DNA from: Gammaproteobacteria bacterium
Lineage (GTDB): Bacteria; Pseudomonadota; Gammaproteobacteria; Pseudomonadales; Pseudohongiellaceae
Length of the DNA stretch: 42,837 bases
Direction of reading: 5' to 3'
Assembly (NCBI GenBank): GCA_018698975.1
Contig: JABIPQ010000077.1
Location: 1 to 42,837 of the forward strand
Shown piece by piece: positions 1-42,837 of the stretch. Numbering within the stretch: position 1 is the first letter of the stretch; every line of letters begins with the position of its first letter. Made by a program: the position numbers and the translations under genes. The notes beneath the pieces are model-generated. The model was not told the DNA's origin, did not search any database, and saw only the letters and a program-made list of their open reading frames with translations.

Positions 1-447
1 ACGCCAGACAGTGGGCTCAAAACTGGCAGTCACCGGCTCATCTTGCGTACCGCCTGCACCCGGTACATTGAAGAATACTTCTCCGTTATTACGTGGCCCA
101 AGACCTTCCACCCAGGACACAATGAAGCGTTTTTCCCGCAGCGTCAGCTGATTGGCATTTTTAAAGCTGCCGTAACCAGCCACAGCTGCCCAGGGCGGCA
201 TATGTCTGGCTAGCACTTTATCATGGATGGCATCGCGCATCAGCCAGGTCTGCTGCCAGGTGACGATGTCTTCGGCTGGTCCGCCAGTCATGTGACACAT
301 AACACAATGAGTATTGAGTATGCGTACGATTTCGCGATCAAACAGCACCGAGTTACTGGTGGCAGCATGGGGGAAAGTGAGTGCGGACCATGCCGCGGCA
401 ATCACTGCCAGCAACACAATGGATACTCTGGCGAGTTGCCTGTGCAT
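1..447 (-). CDS. Exported c-type cytochrome, partial (3' end beyond the window)
   Basis: This open frame of 149 codons starts at ATG 447 and runs off the left edge. The start overlaps the stop of the upstream gene (TAATG), so translation is probably coupled. The product has an N-terminal hydrophobic signal segment (about residues 5-29), then a c-type heme site CVMCH (C48, C51, H52) and an MPPW motif (83-86) that could supply the distal Met ligand, followed by the helix LTLREKRFIVSWVEG. This HCxxCH...MPPW...I.SWVEGG pattern is known from exported cytochrome domains fused to, or next to, copper-dependent monooxygenase-like proteins. What follows the heme domain is unseen. A periplasmic electron-transfer role with the two upstream gene products is inferred. 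The heme site is directly visible; the family beyond that is uncertain. Confidence 0.8.
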   Translation of the reverse strand, partial: MHRQLARVSIVLLAVIAAAWSALTFPHAATSNSVLFDREIVRILNTHCVMCHMTGGPAEDIVTWQQTWLMRDAIHDKVLARHMPPWAAVAGYGSFKNANQLTLREKRFIVSWVEGLGPRNNGEVFFNVPGAGGTQDEPVTASFEPTVWR

Positions 448-1442
448 TATTGCCTTTCCTCTACCGCGAAGGTGAAAGCAAAAGTGCGCAATTCATCTTT
501 CCAGCGCACCTGGGTAAAAGCCCGATACAGTCCGCCATGAGGCATGAGTCCGTCAAAAGTAATGCGTGGTCCACCGCGCAGACTTTCCGCATCCACACCC
601 ATGGGAATCATGAACATCATTGGTCCGGTCTCTTCATCAAAACCTTCACTTAAATCCAGAGGATGAGAGTGCACATAGTCCACCAGATCAGCACTGAGTA
701 TCAGGGTATGGCCGAAGGCGCCCAGATAGGTCTGCAAATCGGTGACCGGTTCACCAGTTGCCGCATCAGTAAAGATGAAATTCAGGTGCCCGTATAAACC
801 AGCAATAAATGGCGAGGGATCATAGTCCAGGGTGGCGGTAAGTCCATCAACAGTTTTACCTGGTTCGGTATCGGGAGTGAGGGCGGCACTGTCGGCTATT
901 ATGTCGCCTTCATAACCGGCTGTGACCAGAGGATGGGCAATGAACTGGCTGGTGCCACCGACAGGAACAAAATCCGACAAAACTTTGTAATAACCGGATG
1001 CTGGCAAGGTCACATCAATAGACCACGTTCCTTCGTCATCCATGACTGGGTGGATATGCTGGAACCAGTCCAGATCCTGGCTCACCACAAATAGATGGAA
1101 GAACTGATCATGTACACGAACAAAATCGGTGACCGGTTCACCGCTCTCGGGATGGCTTATCCTGAACTTCAGAGTCAGCGGTTTTTCAGCTACAGCTACC
1201 GCAGGAAAAGTGTTGAACTCAAGTCGGTAATCACGGACATCAAAGGGATTGGAGAGCACCAGACGCATGCCGTCGCGGGGACAGGTGCCCGGTCGGTCTG
1301 CAGTATAATCAGAATGAATCGGGCACATATACACCTGCAGCGCATCCAGAGAAGCAGCAGTATCCAGTGTCAGTGCATTCTGTCCGGAAACCGGGCCAGA
1401 GATGAACCACCCCAGCAACAGGGCAAGACCTGCTCGTCTCAT
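447..1442 (-). CDS. Exported protein with N-terminal heavy-metal-binding domain
   Basis: The 331-residue product has a signal peptide (cleavage near GPVSGQ, residue 20). A short heavy-metal-binding domain follows at about 38-62, with C40, H43, C54 and M59 in the pattern YxCPxHxx...PGxCPxxGMxL, known from copper efflux proteins. The rest (70-331) is beta-rich and contains clustered His residues (HDQFFH, FQHIHP, YVHSHP, MPHGG), which suggests further metal sites. The start overlaps the stop of the upstream gene by four bases (ATGA), and its own stop overlaps the start of the cytochrome gene, so the three genes are a tightly coupled operon. Periplasmic copper handling linked to the cytochrome is an inference; no enzymatic activity can be assigned. 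Confidence 0.85.
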   Translation of the reverse strand: MRRAGLALLLGWFISGPVSGQNALTLDTAASLDALQVYMCPIHSDYTADRPGTCPRDGMRLVLSNPFDVRDYRLEFNTFPAVAVAEKPLTLKFRISHPESGEPVTDFVRVHDQFFHLFVVSQDLDWFQHIHPVMDDEGTWSIDVTLPASGYYKVLSDFVPVGGTSQFIAHPLVTAGYEGDIIADSAALTPDTEPGKTVDGLTATLDYDPSPFIAGLYGHLNFIFTDAATGEPVTDLQTYLGAFGHTLILSADLVDYVHSHPLDLSEGFDEETGPMMFMIPMGVDAESLRGGPRITFDGLMPHGGLYRAFTQVRWKDELRTFAFTFAVEERQ

Positions 1443-3388
1443 CGATGGGGACTCGTGGCGTTGCTTTCGTAGGTGCCGCTGCCTGCACCTGGCAATTCAT
1501 CAGCGCGCGGTCCGGTATAACGGGCTACGTGTAAACCGGTGTCACTGTCAGTCCAGTAGATAAGACCATCCTTGAATACCGGATAAGTGCGCGCAATGCT
1601 GTGGGGCAGGGTAATGATATGACCTACTTCCCGAGGCATGTAGGGGTTGGAAATATCAATGGCGCGGATGCCGTGACCGTACCAGCTGTTGAACACCAGA
1701 TTTTCGAATACCGTGGGGTTATGGTTCTGCTGTGACACGCGACGCAGTATTTCGCCGTTAGGTTCGGTAGCCGCCTGTGTCAGACATTCATCGAGCTGGT
1801 TATCTGGTATGGCAAAGGCACCGACCATTACCGGTGTTGCTTCCACTTCTATGGAGACCATGCGTGCATGCATGATAGGACAACCGCCAAAGTTTTCATC
1901 TGTAATCCACGCATAGGCAGGGCGACCTGCGTCATTATCTCGCACCTGGGCAGGACGGTTCGGCACCATCACAGCGCTGTGTATACCAGTGGGTAGAGAG
2001 TTGTTGGGTGGGTGTACATCCACTCGCGAGCGAGTCAGCAATACCTGGTAGCGCACAGTTTTTGCTACATCAGAGGCATCAGAGGCAAGGTAAGCCTTTA
2101 GTCCCGGATCATCATTGACCACCATGTGCAGGCAGTCGTTGGCAATGTCATCAATCAGGGCGGGGTTCATCTGGCCTCTTACTGAGGCCACTGTTGAGCG
2201 GACACTACAATTAGCATTGCCCGCTAAAAGTGCGGCATTGGTATTGCGCGCCACAGCCGCAGAATTGAGAGTATAAAAGCCGGCATTACCGCCCGCTACA
2301 TAGACCCGCTCACCGTCATCAGACAGGGAAAGCGAATGCAGCATATTATTTTGTCGGTCATTAAAGTTTCCTGCCCGGCCCCGGGCGTCCGTTAAATGAC
2401 TGAAGTCGGCAAAGCGTCCGTCTGCATACAGACCGGTGGCGTCGGGTCTCTCGTTTACCGGAGGCCCGCCCACATCTTCAAGGCTGAAGGTAGACACTAC
2501 GCTCGGTGCATCCAGAACAGCCCCGGTGTTTTCATCGGTCACCGCCATGGCATAGGCATCTGGCAGGCGCCGGGAAGGATCGGCTGGATCGGGCAAGCCG
2601 CCGCCGGCAAACATGGCCATGTATACCAGCACGCGGCTGCTGTTCTCAGGATCATGCCAGAGGAAAAATTCGTGGGAAGGGCCATTAAAATCGAACACCT
2701 GGCTTTTGCCGGTTGCCATGCAGGTGTCAGGGTCGATAGCAAAGGTTTCCATCACACCTTCTGTGCGGGTAGTGGCATTGCGCACCAGCAGCATACGGTC
2801 ATTGCCATTGCTGTCGGCATACAGCAGCGCGCGTAACTCGCGATCATCATAGCCCTGGTTACCGACCTGGATCACCGGCAGTTCGCCGATCTTCACTGGC
2901 GCATTACGCACCGGGTTATCCTGGATGCGAAAGATATCCACGCCGCGCCCCACACCGGCACCATTGCCATGTCCCAGAAACAGGCAGCTCCCTGCAATGC
3001 CCATCCCTCTGGCGTCACCGGCGCCTTCCAGGTCACCTCCTTGCCAGGGACTGTCGTCAGTATCGCGCCGCGATGGCACCGTTACTACCCAGTGCAGGTA
3101 ATCAAAATTACGCGTCAGATTAAGGTTACGCTGCAGTCGGGCAAAACCACTACGTGCCTGCCGCTCTGTTGAAAATGCGTCGATCTGCCCGCGTTGATTG
3201 ACGCGCACGGAGGGCATCTCTCCGATAGGCGTATCAAAGGTGCTGGGCTGGCAACCAGCAGGATCGCTGGAAAAGTCCTGGCATTGTGCCTGTGCCAGCT
3301 CGGGCCAGACCATCACAGCCAGCAAGCTGCCGAGTAAAAGAATTCCCGGTGATCCGTTCCACCAGGCCTTAACAGTAATTGCTTTCAT
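1439..3388 (-). CDS. Secreted LVIVD-repeat (beta-propeller-like) protein
   Basis: The 649-residue protein has a signal peptide (hydrophobic 14-35, AQAQ cleavage). Its C-terminal part carries the phrase GHGIRAIDISNPYMPREVGHI, typical of LVIVD repeats, which form beta-propeller-like exported proteins of unknown function. The mid region has repeated FNDRQNNMLHSLSLSDDGERVYVAGG-like blades. Several Cys residues (mature N-terminus, about 223, 395, 417, 505 and 535) may form disulfides. It is the first gene of the operon with the metal-binding and cytochrome genes. The ATG at 3388 is preceded by a GGGGGAAGG Shine-Dalgarno. The divergent gene at 3560 suggests a shared promoter region at 3389-3559. 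Its function is unknown; it is probably a periplasmic or surface partner of the two downstream products. Confidence 0.8.
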   Translation of the reverse strand: MKAITVKAWWNGSPGILLLGSLLAVMVWPELAQAQCQDFSSDPAGCQPSTFDTPIGEMPSVRVNQRGQIDAFSTERQARSGFARLQRNLNLTRNFDYLHWVVTVPSRRDTDDSPWQGGDLEGAGDARGMGIAGSCLFLGHGNGAGVGRGVDIFRIQDNPVRNAPVKIGELPVIQVGNQGYDDRELRALLYADSNGNDRMLLVRNATTRTEGVMETFAIDPDTCMATGKSQVFDFNGPSHEFFLWHDPENSSRVLVYMAMFAGGGLPDPADPSRRLPDAYAMAVTDENTGAVLDAPSVVSTFSLEDVGGPPVNERPDATGLYADGRFADFSHLTDARGRAGNFNDRQNNMLHSLSLSDDGERVYVAGGNAGFYTLNSAAVARNTNAALLAGNANCSVRSTVASVRGQMNPALIDDIANDCLHMVVNDDPGLKAYLASDASDVAKTVRYQVLLTRSRVDVHPPNNSLPTGIHSAVMVPNRPAQVRDNDAGRPAYAWITDENFGGCPIMHARMVSIEVEATPVMVGAFAIPDNQLDECLTQAATEPNGEILRRVSQQNHNPTVFENLVFNSWYGHGIRAIDISNPYMPREVGHIITLPHSIARTYPVFKDGLIYWTDSDTGLHVARYTGPRADELPGAGSGTYESNATSPHR

Positions 3389-3559
3389 CCTTCCCCCTGC
3401 GAATTATTGAAACTATTTATTGCGGTAAAAATAGCACAATTATTCCTTTCTCTGCGATTTATGAAACAAGTGTGGATTTTATTGAGGACAGGAAAACGCT
3501 GATGGACATGAGGCCATTGCCGATTTACGCTACGAGATCTAATAGAAGGGGGAAATAAC

Positions 3560-4702
3560 TTGTTGTCATCGAATATAAGCCTTATCGGGTTCCTGCGCCA
3601 TAGCATTGCCCTTCTTATTGGGCTGTCATCAGCAAGCCCATTGCTGGCCCATCATACTGTGGCAGCCAAATTTGATATTGCCCATACAATTAGCTTGACC
3701 GGTCGTGTCACCGAAGTTGACTGGGCCAACCCCCATGTACATATCTTCATCCAGGTGGATGAAGATGCCGGGCCTGCCGGCAACTGGGCCGTGGAGCTGG
3801 AAAGCACTATCGAACTGGAGCGCAACGGCTGGACTGCGGATGACCTGTCCATTGGCGATATTCTGACAGTGCGGGGACTTCCGGCACGGGATGGCAGTGA
3901 GCAAGTCTGGGGTCAGCGCATCGCAAGTAGTAATGGTTTGGTTCTGTTCACACTTGATGATCAAGCCCTGGACACTATGCTGAGCGAGCGTCCTGCTGGA
4001 CCGGTGCCGCGTTGGCCTGATGGCCAGCCAAGACTGGGGCCGCCACCAGGACAATCCGGCTACTGGATCAATACCGGATCAGGGTCACTGGTAGAAGATG
4101 GTCAAAGCATCGTGATGGATGCCGAAGGCGTGCTGGTTAATCTTGAGGATGCAGATCAGGTGGCACCCTTTCAGGACTGGGCAAAAGACTTGTATGTCCT
4201 GCGTCAGAGCAACGCCCTGCGCAACGATCCCCTGTATTTATTTTGTATTCCCCCCGGCGGACCACGGCAGTTTCAGTTGCCCTATGGTGTCCAGCTGGTA
4301 GAGCAACGCAATCGTGATCGACTTTTTGTTTTGATGGGAAGCGGTAACCGTAACTGGCGCCTTATCTATACTGACGAGCGTAACGAGGTCAGCCAGGTAA
4401 GCGGCAATGATGACAATCCGCTATTTTATGGTCGCTCACTGGCTCGTTGGGACGGCGATACTTTAGTGGTCAACAGCGGCGGTTTTAACGAAGGCTTCTG
4501 GTTTTCCAATGGCGGTTTGCCCCATACTCGATTGCTAAAACTGGAAGAGCGATTCACTCGAAGCGACCTGAACACCTTGATGTATTCCGTCACAGTGAAT
4601 GACCCTGGTACCTACAGCCGTCCCTGGACCAGCAGCTGGAATCTACAGTGGGTACCTGGTGAAGAGATGCCGGAATATTATTGCCAGGATAACCGGCAGT
4701 AG
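3560..4702 (+). CDS. Exported two-module protein: DUF6152 plus C-terminal partner domain
   Basis: The 380-residue product has a signal peptide ending in PLLA at residue 30. Cleavage there leaves a mature N-terminus HHTVAAKFD, matching the DUF6152 pattern (HHSFAAEFD...W.NPH), with VDWANPHVHIF following. The C-terminal module (about 200-380) has CIPPGGPRQFQLPYG, RLIYTDER, GRSLARWDGDTLVV, LEERF and a terminal EYYCQDN. The same module is encoded alone by the next gene. The start is TTG (3560 or 3563), chosen because AGAAGGGGG lies at ideal distance and the frame begins there with a signal peptide. The gene lies 67 bases before its paralogue at 4770 and is probably co-transcribed with it. Function is unknown. 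A copper-binding His brace at the mature N-terminus is a hypothesis only. Confidence 0.8.
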   Translation: MLSSNISLIGFLRHSIALLIGLSSASPLLAHHTVAAKFDIAHTISLTGRVTEVDWANPHVHIFIQVDEDAGPAGNWAVELESTIELERNGWTADDLSIGDILTVRGLPARDGSEQVWGQRIASSNGLVLFTLDDQALDTMLSERPAGPVPRWPDGQPRLGPPPGQSGYWINTGSGSLVEDGQSIVMDAEGVLVNLEDADQVAPFQDWAKDLYVLRQSNALRNDPLYLFCIPPGGPRQFQLPYGVQLVEQRNRDRLFVLMGSGNRNWRLIYTDERNEVSQVSGNDDNPLFYGRSLARWDGDTLVVNSGGFNEGFWFSNGGLPHTRLLKLEERFTRSDLNTLMYSVTVNDPGTYSRPWTSSWNLQWVPGEEMPEYYCQDNRQ

Positions 4703-4769
4703 GGTTTAACAATTGAATTCTGAATGACCAGGGTATGTTTGACAGACATCAGCGCACAGGCAAATAGAG

Positions 4770-5612
4770 ATGAACATGACAAGTAAGAAAATCAGCTTTT
4801 CACCCAAGGGGCTTAACAGTGCTCTGTTTTTTTTCCTGTTGCTGGTTTCCCCGGCAGGTTTTACACAGGATGATGCGGTAGTGGATTCTCGACCGGCACC
4901 GCGCGGCGAAGATGGTCATATCAGTTTTGAACCCCCTGCAGGCGAAGGTGGTACCTGGGTACGTAGTCAGGGCAACCTGGTCATCAACCCGGACTCCTAT
5001 GAGGCCCGGCGCACTACTGGAGCGCCTATCCATATTGACGATATTCCTATCCAGGCCTGGGCCAAGGCACTGACTAATTATCGCCATGATATCTTCCTGG
5101 CCAGTGAACCCTACACCCGATGTAAAGCTGCCAGCGGTCCACGTTCGATCATGTCGCCTTACGGACTGGAAATCGTCTCTGTGCCGGATTTACAAAGGTT
5201 GTATATTTTTAATATCTCCAATGCCATGAGTTATCGCATTATTTTCATGGATGGCAGGGAGCATCCGACAGATTTACGGCCGACCTATTCGGGTCATTCT
5301 ATAGGTCACTGGGAAGGCGACACACTGGTGGTGGACACCGTAGGGTTGAATGAAAAATCCTGGATGAGCCGTGACGGTCTGCCCAGCACTGATCAATTGC
5401 ATTTGATTGAACGCTTCAGTCGTGAATCCCTGGACACCGCGCACTATGAAGTAACTATCGATGATCCTGGTGCCTATACCGCACCATGGACCAGCAGTTT
5501 TGTTTTGGGCTGGCAGGAAGGGGATGAAATGTTTGAATACGTTTGCCAGGAAAACAACCTGTCTCCGGAGTCCATGCTGGGTGATGGCCGACTCAGCAAA
5601 ATCACCCCGTAA
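4770..5612 (+). CDS. Exported protein, single C-terminal partner module of the DUF6152-associated family
   Basis: The 280-residue protein has a signal peptide (hydrophobic 15-32, GFTQ). Its single domain is paralogous to the C-terminal half of the preceding gene: YTRCKAASGPRSIMSPYG, YRIIFMDGREHP, GHSIGHWEGDTLVVDTVGLNEKSW, LIERFSRE, VTIDDPGAYTAPWTS and a terminal FEYVCQENN. The conserved first and last Cys could pair in the periplasm. Homologues are common in Gammaproteobacteria and Acidobacteria, but I know of no assigned function. It lies between the fused paralogue (3560) and the small secreted protein (5673) in what appears to be one plus-strand operon. Confidence 0.8.
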   Translation: MNMTSKKISFSPKGLNSALFFFLLLVSPAGFTQDDAVVDSRPAPRGEDGHISFEPPAGEGGTWVRSQGNLVINPDSYEARRTTGAPIHIDDIPIQAWAKALTNYRHDIFLASEPYTRCKAASGPRSIMSPYGLEIVSVPDLQRLYIFNISNAMSYRIIFMDGREHPTDLRPTYSGHSIGHWEGDTLVVDTVGLNEKSWMSRDGLPSTDQLHLIERFSRESLDTAHYEVTIDDPGAYTAPWTSSFVLGWQEGDEMFEYVCQENNLSPESMLGDGRLSKITP

Positions 5613-5672
5613 ACAAGTAAATAAAATACTTTGCCGATTAAATAACCTAAAACAGACTGCCAGGATTTATTG

Positions 5673-6068
5673 ATGACACACTTACGCATTACGTTTTTTC
5701 TTTTGTTGCTGGTAGCAGTGCCCGTGGTTCAGGCTCAGGAAGGTCATCCTCTGGTCGGCACCTGGCAAGGTTCCTGGGGAGAAAATAATAATTTTCTCAC
5801 CATCATCATGAACTGGGATGGTCAGCGCATCAGCGGTCTGGTTAATCCCGGCCCGGGTTCTACTGAAATTGCGTCGGGGACGCTCGACTCATCACGCTGG
5901 CATGTGGAATTGGAAATGCCACTTACTAATGACACCGGAGACAGTGGTGACTTTTTACTGGAAGGTGAGATGACAAACATCACTTCCCGCACTCGTGAAA
6001 TCAATGGCACCTGGCGCTATCGTGGCGATAGCGGCAGCTTCACCCTGACCCGCCAAAACGGCGCCTAA
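5673..6068 (+). CDS. Small secreted beta-rich protein of unknown function
   Basis: The 131-residue protein has a clear signal peptide (residues 5-21, cleavage at VQAQ). The mature part alternates short beta strands (LVGTWQGSWGE, FLTIIMNWDGQRISGLVNPG, INGTWRYRGDSGSFTLTRQ), like small lipocalin-like or META-type barrels. ATG 5673 was chosen over the TTG just before it (5670). It is the last gene before the RAYT element, and the repeat at 6073 starts five bases after its stop. No catalytic motif is visible, so I do not assign a function. Confidence 0.7.
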   Translation: MTHLRITFFLLLLVAVPVVQAQEGHPLVGTWQGSWGENNNFLTIIMNWDGQRISGLVNPGPGSTEIASGTLDSSRWHVELEMPLTNDTGDSGDFLLEGEMTNITSRTREINGTWRYRGDSGSFTLTRQNGA

Positions 6069-6072
6069 AATA

Positions 6073-6085
6073 GGGGTCAGAACAG
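6073..6085 (+). repeat. Left REP-like arm flanking the RAYT gene
   Basis: The 13-base sequence GGGGTCAGAACAG occurs here. Its exact reverse complement lies at 6907-6919, on the other side of the RAYT gene. The core GGGGTCAGAAC also forms both arms of the palindrome at 18400-18462. RAYT genes are known to be flanked by the REP sequences they mobilise. Confidence 0.8.
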
Positions 6086-6203
6086 CTTTCTTTTGTTAAG
6101 AATAATTCCGGCAAGAATAATAAAATCGTACTAATCTTGAACCAGGGCCAGTTAATCTGGCTGAGTGAGAATTTTTACTAATTCATTTCGGTTCAATATC
6201 TAT

Positions 6204-6896
6204 ATGCCCAGACTAGCCAGGCTGTGTCCAGCAGGTATCTCTCAACACATCATCCAGAGAGGTAATAACCGGCAGGTTTGTTTCGCTTCTGCACCTGACT
6301 TCGCTTTCTATATAAATTGTCTGCATGAAGCTGCGTTGCTCTATGGAGTTGATATCCATGCCTGGGTCTGGATGACAAACCATGTTCACCTGCTTGTGAC
6401 GCCGCATATTAAAAACGGGGTTTCTCTGATGATGCAGGCAATAGGTAGAAAATATGTCAGGTATTTCAACTCTACCTACGAGCGGTCGGGCACTCTTTGG
6501 GAAGGCCGTTATAAATCCTGTCTGGTGGCTTCTGACAATTACTTGATTTGCTGCTATCGATATATTGAGCTCAATCCTGTCAGAGCAAAAATGGTGGATG
6601 ACCCGGAGAAATACCACTGGTCAAGTTATCAATGTAATGCAATTGGCAAGCAATCTGATCTCATTACTTTCCACGCCAATTACCTTGGTCTGGCCGATAC
6701 AGCGAAGAAGAGAAGACTGAAATATCGAAGTCTTTTCAAGGATGCGATGGAGCAGGAGTTGTTGACTGAGTTAAGAGAATCAACGAACAAGAATATGGCT
6801 TTTGGCAGTGAGAAGTTCAAGGATGAAGTGGAGGCTTGTCAACAAAGGCGGTTAAGACCAAAGTTACCAGGCCGACCAAGCAAGAAGATTTCTTAA
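6204..6896 (+). mobile_element. REP-associated tyrosine transposase (RAYT, Y1_Tnp/IS200-like)
   Basis: The 230-residue product belongs to the Y1 (HUH) transposase superfamily. It has the RAYT hallmark start MPRLARLCPAGISQHIIQRGNNRQ, the metal-binding HVH within MTNHVHLLV, the element SGTLWEGRYKSCLV and the catalytic-Tyr region YRYIELNPVRAKMV. ATG 6204 was chosen because RAYTs typically begin MPRxxR; an in-frame upstream start (6165) would add 13 unrelated residues. Inverted 13-bp repeats at 6073 and 6907 flank it. Such enzymes are single-copy domesticated transposases that copy or process REP palindromes, and the matching palindrome at 18400 is a likely product. The reading frame looks intact. 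The basic tail (RRLRPKLPGRPSKK) probably contacts DNA. Confidence 0.92.
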
Positions 6897-6906
6897 TAAA
6901 GTAAAC

Positions 6907-6919
6907 CTGTTCTGACCCC
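6907..6919 (-). repeat. Right REP-like arm flanking the RAYT gene
   Basis: CTGTTCTGACCCC is an exact inverted copy of the 13-mer at 6073-6085. It lies ten bases after the RAYT stop codon and 45 bases before the recQ start. Together the two arms bound the RAYT unit. Confidence 0.8.
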
Positions 6920-6964
6920 CATTTATTAGTCATAATTAACAGGCAGTTCTCATCAAGGCGAAAA

Positions 6965-9094
6965 GTGTCTACCGAATTAGTAGTTAATCCAACGGCTCAA
7001 CAAATACTTCAATCTGTGTTTGGTTATGAATCCTTTCGTAATCAGCAGGAAGCAGTGATTGAGCAAATCCTCGCTGGTGGCGATGCTCTGGTATTAATGC
7101 CCACTGGCGGCGGGAAATCGCTGTGCTATCAGGTACCTGCCCTGGTGCTGGATGGCACCGCCATCGTCATTTCTCCCCTGATTGCCCTGATGCAGGATCA
7201 GGTCATGGCTTTACGTCAGTTTGGTATCAAGGCCGCATTTATAAATTCCAGCTTGAGTCCTGAAGACGTCAATGAGGTTGAATCCCGTTTGCTCAATGGC
7301 GATCTGGATCTGCTGTATGTGGCACCGGAACGCCTGATGATGTCGCGCATGCTTTCTTTGCTGGATAGAACAAAGCTTTCTTTGTTTGCCATTGATGAAG
7401 CCCACTGTGTATCGCAATGGGGGCATGATTTCAGGCCTGAATATATTCAGTTATCAGTATTGTACGAACGTTTCCCTTCTATTCCACGCATTGCCTTGAC
7501 GGCTACAGCCGATGAAACTACTCGAGCAGAAATTATCCGGCGCCTTTCACTGGACCAGGCGCAGGTTTTTAATGACGGCTTTGATCGTCCCAATATTCAA
7601 TATCGCATCAACGAAAATCAGGGTAATGCCCGCGAGCAATTGTTGCGCTTTATTCTTAATGAGCATGAAGGGGATACAGGTATTGTGTATTGCCTGTCCC
7701 GAAAACGCGTGGATCAAATTGCACAGTGGCTGGAAGGCAAAGGCCTTAAGGCGCTGCCATATCACGCCGGCATGAGTAACGAAGTGCGTGCTCACCACCA
7801 GGAGCGTTTTCTGCGTGAAGAAGGGGTGGTCATTGTTGCCACTATTGCTTTTGGCATGGGCATTGATAAACCCGATGTACGTTTTGTCGCTCACCTGAAC
7901 TTGCCTAAAAGTATAGAGGGCTATTATCAGGAAACAGGGCGTGCTGGTCGCGATGGTTTGCCGGCGAACACCTGGATGTCCTATGGTTTACAGGATGTGA
8001 TTACCCTGAGGCAAATGCAGCAAGGCTCTACCGGTGAAGAAAATTACAAACGTATTGAAGGCCACAAGCTGGATGCCATGCTTGGGCTTTGTGAAATTAC
8101 CACGTGTCGCCGCCAGGCAATGTTACGCTATTTTGGTGATGCAATGGGTGAGCCCTGCGGTAATTGTGATAACTGTTTAAGCCCGCCAGAAACCTGGGAT
8201 GCCACCCTGGCTGCACAAAAAGCAATCTCCTGCGTGCATCGTACTGGTCAGCGTTTTGGGGTGAAATATCTGGTTGATGTTCTATTAGGTAAAGATGATG
8301 AACGCATTATGCAGTTTGATCATCACAAGGTGTCCACCTTTGGTATAGGTACCGAGCTGGATAACAAGGAATGGAGCACGCTGTACCGCCAGCTCATCGC
8401 CAATGGCTTGCTGAGAGTCGATTTTGAAAGACACGGCAGTGTTCAACTCACCGAAGCAGCGCGTCCTGTTTTAAAGGGTGAACAACAATTGACCCTGCGT
8501 AAAATGCTTAAAAGCAGTAAGACAAAATTACGCAAAAGCCGGGCTTTTTCTACTACGGCCAATAACGCTCTCTGGGAAGCCTTGCGTGAACATCGCATGA
8601 CACTGGCAGAAGAGCAGGGCGTGCCCGCGTATGTGATCTTTCATGATGCCACCCTGGCTGAAATGACTGAGCGACAGCCGCAGACCCTGCAACAGATAAG
8701 TAAAATTACCGGCGTAGGTGAGCGCAAGCTGGAAGCTTATGGCGATAGTTTTCTCGCTGTTATCCTGTCCCATGCCGAAGCCGAACAAGACGTGGATAAA
8801 AGCGATACAGTTCAGGAAACCATCGACTTACTCACGCAAAAATTAAACCCGCAGGAAATAGCCGACAAACGTGAGCTGACTCTTTCTACCATCTATAAGC
8901 ATCTCTCCCAGGGAATAGAGGCAGGTGAGTTAAAACTTGTAGATGCGCTGAGCCTTGAAGAAGAGCAAATCAGAATTATTCAAAATGCCTTTGAACATTG
9001 TGATGACGGGAAATTGAAAACAGTTTATGAAGCACTGGATGGCGAATATGATTATGGGGTGTTGGGGTGTGTCAGGGCATCTATGGGGGAGTAG
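6965..9094 (+). CDS. recQ: ATP-dependent DNA helicase RecQ
   Basis: RecQ is a 3'-5' DNA helicase acting in recombination and fork repair. The helicase core shows Walker A PTGGGKS (46-52), DEAH (144-147), the RecQ aromatic-rich loop [13 protein letters not shown] and motif [12 protein letters not shown] (322-331). The RecQ-Ct zinc site is C381, C398, C401 and C404. It is followed by the winged-helix RQC domain (about 415-515) and an HRDC domain (about 535-600). The protein has 709 residues against about 610 in E. coli. The extra about 100 C-terminal residues contain a helix-turn-helix ([30 protein letters not shown]), a tail seen in some RecQ proteins. The start is GTG 6965 with AAGGCG five bases upstream. 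It is probably monocistronic. Confidence 0.97.
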
Positions 9095-9102
9095 TTGGAT
9101 TA

Positions 9103-9657
9103 CTATTCCAGGTTTTGTATCCCTGAATCGCCAGTGAAGATCAGGGAGCGGGTTCCGGAATCATCATAAAGATTTAGGTAGTTGGTCATGTCTGGCCAGT
9201 AGTTGCGCAGCATTTCGTGGCGCACACTGGTGATGGTGGCAAGTGCTGCACAGGGCGCTTCCTGGTAGATGTATAAATACTCAGCGTCCAGTTCGGCGCC
9301 AATGAGTATCAGCGGAATTTTCTCACCCGTACTGTCCCAAAGCATAAAACTGTTGCTTAGCTCGACACTGATGCGAGCCTGGGCCTCGAGATTATCGAGT
9401 CCACCCTGGCTCTGTAGATGACTGCCTAATGTGTGTTCAACATCGTGGGCAAAAGTGCGGTGTACAATTTCAAGAAGCTCGGTGCGCTGGTTGCATTGAA
9501 TGGTGGTAAGCACGGTTTTTTGTCTGTGCGCCTGGGTACTGGCAGAGACCAACAACATGCTGAATAAGAGAGCGCCAGGAAAATGCAGGCGTCGTAAGGA
9601 ATATAACACTAACAAGCGCAGTCTGATTTTCTCGATGTCCAGGTAGCGTGAGATCAA
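9103..9657 (-). CDS. Exported DUF6702-like protein
   Basis: This 184-residue protein has an N-terminal hydrophobic segment (about 27-43, ending SASTQAH). The mature part begins HRQKTVLTTIQCNQRTELLEIVHRTFAHDVEHTLG, resembling the start of the DUF6702 family (exported, unknown function). That family is often encoded beside M1-type peptidases, as here. The alternative start near LHFPGAL is possible because the first 25 residues are unusually charged. The gene begins 20 bases after the stop of the metallopeptidase gene, so the two are probably one operon. It converges on recQ with an eight-base gap. Confidence 0.6.
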   Translation of the reverse strand: MISRYLDIEKIRLRLLVLYSLRRLHFPGALLFSMLLVSASTQAHRQKTVLTTIQCNQRTELLEIVHRTFAHDVEHTLGSHLQSQGGLDNLEAQARISVELSNSFMLWDSTGEKIPLILIGAELDAEYLYIYQEAPCAALATITSVRHEMLRNYWPDMTNYLNLYDDSGTRSLIFTGDSGIQNLE

Positions 9658-9677
9658 TTTCGCTCGCTTGTTTTAAT

Positions 9678-12167
9678 TTAGTCTTCGCTTGCTTCCAGCG
9701 GCAGGTCAGCTGAGCCTTCGGGGTCATCGCCGGTTTCGTCAGATTTCAGGTCCACCAGCATATCCGCCATCAGATCCCGCTGCTTGTTGTCACTTTTATA
9801 TAGTTCAATTCGAGAGCGCTGGATTTCCCGGGGCAGCTTGTTATTGGCTGTATCGGCATCGGCAATTTGTTGCGAAGGATCAACTTCCACAGAAGCAATT
9901 TCTTTGGTCGTGATTAGCGTATGGGTGACCGAATGAGAATCGTAGCGCCAGATTTCTGCAGGAATCATTTTGCTTTCACTGCTGCCATCAACATAGTCGA
10001 TCTGCAATGGAATGGGCATCACCAGTCCGCCGATGTTTTCGAAATCGAGAAAATAAATCAGTGAGCCATCGGCGATTGCCTTGTCGAGGACTTCTTTTTC
10101 CCAGTCTTCCAGGCCTTCAGTGAAACTAGTGTAATCATTTCGATCTTTATTGGAGACAGTGAACTCGTCGTTTTCATTATAGAAGTCGTTGAGCTCTGGA
10201 TAACGCTCAACGCGAGTTTCGATATCCTCATTGCGCACCTGGGTGAGTGATTCGGGGTCTTCATCGGCTTCCTCGCTGTCCAAAGGAAATTCGATTTCCG
10301 GATCCTGTGTGGAGACCTTGTACTCACGGACATCATTCAGGGCTATATCAACGTGATCGGTGGAGTAAAACCAGCCGCGGAAAAACCAGTCAAGATCGAC
10401 AGCGGAGGCGTCTTCGAGAGTGCGGAAAAAATCGCTGGGCGTTGGCCGTTTGAACATCCAGCGTTCGCTGTATTGTTTAAAGGCAAAATCAAATAGAGCG
10501 CGGCCCATGACGGTTTCGCGCAGGACAACCAATGCTGTTGCGGGTTTGGCATAGGCGTTATTGCCGAACTGAAGAATCGATTCCGAATTAGTCATGATCG
10601 GGACCTGATTCTCGGAGAGCATATAATCCACAATATTTTTAGGATCCCCGCGTCGTGACGGGTAGTCATCTTCCCACTCCCGTTCAGAAAGAAACTGCAG
10701 GAAGGTATTGAGCCCTTCATCCATCCAGGTCCATTGGCGTTCGTCAGAATTCACAGTCATCGGGAAGTAGATATGTCCAATCTCATGAATGACGACTGAG
10801 ATCAGCCCGTATTTGGCGCGGCGTGAATAAGTGCGTTCACCGGTGTCTTCATCTTCCACCGGACGATAACCATTAAAGGTAATCATCGGATATTCCATGC
10901 CGCCAGATTCCCAGGCATTAACCGAGATGGCGACCGGGTAGGGATAGTCGAAGGAAAATTTCGAATACACGTCCATGGTATGGGCTACCGAATGCGTGGA
11001 ATACTGTGACCATAGCGGCTCCGCTTCTGGCGGATAAAAGGACATGGCCAGGACTTCTTCATGCTCTGCACCTTCCTGTACATGGGTCAGGGCGTCCCAG
11101 ATATATTTGCGCGAACTGGCCCAGGCAAAGTCGCGTACATTTTCCGCTTCAAAGCGCCACGTCACCATGTCATCACTGCCTTCTGCCTGATTGGCTTCAG
11201 CTTCTTCGGGGGTGACAATGAACACGGGTGTATCTGATTCGCGCGCCTGATTCAGACGTTCGCGCTGCTCGGTTGTCAGGACCTGAGCCGGATTTTGCAG
11301 CACGCCGGTAGAGGCTACGATATGGTCTGCGGGTACGGTGAGTGAGACATCGAAATCACCAAATTCCAGGGTGAATTCGCCGCGGCCAATGAACTGCTTG
11401 TTCACCCAGCCATTGTAATCGGTATAGGCGGCTACCCTTGGGTACCATTGTGACAGGGCAAACTGGTAAGTATCCGTATTCGGGAAATGTTCATAACCAC
11501 CCCGTCCACCGGTTACCTCCTGAAACACGATGTTGTGTTCCCAGTCGATATCAAAAGTCACCGACTGACCATTGCGAAGAGGACTCTCCAGATCAATACG
11601 CATCATGGTGTCATTGATCGTGTAATCGAGGGCGGTGCCATTGCGCAAAGCAACACGCTGAATTTCAAAACCGTATTGTCTTTCGGCCGTATGTTGTTCC
11701 AGGCGCATACTGGCAAAAGAAATGCGGTCGCTACCAGTGCTGCCTGTTGTCTGGCCAATGGAGTCTTTACGGAAGCGATTCTGATCCAGCTGGATCCATA
11801 TAAAAGAGAGAGTATCAGGTGAATTATCGCTGTAAGTGATGCGCTCACTGGCGCTGATGCGTTTGTTGTTTTCATCGAGAGTGGCGTCAATTACATAATC
11901 AGCCTGCTGCTGCCAATAGTCATTACCCGGTGCGCCTGAGGCGGTGCGGTAGGTGTTGGGGGTTGGCAGAATCTCGTCCAGCTGACGGAAAACGTCTTCA
12001 AACGAACCTTTCGTCTGTTTGGTCTGGCTAAATGATGTGGGTGCGAACAAGGCGATACACAGCATTGGAATGATTGTTACAGCAGTTCTGAAAGCAGGCT
12101 TAATAGTGAAAGCTGAAGCAATGATTGGCTTGGCCGGTTTCTTGCCTTGGTTTAGCTTGTCTATCAT
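9678..12167 (-). CDS. Exported M1-family (gluzincin) metallopeptidase
   Basis: The 829-residue product resembles M1 aminopeptidases. It has the exopeptidase-like motif GGMEYP (about 422-427), the zinc motif HEIGH (461-465) and the third zinc ligand Glu in WMDEGLN (484). The N-terminal beta sandwich precedes the catalytic domain, and the C-terminal part is acidic. The uncleaved N-terminus is basic and is followed by a hydrophobic signal (FRTAVTIIPMLCIALFAPTSFSQ). ATG 12167 was chosen because CAGGGA lies seven bases upstream; the longer frame from 12230 has no ribosome-binding site. The acidic C-terminal tail (EDPEGSADLPLEASED) is odd for this family. It likely degrades peptides in the periplasm. 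The downstream DUF6702-like gene is a typical companion. Confidence 0.9.
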   Translation of the reverse strand: MIDKLNQGKKPAKPIIASAFTIKPAFRTAVTIIPMLCIALFAPTSFSQTKQTKGSFEDVFRQLDEILPTPNTYRTASGAPGNDYWQQQADYVIDATLDENNKRISASERITYSDNSPDTLSFIWIQLDQNRFRKDSIGQTTGSTGSDRISFASMRLEQHTAERQYGFEIQRVALRNGTALDYTINDTMMRIDLESPLRNGQSVTFDIDWEHNIVFQEVTGGRGGYEHFPNTDTYQFALSQWYPRVAAYTDYNGWVNKQFIGRGEFTLEFGDFDVSLTVPADHIVASTGVLQNPAQVLTTEQRERLNQARESDTPVFIVTPEEAEANQAEGSDDMVTWRFEAENVRDFAWASSRKYIWDALTHVQEGAEHEEVLAMSFYPPEAEPLWSQYSTHSVAHTMDVYSKFSFDYPYPVAISVNAWESGGMEYPMITFNGYRPVEDEDTGERTYSRRAKYGLISVVIHEIGHIYFPMTVNSDERQWTWMDEGLNTFLQFLSEREWEDDYPSRRGDPKNIVDYMLSENQVPIMTNSESILQFGNNAYAKPATALVVLRETVMGRALFDFAFKQYSERWMFKRPTPSDFFRTLEDASAVDLDWFFRGWFYSTDHVDIALNDVREYKVSTQDPEIEFPLDSEEADEDPESLTQVRNEDIETRVERYPELNDFYNENDEFTVSNKDRNDYTSFTEGLEDWEKEVLDKAIADGSLIYFLDFENIGGLVMPIPLQIDYVDGSSESKMIPAEIWRYDSHSVTHTLITTKEIASVEVDPSQQIADADTANNKLPREIQRSRIELYKSDNKQRDLMADMLVDLKSDETGDDPEGSADLPLEASED

Positions 12168-12321
12168 ATGTAAATCCCTGATCAGCAATTGGGGCAGGCA
12201 GTAACTGTAGCGCTGTCTGTGAATTGACATTGATTATAACGACTAAAGAAGGTCTAGAGTATATTGACCCGGAAAATAGGGGAATAAATGACTGGTTGAA
12301 CTATTAGACTCGACATTCAAG

Positions 12322-12353
12322 GAAATAAAAGGGGCTGTTTCTGGCAACAGCCC
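12322..12353 (-). terminator. Rho-independent terminator of the aldo/keto reductase gene
   Basis: Read on the minus strand, GGGCTGTT (12353-12346) pairs perfectly with AACAGCCC (12339-12332) across a six-base loop and is followed by CTTTTATTT. It lies 33 bases beyond the stop codon of the aldo/keto reductase gene. Confidence 0.85.
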
Positions 12354-12385
12354 GATCCAGATGTAAGATTTTCCAGTCCCGAGAT

Positions 12386-13405
12386 TTAACCCATTGGGTA
12401 TAAATATTCTTGATGCACAGCATCACATTGCTTGAGGGTGTCATTACTGAGTATGACATCAAGCGCCGCCAGGGAGTCGTCAAGTTGGGCGGCCGAGCGG
12501 GCGCCAATGATGGTCGATGCAACGTAGTCAAACTGCATGCTCCAGGCGGTAGCAAGGGTGACCGGGGAAATACCGGCTTCGGCAGCAATTTCCATATAGC
12601 GAGCGCTGGAGGCAAGGGTTCCGGCATTTACGAAGCGCTCTGCCATGGCGCGCTGACGCGGATCATCAGCAGTAAGATATCCTGAAAAACGCGCGTTATC
12701 CGGAATCTGGTCATCATTATATTTGCCGCTGAGCACACCACCGCCGATGGGAGAGTATGGCAGCAGAGAGACATTTTCACGACGACAGATATTGGCTAGC
12801 TCGTCCTGGAAGCGGCGGTTGAGCAGAGAAAAATTATTCTGAATGGACTGGAAGCGCGCAAGGCCTTCGTAGTCTGCAATGGTATTACTCTTGGTCAGTC
12901 CGTAGGCATTTTCATTGGAGGTACCCAGATAGCGTACCTTGCCAGCCTGAACCAGGCGATCCAGCGCCTCCATGGTCTCGGACATTGGTGTGATCGGATC
13001 AGGCCAGTGAATCTGGTAGAGATCAATGTAATCGACATTCAGTCGGCGCAAACTTCCTTCTATGGCGGTTTCTATATGATGGCGATCCAGTGCAGTCAGG
13101 CCGTGTCGTACAACGGGTACCATCCAGCCGGAAGCAGCACCGCTTACCTTGGTGGCAATGATCAGGGAGTCTCTGGGTTTGTCCTGTAGCCATTCTCCAA
13201 AAATTTCTTCTGTCAGACCTATGGTGCTGGCATCAGGAGGAACCGGATAAATTTCTGCCGTATCAAAGAAGTTGATACCGCGTTCATAGCTTTTATCCAG
13301 AATACGAAAGGCTTCTGCCTTGTTGCTCCAACTGCCAAAACTCATGGTGCCCATACAGATGGGACTGACACGTAAACCACTTTTACCTATATAACGATAT
13401 TCCAT
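12386..13405 (-). CDS. Aldo/keto reductase
   Basis: This 339-residue NADPH-dependent oxidoreductase has a TIM-barrel fold. The AKR catalytic tetrad is present: D48 and Y53 in FFDTAEIYP, K86 in IIATKVSG and H133 in LYQIHWPD. SLLPYSPIGGGVLSGKY and STIIGARSAAQLDDSLAA match the barrel C-terminus that binds NADPH. Overall it resembles the Tas/YajO-like group (MEYRYIGKSGLRVSPICMGTM). The physiological substrate is not apparent; carbonyl or aldehyde reduction is assumed. It is a single gene with its own terminator, facing away from the CBM9-like gene at 13573. Confidence 0.93.
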   Translation of the reverse strand: MEYRYIGKSGLRVSPICMGTMSFGSWSNKAEAFRILDKSYERGINFFDTAEIYPVPPDASTIGLTEEIFGEWLQDKPRDSLIIATKVSGAASGWMVPVVRHGLTALDRHHIETAIEGSLRRLNVDYIDLYQIHWPDPITPMSETMEALDRLVQAGKVRYLGTSNENAYGLTKSNTIADYEGLARFQSIQNNFSLLNRRFQDELANICRRENVSLLPYSPIGGGVLSGKYNDDQIPDNARFSGYLTADDPRQRAMAERFVNAGTLASSARYMEIAAEAGISPVTLATAWSMQFDYVASTIIGARSAAQLDDSLAALDVILSNDTLKQCDAVHQEYLYPMG

Positions 13406-13572
13406 TGCTTCTCTCTGTTGATGTTCTGGATCGATAAACTATTGGAGCGATACTGGTACAGATCAAGTTTGATATTGATTCATGTCCTGTCTTATTGGAT
13501 TTTAACAGGCTATTGGAATCAATCCTGTGTTAATGTTCAATGGAGCAATAAAGCTGAATACACTGAAGCGGG

Positions 13573-14379
13573 ATGAATAAAATAAAAATCGCCAGGCTAA
13601 AATATTGTTTATCAATAATCCTAAATTCTGATGTCGTTCGGGTTTTGATTTTTTTGGCGGTCCAGATTAGCCTGCCTTATCCAGTAGTCGCAGCCTCCAA
13701 CGATAAAGCCGAATTTCCTGAGATTAATATGAGCCTCCCTTCACTATCACTTGATGTTTTATCTACAGGCACGCTTGCCAAGGTGGAAACCAGTCAGTTT
13801 TTTCTGACCACTACTGGCGCACAAGTAACAGAATTTCCCGTGCATGTTGCGCTGGGTTTTGATGAAAAAAATCAGGAATTGATGGTCGAGTTCGAATTCT
13901 TGAACGATCAATATCTTGAGCAAAATAATTACGTCGATGACAATTCAGCGATGTGGAATCAGGAAGTGTTTGAGATGTTTATCTCATCAGGTGCTGACAC
14001 GCCAGAGCGTTATATGGAAGTGCAGTTGAACCCTAACGGCGCCTTGTTTAGCGCATGGGTCATTAATCCTAATGGGATTGGTACTAAAAATACTATCGAC
14101 TTCTTTGATGGTCATGGCGCTGGAATAAAAGCGTCTGTGGTGAAAGAGCAAAACGCATGGAGTGGAAAGATTCTGCTTCCGTTGTCAATTTTCGAGACTA
14201 TGCGGGGTGAATATCGACTCAACATGTTTCGTATTGCTTCTTTGCAGCCCCATGATAAATCAACGCAATGGGGTTGTACTGCGACATCCTGTGCCTTTCT
14301 TGCCTGGAGTCCGACCTTCAGTGGTGCCACGCCTGCGTTTCATATTCCCGAATATTTCGGTCACTTATATCTGAAATAG
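13573..14379 (+). CDS. Exported protein with carbohydrate-binding family 9-like (DOMON-type) domain
   Basis: The 268-residue product has a signal-like segment (about residues 22-41, PVVAAS). The mature part has the sequence pattern of CBM9-like domains: LMVEFEFLND, MWNQEVFEMFIS, RYMEVQLNPNGALFSAWVINPNG, WSGKILLPLSIF and YRLNMFRIA. These beta-sandwich domains bind sugars or appear as accessory domains in exported enzymes; no catalytic domain accompanies it here. The ATG is preceded by GAAGCGGG. It is convergent with the ankyrin gene and apparently monocistronic. Confidence 0.75.
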   Translation: MNKIKIARLKYCLSIILNSDVVRVLIFLAVQISLPYPVVAASNDKAEFPEINMSLPSLSLDVLSTGTLAKVETSQFFLTTTGAQVTEFPVHVALGFDEKNQELMVEFEFLNDQYLEQNNYVDDNSAMWNQEVFEMFISSGADTPERYMEVQLNPNGALFSAWVINPNGIGTKNTIDFFDGHGAGIKASVVKEQNAWSGKILLPLSIFETMRGEYRLNMFRIASLQPHDKSTQWGCTATSCAFLAWSPTFSGATPAFHIPEYFGHLYLK

Positions 14380-14404
14380 TGCTTGTCGCGTACTGCTTTT
14401 AATT

Positions 14405-15988
14405 TTACTCGGAATCTGCCAATACAGTACCCAGTAGTGCAACTATTGCGTCACGGTCACCAGTATCAAACCTGGCACGTCCACCCGGACCGCTTATCAC
14501 TGGGGCAAGGGCTTCATCAAGAGCTGTTTGACCTTCTGCATCAACAATTGAGGGATCGGCGCCGCGTTCAAGCAAGTGTGCAACTACCTTTTCCCATCCC
14601 AATTCGGCGGCGTTGTGGAGTGCCGTGCGGCCTTCGTTGTCGCGACCCTGGATATAGGTGTCGAGCTGGGAGGTGAAATTGTAACTGCCGGTAACCTGGG
14701 CATTAATATCTGCGCCGGCATCGAGTAACAGGTCGATTGTTTTTATAGCACGTTCCTGGATGCCTTCCAGGTCGCCACCGGGTCCACGCCCGTTGCCACT
14801 CATCCCTGTCGCAGACATAAGTGGTGTAATTTTGAATACGTTATGCAGATCCACTTCTGCACCATGGCTCAGCAGCGCTTCAATCGCCTCATGGTCATGG
14901 CTCATTGTTGCCACCATCAGTGCACCGGTACCACCACGCATGTCATAGTCAGCAAAGCGACCGCGGCCCGGGCCATTGGGACGCATGCGCGTCAACTGAT
15001 GGTTGACGTCAACACCCATGTCAAGCAGCCGGTTGGCTACATCCATGGCGGTGTACTTTTTCTCGATAGCAGTCAGGGGATTGAACGAGTCACCAAAACC
15101 ACCAAAGCTTCTTGGTGAGAAGGAGTTCATATCTATGGCAAGATACAGCGGTGTGCGGCCATTCATATCCCACACGTCAACGCGAGCACCCTGGTCAATC
15201 AGGAACATGGCAATGTCGAAGCTTTTATTGTCTAGTGCATTGATTAAAGGGGTGACGCCATCAGGGTTGGGCTGATCAATGTCAGCGCCTGCTTCAACAA
15301 TAGCAACCGCACAGCGATAACAGCTGGAGCGAGCAGCATAGAGCAGGGCAGTGAGTCCGCCGGTAGGACGGAACTGTGCGCGTGGTTCGGAAGTCATCTG
15401 CCGGGGCCAGTCATCATGGACGGCTTTCACAGTGACATCCGCGCCATGCTCAATCAGTAACTCGACTATATCAGGATGGTTTTCTGCAGAGGCCCACATG
15501 AGTGCGTTCTGGCCGCGAAAGCTTTCTATCGCATTCACATCCGCGCCGGCATCAATCAGCATGGTGGCTATTTCCAGAGAGCCTATATTGGATGCCAACA
15601 TAAGTGCTGTTTGATTGTCCTGGTTGGGAGAATCGGGATCAGCGCCCGCGCCAAGTAGTAATCGCACTAATTCGACATCACCCAGTTTGACGGCTTCCGT
15701 CAGCGGGCTGGAACCAAAACTGTTGGTAGTGTCAGCTTTGGCGCCTGCATCCAGAAGCGCTTTGACCAGTACGTGATCCACGCTATAGCTTGCCCAGTGC
15801 AGAGCAGTAGAACCATCGGCTTGAGTTGCATTGATGTCAGAAGATGAGATCGCAGCCAGCGCGGCATCATGCTGACCATCGCGAATAAGATCAATCAGCG
15901 ACGATTGCGCAAAAGAAGTATTTGCCAGGAAACAAAGCAATACAGCCACGCAAATTCTGCTGGATTTTTGTAATGATAGATTCGCCAT
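14405..15988 (-). CDS. Exported ankyrin-repeat protein
   Basis: The 527-residue protein begins with a signal peptide (RICVAVLLCFLANTSFAQ) and then contains about ten ankyrin repeats, for example DGSTALHWASYSVDHVLVKALLDAGA and EGRTALHNAAELGWEKVVAHLLERGADP. Two longer loops rich in Pro, Gly and Arg (MRPNGPGRGRFADYD and GNGRGPGGDLEG) interrupt the array. ATG 15988 was chosen because GGGAA lies nine bases upstream and the frame upstream overlaps the preceding gene. It is the last gene of the DUF1592-DUF1552-MBL operon, 32 bases after the MBL gene. A scaffold role for the exported products of this operon is inferred. Confidence 0.9.
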   Translation of the reverse strand: MANLSLQKSSRICVAVLLCFLANTSFAQSSLIDLIRDGQHDAALAAISSSDINATQADGSTALHWASYSVDHVLVKALLDAGAKADTTNSFGSSPLTEAVKLGDVELVRLLLGAGADPDSPNQDNQTALMLASNIGSLEIATMLIDAGADVNAIESFRGQNALMWASAENHPDIVELLIEHGADVTVKAVHDDWPRQMTSEPRAQFRPTGGLTALLYAARSSCYRCAVAIVEAGADIDQPNPDGVTPLINALDNKSFDIAMFLIDQGARVDVWDMNGRTPLYLAIDMNSFSPRSFGGFGDSFNPLTAIEKKYTAMDVANRLLDMGVDVNHQLTRMRPNGPGRGRFADYDMRGGTGALMVATMSHDHEAIEALLSHGAEVDLHNVFKITPLMSATGMSGNGRGPGGDLEGIQERAIKTIDLLLDAGADINAQVTGSYNFTSQLDTYIQGRDNEGRTALHNAAELGWEKVVAHLLERGADPSIVDAEGQTALDEALAPVISGPGGRARFDTGDRDAIVALLGTVLADSE

Positions 15989-16020
15989 GTTCAGAATTCC
16001 CAAGAAAAGTATACTTATCA

Positions 16021-16992
16021 TTAAACAACGTTGCCGCCAAAATTGGTGTAGTGAGCCCACAGACCTTTTGCCACGTCGTAGAGGAAGCGGTAAGGGTCTT
16101 CAAATTTACGATCAATTTCATCCATCACACCGGCGTCGAGAACATCCTGCGCGCTGCGACCATTGTTAACCAGCGTTGAGCAGCGCTCCCATAAATGCCA
16201 CATCATGTCGCGCTCGGCCTGAAAATCGACCAGTGACATGACCGGGCCATAGGCTGGAATGAAACGAGTGTCAGCATTGGCCATCTTGAGTAAATTATCC
16301 ATTGCATCAACACGACCACCGAGCCAGCCGCCTGCGTACCAGTCGAGCTCAGGATCCCGTATGGGTGAGGCAACATCGCCGACAGCTAATATATTGGCAT
16401 TACGCAGAAACGCATAGGCATCACCACGGGTATGTGCTTCCAGCAGGTAACCGATTTCAATTGTCTCATTACCTGCGCTTATCTCTTCAATGTGGCGGAA
16501 GGTGTGAGTAGGGCGTCCAGCAACAGGAAGCGCTGCAACCCAGCGGTCTTCTGCCGGAATGTAATAATCCGAAGACAGCCATTGGCGGGTAATCTCATGG
16601 GCATGAATTGCCGCACCGGCTTCACCGAACAAGGCGTTGCCGCCGGATTGATCAGCGTGATAATGGGTGTTTATTAAAGTATGCACACGAGCGCCACCAA
16701 GGTCTTCCTGAATAGAAAGCGCCACCGAAGGGGCCAGTGCGGCTGAACCGCTGTCGATCAGTACAAGGCCATTTTCTTCGGTAGATAGTGCGAGAACATT
16801 CCCGGGCGCAGCGCTAATGAGGCTGACTGTATCGCTAAGCGCCACAGTGGGAAGGCGGGTTGGTGTCGGTGTGACTGGTGTCTCTTGCTGAACTTCTTGC
16901 TCACTTGAGCAAGCGGTCAGACCGCCGAGCAAGGGCGCTGAGGCGATGCCGAGGCCAGCCTTCAAAATATTCCTACGTTCGTTCTTCTTCAT
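16021..16992 (-). CDS. Metallo-beta-lactamase-fold lipoprotein with incomplete metal site
   Basis: The 323-residue protein has an N-terminus with ERRNILKAG and a lipobox LTAC (C28), so it is probably a Tat- or Sec-exported lipoprotein. The MBL core shows HYHADQ (110-115), LEAHTRGD (H187), AVGDVASP (D206) and IPAYGPV. In canonical hydrolases the second metal site uses the His of HxHxDH and the His of PGHG. Here these are Q115 and Y248, so one of the two usual zinc sites looks altered. The fold is clear; the activity is not. It is third in the four-gene operon, 47 bases after DUF1552. The intercistronic inverted repeat at 17013-17033 lies just before it. Confidence 0.88.
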   Translation of the reverse strand: MKKNERRNILKAGLGIASAPLLGGLTACSSEQEVQQETPVTPTPTRLPTVALSDTVSLISAAPGNVLALSTEENGLVLIDSGSAALAPSVALSIQEDLGGARVHTLINTHYHADQSGGNALFGEAGAAIHAHEITRQWLSSDYYIPAEDRWVAALPVAGRPTHTFRHIEEISAGNETIEIGYLLEAHTRGDAYAFLRNANILAVGDVASPIRDPELDWYAGGWLGGRVDAMDNLLKMANADTRFIPAYGPVMSLVDFQAERDMMWHLWERCSTLVNNGRSAQDVLDAGVMDEIDRKFEDPYRFLYDVAKGLWAHYTNFGGNVV

Positions 16993-17012
16993 AAACTGCC
17001 TGTAGTTAAATT

Positions 17013-17033
17013 CGACTCTAAATTAAAGAGTCG
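17013..17033 (-). other. Intercistronic inverted repeat between DUF1552 and MBL genes
   Basis: CGACTCT (17013-17019) and AGAGTCG (17027-17033) pair over a seven-base AT loop. No U-run follows on the minus strand, so it is not a convincing terminator. It could stabilise the mRNA or tune expression of the downstream genes. Role uncertain. Confidence 0.35.
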
Positions 17034-17039
17034 GGACAA

Positions 17040-18380
17040 TTAAACCTCGGAGATGATGCCTGTGCTATTGCCAAAGCTTTCCTGTGGAATGCCGAGCCTG
17101 TCCAGTATGGTCAGGTGTACATTGGCCAGGGGGGTGCGCTCAGGCAGGATTATATTCTGGCCACCTTGCATTGCGCCGCTGGCTCCGCCCACCAGGATTT
17201 CCGGCAGAGGATAATTGTCATGCTGGTTACTGTTGCCCATGTTTGAGCCATACAGGAACATTGAATGGTCAAGAATACTGCCATCACCATCGGGCGTATC
17301 GGCAAGTTTCTGAACGAAGCGTGCAAAATGATCCATATGATAACGCTGTATACGGGTCAGATCGGCTATTCGCGCAGGGTCATTGGTGTGATGGCTGGTG
17401 GGATGGAAGCCGCCTGCCACATCAACCTGCTCATAGGTACGGTCGGTGCCTTCAGCGGCCATCACCAGTGTTGCGATACGAGTAAGATCTGCCTGATATG
17501 CCAGTGCGATCAGATCGAACATCATCTTGATCTGCTCATCGAAATCTTCGAACTGGCCCACCGGGGCGGCAGGAACATCCACACCTGTCATGTCGCGTTC
17601 ACCGGCGAGCTGCACACGTCGCTCGATTTCCCGGACGGTATCCAGGTAATCTGACAATAAGGCTCTGTCACCAGGGCCGAGGTCTTTGCGCAATGCTTGC
17701 GTGCGATCGGCAATCATGTCCAGAATACTGCTGTTCTTTCTTAGTATCGCTTCACGTTCTGCTTCTGTGTCATAAGGCCCCATCAACTGGATAAATACCT
17801 TGCGAGGATTGAACTCCATGGGCAGTGGCTTGTTGGGTGCGGAAAAAGAGGTGGTTACAGCATAGAAGCCCCCGTTACCGGCAGCGACCTGAATAGTCGT
17901 CTCAGTGGCCAGTTCCAGAGAGGGTAGCGCAGTTTCCTGTCCTAACTGCTGGGCGATCACCTGGTCCAGCGTAGTAGCCAGTTCTGGTGTAGATCCTGTT
18001 CCCGGACGCACACAGGAAAGCCAGGTGGCCGGATTGAGTGTATGTACCGAGCCGCCTGCAGCGGTATTTTCAATATTTTCAAAAGTGGTGAGGTATTGTT
18101 TAAGTGGATCCATTGGTTCAAGAATGTGACCCAGCTGGAAATTATCCCCGGAGCCGCTGGAGGTCCAGGCATCCACTTCTTTGCCAAAGGGTGTGTTGTT
18201 CATAATCGTGCCATGGGGCAGATAGAAAAACCCGGCACGTTTTTTAGGCATGGCTTCAACCTGGGCAAGCGCGGTGCCCGCCGGTACCATGGCATCCAGA
18301 AATGGCAGGCCCAGGCCTACTGCGCCACTGCGCAGAAGTGTGCGTCGTGATAAATGCTTTTTAGTCAGGAATGTAGCCAT
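17040..18380 (-). CDS. DUF1552 family exported protein
   Basis: The 446-residue protein starts with a Tat-like signal (SRRTLLRSGAVGLGLPFLDAM). It has DUF1552 hallmarks: RAGFFYLPHGTIMNN, GSVHTLNPATWLSCVRP, FDEQIKMMFDLIALAYQADLTRIATLVMA, GGFHPTSHHTNDPA and FLYGSNMGNSNQHDNYPLPEILVGG. The C-terminus has the alkaline-phosphatase-like look of related planctomycete sulfatase-like families. The gene lies 52 bases after the DUF1592 cytochrome. These two families are almost always adjacent in genomes, although their reaction is unknown. Tat export suggests that a cofactor or fold is acquired in the cytoplasm. Confidence 0.92.
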   Translation of the reverse strand: MATFLTKKHLSRRTLLRSGAVGLGLPFLDAMVPAGTALAQVEAMPKKRAGFFYLPHGTIMNNTPFGKEVDAWTSSGSGDNFQLGHILEPMDPLKQYLTTFENIENTAAGGSVHTLNPATWLSCVRPGTGSTPELATTLDQVIAQQLGQETALPSLELATETTIQVAAGNGGFYAVTTSFSAPNKPLPMEFNPRKVFIQLMGPYDTEAEREAILRKNSSILDMIADRTQALRKDLGPGDRALLSDYLDTVREIERRVQLAGERDMTGVDVPAAPVGQFEDFDEQIKMMFDLIALAYQADLTRIATLVMAAEGTDRTYEQVDVAGGFHPTSHHTNDPARIADLTRIQRYHMDHFARFVQKLADTPDGDGSILDHSMFLYGSNMGNSNQHDNYPLPEILVGGASGAMQGGQNIILPERTPLANVHLTILDRLGIPQESFGNSTGIISEV

Positions 18381-18399
18381 AGTCTTTTACCCTTTATTG

Positions 18400-18462
18400 G
18401 AAATTGGGGTCAGAACCCTATTTCCTATATTCTCATTGAAATTGTGTTCTGACCCCAATTTC
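18400..18462. repeat. REPIN-like palindrome of the RAYT-linked family
   Basis: Two 17-base arms (18400-18416 and 18446-18462) are perfect reverse complements, separated by 29 bases. Each contains GGGGTCAGAAC, the core found flanking the RAYT gene. This is the arrangement of a REPIN, two inverted REPs with a short spacer. The right arm lies inside the end of the DUF1592 coding sequence. Confidence 0.85.
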
Positions 18463-20889
18463 TGTTGATGCTATTGCGTTCTCGTTTTCTTCGGGACCCT
18501 GCTGGCGGAAAACCTCGTTGTTGACTATTTCAGTAATGATCGAGGCAAATGTGTAATTTTTGTCGGCTGCCGCGCGCACAATTTTACGTACCTGTGGCAT
18601 ATCGAAATATTCGATTTCTCGGTTCAGGGCATACATCATCAGGCGTTTGGTAATTGTAGTAGGCAATTGGTCTTCTCTGCTTAACAGATGATTGCGCAGC
18701 TCTACAGGACCGCTTAATTTCTTTCCGCTGGTCAATACTGTTGATGCATCAATGGTCGCATTTGCCAGGGGATCAATATCACGCCAGCGTCCTGTCACAT
18801 CAAAATTCTCCAGTGCCAGACCGGGCGGGTCAATCAAGCCGTGGCAGGCCATGCAGGTAGGATTCTCGCGATGTTCTTCAAGGCGGGCTCGCACAGTGGT
18901 TGGAATATCACCTTCACGAATAGACAGGTCAACCTCAACGTTAGGTGGTGGTGGCGCCGGTGGTGTGCCCATGATGCGGTCGAGTACCCAGGCGCCGCGC
19001 AATACCGGTGAGGTACGATCCCCATAAGAAGTTCTCAGTAATGTGGCTCCTTTACCCAATAGACCCCAGCGATTTTCATCCTCAAGGGTCACGCGTCGGA
19101 ATTGGGATCCAAGTACCCCGGAAATTCCATACTGATTGGCAAGCGAGTCATTCACGTATGTCCAGTCAGCCGTCAGTAGTTCATGAACGCTGCGTTCTTC
19201 CAACAGGACACTGGCAAGAAAAAGGCGAATTTCTGTTTCATAATTAGTGCGCATGCCATTGTTGAATCCGCGGTCAGAAGGTTCAACCGCACCCAGCTCA
19301 TCCAGATTCAGCCAGGCGAGTGCGAAATTTTCAACCAGTGCCCTGGCGCGAGGGTCCGCAAGCATTCGAGACACCTGCGCCTCCATGGTTGCGGGATTGC
19401 TCAATTGGCCATCCGCAGCCAAGGCAATCAATTCCTCATCGGGGCCCTGGCTCCAGAGGAAGAAAGACAGACGCGAAGCCAGTTCCAAATCGTTCAGGTC
19501 TCTGGGTTCATCTGTGACTATTTTCAGCGAGCGATACAGGAAATCCGGGCTGGATAGAATAGCGGTAACCAGTTCAATAACGCCGGAATCAAAACCGCCT
19601 TCTTCAGCGCGACCCGTTTCATAAAAAGGCATCAGCCATTCAAGATCTTCAGCACCTACAGGACGGCGGAAAGCTTTGGTAGCAAGGTTTTGGGCGATGT
19701 CTTCTGCACAGCGGCGTTCTTCAGCCAATTCTGATGGCTGACAGATAAATATTTTTTCACGGCTTTCGCTGAGGGAAAGTCCTCTGGGTTCATAAGGTCC
19801 CTCAACTTCAACACCGAGCCCGATTCTTGGCATACCAGTAACTCTACCGTTACCTGTTGCGTTATTGCTTGCACCCCAGGAGCGTTCAATGAAGGTGACG
19901 ATGACCTCATGGGTGCCCACCTCAACATTGGCCGATAAACCTGCCAGTTTGGCCAGAATCACATCACCACCGACTACCCCATCGCGGGTAGCAATAGCGA
20001 GATCTTCAGGACCACCGATCTCCACGCGATTAACTTCTACGCCATCGACCAGAATGACCATGGTCGCTGCAGTTTCCATTCCACGCGGATACAAACCGGC
20101 ATCGATATCCAGAATGTTGAAGCGATATTCACCATCAGCCGGGAAGAAATGCGTGAAACTCATGCCGCCACGCGTACCCAGAGGAAAGCCGTCAATGTGG
20201 TTTCGCGCTGCGCTATTACCGCCGGCAAAACCAATATTGCGATCGGGCAATTCATGGAAAACATTGGCGTATTTTGGCAAGGGAGTACCAACGGCCTGGG
20301 TGGCAACCAGTCGTGTCGCTGCAATATATTGTTCCAGAAAGGACGGCGAAGAACCCAGTGCATTGGCGATATTATCGAATCCTTCGACCTCGATTTCACT
20401 GGGCAGTATCTGTTCCGCATCTATATCTACACCAATCAGGCCCTTTACCGTTGTTGCAAATTCGGTTCGGTTAAGGCGCTGAATCGGGACATGACCGATA
20501 TGGTGGTTTTGTGCGCTGGTATCGATGGACGTCTCCAGATAGCCAACCAGTGCGTCAACTTCGCTCTGGGCCGGTTGTGGCTGTCCGGCAGGTGGCATGA
20601 GTCGTCCGCGCAGTTTGTTGATCGCTTCTTCCCAGATTTCCGGTTCCTGATCAATATGGCCCAGATCCATCAGATCGAAGGCAACGCCACCAGAGTAGTC
20701 TTCCAGGTTGTGGCATTCCACGCAGTATTCCTGGACCAGATTATTAGACGCATCGCTGCTTCCTATCACTCCCTGTGCAAGTGCGCTCTGGGCGGCAAGA
20801 GAAGTGAATGCCAGCCAAAAAGCGGTTTTGGCCATTTTGACTGGTGCCAGCTTAAGTGAAAATTCGAAAATCATTGCCTGCTTGCTCAT
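18433..20889 (-). CDS. DUF1592 family c-type cytochrome (PSD1-type multidomain)
   Basis: The 818-residue exported protein is a planctomycete-type multidomain cytochrome. After the signal segment (19-39) there is a heme site CVECH (56-60) in a cytochrome domain with LMPPAGQPQP. It is followed by DUF1587, DUF1595, DUF1592 (RLSFFLWSQGPDEELIALA), DUF1588 with a second heme site CMACH in PTCMACHGLIDPPG, and DUF1585 (RKIVRAAADKNYTFASIITEIV). It is the first gene of a four-gene operon; ATG 20889 has GAGAAG upstream. The reaction is unknown, but electron transfer with DUF1552 is expected. Its last ten residues, ending TEIGVRTQFQ, are encoded by a REPIN arm, so the native C-terminus probably ended near ENENAIAS. 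Confidence 0.93.
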   Translation of the reverse strand: MSKQAMIFEFSLKLAPVKMAKTAFWLAFTSLAAQSALAQGVIGSSDASNNLVQEYCVECHNLEDYSGGVAFDLMDLGHIDQEPEIWEEAINKLRGRLMPPAGQPQPAQSEVDALVGYLETSIDTSAQNHHIGHVPIQRLNRTEFATTVKGLIGVDIDAEQILPSEIEVEGFDNIANALGSSPSFLEQYIAATRLVATQAVGTPLPKYANVFHELPDRNIGFAGGNSAARNHIDGFPLGTRGGMSFTHFFPADGEYRFNILDIDAGLYPRGMETAATMVILVDGVEVNRVEIGGPEDLAIATRDGVVGGDVILAKLAGLSANVEVGTHEVIVTFIERSWGASNNATGNGRVTGMPRIGLGVEVEGPYEPRGLSLSESREKIFICQPSELAEERRCAEDIAQNLATKAFRRPVGAEDLEWLMPFYETGRAEEGGFDSGVIELVTAILSSPDFLYRSLKIVTDEPRDLNDLELASRLSFFLWSQGPDEELIALAADGQLSNPATMEAQVSRMLADPRARALVENFALAWLNLDELGAVEPSDRGFNNGMRTNYETEIRLFLASVLLEERSVHELLTADWTYVNDSLANQYGISGVLGSQFRRVTLEDENRWGLLGKGATLLRTSYGDRTSPVLRGAWVLDRIMGTPPAPPPPNVEVDLSIREGDIPTTVRARLEEHRENPTCMACHGLIDPPGLALENFDVTGRWRDIDPLANATIDASTVLTSGKKLSGPVELRNHLLSREDQLPTTITKRLMMYALNREIEYFDMPQVRKIVRAAADKNYTFASIITEIVNNEVFRQQGPEENENAIASTEIGVRTQFQ

Positions 20890-21248
20890 TTACTTCTCGT
20901 CTATGTCTTCTTTATATAGGTATTAGGTATAAATAGGTATCTACGCATGTAATGGCATTATGACCCAATATTCTGCATCTATTGTGCAGGACCAGGTTTT
21001 TCAACCTATGTAAAGGGAGCATTATATAGTGATGGGTTTAGAAGTCATTCCTGTTGGCTATATATAGGGAGGAGCTGATATTGTCTGCCGGCCCGAAAAA
21101 GCGTAACAAATCCTGCTTTTGGCATCGAAAGGAGCGGGCAAGCCATAAATTCAGTGTTCCGCTTACAAGGCCATGTTTAATTGCTTAATTCAGTTCAAAA
21201 ATCAGGGAATACGATATAAGCTTCATGCAGAATTAAATGTAACGACTG
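20890..21248. promoter_or_regulatory. Divergent intergenic region with TAGGTAT direct repeats
   Basis: This 359-base stretch separates the divergent DUF1592 operon and DUF2272 gene and holds no gene that I can support. TAGGTAT occurs three times: 20917-20923, 20924-20930 and 20934-20940. On the minus strand this lies 30-50 bases upstream of the DUF1592 start, so it could be an operator or overlap the promoter (read there as ATACCTA). I cannot place a promoter with confidence. Confidence 0.4.
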
Positions 21249-22184
21249 ATGCGTGAAGGATGTTGCTGTAAAACAATGAAACCTGATTGGCTTATTAAAT
21301 GTTCTCTGGCGCTTCTGCTGATCTTACCAGTATTTTCTATGGCTCAGCATCATGTGCCCGCTGAACGTTTACCCCGGGAAACCCTTGATGTGCTGCCACC
21401 CTCCGAGCGCGTTACCGGCATTCCTGGTGAAATGCGCATTAGTGACCGCAGTTGCCATCAATACCCCGCGTCCCAGGTCAGACAAAGAATAGTTGATATC
21501 GCGACTCAGGAATGGGCGTGGTTTGGTTACAGTGTTCTGGATATGACAAGTCCAGCCGAACTGGATGCCAATGCAGGCCGCAGTCGCCGTTGGTGGCGCA
21601 GCAACTGGATGTCGGAACAAGAAGCCAGGCGTGTGTCAGATGATATTGCCGGCTACTGGGCTGCTGCACCAGATAGTAGCTGGTTACTGGAACGACAAAA
21701 TGAACGTTGGCGTGAGCAGGGCATCACTGCGCGCTGGCGCGATTTTTGGTCTGCCGCATTTATTTCCTGGGTGATGTGTGAAAGTGGTCTCGGTGAATCT
21801 GAACAATTCCAGCGGGCTATTGCTCATCATTCCTATATTGATCAGGCTATACGGGCACGAGACGGGCTCGAACCAAAGGCTGCTTTTACAGCTTATGATG
21901 TAGGTGAAGCAGAAATTGTTCCAGGTGATTTGCTTTGTCGCGGTAGCAGACCGGAATACCAGAATCTGGAGCAGCGCCGTGGGCAGATGGGAGAGGGTGC
22001 GAGAACCCATTGTGATGTTGTTATTGAACTGGATACGGCAAATAAACAGATCAAGGTAGTAGGGGGTAATGTCAGAGGGGCGGTTAGAATGAAATTGCTG
22101 CCTGGAGAGATAACAGGCTCAGGTCATTTTCAGCCTCTGCCTTATGGGGGCAGAAGTATTTTTTCTCACTTGAAGCTGGGATAG
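21249..22184 (+). CDS. Exported DUF2272 family protein
   Basis: The 311-residue product has a signal-like segment (about 15-32, FSMAQH). It matches DUF2272 through WSAAFISWVM (167-176), FQRAIAHHSYIDQA (187-200), PGDLLC (225-230) and HCDVVIEL (254-261). The layout (WxAxF, AHHxY, PGDL, HCDVV) resembles CHAP/NlpC-type amidases, but Ser replaces the catalytic Cys in WSAAF, so it may be inactive or unrelated in chemistry. ATG 21249 is used; ATG 21276 is nearly as good, and neither has a strong ribosome-binding site. A hairpin terminator lies downstream at 22371-22394. Confidence 0.8.
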   Translation: MREGCCCKTMKPDWLIKCSLALLLILPVFSMAQHHVPAERLPRETLDVLPPSERVTGIPGEMRISDRSCHQYPASQVRQRIVDIATQEWAWFGYSVLDMTSPAELDANAGRSRRWWRSNWMSEQEARRVSDDIAGYWAAAPDSSWLLERQNERWREQGITARWRDFWSAAFISWVMCESGLGESEQFQRAIAHHSYIDQAIRARDGLEPKAAFTAYDVGEAEIVPGDLLCRGSRPEYQNLEQRRGQMGEGARTHCDVVIELDTANKQIKVVGGNVRGAVRMKLLPGEITGSGHFQPLPYGGRSIFSHLKLG

Positions 22185-22370
22185 TGTGATCACGATAAGA
22201 CAAAATCCAGAAAATCCGATTAAATCTGGTTTCTCTTATCTTCTGTAAAATGTTGACGTAAATCCCCTGTATTGAAATCCTGTTTCATATTTATAAAATC
22301 CGCTACCTGTTTTATAGCCCTCGCATTTGTCCGGCCTCTCCTTTCCAGCATTTTTTATGACTGCCACTAC

Positions 22371-22394
22371 TACAGGAAAAACTCCTGTATTTTT
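22371..22394 (+). terminator. Putative rho-independent terminator downstream of DUF2272 gene
   Basis: TACAGGA (22371-22377) and TCCTGTA (22383-22389) form a seven-pair stem with an AAAAC loop, followed by TTTTT. It lies 187 bases after the DUF2272 stop, which is rather far, so the long 3' untranslated region is unexplained. Confidence 0.55.
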
Positions 22395-22416
22395 ACCTGT
22401 TAAATCTAAATATTCT

Positions 22417-22480
22417 CTTCAGCCCAGTAAATATGCAGGATATGGCAATATGCCATCACTTCCTCATATACTGGCTGAAG
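22417..22480. promoter_or_regulatory. Nested inverted repeat upstream of the MBL/CNB gene
   Basis: CTTCAGCC at 22417-22424 and GGCTGAAG at 22473-22480 are reverse complements. The adjoining bases AGTA...TATG and CATA...TACT extend the outer stem. An inner perfect hairpin ATGGCA-ATA-TGCCAT sits at 22442-22456. The structure ends 84 bases before the MBL/CNB start codon. It could be an operator or a structured leader; there is no U-run, so a terminator is unlikely. Confidence 0.5.
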
Positions 22481-22564
22481 TTTACCGGATTCGGTCTGGT
22501 TAACATTTTCATTGGCAGGTTTAAGGGACTATAAAAAAAATAATTCCAGGATAGTGGGAAAGTA

Positions 22565-24724
22565 ATGGAATCACTCAAAGTCTTAAAGCCGGCTGATGGT
22601 AGTCGTGTTATTCAGTGTGGCGATGAATCAGTTCTCATTGGTCAACCGCCAGAAGTGCTGAAAGGTTTATTGCTCCACGATATTCCAACTTTTAACACCA
22701 TGGTGTTGACCGACAGTAAGGAAAAAGACGGCTCTCTGCTTAACAATCTGGAATTTCCTCTCTACTTTTTTCTTTTCATGAGCAATGGCCTGGCCGAAGG
22801 TAAAAGGATAAACCTGGTGGGTTGTCATGAAGATATTTCACGCGTTTTTAGATTATTGAGACTAACCTTGCTTGGCCCCACTGCCAGTGAATTGAGTGGC
22901 TGGGGGACTCCCCAAAAAATGCAAAGGGAATGGCTTGATGCTGCTCACTATCTTGCACTCAAGGATGAAAAGGGGCAGGTAAGGGAAGTAGAAAGTTTTT
23001 TCAATGTGATTTCCTTCGAGAGTGATAAAGCCACTGCTGGCTCATTTTTGATATCCCACACCGGGACTGATACTTATAAAGTGTCTCTTAATGGTGAGTC
23101 TGTGGAGATCGATATTAATGAAGATGAACATATTAATCCGCCATACCAGATGCAATCTGATTTTATTCCCAGGGATCTGGTAAAGCTGGGTCTTGAAATA
23201 CTCGGCAGTGCTTCCGGATTTACTGCCAATGAACCCTGCACAGGACTTGCCTTGTGCTACAACGGTTCCTATATACTTATTGATTCCCTGCCTTATCTGG
23301 ACAAGCATTTGTATGCCAGGGGGATATCCAAGAACTCTATTTCCGCAGTGTTTTTAACCCATCTGCATGATGATCATTGTGCCATGTTTCCGCTTATCCT
23401 GATGCCGCATAAAGTGGAAGTAATTACTACGCGGGAAATTTTTGAGATGGCTGTCGAAAAGCTCAGTTGCAACCTGAACTGGAACGCGGATGTGATACGT
23501 GAGTATTTTCATCTGGTAGAGATGGTGCCAGGTAAAACTCATAAATATTTTGGTATGGAAATCAAGCCGCACGTCACTGTGCATAGTATTCCTACCATTG
23601 GTGCCACTTTTTCGGTACAGCACAAAGGCGGCAGTCGCGAAGTGTGTATTATTGGTGACAATAACGGGATGAGCTCGATTAAGGAAATGCACAAGCTTGG
23701 TATTGTCAGCTCAGATACTTATGAAAACCTGTGCAGTATCTTTACTGATCGCTTTGACTTGCTGGTGGCGGATGGTGGGGCAGGGGCAATACATGGTGAT
23801 CCTGTTGATGCCTTGAGTTCTGATTCGGACCGGGTTGTATTCGTGCATGTAGAGCATCTCGCACATCAGTTCACCACAACTTTTTCACTGGCCAGTTCCG
23901 GCAAGCGTTATATCGTTGTTGAGGGAGATAATTCTATATATAGCTCGCTGATGAATCAGTACTTGTCTACCTGGCTGGGTGAGCCATTTTCGGATCGCTG
24001 GGCTAGAACTATCATGGCCGAAGATGAAGTGCGCCGTTATAACAAGGGCGATGTCATCATGGTGCAGGAAGAGCGCACTCGTGGGTTCGTCTATTTAATT
24101 CTCACTGGTTACTGTGATGTGGTGATGTACGATGGTAGCGAATTCCAAACCGTTGCCAGTTTGCAGGCAGGTGAGATTATTGGAGAAATGGCGGTGGTTA
24201 CCGGCACATTGAAGCGTAATGCCAGCGTTGTAGCTAGTTCACCGGTCACCGTCATGATTTTTTCAGAAGAAAATTTTAATGAGTTTGTAGTACGCGAAGG
24301 TTATCGCGATATGTTGCTCAAGCGCTGGGAGATGCGTACGGCGCTGAGAAAATTGCCCCAGTTTTCCAAGCTCATTTCCACCGTGCTGGAAAAAATATCC
24401 AGTCTCGGTGAAGTGGATACGATTAGTGCGGGGCAGGAACTCATTATTGATGATGACTGGTGGTATATTTTCGAAGAAGGTACAGCCAGTTTTGAAGGTA
24501 TTCCGCTCACCAATGGCGATGAGCTTGGCATCAGGCCATTTTCCCATAAAGTTCTGGGCACTATGAAAGCCGAAAGCGAATGCAAGTTGATCAGATTCCC
24601 TATTCAGGCATTCTCCAGCTTGCTCAACGGCACACCCCAGTTAAATTATTTACTGCGAAAATATCGGCTGGCTACTGATGATCCGGGAGTAGACTGGTTG
24701 CGGGGAGAAGTGACGACCAGATAG
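22565..24724 (+). CDS. Metallo-beta-lactamase-fold protein fused to a cyclic-nucleotide-binding domain
   Basis: The 719-residue cytoplasmic protein has no signal peptide. Residues 1-200 have no recognised domain. The MBL domain (about 200-470) has the intact metal motif THLHDDH (265-271), with VCIIGDNNGM and VHVEHLAHQF downstream. A cyclic-nucleotide-binding domain follows (about 485-590), with the phosphate-binding cassette GEIIGEMAVVTGTLKRNASV. Its Arg and Ala/Ser pattern is close to the cNMP consensus. The last 130 residues may be a second degenerate copy (DTISAGQELIIDDDWWYIFEEGTASFEGIPL). A nucleotide-gated hydrolase, possibly a phosphodiesterase, is inferred. It is monocistronic, with a structured leader upstream and a repeat cluster downstream. 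Confidence 0.85.
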   Translation: MESLKVLKPADGSRVIQCGDESVLIGQPPEVLKGLLLHDIPTFNTMVLTDSKEKDGSLLNNLEFPLYFFLFMSNGLAEGKRINLVGCHEDISRVFRLLRLTLLGPTASELSGWGTPQKMQREWLDAAHYLALKDEKGQVREVESFFNVISFESDKATAGSFLISHTGTDTYKVSLNGESVEIDINEDEHINPPYQMQSDFIPRDLVKLGLEILGSASGFTANEPCTGLALCYNGSYILIDSLPYLDKHLYARGISKNSISAVFLTHLHDDHCAMFPLILMPHKVEVITTREIFEMAVEKLSCNLNWNADVIREYFHLVEMVPGKTHKYFGMEIKPHVTVHSIPTIGATFSVQHKGGSREVCIIGDNNGMSSIKEMHKLGIVSSDTYENLCSIFTDRFDLLVADGGAGAIHGDPVDALSSDSDRVVFVHVEHLAHQFTTTFSLASSGKRYIVVEGDNSIYSSLMNQYLSTWLGEPFSDRWARTIMAEDEVRRYNKGDVIMVQEERTRGFVYLILTGYCDVVMYDGSEFQTVASLQAGEIIGEMAVVTGTLKRNASVVASSPVTVMIFSEENFNEFVVREGYRDMLLKRWEMRTALRKLPQFSKLISTVLEKISSLGEVDTISAGQELIIDDDWWYIFEEGTASFEGIPLTNGDELGIRPFSHKVLGTMKAESECKLIRFPIQAFSSLLNGTPQLNYLLRKYRLATDDPGVDWLRGEVTTR

Positions 24725-24729
24725 AAAGC

Positions 24730-24764
24730 AGGTACAAGGTTCAAGGGACAAGGTACAAGTGGAA
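24730..24764 (+). repeat. Degenerate heptamer tandem repeat (AGGTACA type)
   Basis: Five consecutive seven-base units read AGGTACA, AGGTTCA, AGGGACA, AGGTACA, AGTGGAA. The same type of heptamer array, next to the same GTAGGTCGG repeat, recurs at 41677-41757. Confidence 0.65.
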
Positions 24765-24767
24765 GTG

Positions 24768-24872
24768 TGTAGGAGGGGTTTCAACCCCGAACAAGAGGTG
24801 CTTTCTCTTCGCGGTTAAAACCGCTCCTACAAGGTTTCGCAAATCTATGTAGGAGGGACTTCAGTCCCGAAG
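24768..24872. repeat. GTAGGAGCGG-type REP cluster (inverted pair plus a third copy)
   Basis: Three REP-like hairpins are present: TGTAGGAGGGGTTTCAACCC (24768-24787, continuing to 24792), the inverted TTCGCGGTTAAAACCGCTCC (24808-24827, continuing to 24830), and TGTAGGAGGGACTTCAGTCC (24848-24867, continuing to 24872). The first two face each other as a REPIN-like pair. The second matches the copy at 39224 for 29 bases. Such REPs are known from Pseudomonas and relatives and can act as transcription ends; two operons converge here. Confidence 0.8.
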
Positions 24873-24882
24873 GAAATGTAAG

Positions 24883-24950
24883 GTAGGTCGGAAAAGGCCT
24901 GCAAGGCCGTCATCCGACATGGTGTCCGCAGGGCACCCGAAAACATCGGG
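24883..24950. repeat. GTAGGTCGG-type palindromic repeat
   Basis: GTAGGTCGGA...TCATCCGAC forms an outer palindrome (24883-24918). It is followed by GGTGTCC-GCA-GGGCACC (24921-24937) and CCCGA-AAACA-TCGGG (24936-24950). The same order, GTAGGTCGGATAAGC...TCATCCGCC and GGCGTTC-GCA-GAACGCC, is seen at 41760-41808, so this is a dispersed repeat family. Confidence 0.7.
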
Positions 24951-24971
24951 TGATTGAGAAAATATATTCCC

Positions 24972-25241
24972 TCATCGACTTATTATAAAATCTTTCAGAT
25001 GTTGTACTTCCCCAACCAGAATATCCAGTTTGTCTACTCTGGCTGCGGGCGGTCCTGAGTTTAACCATTGGCAGAATTCTTTCAGCGTCTCCTCTTTTCC
25101 TTCAGCTTCCAGATACACGCTGCCATCTGTCTGATTTTTTACGAAACCTGTAATCCCTAAAAATTCTGCCGTCTCCTGGGTCGCCGCGCGAAAATAGACA
25201 CCCTGAACTCGTCCAGTCACTGTCACATTAATGTGTTTCAT
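24972..25241 (-). CDS. acyP: Acylphosphatase
   Basis: This 89-residue enzyme hydrolyses carboxyl-phosphate bonds. It has the family signature GRVQGVYFR with catalytic R18, and GFVKNQTDGSV with catalytic N36; the length is normal. ATG 25241 was chosen because AAGGA lies upstream and the protein then starts at the beta strand MKHINVTVTGRV, as in the family. An earlier in-frame start would overlap the transporter gene. It begins seven bases after the stop of the MFS gene and is the last gene of the run. Confidence 0.95.
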   Translation of the reverse strand: MKHINVTVTGRVQGVYFRAATQETAEFLGITGFVKNQTDGSVYLEAEGKEETLKEFCQWLNSGPPAARVDKLDILVGEVQHLKDFIISR

Positions 25242-25248
25242 CAATTCC

Positions 25249-26457
25249 TTAATGCTCGTCCTGGATTTCTGCATCAGTTAATTTGTCCAGTTGCCTTAAG
25301 CGCGGGAATGCAACATAACCTCCAAGGGCAACGGCAAAGGCCATTCCTGCACCGGCCAGCACTGTTGTCACCGGTCCGAATAATGCCGCTACCGAGCCTG
25401 CCCGAAAATCTCCCATTTCATTGGAGATGCCAATAAACAGCATGTTCACCGCGCTTACCCTGCCGCGTAATTCATCTGGTGTGGCGAGCTGGATTAGTGT
25501 GGAGCGAATATTAACGCTGATCATGTCGGATGCGCCATAGACCCATAATGCAGCCAGACTGATCCAGAGTGTGCTTGAAAGAGCAAAAATCAGAATGGAT
25601 GCCGCGAATATTCCCAGAGCAATAAACAATTGTTTGCCGGATTGCCGCATGGGTGGCAGTTTGGCGAGAAGCAGTCCCATCATCACGCCCCCCAGTGCTG
25701 GCATGGCCCGCAATAATCCAAGTGTTTCAGGGCCCACTTTAAGGACATCAATGGTATACACCGGCAGTAGTGCCATCACACTGCCGACGAGAACGATTAA
25801 TAAATCCAGCGAAATACTGGGCAGCACAATAGGATTATCCATTACATAGCGGATGCCATTTAACAGCGGCTTCAAGCCTCGTCCCAGTGGTTTGCTGGCG
25901 GGTAAAGTCGGGAGCAGAATAAACATGCAGGCACCGGAAGTAGATAATGCAACCAGCGCCCAGTATGTTTTGAAATCAACCAGAGCAATGAGCAGGCCAG
26001 CAGCAAAGGGACCGATGGTTTGTGCGGTAGTCCATACAGAGCTGGTAATAGCCACGGCCCGGGATAAATAACTACTGCTGACAATGTTTGGCAAGATAGC
26101 TTGTGAGGCTGGTGAGTAGAACGCACGAGCACAACCATGAAGGAAAATTAAAGAAAATATAACGAGTCGATTAAGCTCGTCATTGTTCATGCTGATGGCA
26201 AGGCCAACGTAAACAATCGCTTCGACAAAGGCGCAGCTAATCAGGATTTTTTTGCGCGGGAAATGATCTACGGCCCAGCCACTAAAAATAAACAGCAGGA
26301 TCATTGGCACTATCTGCATCAGACCTACCAGCGCCAGGTCGAACGGATTGCCGGTAAGAAGGTAGATATGATAGCCAATGGCGACTGATAGCATGCTGCT
26401 ACACAAGGCAATCAAGACTCTGGCAGACAGATAGAAAGCAAAAGTGCGGTTAGCCAT
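25249..26457 (-). CDS. MFS transporter, EntS-like
   Basis: The 402-residue inner-membrane protein has about 11-12 membrane segments. The loop between segments 2 and 3 has GWAVDHFPRKKIL, the MFS motif A, and the central loop ends before MDNPIVLPSISL. The sequence pattern (YSPASQAILPNIV, STLIQLATPDELRGRVSAVN) is that of the EntS/multidrug-efflux-like MFS subfamily. The substrate is unknown. It lies between the RidA-like gene (51 bases upstream) and acyP (seven bases downstream). Confidence 0.88.
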   Translation of the reverse strand: MANRTFAFYLSARVLIALCSSMLSVAIGYHIYLLTGNPFDLALVGLMQIVPMILLFIFSGWAVDHFPRKKILISCAFVEAIVYVGLAISMNNDELNRLVIFSLIFLHGCARAFYSPASQAILPNIVSSSYLSRAVAITSSVWTTAQTIGPFAAGLLIALVDFKTYWALVALSTSGACMFILLPTLPASKPLGRGLKPLLNGIRYVMDNPIVLPSISLDLLIVLVGSVMALLPVYTIDVLKVGPETLGLLRAMPALGGVMMGLLLAKLPPMRQSGKQLFIALGIFAASILIFALSSTLWISLAALWVYGASDMISVNIRSTLIQLATPDELRGRVSAVNMLFIGISNEMGDFRAGSVAALFGPVTTVLAGAGMAFAVALGGYVAFPRLRQLDKLTDAEIQDEH

Positions 26458-26508
26458 CCAGAGCGGTCTCTTTGATTAAATATTTAACTATAAGGGTTGT
26501 GGCCGAAA

Positions 26509-26904
26509 TTATTTTACGGCGGTGACTTCCATTTCTATGAGGGCGCCCGGAGATGCCAGGCCAGTAACCCCCAAAAGACAACCGGTATGTTGGCAGCCTC
26601 GCTGCTTCAGGTTTTCGCTCATATGATCGTGAGCGGCCATCATTTTTTCCATATCTACAGTGTAGATATTCAGCCGCATCACATTGGAAAAATCCATGCC
26701 GCCCTGTTCGAGGATGGTCGCAATATTGTCCAGCACGACATCAATCTGCTTTTCCATATCGCCCGGGAAAAGGGTGGCACCGTTTGCATCACAGGCAGTT
26801 TGTCCAGCCAGGAAAAAAGTAGATTCTGCATCGCTTACTTTATTGCCATGAACAAAGCCCAGCGCTTCCTGCCAGGTCCATGGATTAATGATTTCACGCT
26901 TCAT
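26509..26904 (-). CDS. RidA/YjgF-like protein lacking the catalytic Arg
   Basis: The 131-residue protein has the RidA fold pattern (FFLAGQTACDANGATLFPGDMEKQIDVVLDNIATILEQGGMDFSNVMRLNIYTVD...IEMEVTAV). In RidA deaminases the imine-substrate Arg (E. coli R105) precedes a Ser-Cys pair. At the equivalent position this protein has HTGCLLGVTG with no Arg, so it is probably a non-deaminase member of the family. The ATG has AAGGAT upstream. It starts 12 bases after the stop of the NTF2-like gene, consistent with an operon. Confidence 0.85.
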   Translation of the reverse strand: MKREIINPWTWQEALGFVHGNKVSDAESTFFLAGQTACDANGATLFPGDMEKQIDVVLDNIATILEQGGMDFSNVMRLNIYTVDMEKMMAAHDHMSENLKQRGCQHTGCLLGVTGLASPGALIEMEVTAVK

Positions 26905-26916
26905 TGAAAATTATCC

Positions 26917-27462
26917 TTATTGTCTGAAAGGGTCCGGGTTTTTTGTGCCGGCTTTATTCCGGTTAGGGATACCCTCGTTATAAATAGCACGGCGGGTAAA
27001 CAGCCATTCACCATTGATCTTTTCCAGTTCGTCTACATAGTTACCAAACATACCCAGAGTCATGGTGCCGCGATCAGCATTATTGTTTGCCTGAAACCAG
27101 TAGGTAACAGCGGATGCTTTATTGCCATCTACCTTGATCACCTGATTCATGATGAAGTGTCTTGATGCAGCAGGCCAATCGGCTTCTGCAGCGCCTCTGG
27201 CCGGGTTGTATCGACCACTGGCCATAAAGGCGCGAATAGCTTCCCGTCCTTCAATTATTCCGCCAGCCCAGTCCATCACACCGTCTTCGCTAAATACTTC
27301 GGCATAGGCGTCAGCATCCAGAAAATCCATGGCCAGCAAATATCTTGCCTGCAGGTTTTCAATTTCTGCGCGATCATCTCCGTAACCTTGAGCCCAAACA
27401 GGCTGGGTAAAAAGAGTGATGAGTAATAGCAAAAATATTTTCAAGTGAAGAATTTGTTTCAT
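26917..27462 (-). CDS. Exported NTF2-like (SnoaL-type) protein
   Basis: The 181-residue protein has a signal peptide (FLLLLITLFTQPVWAQ, residues 10-25). The domain is SnoaL/NTF2-like: IENLQARYLLAMDFLDADAYAEVFSEDGVMDWAGGIIEGREAIRAFMA, then SRHFIMNQVIKVDGNKASAVTYW and a final beta strand WLFTRRAIYNEGIP. Many relatives are cone-shaped hydratases or binding proteins; the export signal suggests a periplasmic role. It lies 29 bases after the membrane-protein gene. Confidence 0.82.
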   Translation of the reverse strand: MKQILHLKIFLLLLITLFTQPVWAQGYGDDRAEIENLQARYLLAMDFLDADAYAEVFSEDGVMDWAGGIIEGREAIRAFMASGRYNPARGAAEADWPAASRHFIMNQVIKVDGNKASAVTYWFQANNNADRGTMTLGMFGNYVDELEKINGEWLFTRRAIYNEGIPNRNKAGTKNPDPFRQ

Positions 27463-27491
27463 GATTTTTCCGGATTAAAGTCAGATATTTT

Positions 27492-28232
27492 TTATGATGC
27501 AGAACCTGGGTCTGCATCTTTGATAATTTCTTTTCTCAGTATCTGGTTGATACCCCTGGTCAGAATTTTATCCTGATTGTGTTTTTTCTCCAGGTAGTAA
27601 GTTAGCGGTGTGTACATAATCAATTCCAGCACACTTAATATATAGAAATAGGAGGCACCAAAAGGAATCACCGTGCGAGTGTTTTTCCACACGCTGATAT
27701 CGCTTTCAAGATTGAAGGATAGTTGTAAGGTGACATATAGAAAAATTCCCATAGACCATCTCAATAGCGATAGAAAAGTACGTGTCGCACCGGCGTACCA
27801 GTCAAAAACCACCAAGGTTCCGCCACCATAGGAAACAAAAATCAGCAGTGTATAAAACACCATTCCCTCTGCACCGTCTATTTCATAGGCCAGCCAGGCA
27901 AAGCCAAGAGCAAGACATGCAAATACAGCAAACAGAAACCATCGAATATATCTGGAACGCGCCTGCACCAACAAGGGAATAAGAACCAGAATGCCGCTCG
28001 CCACTGCGAGAAACTCAGCCTGGATAATATAGCCAAGGGTCTCCTGGCTGGCGCCAAACAGATAGTAGCCATCGCCCCGCAGCAGGCTGTAATTAAAAAG
28101 TGAGGCGACAAGGAATAGGGGGAGGGCCGCAGCCAGGCAGTAAAATAAGAGTCTCTGTTTTAGCGGCGCATGTATCAAAGAGTTTCTCCTGATTTTCCGC
28201 GTGTTATAAGTAATCTTACCTATCGCAAGCAT
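27492..28232 (-). CDS. Integral membrane protein of unknown function
   Basis: The 246-residue protein has a basic N-terminus and about six membrane segments, including RLLFYCLAAALPLFLVASLF, FLAVASGILVLIPLLV, RWFLFAVFACLALGFAWLAY and YFYILSVLELIMYTPLTYYL. No catalytic or transport motif was recognised. The start at ATG 28232 has only a weak ribosome-binding site. It is the first gene of the NTF2-RidA-MFS-acyP run. It also lies 280 bases downstream of the sigma-54-promoted small membrane gene, so read-through transcription from that promoter is possible. Confidence 0.65.
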   Translation of the reverse strand: MLAIGKITYNTRKIRRNSLIHAPLKQRLLFYCLAAALPLFLVASLFNYSLLRGDGYYLFGASQETLGYIIQAEFLAVASGILVLIPLLVQARSRYIRWFLFAVFACLALGFAWLAYEIDGAEGMVFYTLLIFVSYGGGTLVVFDWYAGATRTFLSLLRWSMGIFLYVTLQLSFNLESDISVWKNTRTVIPFGASYFYILSVLELIMYTPLTYYLEKKHNQDKILTRGINQILRKEIIKDADPGSAS

Positions 28233-28512
28233 TTAATTCTGTTGCAATTTTTCAATTATGTAGAAGGGTTACGGGCTTGTACAGTTTGTTTTGGCTAATG
28301 AGTGAAAGTTAAGAATGGCATGTGCTTGAAATTGCCGCAGTGATACCCGGATACATTACGGTATGCTGAGTGAGCCTAGTGCGCTAATGGGTAAAACAGG
28401 GCTGGAAATAATGGAAGTAGAAAAAATCAGGGCAGGAAAAGGAGGAATGTTGATGGGGTCCTGCCCCTGGTTCTATAAACAGTCGAACCTAGCTAGTTTT
28501 AAAACTGAGGTC

Positions 28513-28614
28513 TTACATCATGGGGTTGGGGAAATAAGCGGCCCAGGCTAAACACACTACAGTGACTAAAATGGGCATCATCATTAGCAGGATCATATTC
28601 TTTACTTTCATCAT
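28513..28614 (-). CDS. 33-residue single-span membrane protein, sigma-54-promoted
   Basis: A 33-codon open frame on the minus strand encodes a product that begins MMKVKNMILLMMMPILV. It continues TVVCLAWAAYFPNPMM, giving one hydrophobic membrane span (about residues 8-27) flanked by a basic N-terminus and a short polar C-terminus. Its start at 28614 has a perfect Shine-Dalgarno, AAGGAG, at eight bases (28622-28627). A near-consensus sigma-54 promoter sits 104 bases upstream of the start. The length and the Met- and Leu-rich span resemble small regulatory or complex-stabilising membrane peptides; I do not recognise the family. Both arms of the evidence (RBS and promoter) make it a likely real gene. 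Confidence 0.75.
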   Translation of the reverse strand: MMKVKNMILLMMMPILVTVVCLAWAAYFPNPMM

Positions 28615-28728
28615 CTCGATTACTCCTTATCTTCTCTGTTCATCGTTGTTCAATTTGAAGCATCACTTCTGTTGAATCAGGGTGAATGCCTGTCCAAAAC
28701 TCTATGTAGCTCACTTATCCCTGGATGT

Positions 28729-28745
28729 TGCAGGGACCGTGCCAA
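28729..28745 (-). promoter_or_regulatory. Sigma-54 (-24/-12) promoter
   Basis: The minus strand reads TTGGCACGGTCCCTGCA. It matches the sigma-54 consensus TTGGCACGNNNNTTGCA with one mismatch, and the GG (28743-28742) and GC (28731-28730) are exactly 12 bases apart. Transcription would start near 28718 and lead to the 33-residue gene. The divergent enhancer-binding protein is the obvious activator. Confidence 0.85.
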
Positions 28746-28833
28746 GATGCTGCCAAGGCTGTAAGATTATATTAACCTACTGAAAGTATTAGTTTTAATT
28801 GTTAACCCAGAGATTCAAAGTGTTTATCAATAC

Positions 28834-28878
28834 TTGACAATGTTGAGAATTATGTCAAATATGACAATTAATATGACA
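28834..28878. promoter_or_regulatory. Candidate enhancer: cluster of TGACA half-sites
   Basis: Four TGACA/TGTCA half-sites lie at 28834-28839 (TTGACA), 28853-28857 (TGTCA), 28862-28866 (TGACA) and 28874-28878 (TGACA). TGTCA-AATA-TGACA is an inverted repeat. The cluster lies about 115-160 bases upstream of the predicted sigma-54 start on the minus strand, the usual enhancer position. It also ends just before the start codon of the activator gene, which suggests autoregulation. Binding is inferred. Confidence 0.55.
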
Positions 28879-28892
28879 TATATGGCAAAACA

Positions 28893-30236
28893 ATGGATTT
28901 AATCGCTACTGATCAAGTTACTCCCTCATCCCCGATGGCCGCCATGCTTAATGGCTATGATTGTCCCGCCATCCTGGTCTCTGCAGATTATGAAATTCTG
29001 GCAACCAATACCCGTTACCAGGACACTTTCGGAGCGATTGATTTTGCTAAAACAAATCGCTGTTTCAGGATTTCCCATGGCTATGACCTACCCTGTGATC
29101 AGGCAGGCGAAGACTGCCCGCTGGGTGCGGCAAAAACTTCCGGACACAAGGAGCGCGTCCTGCATATTCACCAGACACCCCGCGGTAAAGAACATGTCGA
29201 TGTGGAGTTGCTGCCCATTCATAATGCACAAGGGGAATTAATCTACTTTGTTGAATTGCTACATCCCGTCCCGCTTGCCAGCGGCGAGGTCGATGACAAG
29301 AAACTGGTTGGAGAAAGTGCAGCGTTCAATAGCATGTTGGAGAAAATTGCGCGTGTCGCCAAGGCCGATATTTCTGTCCTGCTACTGGGTGAATCGGGCA
29401 CAGGCAAGGAGCTTGCAGCCAGTGCCATTCATGAAGCCAGCGACCGCAAGGCAAAAGCATTGGTCACTCTGGAATGTACCGGGCTCATCGACTCGCTGTT
29501 TGAAAGTGAATTATTCGGTCATATGAAGGGCGCATTTACCGGTGCTGTTTCCAATAAAAAAGGTCTGGCGGAACTGGCAGATGGCGGCACCTTGTTTCTG
29601 GATGAGATTGGCGATGTGCCATTACAGACACAGTTAAAATTATTACGCTTGCTGGAGACCGGTACTTTTCGTGCGGTGGGCAGCGCGGAGGTCAGGCGTT
29701 CGGATTTCAGGTTGATCTGTGCAACGCACCGTAACCTGATTCGCATGGTGGACGAGGGGGAATTCCGGGATGACCTGTTTTATCGTATCAACGTATTTCC
29801 TGTCTACCTGCCGTCGTTGAGTGAACGCCTCGATGATATTCCCTTGCTGGCCAAGGCATTATTGAAAAGAGTCGCAGGGGGTAAAAAATTCACCTTGTCG
29901 AAAGATGCCCGGCAAGCGCTGAAGGCGCATCATTACAAGGGCAATATTCGCGAACTGCGTAATATCCTCAGTCGCGCAATCGTGCTCAGTGATACAGATG
30001 AAATAGAAGGGGAAACTATTCTGGAATGTTTTTTTGACCGGGTGCAGCAACTGGATTCGGGTAACAGCGTTGACCATGCAGAGGAAGTTGTTAAAGAAGT
30101 GGATCTGAAAACCCATGAAAATAATTACGTTGAAAGTCTTTTGCAGCGTTACCAGGGCGACAAGGAAAAAGTCGCGGACATTCTTGGCATCAGCGTACGC
30201 TCACTCTATCGTAAAATGAGTGAAGCAAGCGATTAG
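28893..30236 (+). CDS. Sigma-54 enhancer-binding transcriptional activator with Cys/His PAS domain
   Basis: The 447-residue protein has three parts. Residues 15-125 are a PAS domain with a Cys/His motif (C57, H62, C68 and C75 in the pattern CxxxxHxxxxxCx6C) that may bind a metal or sense redox or ligand. Residues 138-370 are the AAA+ module with Walker A GESGTGKE (166-173), the sigma-54-contacting GAFTGA loop (213-218), Walker B TLFLDE (233-238) and FRDDLFYRINVF with its Arg fingers. Residues 415-445 are a Fis-type helix-turn-helix (EKVADILGISVRSLYRKM). There is no receiver domain, so it senses directly rather than through a kinase. The promoter at 28729 and the TGACA cluster suggest that it activates the small membrane protein gene. 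Confidence 0.95.
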   Translation: MDLIATDQVTPSSPMAAMLNGYDCPAILVSADYEILATNTRYQDTFGAIDFAKTNRCFRISHGYDLPCDQAGEDCPLGAAKTSGHKERVLHIHQTPRGKEHVDVELLPIHNAQGELIYFVELLHPVPLASGEVDDKKLVGESAAFNSMLEKIARVAKADISVLLLGESGTGKELAASAIHEASDRKAKALVTLECTGLIDSLFESELFGHMKGAFTGAVSNKKGLAELADGGTLFLDEIGDVPLQTQLKLLRLLETGTFRAVGSAEVRRSDFRLICATHRNLIRMVDEGEFRDDLFYRINVFPVYLPSLSERLDDIPLLAKALLKRVAGGKKFTLSKDARQALKAHHYKGNIRELRNILSRAIVLSDTDEIEGETILECFFDRVQQLDSGNSVDHAEEVVKEVDLKTHENNYVESLLQRYQGDKEKVADILGISVRSLYRKMSEASD

Positions 30237-31549
30237 CTGGCTTCCGGTAGCGGGACACCTGCCGATGGTGGTGTTGACCCTGTCCCATCTTCCCTGGGTG
30301 TCATAAAAGGGAGTACCAGGATCGGGATAATCACCAGGAAGGCATCAATCCACAGCACGCTTGTGTAACTAAACTTTTCTGCCACATAACCTTGCCAATT
30401 ATTGGTATAGGCAATGGTCAGGTTGGCCATTGCCATAAAGCCGGTGAACTGGGTTGCTGCCACAACCGGGTTGGTAAGACTCATGAAAACACCGGCTGCT
30501 ATGCCGTAATGCAAGCCTGTGGTAAGTCCGGCGGCAATGAAGACGACAAAAAATTCAGTACGGGAAATGTCCGGCAGACTGGCATCGGTTCCCCAGCGAA
30601 TGGCGAGGTAAATGACAGGCACTGCCGACAAGGCATAAAACAGTGCAATCATTTTACGTAATCCAAAACGGTCACCAAGGATGCCGCCAATCACACAGCC
30701 GAATCCGGCCAGCACTGTCGAATAGAGGCTGATCTGGGCAATATCTGTATCCACCAGGCCAAAATCAACTTGCAGAGTAGAACCAACGGCGCTGGTTAGA
30801 GACATAGCGCCGATGGGGGTCAGAGCAAACAAAAAACCAACCATTGGGCCTTTTCCCGAACGGAACATACCATTAAATAGTTCGCTACCGATTTGCTTTA
30901 CTGCAAAAACAGCATCCTTGACGGGGTTGTTGGATGGCGCAGCAGCTATTTCATCTCGAGCCGGCTCACTAACAAACAGCTGCGTGAAGACAAGAATGGC
31001 GGTCATCAGGATGCAGGCGTAAGCCAGTGCTGCCTGAAACCCCCAGAACCCGGAAACGAATAAGGCACCGCCTCCACCCAGACCTTGTCCCAGGTAGGCG
31101 CCACCAAACATAAAGCCGTTGCCGGAGCCGCGCTCATCTTCCTTTAATGTGTTCACTGCCAGGGCATCAATGGCCACGTCCTGAGTCGCAGCAAACACAT
31201 TGTGGATAAAGACCAGTCCCAGCATGAGTTGAAAATTGGTATTGAAATCGATTTGTGCAACCACGATCAAGGTCAGAATCATCATCATCAGACAGCCGGA
31301 TATCCAGACCTTGCGGCCACCAAAACGATACAAGGGAAAAAAATCTATCAGTGGTGCCCATGCCCACTTGAAGGCCCAGGGCAGATAGAGCATGCCTACA
31401 AAGGCACCAATCTGCGAAATATCAAGACCTTCCCTGCGCATGTATGCAGCCATAAGGGTGGCGGTAAAACCAAGAGGAATGCCTTCAGCGATATAGAGGG
31501 TGCCAAAAGTGAAAAGCCGACCGTTGCGGGTTGAGAGTTGAGAGTGCAT
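30233..31549 (-). CDS. MFS transporter, AmpG/SLC33-like
   Basis: The 438-residue membrane protein has about 12 segments. The first segment reads LYIAEGIPLGF, followed by LPWAFKWAWAPLID, and then NVFAATQDVAIDALAVNTL, a signature of the AmpG (muropeptide permease) and acetyl-CoA-transporter-like group. Whether it carries muropeptides or another substrate is open. It is convergent with the activator gene, overlapping its end by four bases. No ribosome-binding site is evident at 31549, although the first membrane segment requires this start. Confidence 0.88.
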   Translation of the reverse strand: MHSQLSTRNGRLFTFGTLYIAEGIPLGFTATLMAAYMRREGLDISQIGAFVGMLYLPWAFKWAWAPLIDFFPLYRFGGRKVWISGCLMMMILTLIVVAQIDFNTNFQLMLGLVFIHNVFAATQDVAIDALAVNTLKEDERGSGNGFMFGGAYLGQGLGGGGALFVSGFWGFQAALAYACILMTAILVFTQLFVSEPARDEIAAAPSNNPVKDAVFAVKQIGSELFNGMFRSGKGPMVGFLFALTPIGAMSLTSAVGSTLQVDFGLVDTDIAQISLYSTVLAGFGCVIGGILGDRFGLRKMIALFYALSAVPVIYLAIRWGTDASLPDISRTEFFVVFIAAGLTTGLHYGIAAGVFMSLTNPVVAATQFTGFMAMANLTIAYTNNWQGYVAEKFSYTSVLWIDAFLVIIPILVLPFMTPREDGTGSTPPSAGVPLPEAS

Positions 31550-31716
31550 TATGAGACAAGGTACTGCCTTTTATTGTTGTTACTTTGGTGACAGTTACCA
31601 GTGAGTGTAGAAGTTATGTTTTGGAAAGGCTAGCGCCGCAAGAAAGTCCTCAGGTGGGGAAGTGAGGGCTGAATTTTGAAAGGTGTTCTGGCATTCGGTT
31701 AAACCCGGGCAGTTCC

Positions 31717-32511
31717 TTATGGCTTATTCGATAGTTGCAGTTTCCATAAATTCCAGGCCCTTTCGTAGTCGTCATCTACTTCTTCTGTATCCAGTTCCAG
31801 GTAATGAATCTCATCACCTCTGGATAAAAGCTGGCCAAGTATCTGGGCATTATTTTCGAGTTCCACACTGCGACCAACTGCCTGGGAGAGCGACCCCCCG
31901 ACCACTGTGACGCCATGATTTCTCATAAGAATCGCTGGCCTTTCCAAAAGCGCTGCTGCCATACCTTCGCCTCTTTCCGCATTGCTAACCAGAGCTCCTC
32001 CGGCGGTACCGAAATCACGGTAATCCCATACGGGAACGCCTTCCACCATAAAAGCAGTTCTATGAGTTACGGCGCGCAAGGGGAAAGAACCAGCGCCAAA
32101 GGCGATAATCCCCGGCGAATGGTTGTGAACTATGGCCTGCACATCTGGTCGCGCCTTGTATATTTCCCCATGAATAAATCTCTCCAGATAGGATGTGTAA
32201 CCGACAGGGCTAATCGGGTTGCTATCCAGATCAAATTCAACGATATCTTCTGGCGTTACCAGTTCAGGGGCGAGCGAGCGTGACAAGTAATAACGCGTCG
32301 GATCGTTCGGGTGTCTGACGCTCACGTGGCCATAGCCAGGTAATATTCCCAGTGCTGCCAAAATTCGATTAGCTGTGACCAGATCATCAATCACAATCAT
32401 CACATCATCTGAATTTCTCTGGGCAAATAAGCAGGTAGGGAGAATCGCGAAACTAATAAAAACAGCTCTGAAATACTTTAAAAAATTAATTGATTGTTTT
32501 CTGTTCAACAC
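31717..32511 (-). CDS. Exported class II aldolase/adducin-family protein
   Basis: The 264-residue protein has the class II aldolase fold: ILPGYGHVSVRHP, VHNHSPGIIAFG with zinc ligands His-Asn-His, and MRNHGVTVVGGS carrying another His. Family members catalyse retro-aldol cleavage or decarboxylation and are normally cytoplasmic. Here the N-terminus is a signal peptide (FRAVFISFAILPTCLFAQ), so the product is exported, which is unusual. The GTG at 32511 was chosen because AGGAG lies seven bases upstream; the longer frame from 32622 overlaps the preceding gene and has no ribosome-binding site. It is in tandem with the DUF6152 gene. Confidence 0.82.
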   Translation of the reverse strand: MLNRKQSINFLKYFRAVFISFAILPTCLFAQRNSDDVMIVIDDLVTANRILAALGILPGYGHVSVRHPNDPTRYYLSRSLAPELVTPEDIVEFDLDSNPISPVGYTSYLERFIHGEIYKARPDVQAIVHNHSPGIIAFGAGSFPLRAVTHRTAFMVEGVPVWDYRDFGTAGGALVSNAERGEGMAAALLERPAILMRNHGVTVVGGSLSQAVGRSVELENNAQILGQLLSRGDEIHYLELDTEEVDDDYERAWNLWKLQLSNKP

Positions 32512-32603
32512 CTGATCGCTCCTGAATAATCGTTTAATAATGAACTTCAAGTAAGCTGGCGGGCAATAGTGAATATGCCGGGGCAGCACCATAACTGGAC
32601 TCT

Positions 32604-33650
32604 TTAACGTCCCATTACACATTCATAGGGCAAAAAATCCAGACCTGGCTCCCAGCGGAATTGTATATAGTCTTCGGCTATCAGAGTCTGCGTAAAGGTG
32701 GCAGGATCTGTCACTGTAATGTCATAGCTAAGCGTGTTACTGGCCTCATCAAATCTGAATCGCTCAACCAGTTTTACTGCCTTGCTTTGCGGTATACCCT
32801 CAAGTCCATAGAGTTGAAAGTAAGGCCAGTCGATATGTGTTGTTGTCACAACAAGATCATCGTTTTCCCAGCGACCAGTTGAGTATCCCAACGGTGTTGG
32901 TTCGAGACCAGTCGGCGCTGAACTCTCATCCATTCGCACCAGACGTTCAACACCAAAATATTCGTTTTGCAGAATGATATCTTCGTTGCGCATAATGAAG
33001 CGTAATGGGTGACCTCCGGCACGTGAAATCAGACGGGGCATGCCGGGTGGTGTGCAGTCCAGAAGTGGATCGTCGCGAGTGGGATCGTAAGCATCACGCG
33101 CAGTAAGAGCTGCCATTGTTAGTGGCGGATTTTCCGCCCAGACAGGTGCCTGGTTGCCGGCAGGAACCCAAACGCGAAAGATACCCTCTGGCTGATCTGC
33201 AGCGACAAGAGCCGGGTCGATGACTGATCCTCCGCGGATGCTGATGAGCTCGTCTGACCAGCGTGGCTCCGAGGTCGTGCGTAAGAGTATTTCTTGCCTA
33301 TCCGGCATGAGCACGTTAGTGACATACATATGCCGGTCTCGGCGTGTCGAGGGATTGCCGGCAAAACGCACGGTTGTGCCGACACTGACCAGGTCTCTGG
33401 GAATCCCTGCGCGATCCAGGCGCATGACTCCCATCCCCTCAAGTTCCCATAACATGGTCTCGCCATCGAAGGCTTCTGTACTGATCGTCAGGCGTACATG
33501 AGGATTGAACCAGGAGACATCCACGACAGTGCCCTCGGCTTCGGTGATCGTGTTGTTGTCGTACTCGGCCGTCGAATGATGCGCCAGGGCAGAAAATCCA
33601 GTAACTGAGGCCAGAATGAATGCGATGATTTGAACCAAGCTGGTTTTCAT
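32604..33650 (-). CDS. Exported two-module DUF6152 protein
   Basis: The 348-residue protein has a signal peptide ending SALA at residue 23, leaving a mature N-terminus HHSTAEYDNN. VSWFNPHVRLTIS matches the DUF6152 core. The C-terminal module has LLDCTPPGMPRLISRAGGHP, VRMDESSAPT, GYSTGRWENDDLVV, KLVERFRF and a terminal LPYECVMGR. This is the same two-module layout as the gene at 3560, which it otherwise resembles only distantly. It is followed 92 bases later by the exported aldolase gene, suggesting a shared transcript. Function unknown. Confidence 0.82.
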   Translation of the reverse strand: MKTSLVQIIAFILASVTGFSALAHHSTAEYDNNTITEAEGTVVDVSWFNPHVRLTISTEAFDGETMLWELEGMGVMRLDRAGIPRDLVSVGTTVRFAGNPSTRRDRHMYVTNVLMPDRQEILLRTTSEPRWSDELISIRGGSVIDPALVAADQPEGIFRVWVPAGNQAPVWAENPPLTMAALTARDAYDPTRDDPLLDCTPPGMPRLISRAGGHPLRFIMRNEDIILQNEYFGVERLVRMDESSAPTGLEPTPLGYSTGRWENDDLVVTTTHIDWPYFQLYGLEGIPQSKAVKLVERFRFDEASNTLSYDITVTDPATFTQTLIAEDYIQFRWEPGLDFLPYECVMGR

Positions 33651-34037
33651 AATGGCCTCGAACTTTCGAACGATGTTGATCTGCTTGCAAGTGCTTCCTG
33701 ACTAGGTCAGGTCAGTGATGATGCTTTCCTGTGGCAGAAACTCAATCTGGTCATGAGCAGACCGCCAATGATTCCGACCCCGATATTTACTTTATGGTTA
33801 GAAATAGTAAACCACCAATCCCGACTAATCCAGCTTGAAGCTGATGTCCATTTTTTCGGCTTAAATCTGACAATTTTTCTTTCCGTATTGTCCTTGTCAT
33901 GACAATGGCTGTTAAATCGATTGTTTTGGCCTGAATGTCTTGATACTGACCAAGGAGCCTAAGCTGCTTTTAGTCTAGTTTGCACTGATTATTTTTGATG
34001 TGAAATATTTATTCCAATAATAAAAATGGAGAGACAG
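33651..34037. promoter_or_regulatory. Intergenic region with TTGTCATGACAA palindrome
   Basis: The 387-base gap between the DUF6152 gene and the globin remnant holds no gene that I can support. A perfect 12-base palindrome, TTGTCATGACAA, lies at 33894-33905, 132 bases before the globin start. Its half-site TGTCA/TGACA is the same as that in the enhancer cluster at 28834-28878. I found no -24/-12 promoter here. A common regulator is possible but unproven. Confidence 0.45.
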
Positions 34038-34405
34038 ATGAGCGAAACACTTTATGAAGAACTTGGGGGGGAAGCTGCTGTAGATGCTGCAGTCGATATT
34101 TTTATATAAAAGTATTGGCTGATGATCGTATTAATTCATATTTTGAAGGCGTGGACATGGATAAGCAGGCTGGCAAGCAAAAAGCTTTCCTTACAGTCGC
34201 TTTTGGTGGACCTAATAATTATTCTGGTCGGGGTATGTGAAATGCTCATGCCAAATTTGTTAAACAAGGTCTGAATGATAGTCACTTTGATGCAGTCGTA
34301 GAAAATTTGGGACTAACCTTAAAAGAGATGGGTGTCGCTGATGATTTAATTGCGCAAGTTGCAGCAGTTGCTGAAACCACCCGAGAAGATGTTCTGGGTC
34401 GATAG
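34038..34405 (+). pseudogene. Group 1 truncated hemoglobin, frameshifted and interrupted
   Basis: The frame begins MSETLYEELGGEAAVDAAVDIF and, after correcting one lost base in the T-run near 34102-34106, continues KVLADDRINSYFEGVDM, QKAFLTVAFGGPNNYSGRGM and NAHAKFVKQGLNDSHFDAVVENLG to ETTREDVLGR. This is the group I truncated hemoglobin pattern. Uncorrected, the frame ends at TAA soon after the T-run. In the corrected frame a second in-frame stop (TGA) follows YSGRGM, where the family usually has Arg (CGA). Two lesions in an otherwise well-preserved gene suggest recent inactivation or sequencing error. GGAGAG precedes the ATG. Confidence 0.88.
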
Positions 34406-34774
34406 ATAATAGTTTTTACTTTCATGCAGAAAGTCTGTTTTTGGCCGTGCTAGCAACCGGTCCTTGCAACACACCTGATAAATCTACTCTCAGGTATTTA
34501 AAATTCCAGGTTTTTTTCTGGTCGTTCATTAAGACGCATTGCTATTGCGCTTAATGTTTTCTGTGAGTAAATATTATTAGTACACGCACCTTTTCTATCC
34601 CGATAATTCCATATCCATAGCAAAAATATTATTTCCCCAGGCAAGAAGTAAATGTTGATCTTCAGTATCAATTTTCAGTAGTATGTTGATATCCTTTTGG
34701 GGGTGTGTATAGTTTTGATGGTCGAAATATATTTATTTTTACGACTATCAGAGTGCCTCATTAGTTATAAAATT

Positions 34775-34816
34775 CATTAATCATTAATCATTAATCATTA
34801 ATCATTAATCATGAAT
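34775..34816 (+). repeat. Tandem heptamer repeat CATTAAT
   Basis: Five perfect copies of CATTAAT (34775-34809) are followed by a degenerate copy, CATGAAT. It ends 67 bases before the TonB-receptor start codon, within the 478-base gap (34406-34883) that otherwise shows nothing I can assign. Unit-number changes in such a tract could vary promoter spacing. Confidence 0.9.
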
Positions 34817-34883
34817 GTAGTGTCTGTTAGCGCAGAACCTGTTGGTTTTGCTAAATCGAGTTATTTTGAGGGGAGTTATTATC

Positions 34884-37847
34884 ATGGAGAAAGATAAAGT
34901 CAGTCCAGTTGCAACTTTAAAAATTTCTGCTCTTGCCTTAGCCATGACCTTGGCTAATCAGGGTTATGCGCAGGACGAGATTGAGGAAATACAGGTTACA
35001 GGTAGTCGTATCCAGAGGGCCGGGATGGAGTCACCCACGCCAGTCACCCAATTATCACTCGACGAGCTTAGCAGCTTTGAACCAGGTCAACTGGCAGAAG
35101 CATTAAGCCAATTGCCACAGTTTTTTAATAATCAGCGACCCAGTCAGGTCGGCTGGAATTCAGCCGGATCGAATCTTAATCTGCGTGGTGCAGGCTCCCA
35201 GCGTTCATTGGTATTGCTGGATGGCCGTCGCGTTCCTGCTGGCAACCGCTGGGGCATACCAAACATCAGCTCCTTGCCTGAGGCTGCCATCCGCACGGTG
35301 GAAACGGTAACAGGTGGTGCATCTGCCGCTTATGGTACTGATGCCGTGGCCGGGGTAATCAACTTCAAACTAGACACTGACTATGTTGGCACCAAGATAA
35401 AAGCGCAAACAGGCACCAGTTCGCGCTCTGATGGCGATAATCATGAGCTTGGTATTACCTGGGGCTCCGATATTGGTACTGACGGCCACTTTATCGTTTC
35501 TGTTGACACCTTTCGGCAAGATGCAATTCGCTCCCTTAAATCCATGCAGGACCGCAACTGGTATCAGCAAAGAGCGCTGATTACCAATCCTGATGCAAGC
35601 GGCCCCACCCTGATCAATCGCCCCTACGTTGTCTCAACCCAGGTCAATGCTGGCGGCGTCATCAATGCCCCCGGATCGGAACTTAACCGTTGGACATTCG
35701 ACCGTGCTAGTGATGGCTCAGTTACCGCCGGCCCCCAAAGTTTCAGTGGCGTTGGCCAGTTTATCGGTGGCTGTAATTGCCAAGCCTTGACGGAATCTAC
35801 CAGAGACTGGGGAAATGATGCTGACAACCAGATTGCCAACCGCAATGAAAGAGACAACATTTTTGCCTTCTACGATCATGACCTGACTGAAAACCTGAAT
35901 GTATATGTCCAGGGCATATACGGGTCCACAGAAGTAGAAAGCCCCTGGTTTTCAACACCGTTCCTGTCGGGTCCGTGGACAGTCAATATATTCTCCGGCA
36001 ATCCGTTTTTGCCTGCGAATGTGCAACAGATCATGGACGACGAGGGCCTGGCTTCTTTTAATATGGCCTTGATTGGTGATAACCAGGCAAACAATCCCCT
36101 GGGGCAATACACCATTATGCAGGATGATGTTTCCAAATCCGGGACGGTGGGTTTTAACCTGAATCTCACAGATGCAGGTTTCTTTACCGGCTGGAATGTC
36201 AGCGGCTATTACCAGTACGGTCGGGTTGACCAGCATCAGCATTTCTTCAATGGCCCGGATCTGGCTTATCTGTTCCCAGCCATGGATGCCGTTGTTGGAC
36301 CGGACGGCCAGCCGGCCTGTTATGCAGCTCTTGCCAATCCCGCGGACTTCGGTAACTGCGAACCTATCAATCTGCTAGGTGGCGTGCAAAGTGCGGCATC
36401 TACACCCGCAGGTATTAATTATGTAATGGACAGGGAAAAGGTGATCGAAAGTCTGTATGAGCAAACCTTTTACGAAGTCACCCTTGCTGGTGAGCTTCAC
36501 GAAGGGTTTGGTGCAGGTGCCATACAGGCATTTTTCGGTGCTTCTCACCGAGAGGATGACGTATTTCAGTATGTACCAGAACTGGAAGACGAATTTGTTT
36601 TCCTCGGCGGTCAGAACACAGGCTTCCGCGGCCTGGTTCCAGAGAATTTCCCTGGTGGTATGCCTGGAGTCAGGGCTGGAAGTGTACCCCCTGGGTTCCA
36701 GGGCGCTGGCAACCTGTCCCGGGTCCTCTTTACGGGATCCATTCAGACACCCACCACGGTACTGGACGGTAATTTCACTGTTGATGAGGTTTTTGGAGAG
36801 GTCAATATTCCTCTAATCGCTGACGCTTCTCTGGTGCAGCAACTTGATGCCAGTCTGTCCTACCGCTATGCGGATTATTCCGGCTCAGGCGGCATTAATT
36901 CCTGGAAAGTTGGCCTGAGTTGGGAAGTCAATGATGAGCTTCGTCTTCGGGCGACCAAATCCCGTGACGTCAGAGCGGCTTCCATGCGGGAAAGGTTTGA
37001 TGAAACCGCAGGTGGTGCTGCGGTAACTGACCCCTTCAATAACAACTCCTTCATCTTTACAGCGAGTCGTAGTGCAGGTAACCCAACAGTTGACCCGGAA
37101 GAAGCTGATACCCTCACTTTCGGGGCTGTTTATCAGCCAAGCTGGCTGGAAGGTTTTTCTGTATCCGGTGACTGGTACAGCATCAGTATTGACGGCGCTC
37201 TGGCCCAGCCAGGCTTCCAGGATGTCGTCGACGGCTGTTTTGATGGGGCGCAGATTTTATGTGGCCTGATTGAGCGCAGCCCGGAGACAAGCCAGATTAC
37301 TCGTATCACCAGAATATATTTCAATCTGGATGAATTACGTCTGAAGGGCTTTGACCTTGAGATGCGCTATACCATGGATGTCAGTTTGTTCGGTGGCGAT
37401 GAGAGTTTGTCATGGCGCATGATTGCCTCCACTGTGGATGAGAACTCCCAGGTGATCCAGGGGGCACCAAGAGATTATCTGGATCGCCAACAGCCTTCCT
37501 TGCGCTATCTGACCAACCTGACCTATACCAGAGGTGATTTCAGAGCCTTCCTGAATGGTCGTTACACCGGCGAGTATGACCAGAACAGGCGTCGTACAGA
37601 GGGCGTGGATGTTGACGATAATACCATTGAAGATGTTTTCCTTACCGATCTGACTCTGGGTTATAACTTTACCGACAGAAGCGACAGAACTTACAACGCC
37701 TTCCTGACGGTGAATAACCTGTTTGACGAAGCGCCTCCACAAACACCAGGAAACGGTGTTGCCTTTTTTGGGGGAACCAGCGGTGTCGATGGTCTTTATG
37801 ATGCCATTGGCCGACGTTATGCAATTGGAGTAAATGTGAGCTTTTAA
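34884..37847 (+). CDS. TonB-dependent outer membrane receptor
   Basis: The 987-residue protein has a signal peptide (about residues 13-30, GYAQ), a TonB-box-like IEEIQVTG, a plug domain (TPVTQLSLDEL, LNLRGAGSQRSLVLLDGRRVPAG, IRTVETVTGGASAAYGTDAVAGVINF) and a beta-barrel ending in the aromatic RRYAIGVNVSF. It resembles the large receptors of marine Gammaproteobacteria that import oligomeric substrates; the ligand is unknown. ATG 34884 was chosen because GAGGGGAG lies eight bases upstream. A heptamer tract lies upstream and a strong terminator downstream, so it is monocistronic. Confidence 0.95.
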   Translation: MEKDKVSPVATLKISALALAMTLANQGYAQDEIEEIQVTGSRIQRAGMESPTPVTQLSLDELSSFEPGQLAEALSQLPQFFNNQRPSQVGWNSAGSNLNLRGAGSQRSLVLLDGRRVPAGNRWGIPNISSLPEAAIRTVETVTGGASAAYGTDAVAGVINFKLDTDYVGTKIKAQTGTSSRSDGDNHELGITWGSDIGTDGHFIVSVDTFRQDAIRSLKSMQDRNWYQQRALITNPDASGPTLINRPYVVSTQVNAGGVINAPGSELNRWTFDRASDGSVTAGPQSFSGVGQFIGGCNCQALTESTRDWGNDADNQIANRNERDNIFAFYDHDLTENLNVYVQGIYGSTEVESPWFSTPFLSGPWTVNIFSGNPFLPANVQQIMDDEGLASFNMALIGDNQANNPLGQYTIMQDDVSKSGTVGFNLNLTDAGFFTGWNVSGYYQYGRVDQHQHFFNGPDLAYLFPAMDAVVGPDGQPACYAALANPADFGNCEPINLLGGVQSAASTPAGINYVMDREKVIESLYEQTFYEVTLAGELHEGFGAGAIQAFFGASHREDDVFQYVPELEDEFVFLGGQNTGFRGLVPENFPGGMPGVRAGSVPPGFQGAGNLSRVLFTGSIQTPTTVLDGNFTVDEVFGEVNIPLIADASLVQQLDASLSYRYADYSGSGGINSWKVGLSWEVNDELRLRATKSRDVRAASMRERFDETAGGAAVTDPFNNNSFIFTASRSAGNPTVDPEEADTLTFGAVYQPSWLEGFSVSGDWYSISIDGALAQPGFQDVVDGCFDGAQILCGLIERSPETSQITRITRIYFNLDELRLKGFDLEMRYTMDVSLFGGDESLSWRMIASTVDENSQVIQGAPRDYLDRQQPSLRYLTNLTYTRGDFRAFLNGRYTGEYDQNRRRTEGVDVDDNTIEDVFLTDLTLGYNFTDRSDRTYNAFLTVNNLFDEAPPQTPGNGVAFFGGTSGVDGLYDAIGRRYAIGVNVSF

Positions 37848-37876
37848 GTAAGGTTTTTTTGAAGAGTACCCTTAAA

Positions 37877-37906
37877 CCCGGCAGTGGTAACACTGCCGGG
37901 TTTTTT
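37877..37906 (+). terminator. Rho-independent terminator of the TonB receptor
   Basis: CCCGGCAGTG (37877-37886) and CACTGCCGGG (37891-37900) form a perfect ten-pair stem with a GTAA loop, followed by TTTTTT. It lies 30 bases after the receptor stop codon. Confidence 0.97.
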
Positions 37907-37983
37907 CTTCCAGGGAAGTGACTGAATCGGTTATTGTTCAAACGCTCCTGTGGCATAGAGAAAATGTCAGCGTATGACAGCCG

Positions 37984-39189
37984 TCAGACTGCTTCCAGGC
38001 CAATTGCTACTCCCTGGCCAACCCCTACACACATTGCTGCGATCCCTTTACTTGCTCCGCTTTCACTCATTTGCAATGCCAGCGTTCCGGTTATGCGTGC
38101 ACCTGATGCACCAAGCGGATGACCAAAGGCGATGGCGCCGCCATTGGGGTTTATGAAATCGGCATCATCGGGCAGACCCAATGCGCGAATGGAGGCCAGC
38201 ACCTGGCAGGCAAAGGCTTCGTTGAACTCTAACAGGTCAATATCGTTGATGTTCAGGTTCAGGCGTTCACATAATTTGCTGGTTGCCGGTGCGGGACCAT
38301 ATCCCATAATTCTGGGCGCTAGTCCTGCACTGGCACCACCGAGTATTTTTACCAGTGGTGTCAGTCCATGTTGTTTAACCGCCTCTTCCGATGCAACGAT
38401 TAGTGCTGCTGAGCCATCATTAATGCCTGACGCATTACCGGCAGTAACAGAGCCGCCAGCGCGAAACGGCGTTCTTAATTTTTCAAGGGCTTCTAAGGTA
38501 GTCTCAGGGCGAGGATGTTCATCGTGCTCTACGATGAGTGGATTACCTTTTCTTTGATGAATAAATACAGGGCAAATTTCTTTTGCCAGGCGGCCGCTGG
38601 CAGAGGCGCTCGCAGCACGTTGTTGCGAGCGCAAGGCGAAAGCATCCTGATCCTGGCGCTGGATATTAAATTCCTGTGCTACATTTTCTGCCGTTTCGCC
38701 CATGGAATCTGTGCCATATTGTTCCTGCATCTTTGGATTAATAAAACGCCAGCCCAGAGAGGTTTCATAAATTTCTGCATTGCGGCTGAAAGGCGTTTCT
38801 GCCTTTGGCATCACCAATGGTGCGCGGGACATGCTTTCCACACCGCCGCAGATAAACAGATTGCCTTCTCCGGCTCTAATCTGTCTTGCCGCCATAAGGA
38901 TGGCGTCCATGCTGGAGGCGCATAATCGATTAACCGTGATACCTGGCACCTCTTGCGGCAGGCCGGCAAGCAGTAAGGCCATGCGTGCCACATTGCGATT
39001 GTCTTCACCGGCCTGGTTAGTGCAACCCAGAATAACGTCATCCAGCGCAGACCAATCCAGCGTCGTATGGCGCGCCATTAAGGCCTTGATGGGTTCCGCG
39101 GCCAGGTCGTCAGTACGCACTGAAGAAAGGGCGCCGCCGTAACGGCCGATTGGAGTGCGAAGGTAATCGCAGATATAGACATTGGTCAT
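37984..39189 (-). CDS. pcaF: Acetyl-CoA acyltransferase, 3-oxoadipyl-CoA thiolase type
   Basis: The 401-residue enzyme is very similar in layout to PaaJ/PcaF, which cleaves 3-oxoadipyl-CoA to succinyl-CoA and acetyl-CoA. It has RTPIGRYGGALSSVR, VILGCTNQAGEDNRNVARM, the nucleophile C90 in VNRLCASSMDA, GGVESMSRAP, NPNGGAIAFGHPLGASGAR with the catalytic His, and MCVGVGQG with the second Cys. Near the active site it has LCASS rather than LCGSG. With the CoA-transferase gene to its right, it supports beta-ketoadipate (aromatic) or 3-ketoacid degradation. The two genes are separated by a REPIN at 39224-39287. Confidence 0.9.
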   Translation of the reverse strand: MTNVYICDYLRTPIGRYGGALSSVRTDDLAAEPIKALMARHTTLDWSALDDVILGCTNQAGEDNRNVARMALLLAGLPQEVPGITVNRLCASSMDAILMAARQIRAGEGNLFICGGVESMSRAPLVMPKAETPFSRNAEIYETSLGWRFINPKMQEQYGTDSMGETAENVAQEFNIQRQDQDAFALRSQQRAASASASGRLAKEICPVFIHQRKGNPLIVEHDEHPRPETTLEALEKLRTPFRAGGSVTAGNASGINDGSAALIVASEEAVKQHGLTPLVKILGGASAGLAPRIMGYGPAPATSKLCERLNLNINDIDLLEFNEAFACQVLASIRALGLPDDADFINPNGGAIAFGHPLGASGARITGTLALQMSESGASKGIAAMCVGVGQGVAIGLEAV

Positions 39190-39223
39190 GTTGGTCTCTG
39201 TTTTAATTTTTGTGCTGGATTCA

Positions 39224-39287
39224 TTCGCGGTTAAAACCGCTCCTACAAGGTTCAGTTGTCCAGCGTAGGAGCGATTTAAATCACGAA
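39224..39287. repeat. GTAGGAGCGG-type REPIN between the CoA-transferase and thiolase genes
   Basis: TTCGCGGTTAAAACCGCTCC (39224-39243, continuing to 39246) and the diverged inverted copy GTAGGAGCGATTTAAATCAC (39265-39284, continuing to 39287) face each other. The first arm and following bases match 24808-24836 for 29 bases. It lies within the 123-base gap and may modulate expression of the thiolase. Confidence 0.85.
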
Positions 39288-39312
39288 GAACATTTACTTA
39301 AGATCTGTTTTT

Positions 39313-40656
39313 TCAAATATCTTCAAAATAATTCGCTTCGGTTGAATCAGCGATCTCTTTTCTGGTACAGCCATCCATCACGCGCTTCAACACCATGCCC
39401 TTTTCAGTAAAATGAAATACAGCACGATCGGTAATTAATACATTAACGACCCCTTTTGCTGTTAGCGGTAAAGTGCATTGTTTTTTGATCTTTGAATTTC
39501 CCTCACGGTCGCAATGGGTCATGGTAACGATAAGACGTTTGGCTCCCGTTGCCAGATCCATGGCGCCGCCAACACCCAAGAGAGGTTTGCCTGGCACTGC
39601 CCAGTTGGCGAGATTGCCTTGTTCATCAACTTGCAGGCCGCCCATCACCGCAACATCCACGTGCCCGCCGCGAATCATGTTGAAAGATGCGGCGCTGTCA
39701 AAATAGGACGCACCTTTCAGGGCGGTCACGGGAACTTTGCCGGCATTAACCGGGTAATCCATGGCGCCACCACTTGCCGGTGCAGGGCCAACTCCGAGCA
39801 TGCCGTTTTCGGTATGCATGATGATGCCGTCATCTGCTGAAATTAAATCGGCCACCAGAGTGGGGATGCCAATACCGAGATTCACAACCTCACCAGCATG
39901 GAGCTCTGCCAATACAGCTCGGGCCATGGCCATACGTGTGTCATCCACCTTTTTTTGACTGGTGGATACTGACGCTGAAGAACCAAGGTCGGCTTCACTG
40001 GTATGTGCCTGCACCAGGTAGTCTATAAAGCAGCCTGGTGTATGAATGGCATTAGGATCAAGTTCGCCCACAGGCACAATTTCTTCCACTTCTGCTATAA
40101 CCAGCTTGGAGGCAGTCGCTGCTGCCTGGTTGAAATTGTTTTCGGTCATGCGGTATTGCAGATTACCTGCGGTATCGGCTTTCCAGGCGCGAATCAGGCT
40201 GACATCGCCCTTGATGGGTTCGATAAACACCATTTCCTTACCATCAATGACTCGAGTCTCCCGTCCTTCAGCCAAAGGTGTGCCTGCTGAGGTGGGCGTA
40301 AAAAAACCGCCCAGTCCGGCACCGCCAGCACGCATTGCTTCCCCTAATGTTCCTTGCGGGAGAAGGCTTACTTCCATGCGACCTTCCTGAGCTGCAGCAA
40401 CAGCTTCCGGATTACTGGTAAAGAAAGAACCAATGGCTTTGCTGATTTGGCCATTGCGCAACAGCCTGCCACCGCCAAGACCTGGCTCGCCGACATTGTT
40501 ACCAATATAAGTCAGATCCTTAACATCGGTTTCCGCAATGGCATGGAGTAGATGTACTGGATTACCTGTCATGCCAAAACCGCCAACAAGAAGAGTGTCG
40601 CCACTGCTTACATGTTTGGCAGCTTCATTGGCTGATATTTGCGGGACTGTTTTCAT
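39313..40656 (-). CDS. Fused A/B 3-oxoacid CoA-transferase
   Basis: The 447-residue enzyme joins both subunits of a succinyl-CoA:3-oxoacid (or 3-oxoadipate) CoA-transferase. The A half is about 1-225 ([43 protein letters not shown]). The B half is about 240-447 ([15 protein letters not shown], the catalytic Glu E283 in [10 protein letters not shown], and [24 protein letters not shown]). Bacterial enzymes usually have two separate subunits. ATG 40656 was chosen because GGAAGA lies upstream; the longer frame to 40719 has no ribosome-binding site. It lies upstream of the thiolase, and together they could feed acetoacetate or 3-oxoadipate into central metabolism. Confidence 0.93.
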
Positions 40657-40757
40657 TTGGTCTTCCAGGCTAAACAGGTAATTGTACAGAAGCCCTCGAA
40701 GCAGACAAATGCCTTGCAAGGCTCAATCATAGGTTGATCAGGTGAAATAACGGTGTC

Positions 40758-40939
40758 TTATTTATTACCCATCTCTGCCTGTTCCATGCGGCGGCGCTGA
40801 TCTGCCCGTTGCAAGGCAACACGGATTGAAGGTTGTTTTTCCATGACCTCTTCCACATCTTTTCGTTCGAGTGTACGTCGTCAAACCCTCTGGCCTGCAG
40901 AACAGGTTCTTTGCTTTGACTCATGAGGGCTTCGACCAT
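40758..40939 (-). pseudogene. Small frameshifted coding remnant
   Basis: From ATG 40939 (RBS-like AAAGAGAG) the product reads MVEALMSQSKEPVLQARGFDD. Near 40870-40885 the coding character then shifts to another frame, which reads RTLERKDVEEVMEKQPSIRV and continues to QAEMGNK with a stop at 40758. The two halves together would make about 60 residues, ending about 100 bases before the CoA-transferase start. I do not recognise the family. Confidence 0.35.
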
Positions 40940-41100
40940 GTATTTCTCTCTTTAAGGATTATTCTATAGGGAAAAGGGCTTAACTTGATAATTGGGGAAT
41001 ATTTATTCCTGCAAGGTTGATAAATATCAATTTAAATCCTGAAGTAACTGACAAATTCAGGGGAGGTAGAAGCTTAATTCACAGGAAGGTTTAACTACCC

Positions 41101-41196
41101 ATGAAGAAGATTCCAATCTTGCACGCCACCAGAGAAGGACTGACAGAAAAGGTTGCCTTAAACCTGATAGAGAAAAAAGGTGCTTTTGGTTGCTAG
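41101..41196 (+). pseudogene. Short frame resembling a flavodoxin-like N-terminus
   Basis: ATG 41101 begins a 31-residue frame: MKKIPILHATREGLTEKVAL, then NLIEKKGAFGC. The pattern (hydrophobic strand, then T-x-E-G-x-T and a helix) is like the phosphate-loop start of flavodoxin-fold proteins. It stops at TAG 41194-41196 and nothing coding follows, so a truncated remnant is likely. A short peptide is an alternative. It lies within the 324-base gap before the DUF6152 gene. Confidence 0.3.
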
Positions 41197-41263
41197 AGCG
41201 CAATAGTCAGGGCAAAATCAAGATTGTCCCTGGAGATAAGCAGAGGACAACAGGGGGAATCAA

Positions 41264-41668
41264 ATGAAAACTTTCAAAAACCTATTTTCCATCTTTTCTA
41301 TAGTGATGCTGAGTGGCTACGTATCCCAGGCTTCGGCTCATCATTCCTTTGCCGCAGAGTTTGATGAAAATAATTGCCGGGATTTTACCGGCACCCTCAC
41401 TGATATCGACTGGCAAAATCCCCATGCTTTTTTCACTGTGGATGTGACTGAGGAAAATGGCGAAGTGAATAACTGGACCTTCCAGACTTATGCCTTGATT
41501 ACACTCAAACGGGCAGGTACACCACTAGCCTACTTTAAACAAAACGTTGGTAAAGAAGTGTTTGTCAGGGGTTGTCTGGCAAGAAATGGCAGAGAGTTTT
41601 ATGCAGCCGCGGGAATGATGCGCGCATCGGATGGCGAGTTGCGGCAGATGGGGCAGATTCAGAATTGA
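41264..41668 (+). CDS. Exported DUF6152 protein, single module
   Basis: The 134-residue protein has a signal peptide ending SQASA at residue 25, leaving a mature N-terminus HHSFAAEFDENN, the canonical DUF6152 start. It continues FTGTLTDIDWQNPHAFFTVDV, WTFQTYALITLKRAG and VGKEVFVRGCLARNGREFYAA. This is the module that is fused to a partner domain in the genes at 3560 and 32604. Here the partner is a separate gene, 41859, separated by 190 bases of repeat DNA. The function of the family is unknown. Confidence 0.85.
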   Translation: MKTFKNLFSIFSIVMLSGYVSQASAHHSFAAEFDENNCRDFTGTLTDIDWQNPHAFFTVDVTEENGEVNNWTFQTYALITLKRAGTPLAYFKQNVGKEVFVRGCLARNGREFYAAAGMMRASDGELRQMGQIQN

Positions 41669-41676
41669 TAGTTACC

Positions 41677-41757
41677 AGTCGCAAGTCACAAGTTGCAAGT
41701 CACAAGTCGCAAGTCGCAAGTCGCAAGGTACAAGGTACAAGTTAAAAGTTACAAGTA
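41677..41757 (+). repeat. Degenerate heptamer tandem array (AGTCGCA type)
   Basis: About eleven seven-base units follow one another, reading AGTCGCA, AGTCACA, AGTTGCA, AGTCACA, AGTCGCA three times, AGGTACA twice, AGTTAAA, AGTTACA. The array starts eight bases after the DUF6152 stop codon and is followed by the GTAGGTCGG repeat. Confidence 0.85.
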
Positions 41758-41759
41758 AT

Positions 41760-41808
41760 GTAGGTCGGATAAGCGTAGCGTCATCCGCCATGGCGTTCGC
41801 AGAACGCC
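41760..41808 (+). repeat. GTAGGTCGG-type palindromic repeat, second copy
   Basis: GTAGGTCGGATAAGC...TCATCCGCC (41760-41789) is followed by GGCGTTC-GCA-GAACGCC (41792-41808). It corresponds to 24883-24937 in order and spacing. It also sits directly after a heptamer array, as in the first copy. Confidence 0.75.
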
Positions 41809-41858
41809 CAATGTGGAAGGGACCTAAACCCCGAATGCTAGAAATCAGAGAATGATTC

Positions 41859-42686
41859 ATGAAACAAAATAATTATCTAAACGTTTTCTCCTCAATCCTT
41901 GCACTTCTTCTGTTGTGTTCAGGACCTTCCTTTGCCCAGGACGAAGAATACCAGATCACTGTCATGCCACCCGGCAGTGCTACGCCGCGTTTGCCCAGTG
42001 GCAAGCCGGACTTCACCGGCATGTGGTTACCAAACAGTGCCGGACAGGGTGTCAGTGGCCGTTTCGGTGTAGACCCTGCAGCACGCCGTCAGTTCGATCC
42101 CGAAGTTACCCCTGAAGCGCGTCCACAATTTCTGCCTGCAGCGATCGAACACATGGAAGGCATGTCGGAAATTGAACTGGAGTTATCTAAATCATCAGTC
42201 AATTGCATGCCGCGCGGTGTGCCTGCCATCTGGTTGCAAAATCCCTATGGCACCATGCTGACCCACAAGGATGAGGTCTTCGTGCAGCTCTATGAAGTGT
42301 TGAATAATTTCCGCGTGATCTACACCGATGGCCGTCCGCTAATGGAATATCCCGAACCTTTATTCCACGGTAACAGCACTGCACATTGGGAAGACGACAC
42401 TTTGGTCGTGGAATCTACCCTATTTGATGAGCGCACATTCATACTGCCCAATGGCTGGTATCACAGTGATGAATTAAAAGTGACGGAGCGCTACTCTCGC
42501 CCCTCTGAAAATTATCTGGTCGTGGAAATCACGGTTGAAGATCCCCAGGTGCTGGCCGAACCCTGGCATTCAGCGCCGCGTCGCTGGAGCCTGACACAAG
42601 CTCCGATCAATGAATATTACTGCACCAATAACCAGGAACTGGAAGAACTTGAACTCTTAAGGGAGCAGTTGGAAAGCGGCGAATAG
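41859..42686 (+). CDS. Exported protein, single partner module of the DUF6152-associated family
   Basis: The 275-residue product has a signal peptide (SILALLLLCSGPSFAQ). It carries the partner-module motifs: SSVNCMPRGVPAIWLQNPYG, FRVIYTDGRPLMEYP, GNSTAHWEDDTLVVESTLFDERTF, KVTERYSR and a terminal NEYYCTNNQE. It also has an N-terminal segment LPSGKPDFTGMWLPNSAGQG seen in relatives of this family. The protein is a paralogue of the 4770 gene. Together with 41264 it forms a split version of the two-module protein, so the two gene products may interact. Confidence 0.82.
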   Translation: MKQNNYLNVFSSILALLLLCSGPSFAQDEEYQITVMPPGSATPRLPSGKPDFTGMWLPNSAGQGVSGRFGVDPAARRQFDPEVTPEARPQFLPAAIEHMEGMSEIELELSKSSVNCMPRGVPAIWLQNPYGTMLTHKDEVFVQLYEVLNNFRVIYTDGRPLMEYPEPLFHGNSTAHWEDDTLVVESTLFDERTFILPNGWYHSDELKVTERYSRPSENYLVVEITVEDPQVLAEPWHSAPRRWSLTQAPINEYYCTNNQELEELELLREQLESGE

Positions 42687-42792
42687 CCCGGTAAAAGGAA
42701 AGTGATATTTTATAAGGTCCGCTTTTAGCTGCGACTTCAACTGGTGAGCGCAACACACTACTATCTTTGACTAAAAAGTGGAGTGTTGCAAC

Positions 42793-42837
42793 ATGGTTAG
42801 CAGAACCAGACTAAAATATTCAGAATCAATGAAGTCC
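42793..42837 (+). mobile_element. Possible start of an IS30-like transposase, cut by the right edge
   Basis: The window ends inside an open frame from ATG 42793 that reads MVSRTRLKYSESMKS. This resembles the N-terminus of some IS30-family transposases, but only 15 codons are visible. Upstream GCGCAACACAC and GTGTTGCAAC could belong to a terminal repeat. I am not sure of this call. Confidence 0.35.

Follow-up and report, generated by a model that had tools for sequence, protein, structure and literature searches.

We analyzed a 42,837-nt stretch of DNA (the window) on contig JABIPQ010000077.1 of a Gammaproteobacteria bacterium of the Pseudohongiellaceae (GCA_018698975.1), and found a gene whose product we hold, with moderate confidence, to be a cytosolic, allosterically controlled cyclic-nucleotide (cNMP) phosphodiesterase. 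According to Pfam and an AlphaFold2 model, the 719-aa protein comprises a pseudo-metallo-beta-lactamase (pseudo-MBL) domain, a catalytic MBL domain, a cyclic-nucleotide-binding domain (CNB1) and a degenerate second one (CNB2), in this order. We infer the metals, ligand, substrate, activation (as opposed to inhibition) and biological role. In our view, the ways in which bacteria switch off cyclic-nucleotide signals are less well worked out than those by which the signals are made, and a conserved enzyme carrying a cNMP sensor of its own would supply feedback ready-made.

Domain organization of the MBL-CNB protein

Conservation was assessed in a 68-member alignment (A2), from which 13 rows were left out (seven interrupted and six ended by contig ends), and in a 19-row alignment (A3) that included 14 distant relatives. 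The features are as follows (window coordinates, strand, description, evidence):

22371..22389, +, terminator-like hairpin with T tail, between the DUF2272 gene and the MBL-CNB gene (pattern scan)
22565..24724, +, whole gene, ATG start, intact, 719 aa (ORF list and translation)
22565..23164, +, N-terminal pseudo-MBL without metal motif, residues 1-200 (AlphaFold2 model, VIA-align)
23171..23923, +, catalytic MBL of RNase Z / phosphodiesterase type, residues 203-453 (Pfam, VIA-align)
23360..23377, +, metal motif H266-L-H-D-D-H271 (H/H/D/D/H in 68/68 A2 rows)
23582..23584, +, H340, predicted metal ligand (68/68 in A2; invariant in the 19 A3 rows)
23657..23659, +, D365, predicted bridging metal ligand, in GDN (68/68 in A2; invariant in A3)
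23771..23794, +, D403...H410 (DGGAGAIH), conserved motif (both residues 68/68 in A2; invariant in A3)
23846..23848, +, H428, predicted last metal ligand (68/68 in A2; invariant in A3)
24026..24298, +, CNB1, residues 488-578 (Pfam cNMP_binding; Foldseek to PKA regulatory subunits)
24170..24226, +, phosphate-binding cassette with E541 and R551, residues 536-554 (A2; alignments with PDB CNB domains)
24377..24679, +, CNB2, phosphate cassette lost, residues 605-705 (AlphaFold2, Foldseek, profile match)

The first-pass annotation had placed an MBL and a CNB domain on one protein, and both families indeed exceeded their Pfam cut-offs: Lactamase_B (PF00753) at residues 232-340 (E 1.1e-6, 29.2 bits against 22.7) and cNMP_binding (PF00027) at residues 490-575 (E 5.6e-18, 65.1 bits against 27.5). 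The fusion is not a matter of chance, since all 68 A2 members matched both families (E<=0.001), key residues were conserved, and pN was low relative to pS between the window gene and its nearest intact relative, L024 (0.107 versus 0.735). Interrupted copies made up 7 of the 80 loci, with in-frame stops in L025, L026, L028 and L094 and frameshifts in L077, L091 and L097, and a further six loci ended at contig ends. As pN was still far below pS in L025, L026 and L028, the breaks there should be either recent or assembly errors.

The AlphaFold2 model was confident overall (pLDDT 90.5), and it revealed two parts beyond the earlier annotation. First, the N-terminal region, previously described as of unknown type, adopted a pseudo-MBL fold in the model. 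Residues 1-200 had no Pfam match at E<=1. Aligned as part of residues 1-453 of the predicted model, they fell on the first half of ELAC2, itself a pseudo-MBL (8rr3_E, VIA-align Z 20.5, 370 residues, rmsd 4.0; ELAC2 alignments span 363-378 residues). The predicted N-terminal domain was packed on the catalytic MBL, which is a feature of the ELAC2 long form. Second, a degenerate CNB was recognized at about residues 605-705, where block means of pLDDT reached 91-97. Even an earlier and poor 8-row model (pLDDT 57.9), which we relied on for residues 611-680 only, gave 85-93 for this stretch. In addition, residues 592-690 had a profile match to the RapGEF6 CNB (2d93, E 2.1e-4). Foldseek matched the C-terminal part to PKA/PKG regulatory chains, with alignments of about 270 columns to the two-CNB chains of PKA. 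The superposition on PKA-R was loose overall (rmsd 7.8-19, TM by target <=0.50), which suggests that the two CNBs are placed differently relative to each other than in PKA-R. Toxoplasma PCR12 was considered as a whole-protein relative and rejected, its matches being confined to the CNB stretches.

The phosphate-binding cassette of CNB1 (G540-E541...R551-N552-A553-S554) was intact, as previously claimed. E541 was conserved in 66 and R551 in 64 of the 68 A2 members, with R551 missing from four. The Glu and Arg are ten residues apart, and the cassette of CRP (E72/R82) has the same spacing. The window cassette aligned to that of PycTIR 8jsk without gaps (GEMAAIQPTQKRSATV versus GEMAVVTGTLKRNASV) and to that of PKG with a one-residue gap, and PADLOC listed PycTIR/TIR effectors as top matches of the CNB (E 3e-13).

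These last observations, together with the presence of Apyc1 among the top MBL structures and in the MBL-only phmmer matches, are what might suggest cUMP or cCMP as both substrate and ligand, the enzyme then being chromosomal, Apyc1-like, and either linked to Pycsar-type signalling or descended from it. We regard this as very unlikely. The spacing shared with CRP weakens the cassette argument, and the Apyc1 family (PF23023) was absent from the Pfam matches of the window protein at E<=1; among distant relatives it was listed in nine of ten, at 16.7-23.3 bits or less against a cut-off of 50. Moreover, neither PycC nor PycTIR was matched among the ten window neighbours or eight representatives of the clusters of neighbours that recur at related loci; there, matches to defence models concerned ATPase parts of a generic kind, the AAA-HTH portion of RtcR models and, weakly, PD-T4-2_B. 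A Pycsar pair (cyclase and effector side by side) was likewise not found among these neighbours, and the neighbourhoods were stable and followed descent.

Active site and possible substrates

The MBL metal motif, which had been called intact, was confirmed (H266-L-H268-D269-D270-H271, plus H340, D365 and H428). Ten putative active-site residues were identical in all 68 A2 members (H266, H268, D269, D270, H271, H340, D365, D403, H410 and H428), and the full metal-ligand set was kept in all 19 A3 rows, 14 of them distant. We presume that the two-metal scheme of the MBL superfamily applies, with H266, H268 and H340 for one metal, D270, H271 and H428 for the other, and D365 bridging. The D403...H410 motif is expected near the active site, where it would have a putative role; the model is at its least certain in stretches such as residues 401-410 (mean pLDDT 67).

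This ligand set bears on the idea of a non-catalytic sensor or scaffold, whose CNB and MBL parts would relay a signal, such as metal or oxygen binding, without turnover. Oxygen-binding sites of flavodiiron type carry HxExDH, which was not found; all 68 A2 rows had the hydrolase-type HxHxDH instead. Bacteriohemerythrin in 17 of 29 distant relatives speaks for such a sensor, and implies that members of the wider family may sense gas or iron, yet we consider a non-catalytic role highly improbable.

Structural comparison of the MBL domain by VIA-align gave Z scores of 19-22.6 to RNase Z, Apyc1, PhnP, YhfI, yeast PDE1 and others. RNase Z (2cbn, 22.6) ranked first, and the other matches included arylsulfatase (8gyg, 22.0), Brucella MBL proteins with GMP (3md7, 21.8) or AMP (3qh8, 21.6), Apyc1 (7u2r, 21.7; range of its entries 20.9-21.7), YhfI (6kns, 21.7), PqqB (4z7r, 21.6), PhnP (3g1p, 21.0) and yeast PDE1 (4ojv, 19.5). 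Because RNase Z lies within one Z unit of the best phosphodiesterases, the fold does not decide between cNMP and RNA. The earlier suggestion of a nucleotide-gated hydrolase, perhaps a cNMP phosphodiesterase with feedback, therefore stands only in part: it is the best supported by the domain order of GbpA/GbpB and by cNMP phosphodiesterases among the structural neighbours, whereas RNase Z is an equally good structural match.

The main rival is accordingly a cNMP-gated nuclease, in which CNB1 would sense a cNMP and switch an ELAC2-like pair of pseudo-MBL and MBL whose target is RNA (tRNA, mRNA or small RNA). Besides the structural ranking, it draws on the alignment of the two-MBL tRNase ELAC2 with the whole of residues 1-453, and on NCBIfam, whose top MBL matches were RNase Z models. 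The scores of the latter (26.4 and 25.8 bits), however, were far below the cut-offs (252 and 293); the RNase Z equivalog TIGR02651, for example, was missed about ten-fold (25.8 against 292.95). RNase Z also has a HEAT motif with a His, which was not evident here, where the stretch reads LLVADGG. Furthermore, two other RNase Z-like ORFs of the same genome (324-339 aa) scored higher than the window protein (76.7 and 73.6 versus 29.5 bits), although neither reached the cut-off, and the hemerythrin and receiver additions of relatives are probably more usual on second-messenger enzymes. Thus, an RNA substrate appears rather unlikely.

Against the preferred reading, sequence matches to phosphodiesterase models were weak as well. 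The 'cyclic nucleotide-degrading phosphodiesterase' model NF041851 gave 18.8 bits against a cut-off of 400, and PF02112, the family of typical class II (IIa) phosphodiesterases, was absent among Pfam families at E<=1, the motif being HLHDDH and not HSHLDH. Lactamase_B_2 (PF12706), the family that goes with atypical class II bacterial phosphodiesterases of Rv1339 type, remained below its cut-off in the window protein (21.8 versus 27 bits) and was matched in 32 of the 68 A2 members at E<=0.001. With the MBL domain alone, the top phmmer match was an arylsulfatase (E 0.028). This result, and the high position of arylsulfatase, PqqB and PhnP in the structure list, would fit a cNMP-regulated hydrolase of a non-nucleotide small molecule (a lactone, sulfate or phosphonate ester), as would the variation of neighbour genes between clades. 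On the other hand, no operon partner was common to all clades, the differing neighbourhoods followed the gene tree, and GbpA/GbpB set a precedent for the same architecture; we judge a substrate of this kind to be distinctly unlikely. As for cyclic dinucleotides, nothing here is in their favour except that they are phosphodiesters.

For the preferred cNMP phosphodiesterase, the following mechanism could be proposed. A cyclic nucleotide, most likely cAMP and possibly cGMP or a pyrimidine cNMP, would bind CNB1 through its phosphate, held by R551 and E541. The resulting movement might travel along the helices on either side of CNB1 (residues 457-485 and 581-595) and via the degenerate CNB2, and so reach the MBL domain, where it would change the access to, or the geometry of, the predicted two-metal site; this site would in turn cleave a cNMP at its 3',5'-phosphodiester. 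The pseudo-MBL, packed ELAC2-like against the catalytic domain, may serve as a scaffold or a substrate gate. Overall, such an enzyme would exert negative feedback, limiting the cNMP made by the class III cyclases of the cell.

Genomic context

Five terminator-like hairpins were detected in the region (shuffle mean 2.7), and the one directly preceding the MBL-CNB gene suggests that this gene has a separate transcript. In keeping with the preferred reading, the host genome had class III cyclase matches at four loci (five pieces), no class I cyclase and a CRP ortholog (345 bits against a 266-bit cut-off). Within family f1, class III cyclase matches were more numerous in the 12 genomes that contain the gene, whole or in pieces, than in the 24 that lack it (mean 5.42 versus 2.46; Mann-Whitney p 5.6e-4); five of the 12 carried interrupted or partial copies. 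The cyclase correlation weakened under control: within genera, gene-bearing f1 genomes also ranked higher in GGDEF (p 0.010), in CRP-like matches (p 0.002) and in size (p 0.017), so that genome content is a confounder. A further point against the preferred reading is that no cyclase shares an operon with the MBL-CNB gene. In 8 of 80 loci, an ORF with a cyclase domain was located 3.0-5.4 kb away on the opposite strand; all eight come from two gene clusters, and in one of these (six loci) both members that were tested scored below the Pfam cut-off.

Control of the window gene by CRP was rejected, as no 16-mer within 250 bp upstream came closer than four mismatches. A CRP-like 16-mer with two mismatches at 22185-22200 was at chance level for the window, and so were such matches window-wide (18 versus 20.4). 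Among 67 upstream regions, sites with one mismatch occurred in three and with two in eight (0.4% and 8.3% in shuffles), implying a CRP-site signal in a few loci at most (L042, L045 and L054), which do not include the window gene. A mobile or phage origin was also rejected: no relative was found in viral contigs (pattern scan) or plasmids (tblastn), and contexts followed descent. A viral fold library gave partial matches only (TM by query <=0.25), and in the plasmid tblastn with the distant relative L118 the best 20 of 36 matches all fell on its hemerythrin end.

The wider family and comparison with known systems

Distant proteobacterial relatives retained the pseudo-MBL/MBL/CNB core, with HxHDDH in all 29. 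Additional domains were the bacteriohemerythrin mentioned above and a receiver (2 of 29), and two Pfam CNB stretches were present in seven of the ten relatives scanned. Their CNB1 cassette was atypical, with Arg at Glu+14 and not at Glu+10. Searches of open-licence PMC for hemerythrin and lactamase with cNMP or cyclic nucleotide, and for class II phosphodiesterase with CNB and bacterial, returned no paper; for an MBL-CNB fusion, PMC12419801 was retrieved. As far as we have seen, this bacterial family is uncharacterised. Tentatively, and as a possibility that we rate below the enzyme assignment itself, the window protein could represent one branch of a proteobacterial family, so far unrecognised, whose members would be allosteric phosphodiesterases with a fixed pseudo-MBL/MBL core and swapped sensors. 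In the marine gammaproteobacterial branch, a canonical CNB cassette would provide cNMP feedback; in branches with the atypical cassette, the sensor would be a bacteriohemerythrin (for O2, NO or iron) or a phosphoryl receiver. A hemerythrin or receiver on the same catalytic core would couple the removal of cNMPs to gas sensing or two-component signalling; if so, bacteria would have O2-gated and phospho-gated cNMP hydrolases.

Among known systems, Arabidopsis CN-PDE1 is described as a phosphodiesterase of non-animal type that is stimulated by cGMP (PMC6692503). It is an HD-domain enzyme, with a fold unrelated to the MBL of the window protein. The tandem CNB pair resembles that of PKA and PKG, and the E/R phosphate cassette is shared with them and with CRP, but in the window protein the CNBs are fused to an MBL and not to a kinase or DNA-binding part. 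ELAC2 and other long-form tRNase Z enzymes share the tandem MBL pair in the predicted model (residues 1-453 aligned), and the first of the two MBL domains of ELAC2 lacks a metal site. In contrast, the window protein scored far below RNase Z cut-offs, and we know of no CNB domains in ELAC2.

Apyc1, the anti-Pycsar cNMP phosphodiesterase, has the same MBL fold and differs not only in its Pfam family but also in length, since the matched chains of 238-246 residues leave no room for CNBs. Atypical class II bacterial MBL phosphodiesterases, with which C. glutamicum CpdA is reportedly grouped, have to our knowledge no CNB domains. The MBL-fold enzyme Rv1339 is a bacterial cNMP phosphodiesterase for which YhfI was the modelling template (PMC9293780). 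The window protein is also bacterial and close to YhfI in fold, but differs by its low score with NF041851.

The nearest parallel is provided by the Dictyostelium enzymes GbpA/PdeD and GbpB/PdeE, described as cNMP-activated cGMP/cAMP phosphodiesterases of MBL-type class IIb (PMC11988041, PMC3188802), with the metal motif HCHADHDS (PMC3188802). In these published descriptions an MBL precedes two CNBs, the same order as here, and the motif is likewise of HxHxDH type with the same metal ligands, although the window protein has HLHDDHCA and thus not the exact motif. The window protein further differs in being bacterial, in the lost cassette of CNB2 and in its N-terminal pseudo-MBL. We know of no such domain in GbpA/GbpB. 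The GbpA/GbpB-like arrangement of the window protein is based on Pfam domains, the model, fold matches and the profile match of CNB2, and its cNMP-stimulated hydrolysis is putative. If the proposed family is real, the slime-mould GbpA/GbpB enzymes would gain a bacterial counterpart, and its wider membership would offer a bacterial point of comparison for the cGMP phosphodiesterases of slime moulds.

Domain architecture of the MBL-CNB protein

The ORF at 22565-24724 (+) is intact and encodes a product of 719 aa; the window is one entire contig of a host genome of 2.79 Mb (151 contigs, 95% completeness). The first-pass annotation had reported an MBL and a CNB domain in one protein, and this was borne out: Pfam revealed Lactamase_B (residues 232-340) and cNMP_binding (490-575), both above curated cut-offs, and the metal site was invariant and the cassette intact. 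It had also described the N-terminus as being of unknown type. No Pfam family was found on residues 1-200, but an AlphaFold2 model and its VIA-align comparison with ELAC2 would place this region as a pseudo-MBL domain.

A first AlphaFold2 model, based on 8 alignment rows, was poor (pLDDT 57.9) apart from a few stretches including residues 611-680. A second model, based on 68 intact full-length sequences, reached pLDDT 90.5 and pTM 0.92, with the lowest confidence in blocks 401-410 (67) and 431-440 (66). VIA-align searches against PDB revealed that residues 203-453 resembled RNase Z, arylsulfatase, a Brucella MBL protein with GMP or AMP, PhnP, YhfI, Apyc1 and PqqB (Z 20.5-22.6), as well as yeast PDE1 (Z 19.5). 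Six ELAC2 rows aligned over 363-378 residues (8rr3_E: Z 20.5, 370 residues, rmsd 4.0). Because these alignments extend from approximately residue 1 to 453, the N-terminus, aligned as part of the whole predicted model, appears to be an ELAC2-like pseudo-MBL domain. The pseudo-MBL domain of ELAC2 is metal-less, and HxHxDH was absent from that of the window protein.

The best 50 Foldseek rows were PKA/PKG regulatory chains and similar proteins, with approximately 260-310 alignment columns, too many for one CNB, although these rows give no residue ranges on the model side. The superpositions on such chains had an rmsd of at least 7.8; therefore, the two CNBs should be placed differently in the window protein. 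In addition, a profile built from the 68 sequences found the RapGEF6 CNB (2d93, E 2.1e-4), aligned with residues 592-690. Based on the ELAC2 alignments, the Foldseek column counts, the 2d93 match and the paired Pfam CNBs of relatives, the predicted domain order is pseudo-MBL, MBL, CNB1 and a degenerate CNB2.

Neighboring features in the window were as follows:
17040-20889 (-): pair formed by a DUF1552 (HXXSHH) gene and an adjacent multi-DUF gene of PSD/PSCyt type that includes a cytochrome c stretch
21249-22184 (+): DUF2272 gene immediately upstream, with a terminator-like hairpin (22371-22389) in between
28893-30236 (+): PAS and sigma-54 activator with Fis-type HTH

The AAA-HTH part of the activator strongly matched the PADLOC RtcR/PspF models (E 1e-101), but its N-terminus is PAS and not CARF.

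Conservation of the putative active site and variation of the putative sensing parts

Ten residues (H266, H268, D269, D270, H271, H340, D365, D403, H410 and H428) were identical in all 68 intact relatives, and the cassette residues E541 and R551 were present in 66 and 64 of them, respectively. On average, the most frequent residue of a column accounted for a fraction of 0.77 in MBL, 0.745 in CNB1, 0.72 in residues 1-110 and 0.495 in CNB2. Comparison with the relative L024 over 719 codons (pN 0.107, pS 0.735) showed, among four parts, the strongest constraint in MBL and CNB1 and the weakest in CNB2. The four relatives missing R551 (L074, L078, L079 and L101) have an intact catalytic set and are natural candidates for a nucleotide-blind form.

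A phylum-wide search of 398 genomes yielded matches at E<=1e-20 in 38, including the own genome. The distant loci L105-L133 encode proteins of 714-1053 aa sharing the pseudo-MBL/MBL/CNB core, and HxHDDH was observed in all 29 loci read. Using phmmer with domains of L118 and L129, we found a C-terminal hemerythrin in 17, an N-terminal receiver in 2 (L125 and L129) and neither in 10. Pfam analysis of 10 of the 29 placed Hemerythrin over the cut-off in four (L105, L117, L118 and L133), whereas L110 fell slightly short; the same analysis revealed a receiver domain in L129 and two cNMP_binding stretches in seven; L105, one of four run against NCBIfam, exceeded the bacteriohemerythrin cut-off (108 vs 84 bits). 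The ten active-site residues were invariant throughout an alignment of 5 near and 14 distant rows. The distant CNB1 cassette was atypical, with Arg at Glu/Asp+10 in 0/24 ORFs and at +14 in 22/24, as counted by eye in the 24 of 29 ORFs caught by the pattern (5 were missed). Since the active site is invariant and the add-on domains and cassette vary, it appears that the enzyme core has stayed constant across the wider family while its putative sensing parts have changed.

Distribution, descent and cyclases

Scanning genome contigs with an earlier alignment confirmed 89 relatives, the best 80 of which were analyzed. The closest named records were gammaproteobacterial metagenome-assembled genomes (MAGs), and 79 of these best 80 came from MAGs, the exception being an Olavius algarvensis Gamma 3 endosymbiont scaffold. 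No relatives were found in viral contigs (scan) or plasmids (search). Among 57 near genomes, 26 had a match, limited in 13 of them to the CNB or MBL part. The gene or its pieces occurred in 12 of the 36 genomes of the own family-level group (f1), own included, and 1 of the 21 others had a piece, at a contig edge. Gene neighborhoods in 68 rows, labeled by the analyst from shared gene clusters, fell into three types (22, 21 and 20 rows), leaving 5 rows, among them the window, as a residual group. When 8 distant rows were added under a fifth label, the labels required 5 changes on a FastTree tree (minimum possible 4, shuffled mean 42), which gave long-branch warnings mostly for distant rows. These few changes suggest mainly vertical descent with losses. 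Stops or frameshifts interrupted 7 of the best 80 loci (L025, L026, L028, L094, L077, L091 and L097), reflecting either recent decay or assembly error; strong purifying selection persisted in the three compared (L025, L026 and L028).

The own genome encodes an E. coli-type CRP, whereas a class I cyclase was not found in it. Its class III cyclase matches over the cut-off lie at four loci: two are strong, a third is weak, and the fourth, likewise weak, is split in two. The split match, at C5:4998-5443, is possibly a broken cyclase gene. Within f1, class III matches, which are not checked genes and were merged across a split only in the own genome, averaged 5.42 in genomes with the gene or pieces (n=12) and 2.46 in those without (n=24; Mann-Whitney p 5.6e-4, genus-stratified permutation p 9e-4). 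Seven of the 12 carried intact copies and five interrupted or partial ones; counts were higher with intact copies (p 0.017, own genome entered as 5). Control comparisons with and without the gene gave 7.8 vs 19.6 for GGDEF (p 0.25), 4.5 vs 3.6 for CRP-like matches (p 0.12) and 3.03 vs 3.18 Mb for genome size (p 0.40). However, all three also ran higher in gene-bearing genomes within genera (p 0.010, 0.002 and 0.017, respectively), and thus the correlation is suggestive, not specific.

An opposite-strand cyclase-domain ORF lay 3.0-5.4 kb away in 8 of the best 80 loci, many of which are too short to reveal one, in clusters of six and two. Of two members tested in the six-locus cluster, one scored 21.4 vs 21.9 bits and the other had no listed PF00211 match. 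Both members of the two-locus cluster were HAMP-cyclases over the cut-off, and they are related to an own-genome cyclase on contig C77:
L031, 2852-4831 (-): HAMP class III cyclase on the strand opposite the MBL-CNB gene, approximately 3.0 kb upstream
L098, 2874-4916 (-): the same arrangement

Predicted activity and relation to known systems

In cAMP/cGMP sites, Ala, Ser or Thr is common after the cassette Arg; here Asn552 directly follows R551. The CNB1 cassette aligned gap-free with PycTIR, and its spacing is that of CRP.

Dictyostelium GbpA and GbpB are described as carrying two CNBs downstream of their MBL catalytic domain, and cNMP binding to these CNBs activates cGMP or cAMP hydrolysis (PMC11988041). 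Their motif is given as HCHADHDS, distinct from HSHLDH class II enzymes (PMC3188802), and a PdeE homolog is described in Physarum (PMC4758236). Rv1339 is presented as a bacterial MBL-fold cNMP phosphodiesterase (PMC9293780). Given these precedents, the invariant metal site and the intact cassette, we lean towards a cNMP-regulated cNMP phosphodiesterase, in which cNMP on the CNB cassette would regulate hydrolysis of cNMP at the MBL site. The weak step is from fold to substrate, because RNase Z matches as well as the phosphodiesterases; the chief alternative would be a cNMP-gated nuclease. Against the RNase Z and NF041851 models, the window protein scored below the curated cut-offs, and the Apyc1 family was not among its listed Pfam matches.

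Regarding the favored phosphodiesterase activity, GbpA/GbpB are alike on paper in layout and predicted working. Since the exact motif differs and the likeness rests on published descriptions, we would keep the window protein outside that group. Although cNMP-gated MBL enzymes are already known, the new element would be a predicted bacterial one with a pseudo-MBL domain.
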